DNA of 64,000 nucleotides from Hanleya hanleyi (lineage: Eukaryota > Mollusca > Polyplacophora > Lepidopleurida > Hanleyidae), in the NCBI GenBank assembly GCA_036873755.1, contig JAVTVY010025177.1:37859-101858 (forward strand), given 5' to 3'. This document shows, piece after piece, positions 1-64,000 of this stretch. The notes beneath the pieces are model-generated. The model did no database searches. It saw only the letters and a program-made list of their open reading frames with translations, and had not been told where the DNA came from. Within the stretch, counting starts at the first letter, position 1; every line of letters begins with the position of its first letter. Position numbers and translations under genes: made by a program.

Positions 1-787
1 CTTTTTTACAATTACTAATTTTATTAACATTATGGTTTAAAAATGGATTGAAAGGATATTGGTGCTGTTAGCGCTGGCATATACATGTGGCATACAGCAT
101 AGTCTGCTAAATATATCTAAATCTAGGCTACATCAACCCCTGCTCACACACATAACGAAAATGCAGTCGGAGAAGATATGCTACCATCAATATGGTCAGT
201 ATGGAAAATTGCAAGGTTTCAAGTGAACTTGAATTCAGGCCATTTTGGTCAAATAGACATACTGTAACACTGATATTCTGCTTCACCTTTCAAGTCTCAT
301 AATGTAGGCCTGTATGTTGATCATTCAGGTGATAACACCTGTAATGTTTGACTTATTGCATATTGCAGTTATAAGTGGACTACTAGAGTGTTTGTATCAA
401 CAAAGTAAACACTTCATTCCAGAATCAGTGCTATTTCTCTCTCCATTACTGATATAATAATTTCTTCCTGTTTCCAATTACATAGTCTCCAGTGGTTGTG
501 AACTCTGGGCTTCCAGATGTCTGGGGATGCATTCTGGTCAATTTTCAATGAATGAAATAACAAATTATCACTCAGTAAATGCTCATTTTTTTGGTTTTAT
601 GTGGAGGTCCCCAGAATTTATTTGAAAATCGAGATGTGAAATTGCACATACCGTTGCATTTTTACAGCATAGTTACAAATGTTGATAATTATTTTTTTAA
701 CTGAAAAAGCAGAAAGATATTTGAAGTGGAACTTCTACGTACCTGCTATATGGCACATCCCACATGGGATATTTTTACATGTATATC
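1..787. other. AT-rich intergenic DNA, nothing recognised
   Basis: No open frame with recognisable protein content, RNA gene or clear repeat is visible here. The sequence is AT-rich and looks non-coding. Confidence 0.5.
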
Positions 788-1698
788 TAATTGAAGTAAT
801 CCATTGGAACCACTGATGATTTTCCAATAACAGAGAAGAAAAGCAACTCCAAGTAGCTAGGGATGACAATTTCATTCTGTATATTTCACTATTAGTTTTA
901 GCATCTTCAGCAGTGAACAAAGTTACAAACAGCTCCATACGCACAGTATATATACAAGGCATAATGTGATCTTAGCCAATACACAATTATGAATAGGTGA
1001 GTCAGTAAATTATGTCAGTCAGTTTGGACGGATATTAAAATGCTGTCATTTTCAGAAATTAACCTGACAGCGATCTACAAATAGTGTGATTCAGGTGATA
1101 CAATACACACTGTAATTGATGAAAACAATACATAATCTGCTTATTTGGTAAGAACTAAGTAAACTGTACACAAATGAATAAAGTATTGTGATATAGTGGG
1201 TATTTACATGTACCTACATTGAATATTTCTACATGTCATCTGCCAGATGTCAGTTTGGAGTAAGGACTATCATTTTAAGATAATATAGGTATAATTTACT
1301 TGGCAATCCACATCAGAATTGATGAAAACCTACAAATGTTGTAACTCGCATGTTTCATAATTGTTGTATATTTCCATGCGAGTTACAACATTTGTAGAGT
1401 GTGTATTGTATCACCTAAATCACACCATTTGTAGATCACTGTCAGATTATCGCTTAAGATTTAACAATTTCTGAAAATGACAGCATTTTAATATCTGTCC
1501 AACCTGATATAATTTACTGGCTTACCTATTCGTAATTGTGTATTGGCTAAGATCACATTATGCCTTGTATATATACTGTGCGTATGAAGCTGTTTGTAAC
1601 TTTATTCACTGCTGAAGATCCTAAACTAATAGCGAAATATACAGAATAAAATTGTGATTCCTACTCGGAGTTGCTTTTCTTCTCTATAATTGAAGTAA
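788..1698. mobile_element. fold-back element with ~285-bp inverted arms
   Basis: The segment at about 832-1115 is repeated in inverted orientation at about 1402-1685, with scattered mismatches. The arms meet around a perfect 23-bp hairpin stem (1330-1352 with 1375-1397, 22-nt loop). The same 12-bp word TAATTGAAGTAA occurs at 788-799 and 1687-1698 and could be a target-site duplication, although the left copy lies about 32 bases outside the arm. The left arm is interrupted by about 203 bp (1127-1329) bounded by two copies of AATTGATGAAAAC (1114-1126, 1317-1329). No transposase is encoded, so this looks like a non-autonomous element. Confidence 0.6.
1127..1329. mobile_element. possible ~200-bp insertion inside fold-back arm
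   Basis: This block has no counterpart in the opposite arm of the surrounding fold-back element and is bounded by 13-bp direct repeats. A small secondary insertion is the simplest reading; its class cannot be told. A local duplication is an alternative. Confidence 0.3.
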
Positions 1699-3639
1699 AA
1701 TGGTGTGTTCTTGTGCATTTTGACAGAATATTTAGACTTTGAAGATGGTGTGTAATGATGCCCCAAAATGAACTGAATTCTCCGTGTCATCTGTTAGTCT
1801 GTCTCTGTCTGCCCATCTTTCTTGTCATACCACACATGCAGCTGGTGATGGATCAGAAGCCTAGTGAAATTGACTGACCTTCACCTGTTTTATCGAGGTC
1901 AAATTTAGCATTAGCAATAATTTTTAAAGGCGTGAAGACAGGCTCTCCAAATTTATAATACTTGTGCAATTGGTGACTGACTAGAAGCCTATCCCAGTTG
2001 ACTGAATCTATTTTCTCGGGTTATATACTGTATATTATGATATAACATGAAATATAGCTGGGCATTCTAAATTGATACCACATATGCAACTGATGATGGA
2101 CCTGGAGTCTATGAAAATGACTGACATTGACCTATTTTCTCAAGGTCAAAAACTGTATGTTAAGTCACATGTTAACTGCCAATATACACTTCAAATCTAA
2201 CATTGTCGTCATTTTGTTGTGGCTGTGGTTTTTCTTCCAGAACAATTTAGCGAATTTTGCATGTGTTCCAACAGCCTCATGCTTCAACAGTAACTTAAAC
2301 CATGCTGTATCGGCTGAGCTGTTGAAACACCCTCCATTTCCTAGCTCTGACATACTGCATCACTGTCGAAATATGGGTACCCGGTACCAAGACAGAGTGA
2401 TAGATCACACAGCCAGTGAAGGTTCCCAATTTACACATGTACATTGAATGTCGTTATTGCCCATTTTACAACAACAACAATTCGCTGATTTACAGTGAAA
2501 AATTATAGTGAAAGGTATATGTTTTTTGTTGTTTGGCATTTTTATTTGCTGGAATTGTTTCAGATAGAATACAACAGCGTAATTCATACAATCAGGAATA
2601 AAAAGGGGGTTAAAATCTGTATGCTCAAACTTTTGTAGGAAATATAGAAGTGGCAATTTGAAATTTTATTTTTATTCGATTTTTTAATGTCGGTGGGCCC
2701 ATGAAACGCAAAATAAAGTTGGTGTTGCCTCGCACTGGGTTTCGACCATTGATGAAGAAATCCCTTCTCAGAGGCACTTCTACCAGGGATGATTCCTGAT
2801 TGCTCATCCTCCAGGGGTATGTGCCCCACCCTCTGTCCCATCCTAAAAACAATTGCCACCCCTAATAGGGGGTGTGCCCAAATTGGGGAGATCTAAAGCC
2901 CTGTGAGTACCAAATTAATTATGTGTTACAAAATTATCTGGGGAAATGCTCTTTGCCCGTGTTTCACACGAGCTTTAATTGTTTCTATACGATTAGTATA
3001 TACAGTAAGAGATGTACCGAATGTTCACGGCATTGCTTTGCTAACTCGGGTTCAAATTTCCGGTTTACATTCAGGCAACCTTTATGAGGTAAAACGATTT
3101 CCTCCAGGAAACAATTAAAGTCGCACGAGGAAACCGAATGGAGTAGGGCGAACGAATCTTTTCAACTCTTCTGAAACTTAGCTATTTAGAAATTTTCCTC
3201 GGTGAATAATTCAAGCGAACAAAATAATTCATGAAAACTGTCAGTGAAGAGTATATGATGGATGATACCATTAATATTATTCTGTAGATTGATCATAACT
3301 GACGTCGTCACATTCCCGGGTCCTGGTTGACCCGTAAACTGGAAACCGACAAGTCCAATTAGCAGGGGGAATAACTCGAAGCCCATAAATAGTTTACTAC
3401 ACGTATGTGATTCGATATGTTTACCTTATTCTGGCCCAAAAAGGAGACAATTTTCATCGATTACTTATGTGAGAGGTCGACAAACTTAGAATGACACATC
3501 GTCAGTAATCATGAACCTCTGTCAGTCCGCGATAGGCCGATAGTATTGTGAAATTTACTCCACTGAAAACGAGATTATAGTAACAATTGAATATTATTTG
3601 AATAGATGATGAATTAACTGTTAACCGAGGGGTTCAAGT
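1699..3639. other. intergenic DNA, no supported gene
   Basis: Short open frames (for example 2127-2447 on +) have no recognisable motif and normal non-coding composition. A B-box-like GGTTCAAGTCCC at 3628-3639 lacks the rest of a tRNA. Confidence 0.4.
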
Positions 3640-4360
3640 CCCTCGACGTTGAGGCAATTGATTTGGTTTGGAACCGTAATGTTTAGTACGGCATGGAGCC
3701 GAGCAATCGCAAGTGAGATCCAGTGACCAGGTACCCACAATTACCAAATTTTACCCTAATCATCAGTTCTTGTCCGGAAATGAAATTTTAACTTGGCCCA
3801 AAGGTAGCATCGCCTATAGATAGGTTGCTCGGCATGAAAAACAATCCCAAGCGAGACCTTAGGCGAGAGTAGTGGCAAGGTAGGCACATACCTAATTTGA
3901 AAAGAATCCGTTCCGTTTTCGAAAAGTTGTGGTCCGGAAACAAAATTTTAACTGTTGGCGTCACCTATAGGCGGATCGGCGTGAAAAACAATCCCAAGCG
4001 AGATCTTGGGCGAGGTACCCACATACCAAATTTGAAAAGGAATCCATTCAGTTTTCAAAAAGTTATTGCCCGGAAATGAAATATTAACTTGGCGCCACCT
4101 ATAGGCGGATCGGCGGGAAAAACAAAACCGAGCGAGATCTTGAGGTGAGGTACCCATATACCAAATTTGAAAAGAATCCATTTAGTTTTTCAAAATTTAT
4201 TTTCCGGAAACGAAATTTCAACTTGGCCCCCAGGTGGCGCCACCTAAAGGCGGATCGACGTACAAAACAATCCCAAGGGAGATCTTGAGGTGAGGTACCC
4301 ACTTACCAATTTTGAAAAGAATCGATTTAGTTCACCAGAAGTTATTATCCGGAAACGAAG
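3640..4360. repeat. tandem repeat, ~135-145-bp units, about four copies
   Basis: The phrase ACCAAATTTGAAAAGAATCC recurs at about 3891, 4026, 4160 and 4306. Each is followed by a CCGGAAAC/TGAAAT block, a CGCCACCTATAGGCGGATCGG block and AACAATCCCAAGCGAGATCTT. A divergent head (3640-3850) with TTGGTTTGGAACC is shared with 36048-36190. The same unit plan reappears, more diverged, at 21640-22790. No protein is supported. Confidence 0.7.
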
Positions 4361-4714
4361 TCGGACGGACGCTCCGTCGAACAGTCGAAATTTAGGGGCT
4401 TATAATTGTGCAACATTGAAACGAAACATTGTTGAAAGTTCGTTACAATGTTCCACAATTATCCATTTCAAAGACAGTTTCCTTAAGCAAAATGACATTT
4501 TAAAAATCGTTTCTTATTGAGAAATGACAATTTCTTATAGAGAAATGACATTGTTAAAATGGTTTCTTATAGATAACTCCCATATTGAAAAGGGTATTTT
4601 AATATGAGGAATCACCTTTTCAATATGTAGGATTAGGGGCAACCCTTAACACCAAAAAAGCCCTTAAGGTTTGGATGGACGGGGAAAAACCCATAAAGGT
4701 CGAATGTTAGCACA

Positions 4715-4795
4715 GACAGAGTGAGTGAGTGAGTGAGTGAATAGAATTTAACGTCGCTTTCAACAATATTTCAGCTATATCACGACGAACCAACT
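4715..4795 (+). mobile_element. fragment of gastropod-type short interspersed repeat
   Basis: (GTGA)n leads into AATAGAATTTAACGTCGC and an AATATTTCAGCTATATCACG block. The longer copy at 20069-20250 has the same order of blocks. The copy is 3'-truncated. Confidence 0.5.
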
Positions 4796-5145
4796 AAGCA
4801 CCACCCAGCACAGTTGTGTTCCTGCTACTTTAAAGGCGAAATCTTTGAAGCAGCATGGAACCAGACACCATCCATCCACCCTGTAAAACACTGAGGACAG
4901 CGCGCAAGAGACAGACAGGACGCTCACATGGTGCAATAAACACAAGTGATATTACAGTGCTAGACATCACATTCAAGTTCCTGTTGCTTCTCAGCAAAAT
5001 GCATTGAAGCAACAGGAACATGAACCCACCCAACCACCCGCTAGCACTGGCGGACGGACCGACGGACCCCAATACTATAGTTCCCCTTTATATTAGTCCT
5101 TCGGGCGTAAAGCTTCACTTTGTATCTCCCCCTTATCACTGAAAA

Positions 5146-5410
5146 ACAACGGCAAGGCTTTGGTGTAAGACCTCCCATTGAAAAGGTAATATCCTGGACA
5201 AAAGACTGACAATACAACTTGCAGCAGATCCTTTGTGAATTATATTTCGTGAGTCTTACACCAAATCGTTGCCAAAACAACGGCTAGGCTTTGGTGTAAG
5301 ACCTCCCATTGAAAAGGTAATATCCTGGACAAAAGACTGACAATACAACTTGCACCAGATCCTTTGTCAATTATATTTCGTGAGTCTTGCACCAAATCGT
5401 TGCCAAAACA
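5146..5410. repeat. tandem pair of a ~131-bp inverted-repeat unit
   Basis: Two near-identical units are offset by 131 bp (GGCTTTGGTG at 5156 and 5287). Each begins near GGCAAGGCTTTGGTGTAAG and ends with GTCTTACACCAAATCGTTGC, which are imperfect inverted copies of each other, so each unit is a MITE-like element with ~20-bp termini. A lone copy of one terminus occurs at about 34958-34987. Confidence 0.55.
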
Positions 5411-5759
5411 ACTGTATGAACTCTTATTCGGAAGTGGAAAAGGTTCTAAAATGGGTCATACACAAAAGCTTCAATGCAAAGTGGTCATTTCCCCGACAAA
5501 TTTGATATATACCACGCCGTTGTTACTATGCGCATAGTTAGGAAGGGGATTCCTGCATTTTCGCGAGAATACCAAAACGACGTATTCTCGGGACCGAGGT
5601 CTATCATACCTGATATAACCTGGAGGATTATACGGAAAGTTAAACTATTATCTTCCAAAAATCCACAATTTATCAGATTTCTCTGAACTAAAGACATTTG
5701 GTGATTGAAACAGTATAACAACCAGGTAGAACTACATCTAATTTAACGGTCGTTAGCCT

Positions 5760-6115
5760 AGCTAAGATTCATAGCGTCTCCCTTCTATCAACGCTATGCC
5801 GCGGGATATGCCGTGTGTAATTCAGATAGGTAAACATCGTCGGAAACAGACCAGAAAATTACATTCACTCGCCCCAAATCCCCACTATCGTAACAAATGG
5901 TCCTATCGGTTTAGAATGCCATCAATATTATTAGTTACAAACACTTACTTGCACTCGAAATGCGGCACAGAACGAAATGGATCGAGAGCCAGCAACGTGA
6001 CAGCCATGTCTTCTTTCTGTCTCCTCGAACTAGCGGACAAGGTACGAGCCACACCAAAATTTGACCCCGTTAAATTTCGCCCATGGGACTAAATATAGAA
6101 TCTCCTACAGGCCCA
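5760..6115 (+). repeat. left arm of a 356-bp inverted repeat
   Basis: This segment matches 7138-7493 in reverse complement with no difference I could see, including a 98-codon open frame at 5796-6092 that is identical in the other arm. The frame has no recognisable domain and I treat it as incidental. The inner end is CTACAGGCCCA. Confidence 0.75.
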
Positions 6116-7137
6116 TTCTCAAAGAGAGCCGTGTCTACCCGCGGAGACCAAAGCGACTCTCATGTAAACTGGTGACATTTTTGAATCTCCAATCTCAAAG
6201 CGAGGCAGCATGACATCACTCGCTCGACCGGGACTATTCTCCCGCGGGTAGACACGCAAAATGGTACATCTTCAGAAAATTTATGACCTAACCCAAAGAT
6301 CACAAGATCATTATTGTTTAGCATCATCAGATAAACAAGAATAGTACGATCAGACAACATGCAGGCGAAAATACGGTATAATTGACGTAATTCGTTGTTT
6401 TCCGCGTTTCAATGGTTGATCTTCAATGCAGAATCTAGGTCAACTAAATTTATGTCTGCTGCTTCAAACGAGTAGGCCATAAATAAAGTTCAACGTTCAG
6501 TTTTATTTTTTTAACAACAAAACTTGCATAATGATAGCAACAAAAGTACATATCATAGGGCGTGTGAACAGTACTATGTAGTGAATGAAGAACAGAAATG
6601 CTGCAACTGCCTTGCCCTGATCAAGTACATGTCACGCTAAGAACCTGGCATAGGTAATAAATTTTCCGAAGATGTACCGTCTTGCGGTAGACACGGCTCT
6701 CTTTGAGAATGGATCGGAACTGTGCGAACTACTTCCTGTATTAGATAACTCGCTTTCACGGCCAAGTATACATACCGACAATAATTTGTTCGCGATTGAT
6801 ATGCTCCGAAACGGAAAGAGTCATTTTCCAATTATATAGCCCACGTTATGTTTAGCAATTCGCTTCTAACTCGGCGGAGTCAGCAGGTCAATGACAAGCC
6901 GGATACAGACGGTAAAAATCATACGCCGCCTACTCACCCCCCAAATTTTGGGGGGATGGCTCCCATTTACACGTGAGACTCTTTCTCGCAGTAGGGAGTC
7001 TCGCGAGACGAGAATGCTACAGGCCCACACGTGTGCAATATTCCATGCTCTATTGATTTGAAAAAAAAATCCAAGTACCCTTCAACTACAGTCTGAAAGT
7101 ATCTACCGTTTTGTCAGCATGGAATATTGCACACGTG
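6116..7137. other. spacer between 356-bp arms, with nested inverted repeats
   Basis: The spacer holds further pairs: 6115-6138 is the reverse complement of 6687-6710; GGTACATCTTCRGAAAATTTAT near 6262 is inverted at about 6651-6679; CGTGTCTACCCGCGG near 6130 is inverted near 6241. Part of 6900-7015 (a CCTACTCA block followed by TTTGGGGGGATGGCT) recurs at 38395-38480. No coding region is supported. Confidence 0.5.
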
Positions 7138-7148
7138 TGGGCCTGTAG
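7018..7148. mobile_element. 131-bp hairpin element with ~32-bp perfect inverted ends
   Basis: The sequence from CTACAGGCCCACACGTGTG at 7018 is the exact reverse complement of the block ending GGCCTGTAG at 7148, with about 65 bases between. The outermost bases are also the inner end of the 356-bp arm. This is MITE-like; no clear target duplication was found. Confidence 0.5.
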
Positions 7149-7493
7149 GAGATTCTATATTTAGTCCCATGGGCGAAATTTAACGGGGTCAAATTTTGGT
7201 GTGGCTCGTACCTTGTCCGCTAGTTCGAGGAGACAGAAAGAAGACATGGCTGTCACGTTGCTGGCTCTCGATCCATTTCGTTCTGTGCCGCATTTCGAGT
7301 GCAAGTAAGTGTTTGTAACTAATAATATTGATGGCATTCTAAACCGATAGGACCATTTGTTACGATAGTGGGGATTTGGGGCGAGTGAATGTAATTTTCT
7401 GGTCTGTTTCCGACGATGTTTACCTATCTGAATTACACACGGCATATCCCGCGGCATAGCGTTGATAGAAGGGAGACGCTATGAATCTTAGCT
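7138..7493 (-). repeat. right arm of a 356-bp inverted repeat
   Basis: Inverted copy of 5760-6115 with the same length and no visible mismatch. The open frame 7161-7457 on the minus strand is the mirror of 5796-6092. Perfect identity suggests a recent origin, gene conversion or an assembly duplicate. Confidence 0.75.
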
Positions 7494-7694
7494 ATCGTTA
7501 GCCTCAACTTTACACGCCTGTTAACGTAGGCGACTGTGAAATATCACTTAACCAACTCTGACGACCAGTGAAAATTCAATTTTTTACAATCAAAATTTAA
7601 ATATTACGGAAATATAGCACGTGCCATTTTAGGTCCAGCCTTGGACATGAACTTTTGCTATCGAGTATTTTCCGATTCATATGTGATAAGCCTT

Positions 7695-7875
7695 GCATCC
7701 GGAGCAAACCAGTCATGATAAGAATAGGCCTCGGCCTTCGGAGAGCTTGTCGTGAGAGGCGACTAACTGGGACACCCATGCATGGGGTTCCCTGGTGGTA
7801 AAAGGAATAGGACCAAACTTCGACTGAAATAATGTTCAAAGGGACTTTAAATCATGTTCACACGCTCACTCACTA
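7695..7875 (-). mobile_element. gastropod-type short interspersed repeat
   Basis: Read on the minus strand it starts TTAGTGAGTGAGCG and carries TTTGGTCCTATTCCTTTTA, GGGAACCCCA, CAGTTAGTCGCCTC, CACGACAAG and GAGGCCTATTCTTATCATGA. The order matches 20069-20250. It is non-coding and SINE-sized; polymerase III boxes were not identified. Confidence 0.6.
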
Positions 7876-10323
7876 ATTGGATTTGCTGGGTGTAATTATT
7901 ATGGGTGATTATATCACTGGGTAATTATTATCAGGACTCGATGTCCGGCGAACATTGATCGGCCATTATTCCTGACGAGACCAGAAATGGTCTGTGATGT
8001 ATTTCAAGATGTTTTCATGAATAGTGACTATCAAATATATCAAAATGAAAGTTTCAAATTTTAATTGAAAAAAAGAAAAAAAATCTGGTCCAGTTTGATT
8101 GGCCACCTCCGAGAATAGCTCTAATGGTGTCGGGTGAAATGATCCTATCTCTGGCGGTCTTGTCTCGAAAAAATGGTGGGGAATGTATGTTGAATTTGTT
8201 TTTTTGTTTTGGCGGAAAGGCAAGGCTACTATGTGTGGTGAGTTTTCTCCAGATGTGCTCAGCCAATTTACTACATATTGAGGCATTTTTTTTACTTGTT
8301 TCTAACCTGTAGGCTATGGGTACCAGTTTCGCTGTTTCAGTCAATCAAAATTGCACCGGGCCACGTTGTCAGAATGGAGGGTACCCGAATTCTGAGCGAT
8401 AAAGAAAAAAAAAATCGGCATGCACTATTCCATATTTTCTTCTTATTTTGCCAAGCTTTAATGCACATGAGCAGTGTGACTAACGTCACAGGACCTACGA
8501 AGTACAGTAGGCATCAGGACTCGAACGCGAACTGAACTCTTGGAAATCCCCACCCCCAGTTGAAATCCTGCCTATATTAAGATGGGCACCGCCCAAGTCA
8601 GAATCGCCAGTGATTTTCATCAAAAATCACCAGACATTTCATCAAAAGTACGTCAGCTCAGAACTTGTTGGTAACAGTCTCCTAATGCGCCTTCATTCCA
8701 AAAATAAATAACGATCGCCGATTTAATTTTACAATTTTTTAATTAAAGGAAACAGATTGAATAATATAGGTTCAGTAGATTTCAAGCTTTACGTGTGAAA
8801 ATACATTTACATCTCTTTAATGGTTTTCAGTGCTCTTGTCCAGGATCAAAACAACTTTTTGAATCACATTATTTTCCCAACAATACAACAAATTTTTATA
8901 TATAGTACTATGGTAGAAAGGTAGCATTTATGTAGTTTACGGTAATTCAACTCAAGACCAACACCTTCTATGCAAAAGATAATAATGATTCTATGTCATT
9001 CTCCTGAGCATAACCGGTACAAAGACGAATAAATAGCGTCTCTACATCACGTTGTTATCTAGATATATGAGAAAACACATTTTGGGTATCGGCAATCTGA
9101 TGAATGTACTATTCCGGTTTTCTTGTTTCACATTATATTCTATGGCGGTTGATCGGTGATTTTCTTCATTGATAAACCTTAAACCACCTCAGCTTCGTTG
9201 TGTGAATCGGAATTGCATTGCTGTGACACACCAGCACACTCCGTGGCAGTGATTCTGTATCCCCTAATCAAGGAATCAAAATGGATCAAGATTTGAAATG
9301 ACAAGAGAAATTTAGACATATTTTGTTTACACATGTAATTTTTTGTTCAAATTATATCCAAGTGTGATATATAGTCAATATTCAAGAGGTACAAAAAACC
9401 CCAAAGTATGTCCTCATATTTTCACATCCATGCCAAGAAATACTGCATTGAAAAGGGTCCATTTAGCCTACCCTGTTTTATCGCTCTAATCAGCAAATGG
9501 CGGGGTCATATTTCTGCTGTCAAAATTGTATTTCCCTCCAAAGTCTTAACCCTTGAATCCAAGTCACACACTCTCTGATGCAAAGTAATGATTGTCCTAA
9601 CTATCCGATTAGCACATTATGAACATGTCTTTGGTCATAGTGTACATATCATAACTCACATCAATGCTTTCTGCTATATTATTTCAATGATATGGTTTAA
9701 CAATTTAAGTTATGCAAACAGCGCTGATTGTTTGAGGGTATATGCAGTAGGCCTATGCTGTCGGGCAATTGTGGAATTGTCCCAGATGCACGTTAAGATT
9801 AATCTCAGTAATAGGGCCATGTGGCATACAGTGGAATGTCGATCAATGACAGGGTATTTTTAGCCGGACAGGACTCGGTGGTGGTAACTGATACTCATTA
9901 AATGCGATAAAACGCTGGAGCAAAACGGACCACAGTTTTCTTGGCATGATGATCAAAGTTACGTTATCTAGTTAAATTCTACCCAAAGAAAATAAATTAA
10001 GACCCTTTAAACAGCCGTCATGGCTTTGTTTCACCCTCAGTAAACTTTTATCATTGTTGCTCACACAGACTAATCTGAAGGATGATACCACATCTTTCTT
10101 TCTTCTGCTGGTTTATTGCACCAGGCTGACTTAATTGGTTGATGTAGGATATTTCACCATCAGTGGGTAATTTGACCTGAATTTGAAGCCTGATGTGGTC
10201 AATGATTAAATGTTTGGATGTGAAATAGGATACACGTTAAAGGCTACAGTTTACATATATCTATAACAATATACTGAAGTGTTAATTATAAATCTAATTT
10301 TAATCAGAATTATTTCAGATCAG
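7876..10323. other. intergenic DNA with dispersed repeat fragments
   Basis: Nothing coding is supported. A ~38-bp block at about 8461-8500 is inverted at 12366-12404. The block at about 8703-8854 (AATAACGATC ... GATTTAA ... AGGAAACAGATT ... CTCTTGTCC) recurs at about 15556-15722. Confidence 0.4.
8703..8854 (+). repeat. dispersed ~150-bp repeat, copy 1
   Basis: Shares AATAACGATC, GATTTAA, AGGAAACAGATT, AAATACATTTA, ACATCTCTTT, TTTTCAG and GCTCTTGTCC in the same order with 15556-15722, with short indels. Class unknown. Confidence 0.5.
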
Positions 10324-10660
10324 AATGCCCTAATGCACGTTCATGCCAAAAATCAAGGTTCTAATGTCAACGGTTCTCCTTATTTTGCCGACGAAAGGAT
10401 TCGAATGGACTGACTCACTGACTCATTACCGGACAATTTGCGATCTGTAGCCTACTTCGTAGGAATTTAGAAAGGAAAATCAGTTATATTCATGAAATTT
10501 AGGTAATAAGCTATTCAAATTATTCCTACGAAGTAGGCTACAGATCGCAAATTGTCCGGTAATGAGTCAGTCAGTCCATCCGAATCCTTTCGTCGGCAAA
10601 ATAAGGAGAACCGTTGACATTAGAACCTTGATTTTTGGCATGAAAGTGCATTAGGGCATT
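10324..10660. mobile_element. fold-back element with ~140-bp inverted arms
   Basis: The segment 10324-10466 is nearly the reverse complement of 10522-10660, with a 55-nt AT-rich loop. The arms begin AATGCCCTAATGCAC and end CTACTTCGTAGGAAT. Just outside the right arm, GTTACCAGCAAGTTCTGAGCTGA is related in inverted form to about 8652-8675. No protein is encoded. Confidence 0.65.
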
Positions 10661-12365
10661 GTTACCAGCAAGTTCTGAGCTGATCGAATTCTGATGAAAA
10701 TTTGATTTATAATTAATTTATTATTATTTATTGATGACTCGAGTGCGCTGTCATGCCCATCAGGAACCCTTGGCTGTATTCTTCACTGTGACTTTTAAGC
10801 GCCTGGGACTAACTTCGGCCGCCCAGCACTAAAGCAAAAAAAAAAATGATGCGCCCAGCTCTCGAAAATATCAGTAACTTTAATGGTACTTGCCAAAATA
10901 TGTCGGCATTATACGTTTCCAGGTAGCTCCGCCATGTTTTCCCTAATAGTCCACGGCACGCTTCCCGAACATCTGCCGTAAATTGTTGGAAATATTCGGG
11001 AACCCTCGTGATCATGCTGGTCGCTGTTAGCCGGTGGTATTGCGGAAAGCTACCGAAATCCCAGAATCTCGCGTCGGGCGAGCTGTATATGCCACGATGC
11101 ATGAAGGAAGCAAATCATTTGATCGGAGAATGGAGGTTGTTATTTCGTCTGCTGCGAAGTTTTACCGAGCCACGAATATCACTTGACATGTATTTTATAA
11201 ATCAATGTCATGAAGCGCCAAGCAACTTTGAAAAACTTCTTCTCACAGAAGCGTCAGAGGTCCAATGAAGGTAAATCTTTTGTTGGCTTTCGGTGGTCGT
11301 TGTTGTTGTTCTAAAACGTCAGCTTCCAAAAAATATTTTGATTATATCTATATTAAAAGCACACATGCATGTGTGCGCTCGCTCGTACGTCGTAATCAGT
11401 CTATTAGATCTACATGTACTATCTATAATATGGCTAGTTTAACAGTACACTTGAATCCAGTATTAAACTGGAGATTCCTGAGTAATCTATTTTTAGCCTA
11501 ACTTACATTGTAATGTTGACACATTCCGATGGTATCCGTTTTCACTCATTTGCTGGTCTTGGAATTTCGTTGAGATTGAAGGGATATTATACTGCACGTT
11601 TTATATATCCAGCCTATACAACATTGCATCATTTCTTCAGTTCAGTCATTAGTTAAAAAATGTTCTACCTCAAAAAGAAATAAAAAATGACTGGATTTTA
11701 TGAGAGAAATTACTAAATTTCAATACAACAATGACCCTATTATATGTTATTACTGAAGAAATCGATAATAAAATCATCGTTGTGTTTTAAATTCAGTAAC
11801 CTATAACCAGTTGTTTATTTTGTTCGTGTGTGCTTTATTGTTCATTGATTATTATTATGTACTCTCTTCAGATGAGGTACCTTGAAGTTGAATGCCAAAT
11901 AAATATATCCATGGAGAATGGCTCTCTAGCGATGCCTGATTTGATTCTTGCATTCTAACAAATCTCTGATCTTGACCTTTCTCAATTCAGATTTGTGTTT
12001 CTTATCCAGTTTCCTGTCTTATTTAGGACTACAAACATTTACTTCTCAACTGCTCTGACAGAGCATCATTCCCTACGCTAATTTAAGAAAAATCGCCTAA
12101 TGCCGAGAGGGGGGGGGGGGTTCCCCGCTCTCTCGGACTCTCCCCCCAACACTTCGTGCTGTACTGCTGGGCTGATCAGTCTCCAGGGTAATAGAAACTG
12201 AGGGCGATAATAGTTGCTACGCTAATGACTCACCAGCGGTGACATCTGGAAAAGTTAATAGTTCCCACTGTCAATTAGAGACGCTATATAAATTCTCTCA
12301 TGGTAGCACACAGGGCCCCCAAGTCATCTCTCGAGTACACACTTAAATTATCTCAAATCCTATTT
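10661..12365. other. intergenic DNA; weak first-exon-like stretch near 10809-11268
   Basis: The GC content rises around 10800-11280 and open frames cross both strands there (10809-11102 minus; 11008-11268 plus), but neither has a recognisable domain. A run of 12 G interrupts a GAGAG...CTCTC palindrome near 12100-12140. Confidence 0.3.
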
Positions 12366-12839
12366 CGTAGGTCCAGTGACGTTAGTCACACTGCCATGTG
12401 CTAGTATGGTCATAAATGGGAAATACAACTGGTACCTTTGATCTAGATAAGGACACTAAGCATGGGGATATTAGTCAAGAAATAGATTTCATGCTATTCC
12501 ATTGGTTTAAAATCGCCAGTTGTCAGTCGATTACATGGAGAATCGTCTCTGCATTTCGGTTGTGATCGTCATGTACGAGGCAACAATGAGGAAGGCTGAA
12601 GAAAAGCCAACAGAACGGAAGAGTGTCTAGCCAAAGCGAGCGTATACCGTATACAGATAATTTCCATTTATACTCACAATACACCAATTAACTCCCTTGG
12701 TCCAGTATCTATCCAGAAAAATAATTTATACTAGCACCTCCTATATAAAGTATTTTGATTACGGACCGAAAAATTGTATAATTCATATATATGTATATAT
12801 GTCATCCCTGTAAAATACTCCCGTGTAAAAATTAATGCT

Positions 12840-13002
12840 TGACTGTTCACCTTATTAATTTGATAAGCACTTCTTTTTTTTTTCTTTTTTCTTTTGTTGC
12901 TTTTTTGCTGTTTCTGTCATTATGTATTATGTATGATGTATTTTCCCCCCATATACCACCGAGAGTGGTCTGGGCGTAATAAAATAATCTAATCTAATCT
13001 AT
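12840..13002 (+). mobile_element. 3' end of a non-LTR retrotransposon (candidate)
   Basis: A T-rich stretch, a GAGAGTGGTCTGGGCGTAAT block and AATAAAATAATCT are followed by the microsatellite tail (AATCT)n at 12986-13000. Short tandem tails of this kind are typical of 5'-truncated LINE 3' ends. No reverse transcriptase is left. Confidence 0.4.
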
Positions 13003-13322
13003 ACAAAAAAACGCCTGTATGGTAAGGTATGGGTTGGCCCGCACCTGTTCACCGACCTCGCACAGAAGATAGTGACGAAAGGTTATCATCACTCATGAAT
13101 GTCAATAGATTACTACTCTCTGCTGATTGCTGATATGCTGTATCAGTTTCCACGCGGTGAAACTTATTTTCACTGGACTAAAAGTTCCTATCTCTCGTGA
13201 GAACGTTTCCATCAGGGCGAGGCTTTTTCATGGCATGAATATTCAATAGCTTTTATTTTATGACAAGTAGCAAATACCGTCAACCTATCCCATTGTGAAG
13301 GAAAAGTTGGTGTCTGTTTTTA

Positions 13323-14765
13323 CCCCTCAGCCTATTAGGCTGCGGGGTCTTGTCGTTGGCATGTACGTCCGGTCGTCCGGTCGTCCGTCCGGTCGTCCGG
13401 TCGTCAACAATTCTTGTGATCGATCTAGAAACCGAACCGTTGCTTCTAGAGACTTCAAATTTGGTACACAGAATTGTTGGGTGGTCAACCACAAGCCTAT
13501 TGAATCTGGACCCGATTGGTTGGAAACTTTGGCGGCCATCTTTAATTTATGCGAAACCATCACAGCTTTCTCGTTACCAAGCTTTCTTTAGAACGACTTA
13601 CCCTAGGCACACCAAACTTGCCGTGCACATCCATATGCTCATGACCCAGAACCCTATTGAATCTGGACCCGATTGGGTGGAAACTTTGGCGGCCATCTTT
13701 AATTTATGCGAAACCATGAATCTTGTGTATCTCGGAAACCATTTTGCTGTTCAGTGTGAAACTTTGTAGAGATTATCGATACATCAAGAAACTTTGAAGG
13801 AATGACCAAACCAGTTTTCCTGATTAGGTGAAAGCCTTGGTGGCCATCTTTAATTTATGCAGAATCTTTAATGATGTATTTCTTTGATACCATTGAAGTA
13901 TTCTATATGAAACTTCTCGTTACCAAGCTTTCTTTAGAACGACTTACCCTAGGCACACCAAACTTGCCGTGCACATTCATATGCTCATTACCCAGAATCC
14001 TATTGAATCTGGGCCCGATTGGGTGGAAACTTTGGCGGCCATCTTTAATTTATGCGAAACCATGAATCTTGTGTATCTCGGAAACCATTTTGCTGTTCAG
14101 TGTGAAACTTTGTAGAGATTATCGATACATCAAGAAACTTTGAAGGAATGACCAAACCAGTTTTCCTGATTAGGTAAAAGCCTTGGCGGCCATCTTTAAT
14201 TTATGCAGAATCTTTAATGATGTATTTCTTTGATACCATTGAAGTGTTCTATACGAAACTTGGTATACAGCATCGATGTATCAAGAGACTTGACTTGCAC
14301 TGAATAACCACATCAATTCTTTTGAGAGGCGGGAAGGATGGCCGGCCATTTTTAATTTATGCAAAATCATTAATGATCTCTATCTCTGATACCGTTTAAG
14401 TGCTCGATATAAAATTTGGTAAACATCATCGATGCAGCAAGAGACTTATGATGAATGACAGAACTGGTTTCTCTGATTGGGTGGAAATCTTGGTGGCCAT
14501 CTTTAATTTATGCAAAATCTTTAATGATATATATCTCGGATACCATTTAAGTGTTCTATATGAAACTTGGTATACAGCATCGATGTATCAAGACACTCGT
14601 AATGAAGATCAGTTCCTCTGAATGGCCGGAAGGATAGGCGGCCATCTTTAATTTATGCAAAATCATTAATGATCTCTCTCTGATACCGTTCAAGTGCTCG
14701 ATGTAAAATTTGATATACATCATCAGTGCATCAAGAAACTTACGATGAATGACAGAACTGGTTTC
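13323..14765. repeat. tandem-repeat element: hairpin, CGTCCG tract, eight ~150-bp units
   Basis: It opens with a hairpin (CCCC-T-CAGCC / GGCTG-C-GGGG, 13323-13347) and a (GTCGTCCG)n tract at about 13367-13406. The phrase GGCCATCTTTAATTTATGC then recurs about eight times from 13534 to 14640 at roughly 150-bp spacing. Units carry ACCAAACTTG, GATTGGGTGGAAA and TATCGATACATCAAG blocks. A larger block (13575-13870) is duplicated at 13917-14215. Open frames across it are by-products of the repetition. Confidence 0.7.
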
Positions 14766-14800
14766 TCTGATTGGGCGGACTTTCTACATCACTAAGGAAT

Positions 14801-15070
14801 CACTGTTCAGCGACTAATGTTGTCATACTTGGAGACTTCAACAATGACTTTGCTGTCGACTCGGCTGAAACAACCAAGATAAACGACTTCTTCCAAGAGT
14901 ATGGGCTCTTTCCCTTAATCCACACCCCAACCACAGATCTTAGGACAACCATTGACCAGATTTTCACCAATTTCAAACTCACAGATATACAATTTGGTGT
15001 CCATGAAACATATTATTCATATCACAAGGCTGTTTGGATTGCCATCCACCCACCCTCATCCTCTGCTTGA
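14801..15070 (+). pseudogene. AP-endonuclease domain fragment of a mobile element
   Basis: The open frame reads VVILGDFNNDF, then HTPTTDLRTTIDQIFTN, then ETYYSYHKAVW. GDFN and (T)xxDxIF(T)N are metal-binding and active-site motifs of the exonuclease-endonuclease-phosphatase fold found in non-LTR retrotransposons and also fused to some Helitrons (Helentrons). The final SDH motif of intact enzymes reads SYH here. About 90 residues remain of a domain that is usually over 200; the first third is missing and the frame closes at 15070. It sits directly after the tandem element, and whether the two are one unit is unknown. Confidence 0.6.
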
Positions 15071-16363
15071 TCACAGATGGAAAGAGACAGACAATCAACA
15101 GGTACACAGGGATTCATACAGTTATTGCTATCAAAGACTTTTATTATTGTTTAGATTATTATTAGGGTTCAAAGCCAAAATGGCTTGAAGCCTTTTGTTT
15201 TTGTTCAGAATATTCTGTTCTTCCGCCATATTTTTCGCACGGGCTATGTCAAAATATTTATTATAATCCTTCAATGCATCCAACATCCCACACTGAATTT
15301 ATCATATTTTAATCTTTTACAAGCCACTGCTAAAGCATCTTCTGCATTCAACCAAATCTTTCAGGCTTTTACTTATGCATTTTTCATTCATTGTGTACCA
15401 ATATACACTGACTAAAACTGTCTGGCTGAGGGGTTGTTGCACCTTTTAGGTGCTGCCTCATGTTCCGTCTGTAGCCCAACTGGTGGTCGATTACAGTGTG
15501 AATTCAAACGAGAGGAAAAAAGCCCGGGCATACTGTTCACCATGTAATCCCTATTTATGAATAACGATCACTGATTTAATATTTTACAATTTGAAAACAA
15601 CAGGAAACAGATTAAAGAACAAAATGTTCAGTCGATGTCGTGTAAAAATACATTTAATTTAATGGTAAATAAAATACATCTCTTTGATGATTTTCAGGGC
15701 TCTTGTCCGTTATCAAAACACTCCCATGGCATTTGCGAGAGCTGTCTGATGGAATATGAATCGCGACTGTTTACCCAGTTTTATCAGAGCGCGGGGTGAA
15801 ATCAGAGTGCGGAATGAATTCATGTGATGACACTGTTATTATGCATAAAAAATAATTAAAAAAAAAGAAAAAAGGTTGCAAAACTAAAAGAAATATCATA
15901 TAGATTGCAGATACACTTGGCAATACTTTGGTAGTTTAAGGTATCACATTCCAGATAAACAATTTGCGGTGTTATTTTATTGTAATCCACACCTTGGCCA
16001 ACCGATGTGGATATCTATTGTCACAATCTTTAGCTTTCACTGGATGCCCCCGGCTTTGCTATGTACGGAGGACCAGACGGCTATAGAACTGTTATCACTT
16101 ATACAATTATAGTGTTCTTGGCAGGACGTAATTATTGAACCATAACCATTTAATTCGTTTTTGTTTTCCTTGTACACTAACACAGGTTAATTACACAAAG
16201 ATATTTCCTTCTGAAATGATTAGCCGACGATTATGTTCGACTTTCACACGTATGCCTGATATATTCGGGAAATGTGGTGTGAAATTTGTGTATTGGTGAT
16301 AAAGAAATTTGATGTAACATGACCCACTGTTAGACCATGGCCTACAAATAGTTTTGAATATAA
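15071..16363. other. intergenic DNA with one dispersed repeat
   Basis: A dispersed repeat copy lies at about 15556-15722. A hairpin GCACCTTTTAGGTGC occurs near 15439 after CTGAGGGG, resembling in reverse the opening hairpin at 13323. No gene is supported. Confidence 0.4.
15556..15722 (+). repeat. dispersed ~150-bp repeat, copy 2
   Basis: Diverged copy of the block at 8703-8854 in the same orientation. Confidence 0.5.
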
Positions 16364-16370
16364 CATAAGG
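16364..16370. repeat. target-site duplication CATAAGG, left copy
   Basis: Seven bases directly before the CAGGCCTTCAA end; the same seven follow the other end at 19557-19563. Confidence 0.7.
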
Positions 16371-19300
16371 CAGGCCTTCAATTATGTCCTATATGTCCTA
16401 TATTTTTTTAGTTGTCCTATATTTTCCTATATTTCTGAAAAATGTCCTATATTTCCTATATTTTTGCCCTGAGTCTCTTTCAAATTATTAAATTACTTCA
16501 GGGACAGGGGTTATTCTAGCCCAAAATTTATAATAGGCTCAATTTTCGAAAAGAGATAAACTCAATTTTTCTCTATAAACTCAATATTTCAGACTTTTTC
16601 ATAGTAAAAGATATGAAACTCAATATTTCAGACTTGTTCATAGGTGAAAGTTTCAAGAAACATTATATTCAAGTTATTCATCGATATTGTAATTATGATG
16701 CACACTATAATAACTAAAGAATAGGTACTGAAGCTGCTGAATTGTATGTTCTTTATTTCTCCATTCTTTGGGTTTGACTAGCATGCACCACCAGTGTGGT
16801 TTTATTATGCAACTCAGAAGAGTGTTGGACAGAGGAACTTGCAACAAAAAGACATGCTAAGCTCCCCACCCTCCCCTCCCCCTAAAAAAACCCACAGTCA
16901 AAAAAAAATTTTTGGAAAGGGGGGGGGGGCGGAGAATCGTGTTAAAATTCTTTGTTAACAAGACATTCCGACATGCAAGACATACCTAAATTTCCATAAA
17001 GGTAGAACAGAGAAAGGTAGCTTTGAAATGATGCAATAGCATCAGTATTCTAATATTATTCCAACTACTGTGGCTGGCCCTTCATGATAAACGCAGAAAT
17101 TATATAATTATTTCATTTACCAGCAGAACTGTTTTGCGTTTAATTACTTTTCAAAAGATTTTGTATCATGTTAGGCCGTAACAGATAGGACACCAACAGT
17201 GGTCCAATCAACGAGTGCCTAAGAGAGATCGGTCGGCTTTCCCAGATGCATGTAGCGATTGTGAACAACAACACCAGGGTTAAACTGTGTCAAAAAAACT
17301 GTATTTGTCGAGAGTAAACGCAGCAATGACATACCCACACTGACAAGTAAATATGAGGAGGAACTTAATATTTTTTCGCACGCCAAATATCAGAATAATG
17401 AAAAAAAAACTGAATTTTGCCCTAAACTCCATTTTTATACGCCCGCCCAAAAGGCGGTCGTATTATGGGATGGCGGTTTCCAACCGTCTGTCCGTCTGTC
17501 CGGTCTATATCTGGGACAGTTTCCCATCCACAGCTCCAATTTTTGGTGAGTGGATACCCTACGGGGAGACGATGTGTCGCGTACCAAAATGAAGGTCAAG
17601 GTCACAGGTCAAGGGTCACTGGCCTAAAAAACAGGAAATCACTGAAGTGTTCGTGTCCAGTCTATATCTCTGAAAGTTTTCTATCCACAGTTGCAATTTT
17701 TTGTTGGATACGCCAGGTGGAGACGATGTGTCGCGTACCAAAATTGAGGTCGAGGTCAGAGGTCAAAGGTCACTGTTGCCAAAAATCAGGAAATCATTGA
17801 TCGTTGACAGTTTTCTATCTAAAGTTCTAATTTTTGGTGAGTGGATGCCCTAGGGGGGGAACGATGTGTTGCATATTAAATGTAGGTCAAGGTCAGAGGT
17901 CAAAGGTCAGTGTAATTAAAAAATCAGGAAATCGTTAAAAATTTCTAATTTTTTGTGAGTGGGTTCAATAGGCGGAAATGAAGTGATGCGTACCAAAAAT
18001 TAGGTCAAGGTCAAAGGTCACCGACCCCAAAATTAGGAAATTATTAAAAATAACATTTTTTGTGTCAGTAGATACATTAGGGGACACGATGAGTCACATA
18101 CCAAAATGTAGGTCAAGGTCAAAGGTCAAGGTCACTGTGACCCCAAAATCGTGAAATTGTTAAAAATCATGAATTTTTGTGTCCATTGAGAAATTGAGGG
18201 GAGACGGTTTGTCATGTATCAAAATTTAGGTCAAGGTCAAAGGTCGAGGCCACTGTGAACCCAAAATCAGGAAATCATCAAAAATCATGATTTTTTGTGT
18301 GCATTGTTAGATTGAGGGAAGACAATGTGTTGTGTATCAAAATTGAGGTCAAGGTCAAATGTCAAGGTCACTGTGACACCAAAATCAGAAATCATTAAAA
18401 GTCACATTGACATATGCCTGTCGAAGACGAGGTCGTGTAATGCGATGTTGCGTTCTGTCCATTCATCCATTAAAATTTGTTGTCCATGCGATAGCTCTAG
18501 TTTCAAGGTATGGATTGGTACCAAACTTTGAGTATACCTTACTCGCATGACAAAGTGGAGCCATACATATGAGGTCAATTTGTCAAAGGTCTAGGTCGCA
18601 AAAATGAATCAAGCTTAGCTGACTGAATGTGGTGGAATATTGTTGGAATATGCAAAAGTCTTTCCCCTGCATTTATATGATATTGTCCTGTTGAGTTGTC
18701 TCCCATGTTTGAAACGCTTCATTTAGTTAAACTGTTGTGAAATAAAAACCATACATTTACTAATTTAACGGGGAGAGGAGTCCTTCATGAACCTCACATC
18801 TGTTTATTAACTCAAGGACAAAGGTTTACTTCATCTCTTTCTTCTTCCTTCATGAAAAATTCTCTCATCTGAAAGGAATTCATTTGCAGGAAAACTACTA
18901 TTTTCTTGTGTTTGACTATTGTCAATTTCAGTGTGGGATATGTAAGCTCTAAGCTATTGCTTCAAGGTCAACTAGTTACCAAGAGTTGAGCTCATTTTAG
19001 TTTATCATTCAATATAAGATGTGATATATGTTACATTCTTATAAGCAAAAAATTGTAGACCTTTCTCTGGATTGCTAGATCAATTGGAATCAAGGCTATC
19101 AAACAATCTTGAAATTTGAACCAATGTAATTGCAGATATACGGGCGTATATTGAAGCCCCTTGGGCTCTTGTTGAGAATTTTTAATCGGGATTACGACGA
19201 TTAAAAAAGGGCTAGAATAACCCCTGTACTTGGTTTCATGAGTATATTTCCAGGTGTTTGTTGACTTCGCTTGTCACACAGCCTTGCTCTGATTTCCCAC

Positions 19301-19556
19301 CATGGCATCCTCAGACGATGCTGACTGTACGAAGTCTTTCATGATAAATATGGTGGGTTATCAGAGAAAGGCTTGAAGCACACTTCTTTGTTTCTTTCAG
19401 GTAGGTAATCTGCTAATTTGCAACTAATGCCAAGTTGCAGATTGTCCTATATTTGTCCTATAATTTCAGTAAAATGTCCTATATCTGTCCTGTATTTTTG
19501 AGAAAAAAGTCCTATATTTTGTCCTATATTTCCACTGGGGACCAGTTGAAGGCCTG
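16371..19556. mobile_element. non-autonomous hAT-like DNA transposon (3.2 kb)
   Basis: The left end CAGGCCTTCAA (16371-16381) and right end TTGAAGGCCTG (19546-19556) are perfect 11-bp inverted repeats. They are flanked on both sides by CATAAGG (16364-16370 and 19557-19563); an eighth base may have mutated. A CAGG start and 7-8-bp duplication fit the hAT superfamily. Next to both ends are clusters of GTCCTATATTT words, like hAT subterminal repeats. Further in, ACAGGGGTTATTCTAGCCC (16504-16522) is perfectly inverted at 19209-19227. No transposase frame is present, and another tandem-repeat element (about 17439-19167) occupies the middle. Confidence 0.75.
17439..19167 (+). repeat. tandem-repeat element: hairpin, GTCCGTC tract, ~117-bp GGTCAAGGTCA units
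   Basis: It opens with a short hairpin (ACGcCCGCC / GGCGGtCGT, 17439-17461) and CCGTCTGTCCGTCTGTCC at 17481. About seven units follow, each with AGGTCAAGGTCAAAGGTCA, CACTGTGACC, AAAATCAGGAAATC and a GATG/CGATGTGT...TACCAAAAT block at roughly 117-bp spacing, from 17587 to about 18370. It closes near ACGGGCGTATATTGA and the hairpin AGCCCCTTGGGCT (19155-19167). The open frame at 17465-17800 is a product of the repetition. The element is nested inside the hAT-like transposon. Confidence 0.65.
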
Positions 19557-19563
19557 CATAAGG

Positions 19564-20068
19564 CCATCGCATTGTTGTATAGGTCATGGCGTCTATTTCA
19601 CAGTTTCCAGAGAAATCGTTGCATTGTTAGATAGATAAATGCATAGTTGCTTTATTCATATGTACTCGGATAGTCATCATACAGTCGTTTAACTGCGGTT
19701 GAATAAAACAATTAGAAAATGTCATTCTCGCAGACACGGTGAAAAAATCTAACTTTTCCCAGTAGAAATCATATGGAACCAATTTTTCTACAGAACAGAT
19801 CGATCTGATTTCCCATGAAAGATTTTGACCGACTTTGATCAACTCCAAGGAATTTTTCGTCAGCTGCTGATTTGATAACATCCTCTCCACGTGTAATGAT
19901 TTTCCTCTCATATTTTGCAATAGTCTCTTCTGAACGTGGATGAGGCTAATTTAATTTGCCGGAAATACCCATTTAGCATTATACTGAACAGTTTAGGAGA
20001 GAAAGCGCATACAAAATCACTCCATCAGAGTAGTCAGTCATGCAAAAATACATTTTGGAAAGTGACTA
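19564..20068. other. intergenic DNA, nothing recognised
   Basis: A 97-codon minus-strand frame (19627-19920) has no recognisable motif. No repeat unit is obvious. Confidence 0.35.
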
Positions 20069-20250
20069 CCAATGAGTGAGTGAGGGAATATAATTTAATG
20101 TCGCTTTCAACTATACTTCAGTCATATCCCGACGTTGGATCCTATTCCTTTTCACACCCGGGAACCCCACGGGTGCCTCAGTTAGTCGCCTCTTACGACA
20201 AGTTGTCTGAGAAGCTGAGGCCTATTCTTACCATGACCTGCGGTGTGCAC
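20069..20250 (+). mobile_element. gastropod-type short interspersed repeat
   Basis: GTGAGTGAG is followed by TAATTTAATGTCGCTTTC, ACTTCAGTCATATCCCGACG, TCCTATTCCTTTTCACAC, GGGAACCCCACGGGTG, GTTAGTCGCCTCTTACGAC and GAGGCCTATTCTTACCATGA. A second copy is at 7695-7875 (minus) and a 5' fragment at 4715-4795. I recall this core from abalone and other gastropod sequence, which is my main pointer to host taxonomy. Confidence 0.65.
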
Positions 20251-21639
20251 AACAACATCCTAGGTCAATTCCCGGAAGCCCCACGGGGCTGGCCACCAAT
20301 GAATGACATGTTGGCCTACTTACATATGTGTAATTTATTTGGTTACGGGTGAAGATAATGAAATCATATGGTCATCACGAGGACACATGCAGAACTGTGC
20401 TAAAGACAAAAGTACTGTTTCCCAGGTCATATCCGGAATCAGGAAGGATCTGATATCAAGATCAAACACATCCGATGTAATGTTTTGTTCTCCAATTTTA
20501 ACCACTTGATAATGCCTCCAGTGTGTTTCATGACAATGGAGGGCTTATCAGTATCTGGGTCGTGTGACCCGACCATCTGTCACGTGTCCTCCGGAACAAA
20601 GTGACCCGTTTCATTACCCACACGCCCATCCGTGCATGTTTGTTTTCTGTGTCAAATATTTGAGAAAACTAAATATGCAGGTAACCAAGATCGTATTCAG
20701 TAGCGCATTGCTTTCCGCTGCTTTATAAATGAGATATAATTATCATATATAATCCAGCTTTCAATACTTTTTTCTCCATATAGCTGTGAAGTCAATGTTC
20801 AATGAAAGGAAATTTTATAGCAGAATAAAAGATCATTTAATGATAATAGCAGCAGTCCTTTGTGGCGGGTAACAGAGAGCATTTTTGTTTCCTTCTCTTA
20901 TGCCAAAAGTTAACGCTGATCATTGCCAAGATCTAGATATAAGATGTAATATTTCCAGCAGTATTCATAACTGTTGATCGTCTTTGAAGCAATTGGCACT
21001 CGTCTTTAAGAATAAACTTTGTACATATGAGGAAATATGTGCTCTCAAGCTCAATAGCTCATAATGTGAAAAACATTTTTTCATTATGGACTACGCAATG
21101 TTGCCTAACCTAGTTATGTCCATTGTATCACGTGAGCTTTGCTATGAAAGTTCATTGAGTCGCTATTCATGTTGGAAAACGGCTGCCTATGAGAGTCTGC
21201 GCTTCTGTTTGGTTTGCTATGTGATCAAGTGTCCACAGTTTATAACAAAGCCTGGCTGATATGCTTAAACCCATAACATCCGCGGATCCACGGGAGTGTC
21301 GGCTTGAGAGACATCTTTTCAGAAATGCCGCTATATTTCCCCCCACCAATTGAAGAAGCAAACTGGTCGTATACTCCTTGTGAGAACTGGTTGATTCTGA
21401 TACTAACAAGCAGCCGGAAGATGCTAGGTTTTCCGCCGAAATGGCAGCGATATTTTGTAGCAGTGTTGGCCTCAATGGGATATACATGAGGGAGGCAACT
21501 GCTACTTCATAGCAGTAGGAAGCGGAAGGGTCTAGGCGCCTCCCCAGGTTTTGAGATCAACTCAGAACGGCTGACTGGTGGTTGATTGCTGCTGTAATAT
21601 ATGGTTTCCACGCAGTGAAGCACGGAAATTATATAACCG
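20251..21639. other. intergenic DNA, nothing recognised
   Basis: Open frames on both strands at 21167-21489 overlap each other and have no recognisable domain. No repeat structure is evident. Confidence 0.35.
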
Positions 21640-23360
21640 AGATGCAACCCCAAGCGACATGTCATGGTATATCATCTGCAAACGAAATTTTACGAGAATC
21701 TGAAAGTGTCCTCAACCAGGAAACCAAATTAGACTTTGCCGCCAGGAATCACCACCTGTTGGTGCAAGCGGGCGATACGCAATCCCAAGCGACATCTCCT
21801 GGCATGGTATCGGCATACGAACTTTGCGAAGGATCTGAAGAGGGGTCCTCTAGTTATTGTCCGGAAACCAAATTTGGATTTTGGTAACAGGTGACGCCAC
21901 CTGTATGCGCAAGTGTGCGAAACACAACCCCAAGCGGCATCTTATGTCCTGGTATATTCATAACAAAATTATGAAGAATCCGATGAGCAGTTGTCAAATT
22001 ATTGCCCGAAACAAATTTTGGATATTTCCACCAGATGGCGCCACCTGTAAGCAGAAACGGGTGAAATACAATCCCAAGGGATATCTCATTGCATGGTATC
22101 TGCATACCAAATTTGAGAAGAATCCGAGGAGGGTCCTCAAGTTATGGTCCGAAAATCAGATTTAGATTTTGACACCAGGTGGTGCGACTTGTAGGCGCAA
22201 GTGGGCAAAACGCAATCTCAAGCGACATCTTATGTCATGGTATATTCATAACAAATTTAAGAAGAATCCGATGAGCAGTTCTTAAATTATTGCCCGGGAA
22301 AACTTGGGATTTTGCCACCAGGTGGTGCGACCTATAAGTGCAAGTGAGCGAATCTCGAACAACACCTGCTGGCATGGTACGTGCATGCCAAATTTGTAAA
22401 GAATCCGATGAGCAGTTCTCAAGTTATTGCCCTGAATCAAATTTCAGATTTTGCCACCAGGTGGCACCACCTGTACGCAGAAGTGGGCTAAGCGCAATCC
22501 CAAGCAACATCTCAAAGCAACGTATATGCATACCAAATTTGGGAAGAATCCGATGAGCAGTTCTCAAGTTATTGCCGGAAACCAAATTTAGAAGTTACCA
22601 CCAGGTTGCGCCACCTGTACGCGCATGTGGGCGAGACTCCCTTCCAGGCGACATCTCATATTGCATGGTATATATGCATACCAAATTTGATAAGGATCCG
22701 ATGAGCATTTCCCAAATTATAACCGGTACCCAGAAGGGTCTCAAAGTTTTCGCTTGCAGCACATCAAAACGGAATGAACCGTAGTGGAGCCCCCTACGGG
22801 CAGATCTTGCTGAAATGCAAATCAACATGTTGTCGCAAGGAATGCATTTGCCGAATTTCGAAAGAACCAGACGACGCCTTTCAAAATTATTGCTTGCGAG
22901 AATTCGCATGAATATCCAAAGAAGGATGTAATGACCCCTCGGTGCGCCACCTTCGGGCAAATCTTGCTGAAACGCAATAGCAATCGACGTCTTGTCACAA
23001 GGAATACATATGCCAAATTTCGGAGGAATTCGACAAAGCGTTCGGAAGTTATCGCTAGTGAAGAATTTAAACGGACACGAACGGACCTGCACAGAAGTTT
23101 GGAACCAACAAAGCGTTTGGAAGTTACCGCTTCCGAAGATTTCAACGGACATCCACAGACATGCACAGAAGAAGAGAACAAGACCCAGTAGCACCACCTT
23201 CAGGCGGATCTTGCTGAAACGCAATACCAACCGACGTCTTGTCCCAAGGAATGCATATGCCAAATATCGGAGGAATCCGAGAAAGCGTTTGGAAGTTATA
23301 GCTTGCGAAGAATTTTCAACGGACATCCACAGAAAACGCCACGGGGACAATACGACAAAG
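21640..23360. repeat. tandem repeat, ~145-bp units, about ten copies
   Basis: ACCAAATTTGNNAAGAATCCGATGAGC-like blocks recur at about 22107, 22253, 22388, 22531 and 22680, with GCGACATCTCATG, CAGGTGGCGCCACCTGTA (a palindrome) and CGCAATCCCAAGCGACATC blocks between. From 22790 the units diverge into a related form with CGGGCAGATCTTGCTGAAA and AATGCATATGCCAAAT. The order of blocks matches 3640-4360. The 251-codon minus-strand frame at 22595-23350 lies wholly in these units and has no known domain. Confidence 0.65.
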
Positions 23361-23449
23361 TTCTAGCTCTTATTATTGTTCCGTTCTTTTACCTCACACC
23401 AAAAGACGTGTTTCAGCCACCAATGCTCAATAATAACAAAAAAATACAC

Positions 23450-24620
23450 AGGTTCGAACCAATATACGAGATGTCAGAGCATTTCCATCATAGCTCTCTA
23501 TATTTGTATCTAATACCGCTTATGCCGGTGCTAGGGGCCGTGTGGTCATGTCATCAAGTTGCCACATGAACAGGTACAATAAAAGCGTACCTGAGATACA
23601 ACACATATCTCGAATCGTTTGATTCTTGGTATGTGCTTCAGATTAGGTTAACCAGAAGACTATACTGTGAAGTCATGTGGCTCTGTCAGTATGTCGGCAC
23701 CTCTTCCCACTTCCCTTATATGCGTTGTAATTTTTACCCGTATATGGCGAGATTCTGCTGGTGGACGTTTCGTCACCGAGGCCCACCCCCTGTACAGACC
23801 TTTTGGTCTTTGATATATGTTGGCATTGTGGGAAGTTGATGCTGGGTCGACATCGGGCCTTACAGACTAGTCTTTTGTGTTAAATGCCGTCATTTACATC
23901 TGACGACGATACAGCTCACCAATCTCCAATGTACGAGTTGTCACAGCGAAACAGCTCGCCAATTACCAGTATACGAGTTGTCAGAGCATTTCCATCATAG
24001 CTCTCTAGATTTGTATCTAATACCGCTTATGCCGGTGCTAGGGGCCGTGTGGTCATATCATTCAAGTTGCCACATGAACAGGTACAATAAAAGCGTACCT
24101 GAGATACAACACAGATCACGAATCGTTAGATTATTGGTATGTGCTTTAGAATAGGTTAACCAGAAGACTATTCTGTGAAGTCATGTGACGCAGTCAGTAT
24201 GTCGGCACCTCTTCCCACTTCCTTTATATGTGTTGTAATTACAGACTAGTCTTTTGTGTTAAATGCCGTCATTTTCATCTGACGACGATACAGCTCACCA
24301 ATCCCCAGTGTAAGAGTTGTCACAGCGACACAGTTCACCAATTACCAATATACCGAGTTGTCAGAGCATTTCCATCATAGCTCTCTATATTTGTATCTAA
24401 TACCGCTTATGGCGGTGCTAGGGGCCGTGTGGGAATGTCATCCAAGTTGCCACATGAACAGGTACAATAAAAGCGTACCTGAGATACAAAACATATCTCG
24501 AATCGTTTGATTCTTGGTATGTGCTTTAGAATAGGTTAACCAGAAGACTATACTGTGAAGTCATGTGGCTCTGTCACTATGTCGGCACCTCTTCCCACTT
24601 CCCTTATATGCGTTATAATT
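23450..24620 (+). repeat. three tandem copies of a ~270-bp block
   Basis: The block TGTCAGAGCATTTCCATCAT ... CTTCCCACTTCC occurs at about 23472-23720, 23970-24230 and 24358-24605. Between copies, ACAGACTAGTCTTTTGTG and GACGACGATACAGCTCACCA segments (about 23860-23960 and 24240-24350) also repeat. No coding content. Confidence 0.65.
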
Positions 24621-27059
24621 CATCAGGTTGACATCAGTCAGGAGTGATCGGGTTGAAAATAATATTTATAATATTTCAAGATATCTTTGTGTCCCATAGT
24701 TATTCTGGTGAAATTTGAGAGAAATCAGTAAAGAACAGTAATAACGGGAGGAAAATGAGAAAGAAAAGCCTAGGAGAAAGTGCATTCCATTTGGATTCGC
24801 CAGCTATAGCGGACTTAGCCCCAAAACTGGAACGAAATGCATAAAAGCACACATGGGCGCCATTTTGAATTATCTTAAGATAATTCCAATGTGATAAGCT
24901 ACACAGTAAGAAAGTTCTAGATGTTTTTTGTACGTTCTGTGCATACAGACCAGTCGTCATACAGTGCAGCAGATATATCAGAACGAGACACTACAAGGCG
25001 GCCGCGTCATGTATTTTTGAGCAGCATGATTGACTGGTCCGATGTCGTCGGTGATTTTTGTGGCACTTTCTCTCCAGAACTTCATTATCTGTGACATACT
25101 TAATGCAAACATGCGATGGCTCTAGGCTATGTTCAGAAATAGTTGAACAGCCATGGTATCAATGCCAAGTTTCATGTTTTTATCATCCAATTCATCACTT
25201 TTACTTCGCATTTCCCAAATTTATCACACATACACATACGGACACCAACACTTGATTAATGGCCAATTTCAATTTTCATTCGCTGCACTGCTGGGTTGCT
25301 AAGTGTGATACAGACTGATTATTTCCGGCAACATACAATAGCTTAATCCATTCTCAGGCAATAAAATTGAAAAAAATGGGCTTAAAACCATCAAAACGCA
25401 GATTTCTGAGAACTATATTCAAAAAGATTTGTTTATCCATGGCGTAACCGTGTGATCTCATGTTCTTATCATCAAATATACAATGATTTCACATATCTGC
25501 TGTACTAAATAGCCAGCTTTTATACATTTTGGATAAAGGTAACCTGCTGAATGTAGGATTTGAGTGCTTGTAGTTGACGTTCTGAATACAGCCTCTGAAA
25601 ACATATATACCCTCACCTGGTTATATGAAGTTTGTCGTGTATGTCGATAATACACTTATAACATAGGAAAACAATATATGGGCGTGGCCATCATCCCACT
25701 TTCGGGGACCCCTCCAAAATAGGGCAATGTCACTCTCCCGATCAATACCTTTCGAATGGCTTTGTCATTGTATCTCTACGTCGTGTGGTTATCGAGTTAT
25801 AAAACACGGACAGACAGACAGCACATCTTTAAAGGTATAGATAGATAGATAGATAGATAGATTGATGGTAGAGAGGAATTACTATATAATGTTTTCTGTT
25901 CCAGAGCTTCTCCAAGAGGGAAATAATACATTCTAAAATCTGAAGTGTGAAATACATAAGTGACATGCTTACTCTCGCACAATCTCACAACGTCTACTCA
26001 CATGCATAATCGTGTATAATACCATTGTACATGTTGGCACAACACCATTGAGGGCGAAGGGAAGATACCTAGTGTGTTGTATGTAACACACTTTTCAAAT
26101 TATAAACTACATTATGAAAACCTCTGTAATATTTATATTTTATTATCCCGTGGAAAAAAACACCATCCGGTCGTGACCCAGGCCAACCAGGACTCAGAAA
26201 TACGATAGGAACAATCTAGATAACCAGCTGTTAGGTCATTATCTATAGGCTCATTATAATTAATAGTTCGTTTATCATCATCGTCCGCCCCCAATTTTGC
26301 CTCCGACCCGAATATCTGTTAATGTCTAATAAACGTGGCCCGACAAACATGGAAAGTCCCATTTCCCACGTTTCGTCCACAGTTGTCTGGCCTGTTGGAT
26401 ATTGGATGGTAAAAAAAAGTGTTTTTTTCTCTGTCATAGAGGTCAGGGCATGGTAGAAAATTGAAATTGTAGTAACTCCGCTTGACATCAAGGGGAATGA
26501 CTTTATTCGAAACCAGATGAAAGAGAGAAATATTTAGAAAAAAAATCTATTAAAAAATCTATATATATATACATATAAAATTCCTAATTTATTGAAAATA
26601 TATCTACCATCGAAATTTCCTACAGGCCAGGCCACTGTGGGTACCACCACGAGTCTTTTCCCAGCGCTCGATAACTAAACGTATGGAAATTCCTCCTCGT
26701 TTAGGGGAAGTGCTCGCGTTGATATATGCCAGTGTTCATGACCTATTCGTCTCTCTCAAGCGAACTCGGCACCGTGGTAGATTATATGTAACGAACACTG
26801 TATAGTGTGTGGACGTGTATTTTTTGGATCAATCGATTACATGGGCTCTTGTAACTTATGGATTCTGTGATGGGGATGAATCAGTCCGGATTTTTAGCGT
26901 GAAATGTGTCGTCCTCAATCCCCGCAGTGCACATCTCAAGCAGTGAAATATTCGTATCCCAGATGATATCGGCCTGGTAAGTTAAATTCTTGTGGAGAAG
27001 TCCTTCCAGGTAATAGCACTGGCTGTTAGGTATCTTGTTACTCATGTTTTCACTTTGTA
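24621..27059. other. intergenic DNA with one TAGA microsatellite
   Basis: (TAGA)n lies at about 25840-25863 and an AT dinucleotide-rich run at about 26555-26578. Open frames here are short and featureless. Confidence 0.4.
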
Positions 27060-27170
27060 TTACTATTTCTTGTAGTACACTGAACTATTGTGTGTTTGAT
27101 ATATGGTTTCTCGGCCATAACCAATGTGAATTGTGTTAGTGCCAATAAAGAATTGAATTGAATTGAATTG
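27060..27170 (+). mobile_element. LINE 3' tail (GAATT repeat)
   Basis: Ends GTGCCAATAAAGAATTGAAT with a (GAATT)n tail to about 27170. A polyadenylation-like hexamer directly before a short tandem tail fits a 5'-truncated non-LTR retrotransposon. Confidence 0.45.
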
Positions 27171-27689
27171 TATCTTAGCAGCAGTGCAGACCGTCTGATA
27201 TAGGGCTTTGTTTGATGAACGGTTTAGACGGAGGCTAGACAGTGCATGGCCAGACCGGCTTGAAAAGGAATCTCTTGTATTTTCATGTCGAATGTTCATC
27301 GATAGAGGAGGGTCCATGGACATGTACTGTATCATCCCTATTGTCCTAGTTTACATTCCTGAAATGGAGGATGATGTTAACATGATACAACATAAAGTAG
27401 ATGAGGCATCCGCGCTTTAGTGCTGCAATGACAACCAACCTGTAACCATGCATCTGGGTCGTCTATACATTTACATGTGTACGTTGTAAGACAGACCCTG
27501 GGAGCGTCCATATCTCTTCGGCTTTATTCTTAGTACGGTACCGTGTACGCGTGATATTCTGCTACCAATTCCTGGTGACTATCATATGATATTCTGGTAC
27601 GTACCGGTACTGATACCATATGATATTATATATGTGTTATTGTTAGTTGTAACATGTAATGTTGGGATTATTTGATACAGGGTAGTGGA

Positions 27690-27800
27690 ATTAATACAAT
27701 GATGGGTTGGTTCTTATATGTTTTTAGTTCTTTCTTTTGTACATTAATTGTCTGCCCCTTGCGGGCGCTGTGATCAGCAAAATAAAGATTCTATTCTATC
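27690..27800 (+). mobile_element. CR1-like LINE 3' tail (ATTCT repeat)
   Basis: CCCCTTGCGGGCGCTGTGAT is followed by AATAAAGATTCTATTCTAT. CR1-group elements typically end in short ATTCT-type repeats after a GC-rich hairpin. Only the 3' end remains. Confidence 0.45.
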
Positions 27801-27844
27801 CATTTTCATTCTACTTTCGGCAGCTAAAAAGAGAAATCTCATAT

Positions 27845-28230
27845 AGTCAGGGCCGTAGCCACGATTTACTGAGGGGTGGTTCGCCTTCATTCCAAAAGGG
27901 CACATCAGGGGATTTGCTATATGGGGAAAAGGGGCAGGTAGGGGATTTGCTGTTTGAAAAGGGCATTTATATGAGAAAAATATATAATATTCTGAAAATG
28001 GGGTTCGCCCGAACCCAGAACGCCCCTCCCCCCGGCTATGCATGGGCGTCGCTAGGATTCTTCAAAGGGGGGTCGATTATCATAGCACTTTAGGCGAGGG
28101 TCCAGGGGCCGCCTAGGCCCGGAAGCTCCGGGGTCCTAGATCGCCGGAGAGGCGTTCTAAGCGTTTTCCCGGAATTAAATCTGAACATAATGTATGCAGA
28201 TTTAGGGTTATATTATACAGCTCTGAGACC
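27845..28230 (+). repeat. first unit of a ~330-bp dispersed/tandem repeat
   Basis: The block GGCGAGGGTCCAGGGGCCGC (28092), GGAAGCTCCGGGGTCCTAGA, CGTTTTCCCGGAA and ATGTATGCAGATTTA recurs at 32843, 33165 and 33503. The 4.4-kb fold-back element at 28414 appears to have landed within this array. Confidence 0.55.
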
Positions 28231-28407
28231 TTAGATGGCCTGAGATGCATGCTGAGCGATTTCCAACAATTAAACTAACACGTCATTTGCCAAATATCAG
28301 TATTAGATTTTATTCTCTTGTCATCTTGAAAACACAATAATAATGCTTTGGGCCGATATACCTCGTAGGCTAACCCAGTGGCGTCGGAACGTCATTGAAA
28401 GTGGGGA

Positions 28408-28413
28408 GACCAC
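28408..28413. repeat. target-site duplication GACCAC, left copy
   Basis: Identical to 32824-32829 directly beyond the other terminus. Confidence 0.65.
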
Positions 28414-31400
28414 AGTAGTAGTATACATGCAAAAAAGGTCATATTGACCTCTTTGCACTTAAACTTGAGGCGTTGGCGCTGGAGATTGGAAAGTGACCTC
28501 TGCCAGAGTTTGGCCGCCATCTTGAATTTGGTAAAAAACTTGACCAATGTGGCAGCGGCTTATTCTCTTGAACTCTGATACAAGGTCACGTGACCTTTGT
28601 ATTCCTCCGCGGTGATGCGGTCACGTCTGGTGGTGATGCGGTCGCGGGATAAAGCTTCCGCGGAGAAAAAGTAGTCCCCGGACTTCAAATACGCTGCATG
28701 GTCCGATTGGGTCGAGTGAGGCATCAAAGTGAAGCATTCGTGAAGGGGCATCTGACGGGCTGGGGGTGGGGTTGAAATATCGTCATTCTGCGCATGCGCG
28801 GTGGACAAAGGGTATGGAAATAGACGTTTTGGGGTCTATGGGGGCCACTAATGGCCCGATGGATTTGAGTGAGGTATCGTTGTAAAGGATACGTGAGGGG
28901 GCATCCGCCTGGACTAGTATGGCGTGGAACTGACGTCATTCTGCGCATGCGCAGTAGACAAAATGTATGGAAATAGACGTTTTGGGGTCTAGGTGGACCT
29001 CTAATGGTCCAATGGAGTTGAGTGAGGTATCAATGTAAAGCAGTCATGAGGCAGCATCCGCCTGCACTAGTGTGTCGTCCGTTTTCGACATTCTGCGCAT
29101 GCGCAGACAGGGAATTGTGGGAAAAGGGTATGGAAATAGACGTTTTGGGGTCGAGGTGAGCCCCTAGTGAACCGATGGAGTCTTATGAGGTATCGTTGTG
29201 AAGCATTCGTGAAGGAGCATGCGCCTGGTCAAGTCTGTCGTTCGTGTTCAACAGTCTGCGCATGCGCAGACAGGGAATTGTGGGAAACGTGCCTTGGAAG
29301 GAACGTTTTGGGGTCTAGGTGGGCCACTAATGGTCTGATTGAGTCGAATGAGGTATCAATGTGATGCATACGTGAGGGCGCATCCGCCTGGGTGGCTGGG
29401 TGTTAGGAATATCGTCATTCTGCGCATGCGCCGGCAGGCCGTAGTATGGAAATAGACATTTTGAGGCCGATATGGATCACTATTGGTCCGAATGTGTCTA
29501 GGGAAGTGTTATTTTGTAGCACTCGGGGTGTAGACCACGACTTGAAGGGATGTCCTCGCCACCTGACGTCACAGGTGACGTCATCAGTGAGAGTAGTACC
29601 GAAAGCGGGAGTTTCGGAGGTGCGATGGAGTGCATTTGGAGTAGAGTTACCTGTGAGTGTGAGTGTATGCGCGCGTGTGAGTGAGTGAGTGTGAGTGCGT
29701 GAGTGAGGCGTGCACAACGCCCGTGAGGCGTCCCCAACGCCCGTCTTAACGCATGGACGCACTAACGACGGTGAGTGAGTGAGTGAGTGAATGAGTGAGT
29801 GAGTGGGATCCGACTGCACTAATGTATCGTCCGTTTTCACCATTTTGCGCATGCGCAGTCTGGCCCTCGTATAGAAAGCAGGCATTTGGGGGATTCGTGG
29901 CGGTTTGTGGGGTGGTTGACCATCCCGGGTCAAATGGATCGTGTGGGGTATCAGTGTGAAGCTCTCGTAGGAAAAGTGGAAATTGCCTCTCATTTGTGGG
30001 GCGCTCACTTCCGGTTGTGGGGCGCTGCCCTCAGCCAATCAGAAGCGAGTATTTTGACCCGGTGCATTATGGGACATATCCAAGATGGCGGCGTCTGCCC
30101 TCTGGTTCAAGATGGCGGGACGTCCGGTGTCGAAACCTGACCATTTTGTCGGAATGTGGTCATCTGGTGTCGAAAACTGGACCCTGTATGGGTCCCGCCT
30201 AATTTCGTGTTGAGGTGGACCACCCTTGGTTCGAATGTGACAGACACCACCACCACCACCACCACACACCACCGCACACCACCACCACCACCACCAACAC
30301 CGGGCGTTCACGGGCGTCAACGCCCGGTGGTGGTGGTGGTAGCTTCCGTGTGGCAGAGCTCTTGGATCGGAGCTCTTGGAGCTCAAAGCTTGTGGAGCTC
30401 AGAGCTCGGAAATGACGTCATCGCATGCATGCGCGCGTACCTGTGCTGCACCCGCACCCTGGTGTACCCTATTCCCTACGGGGTATAGGGTACAGGGTGC
30501 ACCACAGGTGTGCTCCGATCCAAGAGCTCTGCCACACGGGAGCTACCACCACCACCACCGGGCATTGACGCCCGTGAACGCCCGGTGGTGGTGTTGATGG
30601 TGGTGTGCGGTGGTGTGCGGTGGTGTGTGGTGGTGGTGGTGGTGGTGTCTGTAAATATAGGAATGAACATGTGTCCCTCATCAGTCCAAATCGTGGGAAA
30701 ACATTGGCACTGAGCCAATTATAAAGCATATTCTTTCGCTACTACTCGTACTGATGACGTCACCGATGACGTCACAGATGCTGTGGACATCCCTCAAATG
30801 GAGTCTACACCCCGAGAACTGCAAGATGACACTTCCCACGTCACATTCGAACCAAGGGTGGTGCACCTCTACACCAAATTAGGCGGGACCCATACAGGGT
30901 CCAGTTTTCGACACCAGATGACCACATTCCGACAAAATGGTCAGTTTTCGACACCGGACGTGCCGCCATCTCGAACCAGAGGGCAGACGCCGCCATCTTG
31001 GATATGTCCCATAATGCACCGGGTCAAAATACTCGGTTCTGATTGGCTGAGGGCAGCGCCCCACAACCGGAAGTGAGCGCCCCACAAATGAGAGGCAATT
31101 TCCACTTTTCCTACGAGAGCTTCACACTGATACCCCACACGGTCCATTTGACCCGGGATGGTCAACCACTCCACAAACCGCCACGAATCCCCCAAATGCC
31201 TGCTTTCTATACGACGGCCAGACTGCGCATGCGCAAAATGATGAAAACGGACGATACATTAGTGCAGTCGGATCCCACTCACTCACTCATTCACTCACTC
31301 ACTCACTCACTCACCGTCGTTAGTGCGTCCATGCGTTAAGACGGGCGTTGGGGACGCCTCACGGGCGTTGTGCACGCCTCACTTACTCACTCACTCACTC

Positions 31401-32823
31401 ACTCACACGCGCGCATACACTCACACTCACAGGTAACTCTACCAGGTAGTTGGATGTAAAAATAGGCCGTTATCTACTCCAAATGCACTCCATCGCACCT
31501 CCAAAACTCCCGCTTTCGGTACTACTCTCACTGATGACGTCACCAGTGACGTCACAGGTGACGTGGACATCCCTTCAAGTCGTGGTCTACACCCCGAGTG
31601 CTACAAAATAACACTTCCCTAGACACATTCGGACCAAAATGTCTATTTCCATACTACGGCCTGCCGGCGCATGCGCAGAATGACGATATTCCTAACACCC
31701 AGCCACCCAGGCGGATGCGCCCTCACGTATGCATCACATTGATACCTCATTCGACTCAATCAGACCATTAGTGGCCCACCTAGACCCCAAAACGTTCCTT
31801 CCAAGGCACTTTTCCCACAATTCCCTGTCTGCGCATGCGCAGACTGTTGAACACGAACGACACACTTGCCCAGGCGGATGATCCTTCACGAATGCTTCAC
31901 AACGATACCTCATAAGACTCCATCGGTTCACTAGGGGCTCACCTCGACCCCAAAACGTCTATTTCCATACCCTTTTCCCACAATTCCCTGTCTGCGCATG
32001 CGCAGAATGTCGAACACGGACGACACACTAGTGCAGGCGGATGCTGCCTCATGACTGCTTTACATTGATACCTCACTCAACTCCATTGGACCATTAGAGG
32101 TCCACCTAGACCCCAAAACGTCTATTTCCATACATTTTGTCTACTGCGCATGCGCAGAATGACGTCAGTTCCACGCCATACTAGTCCAGGCGGATGCCCC
32201 CTCACGTATCCTTTACAACGATACCTCACTCGACCCCATCGGACGATTAGGGGCCCACCTCGACCGCAAAATGTCTATTTCCATGCCCTTTTCCCACAAT
32301 TCCCTGTCTGCGCATGCGCAGAATGTTGACAACGGCCGAGTCCACTAGTCCAGGAGGATGCCCCTCACATAGGCTTCACATTGATACCTCACTCAAATCC
32401 ATCGGACCATTAGTGGCCCCCATAGACCCCAAAACGTCTATTTCCATACAATGACGATATTTCAACCCCACCCCCAGCCCATCAGATGCCCCTTCACGAA
32501 TGCTTCACTTTGATATCTCACTCGACCCAATCGGACCATGCAGCGTATTTGAAGTCCGGGGACTACTTTTTGTCCGCGGAAGCTTTATCCCGCGACCGCA
32601 TCACCACCAGACGTGACCGCATCACCGCGGAGGAATACAAAGGTCACGTGACCTTGTATCAGAGTTCAAGAGAATAAGCCGCTGCCACCTTGGTCAAGTT
32701 TTTTACCAAATTCAAGATGGCGGCCAAACTCTGGCAGAGGTCACTTTCCAATCTCCAGCGCCAACGCCTCAAGTTTAAGTGCAAAGAGGTCAATATGACC
32801 TTTTTTGCATGTATACTACTACT
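28414..32823. mobile_element. 4.4-kb fold-back element with ~2.1-kb inverted arms
   Basis: The ends AGTAGTAGTATACATGC (28414) and GCATGTATACTACTACT (32823) are perfect inverted repeats, flanked by GACCAC on both sides (28408-28413, 32824-32829). The arms stay complementary almost to the centre near 30478. Each arm has a GGTCATATTGACC end block, then ~150-170-bp units with GCGCATGCGC and TGGAAATAGACGTTTTGGGG, then a (GTGA)n/CGCCCGT block, TGACGTCA pairs and a (CAC)n tract. The right arm carries about 200 bp (30660-30862) absent from the left, and the left arm about 85 bp (about 30370-30450) absent from the right. No transposase is encoded. The 6-bp duplication and AGT...ACT ends are compatible with a Polinton/Maverick-type integrase; classical fold-back or P/Galileo-like elements are alternatives. 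Confidence 0.75.
28789..29860. promoter_or_regulatory. six GCGCATGCGC palindromes in left arm
   Basis: GCGCATGCGC occurs near 28792, 28946, 29095, 29259, 29422 and 29849, usually as TGCGCATGCGCA. This matches the palindromic consensus of the transcription factor NRF1. Six mirrored sites lie in the right arm (near 31224, 31668, 31832, 31993, 32146, 32311). Function is inferred from motif match only. Confidence 0.35.
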
Positions 32824-32839
32824 GACCACTATCACAGCC

Positions 32840-33630
32840 CAACAGGCGGGGGTCCAGGGGCCGCTTAGGCCCCGGAAGCTGCGGGGTCCTAGATTGCCGG
32901 AGATGCGTTCTGAACGTTTTTCCGGAAATAAAACTGATCATACTGCATGCACATTTATGATTCTATTTTCACGATTTTGTTTTCGTAATTATAAGCATGC
33001 ATCGATATTGAAAACATCGCACCTCATGCCTTCATCCATTTGACGTTCTAGTTATATTTAAAACATACAAAACGATGACTTATAGTTCTTGGGAGGGAAA
33101 CCAATATGCCTACAGATACGATTCATTCACACAAAGATAAAACAAGGAAATCCTCACAGCCCAACAGGCGAGGGTCCACGAGCCGTTTAGGCCCCGGAAG
33201 CTCCGAAGTTCCAGATCTCCACGCGTAGAGACGCGTTCTAAGCGTTTTCGCAGAAATAAATTCGAACGTAATGTATGCAGATTGATGGTTCTATATTTTC
33301 ACGTATGTTTCGCATTTATAAGCACTCGTCGAAATTGAAAAAAATCATACTTCATGCCTGAATCCATTTGACTTTTTAGTTATATTTATCACATAAAAAA
33401 AAACACATAAAAAAGCGATGACCTTTACATCATGGAGCATTAGAACCAATATGATAGCGATTCATTTACACAAAGCTAAAATGAGCGATCCTCACCGCAT
33501 GACAGGCGAGGGTCCAGGGGTCGCCTAGGCCCCGGAAGCTCCGGGGTCTCCGGTTACGGAGATGCGTTTTACCTGTTTTTCCGGAAACAAATCTGAACAC
33601 AATGTATATAGATTTATGGTTCTATTTTCA
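32840..33630 (+). repeat. tandem ~330-bp repeat, three units
   Basis: CAGGCGRGGGTCCANGGGCC starts units at 32843, 33165 and 33503 (spacing 322 and 338). Each carries CCCCGGAAGCT, GAGATGCGTTCTAAGCGTTTT, AATGTATGCAGATT and TTCTATTTTCAC. An AGTGGCGTCGGAA word ends the array in inverted form near 33655 and also lies near 28379. Confidence 0.65.
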
Positions 33631-33765
33631 CATTTGTTTCGCATAAACCCGCTTCCGACGCCACTGTAACCATGTTAAAATGATTAAAACTAAACATCAT
33701 ATCACTTTCCGATCCATATGTCATTTCATGACTGTGAACATTAATCTTTTGCTGAAAACATCACA

Positions 33766-34716
33766 CGCAGGGAAACGCCGCACGGCTATCACCGCACAGG
33801 AATTAATCTACGGTGATCGACGCAGGCGAATCATGCATGGGGATTAGCACAAAGTGATTGCCGCACGGAGATCATCACACAGGAATTGCCATATGAGAAT
33901 CACCACACGAGAATCACCGCGTGCTGATCACCCCACACCCCATATTGCAGATGCACCCGTTCTTGGTTTGGTGGGGGCAGGAAATCTATGTTTACACTTT
34001 CTATACTACTGGGGTCCTAACACGAGTTTGCAGTTCACGTCAACGCCACTTTCAATCCAGGTAAATCAAGCTGGTATATCAGGGAAGTACGAACTAAAAT
34101 CTGTCTATTTTAATTAGTCGTCTACTTTAGAGCTTATCAAAAATCAGTAGTTAACTCTGTATAAATTTTCTTTTTTGCAGCGTGTAGGACAAACTGAAAT
34201 CTACAAAATGAGTACAATTTCTTCGTGACATCGACAATATATCACGCTTGAAATAAGTTTGTAATTCTCTCCATATAAAACCTGGTCTCAATTACACAAG
34301 GAGACGTCATAATGTATTCATGATCACTGGCACAAAGGTCATTGATGCCGTATAAGGTAATAAGAGGCGGTCCGTTGGAGTGTCGCTTATATCCCATGCC
34401 CATTGGCATTGCCGAATGATAAACCCCACACACGTCTATGACCGTACACGGCATTGTTGATCTTTGTGCCAGTAAATACGAATATATTATGACGTCTCCT
34501 TATGTAATTGAGGCTCGGTACATGAAACAACCGAACTGGAGGTTTTTTGTTTTTTTTGGAGAGAATTGCAAAGTTATTTCAAGCGTGATATATTATCGAT
34601 ATCAAGGAGTACTGGCAGTCATTTTGTAGCGTTCAGTTTGTTCTACACGACGCAGAAAATAAAATTTATGCAGAGTTAACTACAGATTTTTGACAAGCTC
34701 TAAAGTAGACGACTAA
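33766..34716 (+). repeat. left arm of a 7.75-kb inverted-repeat segment
   Basis: Matches 40569-41519 in reverse complement (951 bp each) with scattered substitutions. The outer part has a degenerate ~20-bp motif (ATCACCGCACRGGAAT-like) repeated through about 33790-33945. The inner end is the 603-bp self-complementary element at 34114. Confidence 0.7.
34114..34716. mobile_element. 603-bp self-complementary (fold-back) element, copy 1
   Basis: It starts TTAGTCGTCTACTTTAGAGC and ends GCTCTAAAGTAGACGACTAA. The two halves are diverged inverted copies, with a loop around 34350-34430. The pairing includes GGAGACGTCATAATGTATTC with AATATATTATGACGTCTCC. Copy 2 at 40569-41171 has exactly the same length. 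Non-coding. Confidence 0.65.
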
Positions 34717-35333
34717 CAAAAGAATTGTGTGTAAATCAACCCTCCAGCGTCAACCCATTCACATATAACCTATTATTTTCATTTTTGAATCACGCGAGTC
34801 AATAGTGATCCCAATGACGAATGCAAACACGAACAAACATGCATTTAACCCGATACCGTCTTCACATTTCAAGTTAAATCCTACACTTACGTTCCGTCAT
34901 TATATGGCTCGACTTGGACACGCGAAGATGGCCTGATAGATACATACAAAGAACTATTTCGTGAGTCTTACACCAAATCGTTGCCAGAAGAACGCTCTGC
35001 CACATTCCGAACTGTGTGAAATTCGAGTTCTATGACAACAGATTGGCTGAAAATTACGTATCTGTGTATTTGTAGAAAATTTGAATTTGATATCTGCTGT
35101 TTATTTTCTACTGAATTATCTTGATTTCGTTATGAAGTCGAAGGCAAAATATCGAGAGTTCAGCGGTCATTTGTGTACACGCGCAGTCGAAAATGTATGT
35201 ACGGCCACGTGCTTCAGGTGAAATGGGTAATTTTGCTCGTAGGTTCTCCAAAACTTAGTTGAATTATTTTATTTATCCTTTTCCTGGCCTGTTATATTAT
35301 TTATTTTATGAAAGTCGCTTCGCCAAATTCTTC
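34717..35333. other. intergenic DNA with a MITE terminus
   Basis: TTTCGTGAGTCTTACACCAA at about 34961 matches one end of the units at 5146-5410. Nothing else recognised. Confidence 0.4.
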
Positions 35334-35745
35334 GTCATTTCATTTCATTTTTGCTTCACAAAGGTATTGAAAACATCTTTACCCCAAAAAAGAAATACAT
35401 TTTTTGTCGTTTCATGTCTCATAGTATCATTGTGTCATAAAATTTGGTCATTATGATGAGGGGCGCTTTTGGAAATTTAGACTTGGCAAAACAATTTGAA
35501 AATCTCAAAGATCCTGATTATCCTTAATGTCATTTCGCGAAATGTTTTGTCATTTCATTTTATTTTTGTTTCACAAAGGTATTGAAAACATTTTTCACCT
35601 AAAAAAACAATACATTTTTTTGTCATTTGATGTCTCATGGTATCATAAAATTTGGTCATAATAATCATAAGGGGCGTTTTTAGAAATTTAGACTTGACAA
35701 AATATTTTGAAAAACTCAAAGATCCCGACTATTCTTAACCCAGAA
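35334..35745 (+). repeat. tandem duplication, ~215-bp units
   Basis: GTCATTTCATTT and CACAAAGGTATTGAAAACAT through AAACTCAAAGATCC occurs twice with a 215-bp offset (35334 and 35549). The copies differ by substitutions and short indels. Confidence 0.6.
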
Positions 35746-36047
35746 ATTAAAATAATTATGAGCTGTTTTGCAGTTTATTAACTAGAACTCGTGGACTTCG
35801 AAAGACTGCCGTTATCTGTGTGATTTTATGGTTTTGATGTTTGACTGTGATCTTTAGAAATACATAGTTTTTCCTATTTCCCAAACTTTGATCATGTGTA
35901 TAGGTTGTGTTTTGTGTAATGCTTTAGTTACCTTTGACAGTCATAACAGGATGAAAGGTACGAAGCACAATAATTTGATAATTTATCCCATTAATTAATT
36001 TGATGCTTCAGAGAAAATTTTAATGAAAATCAGAGCGTCTGAAGTCC

Positions 36048-36190
36048 ACCGACATTGAAACTACTGATTTGGCTTGGAACCTTAACAGTCAGTACCCAGC
36101 ATGGAAAGCAATCTCGAGTGATATCCTCGTTATCCACATACCAAATCTGCAAAGAATCCGTTCAGGTTTTTGAAAGTTACCGTTCAGAAG
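36048..36190 (+). repeat. fragment of the 3640-4360 repeat family
   Basis: TTGGCTTGGAACCTTAA, AGCATGGA, CACATACCAAATCTGCAAAG and AATCCGTTCAGGTTTTTGAA follow the same order as the head and first unit of the tandem repeat at 3640. Confidence 0.5.
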
Positions 36191-38487
36191 TAACTATTTT
36201 TTTACTTGTCTTCCTGGTACTTCAGCTTGTCACCCCTTCTGAAATTTTTTTTATCACCATACTGTCATGTATTCCAACTAGTTTCTCCATTTTTTTCATG
36301 CATTGTAGAATTTGAACACACGTTTTTCTTCCCTCGATCGGGAGACGTTGACGACACTGACAGATTTATCTCCTTCCTCTAGCTCTGCATTGCCAAGATC
36401 AATGTCCTTACTTCATGATGTTGATCATCATCCTAACGCATGGCACGATCAAACATATGGAAGCTTCTGCTCATAGCCATGCAGTAATGGGTGATATCCG
36501 AGTATATTAGGACATTTCCCAATTGGTCACATCTGATTGGTCCCGTGAGATCCGACAACGGCGCAATCACATTCATAAAACGAAGACACACCTCCAGAAA
36601 GCCATCGACTGAAATGATCTCTTGGTGGGCCTCGAAATGCCCCTATCACAAAATAAAAAGCATATCATTTTCCTGTGAACTGTCGCCGATTTTATTTTTT
36701 TGAAATAGGTAAGGTCGTTTGTAATATGATTTTTCTTAAGAAAAACAAATAAGCATGCTCCATTAGAGTGAGAACTAAAGTAGCTGATTCGCACAACTTC
36801 GTTTTTGTCTCGCATAGAATCCTCCAGTCTTGCGCCTCTGCACTCAAGTGAGACTGACCGGTCTGAAATGCCCAGGTCAAAATATTTAAATACAGATAAT
36901 TTCATTGGCTCGTTTAAATGCGGCGGGCATGTGACTTGATGCTTCAGGAACAACTTTCGAACAGGATTATGTCCCTCCAGAAATATATCCTTTGCAGCCG
37001 AGAGGTGGCATCATGTGGAATACATGCCGAATCATAGCGTTGAGCTAAGGACAGTCTTAAGCGAAACGTGAAATCCCCTCAGCATGCTAAGATGGATGTT
37101 GACTCGGTGGGCTCATTTCTCTCACCAGACTGTTCCACTATTAGGGAGTTCAGTGAAACATGTCAACAAAAGGTTCAATTATGAGATTAAATTTGTTGGA
37201 ACGATATTTTCTTAAATATCATAACAGCAGGGGGGGGGGGGGGGGGGGGGTTAGCCACTTTTTCATCTATGTTAGTATTAAACCCAGAATAAAAACTTGA
37301 ATTTGAAGAATTGAGTTTTTGAGAAATTTTGAAATTGAGTTTTGCCCCAAACAATTGTTTTTATCGATGGGAAAATGCGCGCGAAACACGCGCAAAAAAA
37401 AAAGTGTTATAGTGGATAAATATTGAATTCTTCAAGAGATAAGTCGAGTTCCCAAATGAAAATGTCGTGACAAATAATCAAGCAAAATAATTGTTGTTGT
37501 TGTTGTTGCCTTCACTAGATCAACTCGCGAGTGCTACGTTAGCGTGTCTGGAGCAAGTCAAAATCGGCACGGGCAACGCAACGTTCATGTTAGCTGCCCG
37601 TGTTGGCAAGCACGATTTTCTTCCGATTAAAATACTCAGTGACAAAGTTTAATTCAGCTTTTATTCTCCGCAATAAAACGATCACTCCGCTCGTTCTGGT
37701 TATCGAATTGCTGTTGCCAGGCATGAACACTTGATAGAAATACAGGCCAGATCGTGCCATCAATCTAGTGCAGTTCTTTTTATTTATCCATTAGTTTTGC
37801 CTTTCAAGCTTCGCTAACCACAGCGCCCTCACCGAGAAGATTAATTACATAAAGGGAGATCACTCCCAAGAAGCTGTCGTAAAAGTCTCGCGAGAGCCCA
37901 TTTTACAGTATGCGCAAAGACATTTCCGCGCAGTTTTTTCGGGGGGATTTTGGATTTTGAGCTTCCGGTTTAGAATTTTACACAAACAATTTGGGCTTGA
38001 AAAACAGACTTCCGTTTATCTGAGACAGCCCAAATTGCTACGAATTTCTAGTTCAATATCTTCTCCACATTTGGCACTGTGACGGTAAGTCTCAACTCTG
38101 CTTTGTTTTTTCGCAATCTTGCGGACAAAGCGATTTTGGCCCCCATGAGACCAAGCTGATTCAATAAGACTGCGACGCTACGCGGCAGTCTTAATAAACC
38201 ACAGGTAAAAGTTTGATCATGAAACCTACTACATATGGTAGGCTCCATGTTTTGAACAATTAAAGGGAGTTTCATATTGCTTCGTTTCACAGTTGGGCCG
38301 GGTAGTTTAGTAGTATTATCGAGAGACTAATCTGTGCAGCTTATTTGATGGAAACAGTTAATGGTGACTGGCCGGAAACTCATAGGCAGAAATCATACAC
38401 GCCTACTCATTCCCTAAAATTTGGGGGGATGGCTATCATTTCCCTTAGAACCTCTTCTCGTAGTCGGGGGGGAGGGGGTATCGCGGG
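36191..38487. other. intergenic DNA with homopolymer and short repeats
   Basis: A run of 21 G lies at 37230-37250 and (TTG)n at about 37490-37508. The sequence at 38395-38480 is related to 6910-7010. Open frames at 36573-36953 and 38048-38290 (minus) have no recognised domain. Confidence 0.4.
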
Positions 38488-38787
38488 AGACAGACTATAG
38501 TAACAACGATATGTATTCAGTTGTTCAAATTACTGTTATCCTCCTTTATACGCTGGTCAAATACAAATACAACATAATGCGTAAAAGGATTCACTTTGTG
38601 AAAATGCACTAATTGACGCAAATAACCACACTTGATAATACAACAGGGACACGTACCATACTATGTACTAAATGTCGACATTGAAACTGAAATATTATAT
38701 GTTTATATATATGAGTTACTCTTTTTGACATAGGAAATAGGAAAATCAATAATAGATGTAGTCGATTCCAGGCCACAGAGATGAATA
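38488..38787 (+). repeat. ~300-bp inverted repeat, left arm
   Basis: Reverse complement of 40260-40561 with a few substitutions. The 61-73-codon frames inside both arms mirror each other and are incidental. Confidence 0.65.
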
Positions 38788-40259
38788 CCAACAATCGTCT
38801 CAGGAGGTTTGAGGATTCGAATACGCTCGTGATTTATCGTGCATTCAACTGTGACTCAAGTCGTTTATACATTTAAAAAAAAATAATAAAACAGTAGACC
38901 GACTGTATAGTCCAATCTGCTTTTGATTTGAATTCGAATCGATTGATGTCATCCTCAAAAAATTCTCAACATCACCACCAAATCAACAAATCACGGCAAG
39001 CCTGATCTTTACAGTAGTAGAGTAAAAAAGATCGTCCGAAGCCAGACTAGAGTAGCTGATAATTGGGTTTAGAGGGAATTGGCATTGTATCTCTTTAAGT
39101 TTGAGAATATACTCCCTTATAAGCTTTAGCGCTTGAACGTGTAACGAATGTATGAAAAATTACCGCCACATTTACATTAGTTATGGTTCCTGTAGGTTAA
39201 GCCTGATCGAAAGCAGCTCCATAATGGGTTAGTGAAACATGTCATATCTCAAGGCCGTTCGGTGACCTTCTGGCACGATAATAACTCAATAGCTACATCA
39301 TAATTGGTCCATCAACGCGAAGTTTTATAAGGTAGCCGCAGGCGTGTTTCGGTGAAGCCACTTCGCTGGGACCGGAAATTGGCAAGCCTTGCTGTCACGA
39401 AATACATTACGGACCCATTTTTTTTACAATTACCTTTATACAAATGGCCCTTGAGGGAACTTTGCTTTATATTTCTGAAAAGGTATTAAAAAAAATATAG
39501 CGCATATAGATTGGATTCTTGCAAGGATCTGTACGGGTGCGGCTTCATTCAGGTATGACATAGACAACACCACGTGGGAACATGTCGCGTCGTCCATTTG
39601 TTTCTTGCTTGAAATTTGAATCCAGGCGATTCAGCCAGTAAAATTATGTCAGTTATTATTATTATTATTATGTCAGTTATTATATGTCAGTTATCAACTA
39701 TTATTGAGTTGAGTCGGGGAATTTGGCCATTGAGGCCAACGAACGATCTCGAGATAAGAAAAGAATCTGTTTGTCAGATTGCATATATGTTATATACCGG
39801 TAAGTTCTCTTCACCACACGTGACTAAATATGGCGACGGTTCTTTGAAAATAATCAAGTGACAAAACATGGGGGTCGCATAAATGATTCTGATTGGTCGA
39901 GTCTTTGAACGTGAACCGGTTTTCTTCCTAACCCCGCGATTTGTTCGCATTTAATTTCATCCTCGTCCTACTCATTTCATTCTCGTTCTCCTCATTTGAC
40001 CGCCGCTCTCGGCTCTGTTTTTACAACATGCTCAGAATAGCCTGTGGGGGAAATCAGGTCGAATGCGATCGTGTCTCGCAATAAATGAAACTTCGAGTTT
40101 CTTCGAACCAGTGTTTGCAATAACGATACATGCCCATCCAGCCTTCGGCACGAATACATAAAATTTTACGCACAATACTGTAAAACAAGTTAATCAATGG
40201 TAAAACTCGAAACCTGTTTCCATTCATGTGCATAGCAACCGTAGTCTAGCTGCCATAGC
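38788..40259. other. spacer between ~300-bp arms, nothing coding seen
   Basis: Contains a (TTA)n stretch with TATGTCAGTTATTA repeats near 39644-39690. No gene or transposase motif is recognised. Confidence 0.4.
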
Positions 40260-40561
40260 TATTCATCTCTGTGGCCTGGAATCGACTACATCTATTATTG
40301 ATTTTCCTATTTCCTATGTCAAAAAGAGTAACTCATATATATAAACATATAATATTTCAGTTTCAATGCCGACATTTAGTATACATAGTATGGTACGTGT
40401 CCCTGTTGTATTATCAAGTGTGGTTATTTGCGTCAATTAGTGCATTTCCACAAAGTGAATCCTTTTACGCATTATGTTGTATTTGTATTTGACCAGCGTA
40501 TAAAGGAGGATAACAGTAATTTGAACAACTGAATACATATCGTTGTTACTATAGTCTGTCT
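40260..40561 (-). repeat. ~300-bp inverted repeat, right arm
   Basis: Inverted copy of 38488-38787. It ends within ten bases of the 603-bp element copy at 40569, so two independent inverted-repeat systems abut here. Confidence 0.65.
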
Positions 40562-40568
40562 GTTTTAA

Positions 40569-41171
40569 TTAGTCGTCTACTTTAGAGCTTGTCAAAAATC
40601 TGTAGTTAACTCTTCATAAATTTTATTTTCTGCGTCGTGTAGAACAAACTGAACGCTACAAAATGACTGCCAGTACTCCTTGATATCGATAATATATCAC
40701 GCTTGAAATAACTTTGCAATTCTCTCCAAAAAACAAAAAAAAACTCCAGTTCGGTTGTTTCATGTACCGAGCCTCAATTACATAAGGAGACGTCATAATA
40801 TATTCGTATTTACTGGCACAAAGATCAACAATGCCGTGTACGGTCATAGACGTGTGTGGGGTTTATCATTCGGCAATGCCAATGGGCATGGGATATAAGC
40901 GACACTCCAACGGACCGCCTCTTATTACCTTATACGGCATCAATGCCCTTTGTGCCAGTGATCATGAATACATTATGACGTCTCCTTGTGTAATTGAGAC
41001 CAGGTTTTATATGGAGAGAATTACAAACTTATTTCAAGCGTGATATATTGTCGATGTCACGAAGAAATTGTACTCATTTTGTAGATTTCAGTTTGTCCTA
41101 CACGCTGCAAAAAAGAAAATCTATACAGAGTTAACTACTGATTTTTGATAAGCTCTAAAGTAGACGACTAA
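40569..41171. mobile_element. 603-bp self-complementary element, copy 2
   Basis: Same ends and same length as 34114-34716. Beyond both ends the sequence reads TTTTAAT / ATTAAAA, extending the dyad by a few bases in this copy. Confidence 0.65.
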
Positions 41172-41519
41172 TTAAAATAGACAGATTTTAGTTCGTACTT
41201 CCCTGATATACCAGCTTGATTTACCTGGATTGAAAGTGGCGTTGACGTGAACTGCAAACTCGTGTTAGGACCCCAGTAGTATAGAAAGTGTAAACATAGA
41301 TTTCCTGCCCCCACCAAATCAAGAACGGGTGCATGTGCAATATGGGGTGTGGGGTGATCAGCACGCGGTGATTCTCGTGTGGTGATTCTCATATGGCAAT
41401 TCCTGTGTGATGATCTCCGTGCGGCAATCACTTTGTGCTACTCCCCATGCATGATTCGCCTGCGTCGATCACCGTAGATTAATTCCTGTGCGGTGATAGC
41501 CGTGCGGCGTTTCCCTGCG
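40569..41519 (-). repeat. right arm of a 7.75-kb inverted-repeat segment
   Basis: Inverted counterpart of 33766-34716. The outer end has CCCTGCG against CGCAGGG in the left arm. Confidence 0.7.
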
Positions 41520-42155
41520 CTGATCTGCATACATTGATTCCCGTGCGACTTTACCAGGGGATGGGGCGGGGCGGTCGGGAAAACTTGAGAAAGTCGATCG
41601 TGGAACTAACATGAACGTATTTTCTCTCTCTTATAGGATAGAAGTTGCTAATGTCTGCGATAAGCTCCTGGTCAACGCTTTCTCCTGGAGATGACGATTT
41701 AGCCACCAGTGGAAAGCCGAAGCCCATGTTTTGCCGCAGTATCGTCATATTGAGATGATGTGACCAAATAGTTAACCCTCGTCGAAAACGTGAAAGCTGC
41801 GATACGCAATTCCGTTCCCAAATCAGACTCAGTTTAGGCCCTGCAATCGTCCCATGTTGAGGTCACAATATGTCATCGCGGACAATGACCAGTAGAGGAC
41901 ACAGATTAAACCCAGCAATGTGGATGTAATATTAGACCGTTCTTATAATCCCGAACAGTGAAGGTCATTCTATATATTTAATCCCAGACCAAGTCAAATG
42001 GCGGACGAGCTATAATTACGACAATCTAGTGGAGGAAACGCGATAAACTCAACAAAAGTTACCGGAGGTCTTGCTACATATGCAGATCCGGTCAAAGTAA
42101 AGTGTCGTTCTCTATCCTCAGTCCGCCATATTGTTTCGTTACGCTTTATGGCAAT
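41520..42155 (+). promoter_or_regulatory. upstream region of the LicD/FKRP-like gene
   Basis: No TATA box is obvious. CAAATGGCGGAC at 41995 resembles a YY1-type motif (core ATGGCGG), which is often found close to transcription starts; this is weak evidence. Short upstream reading frames begin at 42080 (ATG CAG ... TAA) and 42148 (ATG GCA ATA TGA); the second overlaps the chosen start codon. Confidence 0.3.
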
Positions 42156-45021
42156 ATGACACGGTGGGCGAATAAGAATTTGATTTACTTCATCGCCGTC
42201 TTGTTTGGCGTTGTTGTGGTATTAAAATGGCGCAGTAATTACAGCACGGAATTGACTCTGCAAGAAAAACTCCGACTAGCTGAAGAAAGAATAGGATCTC
42301 TCGCAAGTCAGTTAAATGCTAGAAGACCAGAAGAAAAAGGCGAGTCCCTGGTTCTCCTCAAACGCCAATTGGGACGGGACTTGGACTCTGTCTCGGCTCG
42401 GGCATCAATTGAGAAAGAAGTCACTGTGATTATGTTCTCATTCGAAGAGTCTGCCGAATGTCTCAAATCTAGAATAGAAAAGCTAGTGAAGGATTATCCC
42501 AACATTAAAATATGTGTTGTAACTTCGGCTAGTTATGATAATCCAACGTCTCATAAAATAGATTACTTACCAAATATTGCGAAGGAAGGGGAAGCCCTGA
42601 AAACCGCAACGAAGGACTTGAAATCCAAGTATTTTCTCTATTTGTCTACGGGCACGGAGATATCGCCGCATGTGAGTGATAACAGTATAAGTTGGTTATT
42701 CCACGCCCTGGAGAAGATTCCAGAGTTGGACTTCGTGGGGGGCTCTTTCCTCCGTCACGCGGAAGGGTTTAAATATCCTATATTTGAAGTTCACTGTCAT
42801 CGCCTTCGTATGTGCAACTGGACATTCTCCCAGTCGTACGAATACCGGTACAGCGTAGATGATATGATGATATGCGAGGAAACGTCGCCATCTTTCATGG
42901 GTCGTGTGAGCAGTTTACAAAAAGTCCCGAGTCAATTTGACCCAAACTTGGACACAATGGCCACTACCGACTTTTTCCTCCGGGCAAAGGGCAAGGTTGT
43001 TGCCGGTCTCAGACCGGAAGTTAGATTCACGCTGCCGAAAATCTGTCGACTTCCGGCCTGGTCCAAAACAAGAGAGGCTGATTTGAAACTAGAATTTATG
43101 AAGAAACACCAGCTTTATATCACCAAAGACTCGTGGGGACGAGAAGTTCAGGCAGCCGATTCGAACAATTACGGTTCCCTAATGTATAATATTAATCATC
43201 TAAGTGAGCACACCTACCATAACCCTTTATACATTCGTGGACTATTGCTCAACCTGGAGACCAGTGCCGATTTTTATGAATCCAAGGTTTGTTCATGTTC
43301 TACATTTAACGGGTATTTTCCCCCCTTATCCGATACATCCAGTTTGAACGAGTACATTTACATCTACCATACGCGCTTTACAAATTATACGGCACAATTT
43401 TTCCCCATAATACAGCGGCCACTTCTTTCTGAAATATATGTAGATGCGAATCTTCGTCTTGTGTGGACCGATGATTGGAGACTGACTCAAATGCGGTCAC
43501 TTTTATTGTAGCATGGGCGTGGCTTTTCGCTGTTTCAAATGTTTATAGAAATTCAAGGAAGTTTGTGAAAGCTCAGAAAGGGCCACGTCTTTGTTGGTCA
43601 ATCAAGTTGAACTTTACATGAAAATTTGAATTATTATTCATTTAACCCCAGAGTAAGATAATCTCGTCAAGATCGCCAATCTCCGCGAGCACAATCGTGA
43701 AGAGGTCCGTGAGTTCTGCCTTGAGCTCCGCAGTACGTGGTCTTGTCACTGAGCGGCTTTTATTTGGCAAAATGCTCAGAAGTAGTCTGCGTAACAGTAA
43801 ACTGCATCTTACTTTAATCCGGTTGTGAAAAATTCATAAATGATGACGGCTACATATCGTCTGAATATCGCAACTATAAGTATTCCGATAATATATGTGC
43901 TTTACCAAGAAATATTATCATAAAATTGTTTTTATATTTACTATTCTCGTTGTTCTCAGAATATTTCCTATTTTCTGGACGGTGGAATGACCCTGGGTGG
44001 ATATAAAATGAGAGGAATTTTACCCTGGGACTTGGATATCGATCTGGGTTTCTTCTCACCAGATTGGGAAGGAATCCGAGATGGTCTGAAGGAACATTGC
44101 CGAGCGAAGGGGATCGGTGCTACAGTGACGGCAGGTATATTAAACAATGACAGAAGTTGAATACGTGATCAAACTCGCCTGTTCTTGCATTACATTGTTT
44201 GCCACAGTGATGAGTCGTATTCCACTCATCAGAGGAGAGAGAGAGATATGGGGGGGCGGGGGGAGGGGGAGTTAAATTAAAACGGACCCACTGCTGATGA
44301 AGTTAATCAATCCGCATATCTGATATTTTGAAGCTCTTCTTTTGTCTCTTAATTTACCATTTCCTATGTAAATTCTATATTCTCTGTTTCCACTTATCCT
44401 ATATCTCTGTGAAATTCTCAAACTTCAACACTGCATGAACTATTGAACACCGTAACAGGTAATCGGGGCAGTGGTGAGGTGTCTATATTAGTAAAGCACC
44501 AATCTTACCAAAATATTTGCTGGTTTCCCTCTAGCCGATAGCTGACAATCCCTAAAATGAAGACGAATCTAAGTAATAGGTCACGTTTGTTCGATATCCC
44601 TTTCGGTTTGAAAATTAGATCTTTCTATTTACTCTTACAAACACTAATCGATAGAGCCACAGTAAAATGCACTCCGGCTCTTAACAACATATTTATCTTT
44701 TATTTTTCATTGACAGGGGATTGGATTGAGGGTATGCACGAAATCACTCTCCGAGCCGAGAAGTTTGCCTACTGTGATATGTATCAACATGTGTTTGTGA
44801 ACGAGGACTGGTTCATGTATATGCCTATCCATGGACGACATTACCCGGTTCTTAAAAATCTAACAAGAGGACTTCGTGAAATGTATGGATTGCACTTTCT
44901 GGAAAATCGCGCGGGGAGAAAGGATATTATGAAGTGTAAACTTCCGGGACACCACGCATGCGTACCTGACGAGTATTCATCTGGGGGCGGCCATTGGCGA
45001 GAATTTTTTTGTCAGTCCTAG
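42156..45021 (+). CDS. LicD / fukutin-related (FKRP-like) Golgi transferase, three exons
   Basis: Predicted type II membrane protein of 536 residues, spliced 42156-43286, 43960-44134, 44717-45021. Junctions are AAG|GTTTGT, CTCAG|AAT, GCAG|GTATAT and GACAG|GGG, and phases 0 and 1 join without a break. Residues 8-23 form a signal anchor and about 29-56 a short coiled stem. Residues about 85-330 resemble the glycosyltransferase-like stem domain of FKRP. Exon 2 holds FLDGG (382-386) and PWDLDIDLG (399-407); D401, D403 and D405 are the expected metal ligands of the LicD nucleotidyltransferase fold. Exon 3 completes the domain with a CDMYQHVF stretch and ends in HWREFFCQS. FKRP transfers ribitol 5-phosphate from CDP-ribitol to alpha-dystroglycan glycans; other LicD proteins move phosphocholine. 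Substrate here is unknown. I chose ATG 42156 because the open frame's upstream part has no ATG and 42156 has A at -3. Human FKRP (495 aa) is slightly shorter. Confidence 0.82.
43287..43959 (+). other. intron 1 of LicD/FKRP-like gene
   Basis: 673 bp, GT-AG. The exon 1 frame stays open for another 225 bases into the intron and stops at 43511, so retention would give a 451-residue stem-only protein lacking the catalytic motif. Confidence 0.75.
44135..44716 (+). other. intron 2 of LicD/FKRP-like gene
   Basis: 582 bp, GT-AG, phase 1. It contains a G-rich tract at about 44251-44272 and a pyrimidine-rich stretch before the acceptor TTTTTCATTGACAG. Confidence 0.75.
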
Positions 45022-46773
45022 CGCATGCGCTTGAGATGGTTGGTATTATTGCATTATGCGTTTAAACGAAATTTATTTTGCTAAAAAGTGAAAAAATCAA
45101 GTCAGAAGTATATTTTCAAAAAAATATGATGTTGAATGATACCTGCAATTTCGAAAGCCGAGTGAAGCACGCTTTTATTTAGAGTGATGTGAATGAGTGA
45201 AGGACTTTACGTTCTGGAATGGAAATTCTCAAGGCAGCTTTAGTCCTTCTCTATCCACGTTAAAGTGATGATGTTGGCACCAATTTTGTTTTTTACCATT
45301 TTCAGTAGAGCACAGATGGACGGATACACGAGCTTTTTGTACAATCTGAGTCAAATGATTGGCCACAAACGATACAAACGGTCCAGGTGTTTTAACGCCA
45401 TTTTGTACCACAAAATCAGGCCACATCCCGTTTCAAATTGCAACCCACGTGAATTTGCCTTATATCTTTTGAGTGATTGACATATTCTTATATTTTCGAT
45501 GGGGATTTTTTAGTCACATGATGTTCCGGAGGACTGAAGATATCCCGGTCCTGTCTGTGTCATTGTGTGTTTTCTCCTTTAGTAGATTGATCAGTGAGGC
45601 AAGTGATTGTTGTGATTTCCTTTCTTCCCTTGCTTCGCTGTGTTGGAGTGTTAGAATCTGCAGAAATGACCGGTAACGTACCACGCTGGTGATCGGCTCT
45701 TTGACAACGACAACGCATAGGTCATGTATTATTGATGGCGAACATGTTTACAAAGAGCGAGGCCAACAGGCACATCAAGCGGACTAAATTAACTGAATGC
45801 TCATCCGTGTAGATAAAGAGTCAGCGGATATGTGCCGAAATATGAGAGGCTATTATTACCTATAGAGGCTATAGGTACATTTTGTGATAAAAGAGAAATT
45901 CCTTGGTGACAAATTCTATGGTGACCTTCTTGGAAAATGGCCGCCACGGCTGACATATGGCGAATATAGAATTCCTCCCATCTTCCCAGTACCATGGAGT
46001 ATTGGTGTGCAATGTTTCATCATAAAATTGACGATTTGTATTTACATATCCGCCGGAGTATCTGGTTTGTCGCCACTGAAAACTGCTTTTACGTCACACT
46101 GGCTTGTCGTTGCACAAACCTAGTCAAATTACCAGAGCAACATGTTATTCCTCTATTATCGGGTTATTTTAAGTAATTTTGAATACCTTTTGGTACTTAT
46201 CGAACCTTATCGGACAGCAGGACAAGGATACAGCTATCAGAGGCACATACCCTCAGAGATGTTTTCGGAGGGAGGCCCGAGAGCTGGAGGAGGAGTGGTG
46301 TGTAAAGGCGGAGTGGCGCATGTGAAAAGTACTGCTATTTAAGAAATCTGAGATGACGGATCACTTCTTTCCATCGCATGGGATTATGCTGCTTAGATCG
46401 CAAAAGACGTTCCGAGATGTCTAAATCTGTTGGGAAATAAAGAATTGGGTTTCATGGACGTGTCTCTGAGCGCCTCTTGATGCATTCGGAAGGTATATGA
46501 GCCCGTAAGAGATCTACAATCTGATGCGACGAGAAAAGTAAAATACAACGATCGTTGATATGATCACGAAGTGTACGAATTGCAGAAAGAGCTAATGTCA
46601 TACCCCATCATGGCATTTGTTTTATTCAGAATGTTGATTTTTTTTCGATTCTGATATACATGTATTAGAGGTTCATGTTAAGATGCTATGTTGATAAACA
46701 CTCGACCGATTGTGCCCACATATCATATGTGCTTGGCACACAAATCATATGGGATATTCTCAGGGGGATGTTT
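45022..46773. other. 3' flank of the LicD/FKRP-like gene
   Basis: GCGCATGCGC lies just after the stop codon (45021-45030). No AATAAA was seen until 46436-46441, so a long 3' UTR or a variant signal is possible. An 80-codon frame at 45884-46123 with GKWPPRLTYGEYRIPP is exon-like but unrecognised. Confidence 0.35.
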
Positions 46774-47771
46774 CAGAATGGCTGCATTCCGCGAATAATT
46801 AATTAATTAATTAGCTAATTAACTGGAAAATATGCTACGATTTCATGTTAAGTAAAATGTTAAGAGTCGTATATTAATTAATACTTGACTGATTGTGCCT
46901 TAACCCAGCATACTTGACCTACCATTTGGGATGATCTGACGGGGATATTGCAGAATGGCTGCATTCCGTGAATATTTGATTATCTTAATTAGCTAATTAA
47001 CTGCTAAATATGCTATGAGTTCAAGATAATCAATCGTTAGGGTGCTATATTCATAAATACTTGACTGATTGTGCCCGTACTTGGCATACATATCATACGG
47101 GATGCTGGTCTGAGAGATGTTTCAGAATGGCTGCATTCCGCGAATAATTAATTAATTAATTAGCTAATTAACTGGAAAATATGCTACGATTTCATGTTAA
47201 GTAAAATGTTAAGAGTCGTATATTAATTAATACTTGACTGATTGTGCCTTAACCCAGCATACTTGACCTACCATTTGAGATGATCTGACGGGGATATTGC
47301 AGAATGGCTGCATTCCGTGAATATTTGATTATCTTAATTAGCTAATTAACTGCTAAATATGCTATGAGTTCAAGATAATCAATCGTTAGGGTGCTATATT
47401 CATAAATACTTGACTGATTGTGCCCGTACTTGGCATACATATCATACGGGATGCTGGTCTGAGAGATGTTTCAGAATGGCTGCATTCTGTGAATATTTGA
47501 TTAGCCTTATTAGCTAATTAAATGACAAACATGCTACGATTCCATGTTAAGGCAATCTTTAGCGGTGCTATGTTCATAAATACTTGACCGTTTGTGCCAG
47601 TACTGGCATATGTATCATATGGGATGTTCTGAGGGGTATGTTGCAGAATGGCTGCATTTCGTTTGGTAGCTTAATTAGCTAATCGTTTGGGATGCTATGC
47701 TCATAAATACTTTAAGGATTGCACCCTAGTTTGGCAGAATTGTTATTTAGGATGTTTTAAAGGGGATATTA
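46774..47771 (+). repeat. satellite: ~175-bp monomers in 349-bp dimers
   Basis: CAGAATGGCTGCATT starts monomers at 46774, 46951, 47123, 47300, 47472 and 47644 (spacings 177, 172, 177, 172, 172), and a decayed copy starts near 47771. The dimers 46774-47122 and 47123-47471 look almost identical (I saw one substitution), so the dimer is the latest amplification unit. Each monomer holds an AT palindrome TTAATTAGCTAATTAA. A further degraded monomer precedes the array (about 46620-46770). Confidence 0.75.
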
Positions 47772-49450
47772 CAAAATCGGTCTTAATTACCTAATTAACT
47801 GACCAGTAATACTATGATTTTATGTTATGCAATCGTTATGGGTGCTGGATTCATTTGGTCAGGCGAGCTGTTTGGTATAGTATTGCTACTTTTCCCGAGT
47901 TCAACGGGAACCGACCACTGGCGGGTGTTACTTGTGAAAAGAAAATCTACTCCTATGGATTACCAGTATGGAAAGAATATGATGCAGATGGACTATTTAT
48001 ATGTTTTAGTTACACAGTTGTACATGTGATTTATACTCCTTGCGGCTTTAAGTTCTATTTTATATCATAAAATAAGCTAGTCCTCGTGTTGTTTTTTTAT
48101 TGACGGTCAAAAAGTCAACGTCATAAATGTGGAAATCCTCTCTATGCATCTTAAAGTGTTAGTGAATCGAGTGTTGTTGTTGCAGAGTATTTTGAAATTG
48201 CTAAAAAGCGTATGCCTGAAGAAAATAGCATTAGCATATGCAGTGCAATTATTTCCTGTACTTGTGTGAATGTTAAATATTTACTCAGCAAGCATGTAAA
48301 TAAACAAGTGAGAAATGACTACATTGTAGTCAAAACCTGCGGCAGTGGCAATAATAGAGTGAAAGACATATCAGCGGAGGTAGTGGTAATTGTAGAAAAA
48401 AAGCGCCATCTGCAAGTGTTTTCATGCCAAGGGAAGTAATTTTCAACTTCTAACCCACAATTGCAGGAATTGACTAATAGATTTGACACAATATATATAT
48501 ATTCGCTTTCCTCGTTCAAAATCCGACGATGTTGACTGGTCCGTGCCGTCTATACTGAATTGACAGACGAAGTCACAATAATCGCTTTGGCAATGTCTTG
48601 GTACAAGTATCGTGAATTCCAAGTTTCAAACATTCCGTTCAGCCGTTGATTTTTGCAAATCAAAAAGGCTTTCAAATATTTGGAAATCCAAACAAATTTC
48701 AAGGATTTAGTCATAGCGCGAACATCTACGCTCTTCAGTCTCCCTTCTCGCTTACTTTGCCGAGCAAAATGGAAAATTTATATTTCCGTCAAAGTTAATT
48801 TTCAATGAATTTATTATCAGGTCTATCACTTTGATCTGTGAAACTATGGAATGGGGTTGAAGGCTTTATCGAACTGTTCAAGAGGCATAATGACATTTTT
48901 CACGATTCAAATTGAGGCCTGTGACAGTCTTGATATTCGATTAGAATAATAAATTAAGTTTCTGCATTTATGTGCGTTATCATCTGCAAACTAAATACGG
49001 TACCTTGACACTCTTTTCCATGCAGCAAGCCAATATCAATGCATGATTTGCTCCTTCTATACAAATGATTACCTATTTCATCCTTAGGAGATATCACCTC
49101 ATCCGACATGTTTGGTCAAGCCTTTTCGAAGGTTGATAATTTTATTAATTTTTTTTTTTAAGTCAAATTCTGCAAATAAGAAACATTTCTTGTCAGTATC
49201 TATGGATATCGCCCTATAATCAATTCGCGAATATGTTTGTCATTAAGTCATTCGGGAGGTGATTTAAGTGCGAAATTTCAGGGTTAGTTCACTAAACAAG
49301 GTCTGCGTGTATAAGAGAATCATGTCGAATTCTCGTTATTATCTTTTGGTACATCAAATTATTGCGTTCGCGAAAATGACTTCCAAGTCAATATGAAAGG
49401 TATCAAAATAAATTTAAAAAACTCTCAAGGAAATCAAGGTCCTAGCTTTT
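47772..49450. other. intergenic DNA with one exon-like frame
   Basis: The frame 47822-48070 (+) contains FPEFNGNRPLAGVTCEKKIY and YGLPVWKEYDADG, which read like protein but match nothing I know. A candidate acceptor CCCGAG lies just before TTCAACGGG. The rest is AT-rich and featureless. Confidence 0.3.
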
Positions 49451-50488
49451 GACAACGAGATCAAATAGATCGCTTTTATGGTCAGTATCTGCTAATATAT
49501 GACGTAATTTCATTCGTAAAACTGATTGACAAAGTAACGTAAATTGTGAAGTGTAGAACCAGTAAGTTCTAGCAGAAATGGGCTCTGACTTGAGAGAATG
49601 ATGTCAAATGCAACATGTTTCTGCCCGTTGTCTGCTGATACACATAAGTATTGATTTTACGGAAGTGATTAATGCAATTCTAAAGGGATTATGGGTGCGG
49701 AAGAGGACGAGAACATCAATACCAGCGAAGCAAGGCCCTGGCTTGCGAGAATGAGGATAGAGGGACTGTGTTCCGAAAGAGGATCATTCGAAATAGCTAT
49801 GTGCCAAATTTCATGCTTGTAACCGAAAGTACACAATATAACTATGATGTACTGTTCGCGCATAGGGTTGTCGGACTCATTAAGTACTACATAGTCATTT
49901 ATGTATTATAAAACCGTTTGCGCATAAAGTCAGTTTTGAGTATTATCAATGAGTCGGTATAGCTAAGACATTGACAACGAGGTCAAATAGATCGCTTTTA
50001 TGGTCAGTATCTGCTAATATATGACGTAATTTCATTCGTAAAACTGATTGACAAAGTAACGTAAATTGTGAAGTGTAGAACCAGTAAGTTCTAGCAGAAA
50101 TGGGCTCTGACTTGAGAGAATGATGTCAAATGCAACATGTTTCTGCCCGTTGTCTGCTGATACACATAAGTATTGATTTTACGGAAGTGATTAATGCAAT
50201 TCTAAAGGGATTATGAGTGCGGAAGAGGACGAGAACATCAATACCAGCGAAGCAAGGCCCTGGCTTGCGAGAATGAGGATAGAGGGACTGGTTCCGAAAG
50301 AGGATCATTCGAAATAGCTATGTGCCAAATTTCATGCTTGTAACCGAAAGTACACAATATAACTATGATGTACTGTTCGCGCATAGGGTTGTCGGACTCA
50401 TTAAATAGTACATAGTCATTTATGTATTATAAAACCGTTTGCGCATAAAGTCAGTTTTGAGTATTATCAATGAATCGGTATAGCTACC
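49451..50488 (+). repeat. tandem duplication, 522-bp units, two copies
   Basis: GACAACGAGRTCAAATAGAT starts the copies at 49451 and 49973; both run to CGGTATAGCTA with only a few differences. A tRNA-like GTTTCGATTCCCAC follows copy 2 at about 50522 without a full tRNA. Confidence 0.7.
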
Positions 50489-52059
50489 ATTAAGTGCAAG
50501 TCCAGGGATTGGAGGGTCATTGTTTCGATTCCCACAGAGGGTTAAGTTATTCTTCCTTTCAAAACATATTTCCATATATGCGAATTGCTTGGGGGTAAAG
50601 TTAAACATCTTTATTCGGTGAAAGTTGCTGAGTTGTTCCGCTTACTTCTGAAACGTAATTGTTGCGTTTGTTTTTATGATGCATGATCTATAATTTGATA
50701 CCAAGTATTATTCAATGTTAATCATAATGATAATGCGTTACTTGTTATGCTTCTTCGCCAATTTGTGTTTTATCTAGATTGGGTAGATAAAATGATTACT
50801 AGAAGTAGTGAACTTATTTTTCTACTTTCTAAGACAGTCGCCTGGGACTGTATGCAAATTAGCTGAACCACCGACAAGGTTGCGGCTCATCTTCTTTGGT
50901 ATATAAGAAATCCAAGGATCTTAAATTGTGTATACATCTGCATACTGTTCAATGAAAATGGTAATATCTGAAGACAGTGACTGATGTGACGACCGACAGC
51001 TTTAAAGCGACTGACGTAAGAGAATTGAAGTCTGAACGGAAATCAACGAAGCAATAATTCATTCCACCGAATATAGTTGCAAATGAATTCAAACGCGCTT
51101 GAAGACAGTGGTTTCATGTGAGATCGGAGGTTGAAAAGAAAAGTGTGGCAGAGATCACACTCTCTTAGCGCATGCGCATTTCAAAAAGTCACAAGAACAA
51201 GAAGAAGAAGAACAACAACAACGCGAGCCTCCCGTAGACCTGCGTGCCGCAGGTAAAAACAGAGTGAAACCTTACCATAGGCTGTGTGACTTTCGGTCAA
51301 TCTAAAGGATACGTGTTGTTTGTCTGTGAGGATAATAAATCTGAATTTTTGAAACGAGGAATCGACACAACACAGGTGATGAAGTCCAATGGTCCATTTA
51401 TTACAATGTTCATCCGCAACTAACACCAGGATCAAAACCCTGCCGATGGAAGATATACAAGAAGTATTTTAGCAAACATTTCAAAATGTAAATTTATACT
51501 ACTAATGAAGTGTTACGTCTAGTCTTCCATACAAGTGTTATATACTTTAGGAATAACGCCGTATTGCCATTATGTGGCGAGAACAGGTTGGCTTCTTTTC
51601 ATGCTTATTAACGTGAAATGTGTGAAAAGATAATAAAATACAGTAACGGTACTTAGACTGAATACGCGACAATAAATGAATTGATATTCCTTAGAATTAC
51701 TGCGCGACAATATCAGATTCAATGCAGGAGAATATCAGATTCAATGCACGACAATATAATCTAACACAAATAATCAATTACATGGAATGCAATAACAGTT
51801 ATAATATATCAAATTAGAAATCATTAAATCGGTTGAACAATTAATTGTGGAACGCCATGAATTAGATATAAAATTCAGTTACATCTGTCAAACATTCATC
51901 TGATGACTCACCCCCGATAGTGGAGTACACGTTCCCTATCAACACTACAGAACAGTGATCTCATGGGTGTCCATCGCCACCAACTCCTGACAATCAAATT
52001 AATTAAACTCTATGTCAATCAACTGTTTACCCTTTGTTTCCAACCATTATTATTACAGT
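50489..52059. other. intergenic DNA; octamer-TATA pair near 50852-50907
   Basis: ATGCAAAT (50852-50859) lies about 40 bases before TATATAAG (50900-50907), a promoter-like arrangement. Downstream I see only a ten-codon frame from 50953. No RNA gene is recognised. Confidence 0.25.
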
Positions 52060-52832
52060 TGTTGGTAAAATAAATTGAGTTCATCACAATTGAATCCAAA
52101 TTAATTATTAAAGAAGATATCCTGTATGCTCGATTAGTCCATTTACAGTGAGCGCATTTCCAATAAACAATTTGACATACAGAAGTTGTGTCCCTTGTTA
52201 TGTTTATCAACTCCAACGTATACATCGAACACCGTGGACGATTACATTTAATTACGTCATCGGTATACAAAAGCTTTCGGCAATATTACTTATACAATGC
52301 ATCTGACATAAATTCAATCAGTAAACATTATAGTGTTTTGCGTTATTTACATCTTAAGTTGACAGATCCCACAAACGGGGAAATTATGCACAGACAAGAG
52401 TCTCCCGTCTGGGGTTATGCTACATTCTCCGACAGTAAATGAACTGAGTAACCTTCCATATTACGCGATACAGTGTTACGAGACAGCACAGGCTACACAA
52501 TTTAGCATGCAACAGAAATACGTCGTCAACAAGTTACAAAGTAATATTGTTTCACTGAATATAAATCAGAACATTCTTCGTAACATAGCGTCATATTTAC
52601 CTCAAAAATACAGTCTTGTCTCGTATTCTGAATCGAATTTAGGGTCTGTAAGTTAAGCAGATCTATGCAGCGTGCTGATCTCTCCATATCACAACGCACG
52701 TTTTGAATCAATCGCCTGTTCGATGAACTAGGTCACACAGATGTTCTGGAATTCATGGCGAGGCTCTAGACAAGTAGGTCTCGCTGTCGGGAGAGTGACT
52801 TTAATTGCTGTACCAGTTTCGCCCGTCACACA
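52060..52832 (-). repeat. 3' LTR of Gypsy element
   Basis: The outer edge at 52832 is fixed by the purine tract and the TGTGTGACG start shared with the other LTR. The left edge at TGTTGG (52060) is inferred from TGT...ACA symmetry. Positions 52069-52832 match the 5' LTR. Confidence 0.75.
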
Positions 52833-52844
52833 CTCCTCCGCTTT
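52833..52844 (-). promoter_or_regulatory. polypurine tract
   Basis: AAAGCGGAGGAG on the minus strand, directly before the TGTG start of the 3' LTR. This is the plus-strand DNA primer site of LTR elements. Confidence 0.75.
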
Positions 52845-52872
52845 ACCATTGCCGTCTCTGGCAATGACATAG

Positions 52873-55574
52873 TTAAGTATTACGATTAAGTGACACACCC
52901 GCTACAAGCTGGGCAAGGAGCAGATGTGTCTTAGCCATATCAGCAATTGTCTGTTGATCTACAAGGGGTGGACTATCAGAGGCCACCTCTTCTCGTACTG
53001 CTGCACGAGGTAAGTTATGCGGGTTGGGGTGTTTACCCGCCGTAACACGTGTTGTGCGTCTGATTCCAGCATGTCCGCGAACATCCACTGCAGGTTCTAC
53101 AACCTCAGGTTCAACTGGATCCGACTCTTCCACTTCGTATGTGGCATCACCAGTATCTTCAGGCTCCCCCACTTCAAGGATGCTACCAGGTTCACCGACC
53201 ACACCACCCGACTCTTGACGAGCTTCAGGATCTCTGACATCCTGCACAGTTTCCGCAGGTCTTTCGACTTGGGGGCTAGCCACATCCCTGTGCTTCACCG
53301 ACGTCCTATCCTGTTTTCCTATGAAGTCCTCTATATGGTCATCCAGGCTGCCATATACTTCATACTCAACATCCTCGTCATCACTGGAATCCGTGGTGTC
53401 ACTGACTACTGGCTCATCCTTTGGTACTTTAGCCTCGGGGTGTATATCTTCTGCCAACGTTTTGGCCTCCAAGATGTCTCGCCTGTTCACTGTCTTGCGA
53501 TGACCAGATAAACCAGATTGCTCTACAAGGTAAGTATGTCCCTCAGGACTCATTCGCTTCATCACGCGATATGGAGTAGAGTCCCAGAAATCTTGAATTT
53601 TGTTCCTGCCTCGCACTGATCGATTACGAAGGAATACTCGGGCTCCCACTGGCAAGTCCGTATTCTGAGCACCTTTGTCCAGACGTTTATTCCGGCGAAG
53701 AGCTTCCTTTTCTGTCTTAGCAGAGGCTGAATTGAATGCTTTTGTTAGCCGCTGTTGATGTTCGCCAACCCATTCATCGATAGCATCACCATTGTTGGCT
53801 GCTCTGCCCCCTGGAGATTCACCGGACAGCAGGCAATCAATTGGCAGTCGGGGCTCCTGCCCGAAGAACAAGAAATATGGTGCATAACCTGTTGAAGCAT
53901 GAGGTGTCACGTTGTAGGAATAAACAAGTTCAGGTAAGTATTCGGGCCATTTGCGCTTCTGGTCAGCAGGGAGTGTCCGTAGCCTGTCGTGGAGTGTTCT
54001 ATTCATTCGCTCGCACTGACCATTTCCTTCCGGATGGTATGGTGTAGTCCGGCTTTTAGAGATGTTATAGGTCTTGCATAATTCCTGGATCACTCGGCTT
54101 TCGAAATTTAGCCCCTGGTCGCTATGGAGTCGAAGAGGGATCCCGAACCTGACAAACCAATCTTTAACAAGAACTTTTGCTGTTGTCCTGGCTTGTTGGT
54201 CTTTCGTTGGAATTGCTTGACTGAACTTAGTAAAGACATCTGTCAATACCAAGACGTTCTCCATCCCGTTACTTGCACGTTCCAGTACAGAATAGTCCAT
54301 AGAGAGGACTTCCAGTGGCCTACTGGCAATAAGGTTCCCGACTGACGAATGAAGTTTCTTCCCGGATTTGGCTAGAGTGCAGCGCTGGCACTGCTGACAA
54401 TACGTAGCCACGTCACAGTTTATGGTTGGCCAGTATGCTCTGGTCTGCAGGAGTGCTAGTATCCGCTCCTGTCCCTGATGACCATTGTCATCGTGTACGG
54501 CTTTCAACACACGCTGTTTTAAGCTTTCTGGAACAATAAGCTGTTGGATTTCCTTGCCTGTGCTCTTGATGATTCTGTACATAACACCATCTCTCTCTGT
54601 TAGACGATGCCATGACCGAAGTAGTTTACGGGTGGTCTTGTTCTCCTTCCTGAGTTGTCGAACAGATGGCTGGCTTTTTCTGTCCCAGAAGGTTTTGAGT
54701 CTGGAAATCGATTCATCTGCAGACTGTAGTCTAACCAGCTCATCCTTGGAAATTGACGGAAACGTAGATGTGGTGCCTTGGGGACTCATCTGGACCTCCC
54801 CCTGCACTACATCTTCCAAGTGCTCGTGGATCCTACTTATCAAAACTCTGGGTAAAGGGGTTGATGACGCCAAACTCCTCATGTCACAGGTAATGGATTC
54901 AAACCGCGTTGTTCTGGGCTCCCTTGTATGTGTCTCCTTTCGACTCGGTGCGTCCGCATTCGCGTTGCTCTTGCCAGAGCGGTACTTCACTTCAAATCGA
55001 AAGTTCGCTAGTTCTGCTGCCCATCTGGCCTCCGTTGCTCCCAGCTTCAGAGTCGACTGTATGTAGCTCAAGGGATTATTGTCTGTATAGACCACGAATT
55101 CGGCTCCGATCAAATAATCCCGATATTTCTCAGTTATGGCCCATTTCAGTCCTAACAGCTCAAGCTTCATGCTGGAGTAATTCTGCATATTTCTTTCTGC
55201 TGGTCTCAATGCACGACTCGCATACGCTATGACAACGGGTCCGTCTTCCTGTTTCTGCGAGAGAACTGCTCCCAACCCAAAGTGGCTGGCGTCAACTTCA
55301 AGTGTGAATGATCTGGTGAAGTCCGGATATCCGAGAACCGGTGATGAGGTAAGTTTTTCCTTTAATGTCCGAAATGCTGTCTCACAGTTTTCATCCCACA
55401 CGAACTTGGACGGTGCATTCGAAGTTTTGTTCCACACTTTCTTTTACCTTTCGGAGAATCCCTGGTGAGCTGGTGCAGTGGGGCAGCGATCTTTGCGAAA
55501 TCTCGCACAAACCGTCTATAGTAACCCGCGAGGCCAAGGAATTGTCTCACTTGGCGCTCACTCTTTGGAGTGGG
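52873..55574 (-). pseudogene. pol: Gypsy pol, RNase H and integrase part
   Basis: The 854-codon open frame (55437-52873) carries RNase H with acidic residues D49, E93, D119 and D162. Integrase follows with a zinc-binding H315-x4-H320-x29-C350-x2-C353 and a DD35E core of D381, D440 and E476. A basic C-terminal region (about 600-680) and an acidic tail with RRTTRVTAGKHPN near the end follow; no chromodomain is seen. The frame does not begin with a real start: upstream codons 55574-55450, the RT-RNase H linker with QFLGLAGYYRRFV, are in the RT frame. A one-base loss in an A-run near 55441-55446 explains the shift. All catalytic residues in this part are present. In life this product would integrate element cDNA. 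Confidence 0.85.
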
Positions 55575-56618
55575 TCACTCACTAACTGCCGTAATCTTGT
55601 CAGGGTCAGGGGAAACACCTTTCTCCGAAACTACATGGCCAAGGTAACGAGACTCCTCCTGAAACAAGTGGCACTTTGTGGGTTTCACCTTGAGGTTTAG
55701 TTCTTTAAGACGGGTAAGTACCATGTCAAGCCGGTCAATGGTTTCTTCGAATGTGGATCCGAACACCAGAATGTCATCGAGATAAATCAAGAGTGTTCGA
55801 AAGTTTTGGTCACCAAATGCCTTGTCCATTATTCTCATAAATGTCGCAGGGGCGTTACAAAGCCCGAAAGGCATTCGAGTGTACTCGTATAGTCCACCGG
55901 TTCCTATACGAAAAGCGGTCTTCTCTCGATCAACCTCTGCTACCGACACTTGATGAAAGCCATGGGCGAGGTCCAGACTGCAGAAAAACTTTGCTCCCTG
56001 AAGAACATCTAGAGACTCCTCAATCCGTGGTAACGGATAAGCATCCTTTGCTGTTTTGGCATTGAGGGCGCGGTAATCCACGCACATACGTAACTGGCCA
56101 CTCTTCTTCTTAACGAGGACAACAGGTGAGGAATAAGGACTATGTGATTCCCTGATGACTCCCATCTCAAGTGACTTCTTTATGTACTCCCGGACTTCAT
56201 CCCAATGGTGCGGAGGGATCCTTCGATGCGGGACTTTGATTGGACGGTCATCAATAGTTATAATCTTGTGCTCCACCAAGTCACAATGCCCAATATCCTC
56301 ATCCGTTTTACTGAAAACGCCCTGGTAATTTGACAGAGTTTGTAGAAGCTTCTGGTATTGTTCAGCATCTAAGCCCTTTCCAATATCCATTTTGGATGCT
56401 AGTTGCTCTATATCGGGTGCCAATGATGTACTAACTCCAGCTTCCTCGATGTTCACTTCACAGAAGCTTATTTCACGACAATCAAGTGTCTGACCAGATG
56501 CATCCTCCAAAACAGCAATGGGGGTTCTGGGTTGCAAGTAGATGTCCTTATCCCCAAAGTTGGCCAGTTGAATGGGTACCCTACCAGTGGAATTCACGCT
56601 TACCAAACCTCTACCAAT
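55575..56618 (-). pseudogene. pol: Gypsy pol, reverse transcriptase part
   Basis: Reverse transcriptase with CVDYRALN, SLDLAHGFHQV, MPFGLCNAPATF and the catalytic YLDD (about residues 275-278 of the open frame). The frame is cut at its start by the internal deletion (no ATG; sequence becomes LTR at 56619) and ends at an in-frame TGA at 55575-55577. The TGA sits where related elements usually have tryptophan, just before the linker to RNase H, so it looks like a point mutation. The first ~100 residues probably join the end of protease to RT. Confidence 0.87.
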
Positions 56619-57564
56619 AATAAATTGAGTTCATCACAATTGAATCCAAATTAATTATTAAAGAAGATATCCTGTATGCTCGATTAGTCCATTTACAGTG
56701 AGCGCATTTCCAATAAACAATTTGACATACAGAAGTTGTGTCCCTTGTTATGTTTATCAACTCCAACGTATACATCTAACACCGTGGACGATTACATTTA
56801 ATTACGTCATCGGTATACAAAAGCTTTCGGCAATATTACTTATACAATGCATCTGACATAAATTCAATCAGTAAACATTATAGTGTTTTGCGTTATTTAC
56901 ATCTTAAGTTGACAGATCCCACAAACGGGGAAATTATGCACAGACAAGAGTCTCCCGTCTGGGGTTATGCTACATTCTCCGACAGTAAATGAACTGAGTA
57001 ACCTTCCATATTACGCGATACAGTGTTACGATTACAAGCGTCTAGTCCGTCATTCATAATCCAGCCGTCGTCCATTAGAGAATATCCGCGTCCATAATCC
57101 AAAGACCTATTCCATTTCCATATAACAGTATTAGCACCAAATTCAAAAAGGCAAAAGTATACATAAACATGGGCTTGTTTCCTGCAAGAGAGAAGCGGTC
57201 AACAGTTTTCAATGACAGCACAGGCTACACAATTTAGCATGCAACAGAAATACGTCGTCAACAAGTTACAAAGTAATATTGTTTCACTGAATATAAATCA
57301 GAACATTCTTCGTAACATAGCGTCATATTTACCTCAAAAATACAGTCTTGTCTCGTATTCTGAATCGAATTTAGGGTCTGTAAGTTAAGCAGATCTATGC
57401 AGCGTGCTGATCTCTCCATATCACAACGCACGTTTTGAATCAATCGCCTGTTCGATGAACTAGGTCACACAGATGTTCTGGAATTCATGGCGAGGCTCTA
57501 GACAAGTGGGTCTCGCTGTCGGGAGAGTGACTTTAATTGCTGTACCAGTTTCGCCCGTCACACA
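56619..57564 (-). repeat. 5' LTR of Gypsy element, inner end lost
   Basis: Matches the 3' LTR except for two substitutions (TACATCGAACACC against TACATCTAACACC; CAAGTAGGTC against CAAGTGGGTC) and about 182 bp present only here (57031-57212). The inner end stops at AATAAATTGAG and is joined to pol. Confidence 0.85.
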
Positions 57565-59744
57565 AGATCTACAACTGATATCATATTTATCTTGTTTGTT
57601 CAATCCAAGATCTACAACTGATATCATATTTATCTTGTTTGTTCAATCCAAGACCTACAACTGATATCATATTTATCTTGTTTGTTCAATCCAAGACCTA
57701 CAACTGATATCATATTTATCTTGTTTGTTCAATCCAAGACCTACAACTGATATCATATTTATCTTGTTTGTTCAATCGAAGACCTACAACTGATATCATA
57801 TTTATCTTGTTTGTTCAATCCAAGATCTACAACTGATATCATATTTATCTTGTTTGTTCAATCCAAGATCTACAACTGATATCATATTTATCTTGTTTGT
57901 TCAATCCAAGATCTACAACTGATATCATATTTATCTTGTTTGTTCAATCCAAGATCTACAACTGATATCATATTTATCTTGTTTGTTCAATCAAGACCTA
58001 CAACTGATATCATATTTATCTTGTTTGTTCAATCCAAGACCTACAACTGATATCATATTTATCTTGTTTGTTCAATCCAAGATCTACAACTGATATCATA
58101 TTTATCTTGTTTGTTCAATCCAAGATCTACAACTGATATCATATTTATCTTGTTTGTTCAATCCAAGACCTACAACTGATATCATATTTATCTTGTTTGT
58201 TCAATCCAAGATCTACAACTGATATCATATTTATCTTGTTTGTTCAATCCAAGACCTACAACTGATATCATATTTATCTTGTTTGTTCAATCCAAGATCT
58301 ACAACTGATATCATATTTATCTTGTTTGTTCAATCCAAGATCTACAACTGATATCATATTTATCTTGTTTGTTCAATCCAAGATCTACAACTGATATCAT
58401 ATTTATCTTGTTTGTTCAATCGAAGATCTACAACTGATATCATATTTATCTTGTTTGTTCAATCCAAGATCTACAACTGATATCATATTTATCTTGTTTG
58501 TTCAATCCAAGATCTACAACTGATATCATATTTATCTTGTTTGTTCAATCCAAGATCTACAACTGATATCATATTTATCTTGTTTGTTCAATCCAAGATC
58601 TACAACTGATATCATATTTATCTTGTTTGTTCAATCCAAGACCTACAACTGATATCATATTTATCTTGTTTGTTCAATCCAAGATCTACAACTGATATCA
58701 TATTTATCTTGTTTGTTCAATCCAAGATCTACAACTGATATCATATTTATCTTGTTTGTTCAATCCAAGATCTACAACTGATATCATATTTATCTTGTTT
58801 GTTCAATCCAAGATCTACAACTGATATCATATTTATCTTGTTTGTTCAATCCAAGACTCCACAACTGATATCATATTTATCTTGTTTGTTCAATCCAAGA
58901 TCTACAACTGATATCATATTTATCTTGTTTGTTCAATCCAAGACCTACAACTGATATCATATTTATCTTGTTTGTTCAATCCAAGATCTACAACTGATAT
59001 CATATTTATCTTGTTTGTTCAATCCAAGATCTACAACTGATATCATATTTATCTTGTTTGTTCAATCCAAGATCTACAACTGATATCATATTTATCTTGT
59101 TTGTTCAATCCAAGACCTACAACTGATATCATATTTATCTTGTTTGTTCAATCCAAGATCTACAACTGATATCATATTTATCTGTTTGTTCAATCCAAGA
59201 TCTACAACTGATATCATATTTATCTTGTTTGTTCAACCCAAGACCTACAACTGATATCATATTTATCTTGTTTGTTCAATCCAAGACCTACAACTGATAT
59301 CATATTTATCTTGTTTGGTTCAATCCAAGATCTACAACTGATATCATATTTATCTTGTTTGTTCAATCCAAGATCTACAACTGATATCATATTTATCTTG
59401 TTTGTTCAATCCAAGATCTACAACTGATATCATATTTATCTTGTTTGTTCAATCCAAGACCTACAACTGATATAATATTTATCTTGTTTGTTCAATCCAA
59501 GATCTACAACTGATATCATATTTATCTTGTTTGTTCAATCCAAGACCTACAACTGATATCATATTTATCTTGTTTGTTCAATCCAAGATCTACAACTGAT
59601 ATCATATTTATCTTGTTTGTTCAATCCAAGATCTACAACTGATATCATATTTATCTTGTTTGTTCAATCCAAGATCTACAACTGATATCATATTTATCTT
59701 GTTTGTTCAATCCAAGATCTACAACTGATATCATATTTATCTTG
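57565..59744 (+). repeat. 43-bp minisatellite, 50 units plus 30-bp partial
   Basis: The unit runs AGATCTACAACTGATATCAT, then ATTTATCTTG, then TTTGTTCAATCCA. Position 5 is T in most units and C in a scattered minority. Four single-base indels (near 57991, 58856, 59183, 59316) cancel, so the 2180 bp equals 50 x 43 + 30. The array begins at the first base after the LTR end and stops after TTATCTTG at 59744. Units contain the palindrome TGATATCA. No spacers or coding content. Confidence 0.95.
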
Positions 59745-59861
59745 AAGAATAAATATTGAAGTATCAGCCTGGAAAGAAATACGATGGTCAGCTGAACAGA
59801 AATGAATTTATGGTCCATCAAAATGTGTTCCCTGGCCTATTTTGTTCACTTTGGAGCATTT

Positions 59862-60057
59862 AAACTTAAGGTGTGTACACTTTGAGTTTCAACAGAGACT
59901 GACTGTTCTAATGTGCATGTTTCACCAAACTCGGGGGAATTCAATGCAAGATTCAAATTGACTTGACCCTTATGAGTTACCATGTCCCAGATTTTGGTGA
60001 AACATGCACATTGGAACCGTGAGTGTGTTGAAACTCAAAGTGTACACACCTTAAGCT
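59862..60057. mobile_element. ~196-bp fold-back element
   Basis: 59862-59929 (AAACTTAAGGTGTGTACAC to GCATGTTTCACCAAA) is inverted at about 59993-60057 with a few mismatches and a ~63-nt loop. MITE-like and non-coding. Confidence 0.55.
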
Positions 60058-60804
60058 TGAATCAAGCATTGGAAAGTGCATACACAGGTTGAAATATATG
60101 ACGTCATGTGACGTCACTGGACCTAAATATGATTGCAACAGACCACCATAGAATACCATGCTTTATTTGCAGTTTACTCTGTGTAATAAAATCATAAAAA
60201 ATTACAATAAATATTTTACGACACAGTTTGCGATGGTCTTTCATTTGATGGAAACTACTTGAGGGTTTACGATCACTTTAACATTCATGTAACATAAACG
60301 GATAGTATATGCAAGTGCGCGAGGATTGACGAGTGAAGGAGGGAAGATATATACAAAAGTTTTTAGTTGGAGTAGGAATTAGTCTTATAATTAAGCATGA
60401 AGCTGTAAGGATTTATTAACTGTGCATAAGATGCGAGAAAAAAAGATGTGAGCCGTGGCTTTTATCAGATACACCACATGCGGTATTTGAAATACACCAT
60501 GGTTGAATTGTATAGTAAATATGTTACAAAGAAACGATCAAAGAAATTCGAGGAGTCATTGTGTCCTGAAAGAAATTAGTCCCCATGTTTTTTCTTTGAT
60601 GGGTCAGAAATTCAATCAGAAAAGTGAAACTCATCTCTATTGTATACTTCAGGTCGAAAATAGTCCAGTTATCATTGATTAAAAATAATTTCTATGCTGA
60701 AGAGATGGAGAAGAGCGAATGAACGAACCAATATGCGAGCGGCGTCTCAATGCACCTGCCAGTGCTATCAGCGCAACTCTTTGTTAAGGATTAATTTTTG
60801 TAGG
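60058..60804. other. intergenic DNA, nothing recognised
   Basis: AT-rich, with no repeat or gene that I can support. Confidence 0.4.
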
Positions 60805-62450
60805 TCATCTGGGCCGAAGGCCCGATGGGCTAATGTCATGGCCTGATTGTCCGTCGTCCGTCGTCAGTCGTGCGTCGTGCGTAAACATCTTCTTCTCTGA
60901 AACCGCTTGGCTGATTAAGCTGAAACTTGGCATGCATGTTCCCCACAATGAGTACACCAGAATTTGTTCATGCCGTGTCGATATGATTTTAAATATGGCT
61001 GCCATGGCGGCCAACTTGAATTTGTCAGTGAAACCTTGTCATCATTATTTTTCGGTAACTGCTTGATGGATCTTCCTCAAAGTTGGTACACCGGTTCCCC
61101 TTTGGGTCTAGTTGTTCAACATGTGTACTTTAGTCCAAGTTGAATATCCAATATGGCCACCAGGCGGCCATATTGGATTTCCCCATGAAACTTTGTTATC
61201 GCGATTTCTCAGGAACTACTGTATAGATCTTTCTAAAATTTGGTAAACAGGTTCCTCTTCGGGTCTAGTTGTGCAAGATACCTTTAGTGGTCGGATTCAA
61301 AAATCCAATATGGCCACCAGACGGCCATCTTGGATTTCCTCATGAAACATTGTTATCGTGATTTCTCAGGAAATGCTGGATGGATCTTTCTCAAATTTGG
61401 TACACAGGTTCCCTTGGGGTCTAGTTGTGCAAGATACCTTTTCTGCTTCGACTCGACAATCCAATATGGCCACCAGGCGGCCATCTTGAATTTCCCCATG
61501 AAACATTATCATGATTTCTCAGGAAGTACTGCATGGATCTTTCTCAAATTTGGTACACAGGTTCCCCTTGGGGTCTAGTGGTACAAGATACCTTTTTCGG
61601 TACGATTCCAAAATCCAATATGGTCACTAGGTGGCCATCTTGGATTTCCCCATGAAACTTTATCGCGATTTCTCAGGAACTACTGCATGGATCTTTCTCA
61701 AATTTGGTACACAGGTTCCCATTGGGGTCTAGTTGTGCAAGATACCTTTTGTGGTCTGATTCAAAAATCCAGTATGGCCACCAGGCGGCCATCTTGGATT
61801 TTCCCATGAAACATTATCGCGATTTCTCAGAAACTACTGCATGGATCTTTCTCAAATTTGGTACACAGGTTCCCCTTGGGTCTCGTTGTACAAGATACCT
61901 TTCCTGCTCTGATTTGAAAATCCAATATGGCCACCACCTGGATTTCCCTATGAAACATTGTTATCGTGATTTGAACATTTCTCGGGAAGTACTGCATGGA
62001 TCTTTCTCAAATTTGGTACACAGGTTCCCCTTGGGGTCTAGTTGTGCAAGATGCGTTTTGTAATCTGATTCAAAAATCCAATATGGCCACCAGGCGGTCA
62101 TCTTGGATTTCCTCATGAAACTTTTATCCCGATTTCTCAGGAACTACTGCATTGATCTTTCTCAAATTTGATACACAGGTTCCCCTTGGGTCTAGTTGTG
62201 CAAGATACCTTTTCTGGTCCGTTCCGAAAATCCAATATGGCCACCAGGCTTGAATTTCCCCATGAAATTTTGTTATCGTGAATTCTCTGGAAATTATACT
62301 GCATGAATCTTTGTCAAATTGGGTACACAGGTTCCCCTTGTGGTCCAGTTGTGCAAGATACCTCTTTTGGTCCATTTCGAAAATCAAATATGGCCGCATC
62401 TTAAATTTTCCATGTTATCATGAAATCTCAGGAAATTACTGCCTGGAGCC
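60805..62450 (+). repeat. tandem-repeat element: hairpin, CGTCCG tract, ~155-bp units
   Basis: It opens with CATCT-GGGCC-GAA-GGCCC-GATG (about 60806-60827) and a GTCCGTCGTCCGTCGTC tract at 60849. About nine units follow, each with TCTCAAATTTGGTACACAGG, TTCCCCTTGGGGTCTAGTTG, TGCAAGATACCTTT, AATCCAATATGGCCACCAGG, CGGCCATCTTGGATTTCCCC and ATGAAAC. Spacing is about 152-160 bp. Short frames at 61330-62063 are by-products. Confidence 0.75.
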
Positions 62451-63205
62451 CCCAAGTTAGGAGCTCATCTATTGCAGTTCTTTAGTAAAAATTTCTTAGA
62501 GCTACTTCTCCAGTTACATCCAGATGAGCTACAGTGCCGTGGCACTCTTTTTTTTGCAAGTGAGAATCAGGATTAACATGCCATGGTGGAGGGGAAAATG
62601 CAGGAGTACTGACCGGAAGTCACATGACCCCACAGGCCGATATTCTAACTGCACTCGGCCATGTTCTTACTGGAATGGCCACACGGTTCCTAGCGCTGGC
62701 AGTAGTATAGAAAGGACGGGACTCTTATGATTCGTGCGGTGGTGGAATTGTGTTGAGATGTGTGTTGTCATCTGTGAGCTTTGACTTTTAACCATGGAGC
62801 AGAATAAGACCGCTGCACTGTCCACGTTGACCGGTGATATCATGGTACACATGCACAGTCGAGGAACAATCGAGAAAAGGCATATTCGGGTAGGCATGGG
62901 CGTCTTTGTCTGATCTTGGGGTCACCTTGAATCCAAATGTAGCGTATGGTGTAGAACCAGAGTTGGTTGCTGTCTTCTTTGACAGATGTCACGGTGCGTC
63001 GAAGAATAGTAGATAAAAGACATTTTGGTCGCGCATGGGAGTGACGGGGAATCTAGGGCCCATATGTGGGTCCAGATGTTCGGGGTGAAGTATTGAAGCC
63101 CTCATAGTCTTACCTAAGATTGGGTGGTTGACCGGTGGTTTGCGCATGCGCACTCGGGGTAAGCACTAGGGAATTACTTTTTTCCGCTGCGCATGGGGGC
63201 ATGCC
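62451..63205. other. intergenic DNA flanking the second fold-back copy
   Basis: A GCGCATGCGC site at about 63144 and GGTTGACC-like words resemble the arm units of the fold-back family, so 63000-63205 may belong to an older copy. No gene is seen. Confidence 0.35.
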
Positions 63206-64000
63206 AGTAGTAGTGTCAACGGGAATAGAGTCATATTGACCTCTTTGCACTTAAACTTGAGGGGTAACTCTTGATTTCCCTAAATCATCCGCCAGGGGGC
63301 GCCATCAGCTCAAGGCTCTGGATTGCATCAGCATTGGCTGTGTGCCAAGTTTTGACCACTATAGGTCTGGCAACCTTTGACCTTTGTATTCCTCCGCGGT
63401 AATGCGGTCATGTCTGGCGGTGATGCGGTCGCGGAAAAAAGCTTCCGCGGAGAAAAAGTAGTCCATAGAATTCAAATACGCTGCATGGTCCGATTGGGTC
63501 GTATGAGGTATCAATGTGAAGCATTCGTGAAGGGGCATCTAATGGGCTGGGTGCGGGGTTGAAATAGCGTCATTCTGCGCATGCGCGGTGGACCAAGGGT
63601 ATGGAAATAGACGTTTTGGGATCTAGGGCAGCCACTAATGGTCCGATGGAGTTGAGTGAGTTATCAATATGAAGCCTATGTGAGGGGGCATCCGACGGGT
63701 GGGTGTGGGGTTGAAATATCGGCATTCTGCGCATGCGCAGTAGACCAAGGGTATGGAAATAGATGTTTTGGGATCTAGGGGAGCCACTATTGGTCCGATT
63801 GGTTCGAGTGAGGTATCAATGTGAAACCTATGTGAGAGGGCATCCGATGGGGTGGGTGTGACGTGGAACTGACGTAATTCTGCGCATGCGCAGTAGACCA
63901 AGGGTATGGAAATAGACGTTTTCGGGTCTTTGTGGGCCACTAGTGGGCCTATGGAGTCGTATGAGGTATCAATGTGAAGCCTATGTGAGGGGGCATCCGT
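63206..64000 (+). mobile_element. second copy of the AGTAGTAGT fold-back family, cut by window end
   Basis: It starts AGTAGTAGTG, then GTCATATTGACCTCTTTGCA as at 28440. Next come a CCTTTGTATTCCTCCGCGG ... GATGCGGTCGCGG block as at 28597 and arm units with GCGCATGCGC (near 63577, 63730, 63881) and GGAAATAGACGTTTTGGG. The first ~150 bases between the shared blocks differ from the 28.4-kb copy. The rest lies beyond the window. Confidence 0.7.

Follow-up and report, generated by a model that had tools for sequence, protein, structure and literature searches.

The window analysed here, a stretch of 64,000 nucleotides of Hanleya hanleyi DNA, contains a 4,410-bp element (28414-32823), 95% of which lies within near-symmetric inverted arms. 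Our data indicate that this element is a gene-less, non-autonomous derivative of a Polinton/Maverick, which is the best explanation overall and to which we assign a probability of about 0.7. It is indicated by (AGT)n ends, a 6-bp target-site duplication and the presence of Polinton genes on copies with the same ends, and these findings support the guess, made in an earlier sequence-only reading, of a fold-back parasite mobilised by Polintons.

Results

The left end, AGTAGTAGTATACATGC, starts at 28414; the right end finishes at 32823 and is the exact reverse complement of the left one. The hexamer GACCAC lies at 28408-28413 and again at 32824-32829, so that the interval 28408-32829 given in the sequence-only reading comprises the element and both duplicates. 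The perfectly inverted ends flanked by GACCAC, and a length of about 4.4 kb made up almost entirely of inverted arm, were thus described correctly there. The features are as follows.

28408-28413, no strand: left target-site duplicate GACCAC (6-bp duplication in 20/24 copies)
28414-32823, no strand: fold-back Polinton/Maverick derivative without recognisable gene, 4,410 bp, 95% inverted arms
28414-28440, plus strand: left terminus, 27-mer AGTAGTAGTATACATGCAAAAAAGGTC, common to Polinton-gene-bearing copies, up to a few mismatches
28414-28621, plus strand: terminal 208 bp, with 92% identity to one end and 98% to the other end of the PolB-bearing copy C15347
28698-29391, plus strand: left arm, made of tandem units of 153/163 bp; an NRF1-type site, YGCGCAYGCGCR, is present in several
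29653-30241, plus strand: inner left arm, of which 29653-29967 matches C18853 3843-4157
30260-30625, no strand: palindrome centre, arms 30260-30373/30512-30625, loop of 138 bp
30840-31310, minus strand: inner right arm, 98% complementary to 29771-30241
31694-32450, minus strand: right arm, the same tandem units of 153/163 bp, inverted
32797-32823, minus strand: right terminus, reverse complement of the left 27-mer
32824-32829, no strand: right target-site duplicate GACCAC
63206-64000, plus strand: start of a second, diverged family copy, truncated by the contig end

The arms pair at 99% in their outermost part (28413-28787/32450-32824), at 97% between 28801-29463 and 31635-32297, and at 98% between 29771-30241 and 30840-31310; further, shorter pairs follow, the innermost being 30260-30373/30512-30625. 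The copy at 63206 is 84% identical over the terminal 57 bp and 81% identical to element positions 178-810. An inverted repeat of this kind could also arise in the assembly from a chimeric long read or a missed adapter, and contig C2271, which is inverted together with 1.5 kb of flank at 99.3%, looks like such a case. For the element in the window this origin is hardly credible, because its outer flanks differ, its 6-bp duplicate is perfect, its arms are 88-99% complementary rather than identical, and many relatives occur at other sites.

Genomic copies point to a fixed duplication length. An identical flanking 6-mer was found in 20 of the 24 copies with both ends (19 sites), the window copy included, and none of the other lengths between 3 and 9 fits, which bears out the expectation of the sequence-only reading for the flanks of other copies. 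Three of the remaining copies have no matching 6-mer and one (C9502) agrees at 5 of 6 positions. When left and right flanks were combined wrongly, 4 of 552 combinations agreed, all within a group of three copies with a common flank. A genome-wide search with up to 3 mismatches gave 111 + 105 matches to the terminal 27-mer and 0 + 0 to the reversed pattern. Both comparisons show that the ends are not due to chance. The insertion target is a tandem repeat with a unit of roughly 328 bp, and the unit at 28067 aligns gap-free over the joined flanks with one 6-base copy. On the left side of the junction the alignment covers just 10 bases, and the 6-mer of this unit is a different one, so that the support from this candidate empty site is modest.

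The element itself encodes none of protein-primed PolB, retroviral-type integrase, capsid proteins, ATPase or protease, and for this reason we term it a non-autonomous derivative and not a Polinton. Its one frame of at least 150 aa has no Pfam match. We rejected the 207-aa ORF at 29418-30038 (minus strand) as a gene, since it has no Pfam match and its genomic matches are broken pieces that track repeated DNA. A hormone-receptor-like inverted repeat near the ends, AGGTCA-N3-TGACCT, was likewise discarded; among 53 distinct termini only 2, both from the window, have it in perfect form. The ETS-type motifs CCGGAAGT and CCAATCAG are not enriched, with 2 of each in the element and 4 of each in the rest of the window. 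The repeat arrays of the arms, with NRF1-type sites that are consensus matches only, might tentatively be seen as a cis region of an origin or promoter.

Polinton genes are found on relatives with the same ends. Three copies of about 12 kb (C17040, C50259 and C11331) encode homologues of integrase, A32-type ATPase, capsid and protease, and C15347 encodes a PolB of 1,330 aa and also a CARD/PC4 gene. All four have the identical terminal 17-mer and a perfect 6-bp duplication (AGAGTC, CCCCGA, AACACC and TAGCTG, respectively). The integrase of the same-ended copies has an rve domain, to which a chromodomain is added in C17040. The ATPase matches Pox_A32 (7e-6), and the protease match to Peptidase_C5 (7e-4) falls just below the cutoff. 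The MCP-like ORF was assigned through its homologue P0149, which has a double-jelly-roll (DJR) domain. The PolB ORF of C15347 has a weak DNA_pol_B_2 match of its own, and its 65%-identical homologue P0001 lies above the cutoff. Named homologues of PolB and MCP come from molluscs, echinoderms, corals, an anemone and lancelets. In PDB sequence searches the MCP had no match; the N-terminus of PolB matched zinc fingers weakly, and the C-terminal part of PolB matched Vsr endonuclease, again weakly. A search with the end region of C15347 found 39 further places, all of which are an unrelated 340-bp repeat nested in that copy (99-100% identical). For C13028 and C40177, a search for the far end found nothing.

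Classical fold-back elements such as Foldback and Galileo of the P superfamily make duplications longer than 6 bp. An origin of the element as such a cut-and-paste transposon with long terminal inverted repeats, or as a Mutator element, unrelated to Polintons, has in its favour the very long arms of tandem units, in which they are alike (excerpts of PMC3573991 and PMC4168063). We nevertheless consider it contradicted and very improbable: the window family has a 6-bp duplication in 20/24 copies, and the same Polinton-type ends occur on elements with integrase, capsid and PolB. The sequence-only reading had named a transposase on matching termini as evidence against itself. Among 39 distinct ORFs from 12 same-ended copies there was no P, Mutator or other cut-and-paste transposase, and rve, ATPase, protease, capsid and PolB were found instead. 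Reverse-transcriptase ORFs are also present in the copies scanned and probably represent nested retroelements.

The genome has many PolB and integrase loci, for which the sequence-only reading had proposed a search, and complete elements have AGT-repeat ends. PolB and integrase lie within 10 kb of each other in C25226, C25776 and C15141, which contradicts a strict claim that the two never share an element. The sole complete element with both ends read is C25776 (about 15.3 kb), in which PolB and integrase are convergent. Its ends are of the AGTAGT type (AGTAGTATAG//CTATACTACT), and its 6-bp duplication is TTTGTT. The integrase-side ends of the three complete elements match the ends of other copies at 70-80% over about 120-220 bp (C15141 end letters, AGTAGTAGTATAAGCG). 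No single element with PolB, integrase and exactly the 27-bp ends of the window copy was found. Of 13 integrase/capsid clusters, 11 have no PolB next to them, and of 20 PolB copies, 7 continue into DNA without capsid genes. In this sense many copies are half-genomes, which is new here.

Discussion

Polintons are thought to be integrated viruses. Vertebrate Mavericks have (AGT)2//(ACT)2 ends and 6-bp duplications, and intact ones have a mean length of 16.9 kb (excerpts of PMC8097293). The window element resembles them in its (AGT)n//(ACT)n terminal inverted repeats (AGTAGTAGT//ACTACTACT), in the 6-bp duplication and in the integrase, ATPase, capsid, protease or PolB of its same-ended relatives. 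It differs in that it is palindromic, has no recognisable gene and reaches about a quarter of that mean length, and in that several relatives are half-genomes. Ginger transposons have a related Gypsy-like integrase core; Ginger1 and Ginger2 make 4-bp duplications and have TGTNR ends, and TDD-4/5 make 5-bp duplications (excerpts of PMC2836005). The window family, with 6 bp and AGT ends, does not fit this description. Replication and insertion of the element in trans by Polinton PolB and integrase are very probable.

The palindrome is an inverted duplication of the interior of one side and goes beyond mere long terminal repeats, a feature that lay outside the view of the sequence-only reading. 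Palindromic copies were compared with less palindromic relatives. C9502 (arms 3.36 kb, 97.5%) has two copies, inverted relative to each other and in pieces, of most of C15849 2639-5218, a stretch found once in C15849, and the single-copy interior of C18853 is likewise doubled and inverted in C18445. In the window element, C18853 3843-4157 (single-copy there) occurs at 29653-29967 and inverted at 31114-31430. C9502, C18445 and the window element thus each have one end duplicated in inverted orientation, further inward than the normal terminal repeat reaches. Copy-back genomes that arise in protein-primed replication have this layout, a likeness that appears to be new here.

Snap-back or copy-back defective genomes are known from protein-primed viruses such as adenoviruses. 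They share with this family the inverted duplication of one end with interior DNA, and the stem and loop (C9502 vs C15849); unlike them, the window family is integrated in the genome with target duplications and is not in virus particles. In the proposed mechanism, protein-primed synthesis from one end would switch to the displaced or nascent strand and copy back to the same end. The resulting two-ended snap-back molecule would then be inserted by the integrase. We put this origin of the palindrome at about even odds.

Gap repair or break-induced synthesis templated by the opposite terminal repeat is a route proposed for fold-back transposons. The palindrome of a Polinton-mobilised element might have formed in this way in situ after insertion, which we hold to be possible and somewhat unlikely. 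C11473 (4.0 kb) and C37191 (7.3 kb) share their 6-mer, have flanks 95.5% and 96.6% identical and appear to occupy one insertion site; a 3-kb block, part of it palindromic DNA, distinguishes the two, so that structure may change after insertion. The loop region of C12410 is seemingly flipped relative to that of C9502, as expected from recombination between arms. However, the palindromic window copy and C18445 retain both ends and an intact 6-bp duplicate (5 of 6 in C9502), and a gene described below lies in the same divergent order on at least 14 contigs, which suggests that ready-made palindromes were propagated.

This gene is a highly repeated, mostly intact ORF in which C2H2 fingers are joined to a domain with homology to the N-terminus of PolB, probably the terminal-protein domain of PolB. 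The combination appears to be new here. The finger/terminal-protein-like gene occurs in divergent (-,+) pairs on those contigs, with no (+,-) pair among the matches listed. An AlphaFold model of the homologue P0122, made from 3 sequences, has a mean pLDDT of 43.5 and was set aside. Relatives with this gene are the likely immediate source of the window element, which would have retained in both arms the DNA just upstream of the gene and lost the gene itself.

The family might form a community with shared ends, in which elements with integrase and capsid but no PolB, elements with PolB but no capsid, finger/terminal-protein-like satellites and gene-less palindromes constitute a segmented or satellite-bearing Polinton beside complete ones; we regard this as doubtful. 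In such a community the satellite product could serve as an independent primer or could interfere, and the gene-less snap-back palindromes could be defective, possibly interfering, genomes. Among papers found in searches of open-licence literature, no title or opening of an abstract describes Polintons that are non-autonomous, fold-back, palindromic or segmented, or that carry a terminal protein. There was an earlier suggestion that Tlr elements are a non-autonomous Polinton derivative (an excerpt of PMC4028283), so derivatives of this kind have been considered before.

If the copy-back origin is true, it would account for fold-back elements with 6-bp duplications, and the integrated palindromes would preserve, in animal genomes, a fossil record of strand switching in protein-primed replication. 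To our knowledge, Polinton replication has hardly been watched so far. The finger/terminal-protein-like gene and the half-genomes with shared ends would mean parasites and a division of labour among Polintons, which may be searched for in any species with such copies.

The element and its setting

The sequence-only reading had described a fold-back element in the window, and the element is there: 4,410 bp are bounded by two copies of GACCAC. The outermost 375 bp on either side are 99% complementary to each other, and further arm pairs follow inward (97%, 98%, 98%, 88%, 98% and 88%) about a centre near 30440. By self-comparison, near-symmetric arms make up 95% of the element, and the same comparison gave 13-88% in 12 other copies (C15297 left out). 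Its sole open frame of at least 150 aa has no Pfam match. The insertion site is a tandem repeat of ~328 bp, other units of which occur in the window without the element. The features of the window are as follows:

28414-32823: the fold-back element
42030-43511 (+): a 493-aa open frame without Pfam match
52876-56630 (-): two ORFs of a Gypsy-type retrotransposon that make up its polyprotein (reverse transcriptase; RNase H, zinc-binding and rve integrase)
57563-59744: a 43-bp satellite, ~51 copies, 98% match

Copies and target duplications

In the window's own 2.48-Gb assembly, the best 40 of 4,150 candidates for the terminal 393 bp were scored, and all were at least 93% identical. The 27-bp end, allowing up to 3 mismatches, had 111 + 105 occurrences in the genome and its reversed control 0. 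Among 100 listed places of this end, facing ends lay on 25 contigs, of which 24 were read, 14 whole and 10 at the ends only (C18836 left out). C-numbers denote contigs and the copies on them, and L-numbers stretches of these contigs. An identical 6-mer flanked both sides of 20 of the 24 copies, representing 19 sites because C11473 and C37191 seem to share a site; lengths of 3, 4, 5, 7, 8 or 9 fitted none of the 24. The four others were:

C9502: no full duplication; 5 of 6 bases match
C2271 (L004, L005): no matching 6-mer; contig inverted together with its flank (1.5 kb at 99.3%), a probable assembly chimera
C21102: no matching 6-mer; right flank that of C37191 (200/200 bases), left flank different
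C15297: no matching 6-mer; two ends 20.7 kb apart, probably belonging to two elements

Across 53 distinct termini the first 26 bp are near-constant, and the following bases sort into several dissimilar classes, of which one is common to complete elements, as if lineages had swapped ends.

Polinton genes on the same ends

Three copies with these ends (C17040, C50259 and C11331) are 11.8-12.0 kb long and have perfect duplications. They encode an rve integrase (with a chromodomain in C17040), an A32-type ATPase, a complete or partial adenain-like protease, a capsid-like ORF and other ORFs. The capsid-like ORF itself has no Pfam match; a protein search found 1,850 homologues, and one of these, P0149, carries a Pfam double-jelly-roll domain above cutoff. 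C15347, whose ends are 92% and 98% identical to the terminal 208 bp of the window element, is 14.0 kb long and contains a 1,330-aa ORF. The DNA_pol_B_2 matches of this ORF are far below cutoff, and the homologue P0001, 65% identical to it, is above that cutoff. The C-terminal 600 aa of the C15347 ORF have 1,212 homologues, with PF03175 on many of the 120 listed. The shared 6-bp duplications and the Polinton genes support the Polinton class that the sequence-only reading had proposed, and we put the probability that the window element is a non-autonomous Polinton derivative at about 95%.

Several of these copies have further features. One ORF of C15347 (L043:1151-2353) combines CARD and PC4 domains, an unexpected Polinton cargo. 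Part of its polymerase C-terminus (L043:8200-9999 (-), residues ~105-186) resembles a Vsr mismatch endonuclease, and two listed homologues are so named. A ~340-bp sequence nested in C15347 (L044:3600-3944) is a young repeat, 99-100% identical at 39 other places among the matches listed. In C50259 the integrase and ATPase genes are duplicated in tandem (L041:3302-6955). Another, diverged A32-type ATPase, whole or in pieces, is present in smaller copies (L054:2122-2865, with a Pfam match below cutoff; L053; L058 interior) and is 41-58% identical to that of C17040. Reverse-transcriptase ORFs in C11473, C37191 and C15297 probably belong to retroelements nested there.

Complete and half elements

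Scoring of the best candidates from genome searches gave at least 74 matches to the protein-primed DNA polymerase (PolB), 111 to the integrase and 92 to the capsid protein (MCP). Among the matches listed, PolB and integrase lie less than 10 kb apart on C25226, C25776 and C15141, and further apart on C7726 and C28333. C25776 (~115959-131290) has the ends AGTAGTATAG//CTATACTACT and the duplication TTTGTT, and one end of C15141 is AGTAGTAGTATAAGCG. PolB and MCP are convergent and at most 1.6 kb apart on C3476, C24439, C6766, C7208 and C26874, and 18 kb apart on C28333, again among the matches listed. Convergent modules are described as the common layout in vertebrate Polintons/Mavericks too (PMC8097293).

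Integrase and MCP share 12 contigs among the matches listed and are within ~7.5 kb on 11 of them, C17040 included. Ten such contigs besides C17040 were probed with 1-kb stretches at the expected place of PolB, which held PolB in one (C30194), terminal-repeat arrays in eight and a finger/TP-like gene (TP, terminal protein) in one (C22019:56962-57962, L100, behind the cluster). Together with C17040, C50259 and C11331, which were read whole, PolB was absent there in 11 of 13 integrase/MCP clusters. Sixteen PolB copies, taken in list order, were sampled by 0.8-kb stretches on their protease side: seven run into C15347-like DNA, seven into protease or capsid and two into neither. Adding four copies listed beside MCP (C3476, C24439, C6766 and C26874) gives 7, 11 and 2 of 20, which lowers the proportion of PolB copies without capsid from 7 of 16 to 7 of 20. 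Two of the copies entering C15347-like DNA (C13028 and C40177) have a AGTAGTAGT end at the place predicted from C15347; in C37273 an end was not recognised within the stretch read. With no PolB at the expected place in 11 of 13 clusters and C15347-like DNA beside 7 of 20 PolB copies, half-genomes form repeated classes, although most members were probed at a single place and the match lists are incomplete.

Origin of the palindromes

Compared with less palindromic relatives, the fold-backs contain interior DNA twice. C15849 has 1.65-kb terminal repeats, and no inverted repeat of at least 150 bp was found in its interior. Both arms of C9502 contain pieces of C15849 2639-5218 (2639-3308, 3861-4463 and 4948-5218, with gaps between), and its loop of ~0.9 kb starts with C15849 2639-2130 and ends with ~350 bp unmatched in C15849. 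This stem and loop resemble a copy-back product. C9502 is inserted in a Polinton ATPase gene, and both of its flanks match adjoining parts of the ATPase gene of C17040, C50259 and C11331. In C18445 the gene region of C18853 occurs three times, two copies pointing one way and the third inverted. C18853 3843-4157, 0.2-0.5 kb upstream of a gene there, occurs twice in the window element in inverted order. As a single mechanism copy-back fits best, and we give it roughly an even chance. Its main rival, a palindrome formed in place, seems rather unlikely. The flanks of C11473 and C37191 are 95.5% and 96.6% identical, so that the two apparently occupy one insertion site, and they differ by ~3 kb; structure therefore also changes, either in place or between sites that were duplicated.

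Arm repeats

Arm units of 153/163 bp contain the palindrome YGCGCAYGCGCR, which appears in print in work on the factor NRF1. It was counted 10 times in the element, once in the other 58.8 kb counted and 0 times in 200 shuffles. The corresponding counts, element versus rest, were 9 and 2 for TGACGTCA and 5 and 0 for AAGATGGCGG; ETS- and CCAAT-type motifs showed no enrichment in the element. NRF1-type sites, scored as consensus matches, occur in 12 of 13 other copies read whole, with 7 to 18 per copy mostly at 152-164-bp spacing, and none in C15347. In three complete elements the end region and the first-gene region are only ~200 bp apart on the integrase side; C17040 has an array of ~1.65 kb there. 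In adenovirus, host-factor sites adjoin the origin. By analogy, we would guess that the arm repeats are host-factor sites beside an origin.

The finger/terminal-protein-like gene

C18853 has one finger/TP-like ORF and C18445 has three, with C2H2 fingers in two of the four scanned. These ORFs match residues 34-189 of the translated N-terminal stretch of the C15347 PolB at 58-62%. For related eukaryotic PolBs, the D1 domain at the N-terminus is described as a predicted terminal protein for priming DNA synthesis, with an OTU-like domain after it (PMC11071308); judged by position, residues 34-189 would be D1. The best 124 of 47,788 first-look candidates for the ORF in the genome were scored, and 112 of the 124 are stop-free. 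Four copies compared in pairs gave dN/dS values of 0.32-0.55 (Nei-Gojobori script), indicating mild constraint. Among the matches listed, paired copies 0.5-3.3 kb apart are arranged (-,+) on 14 contigs and (+,-) on 0; direct copies occur on 3 contigs. A protein search, blind to proteins much longer than the query, returned 5 proteins. In one of them, P0122, fingers are joined to the same PolB-N-terminus-like domain, and by our own reading the sequence continues into the next PolB part; the gene may therefore be a shortened PolB N-terminus. Its predicted product could act as a primer in trans or as an inhibitor of a helper polymerase.
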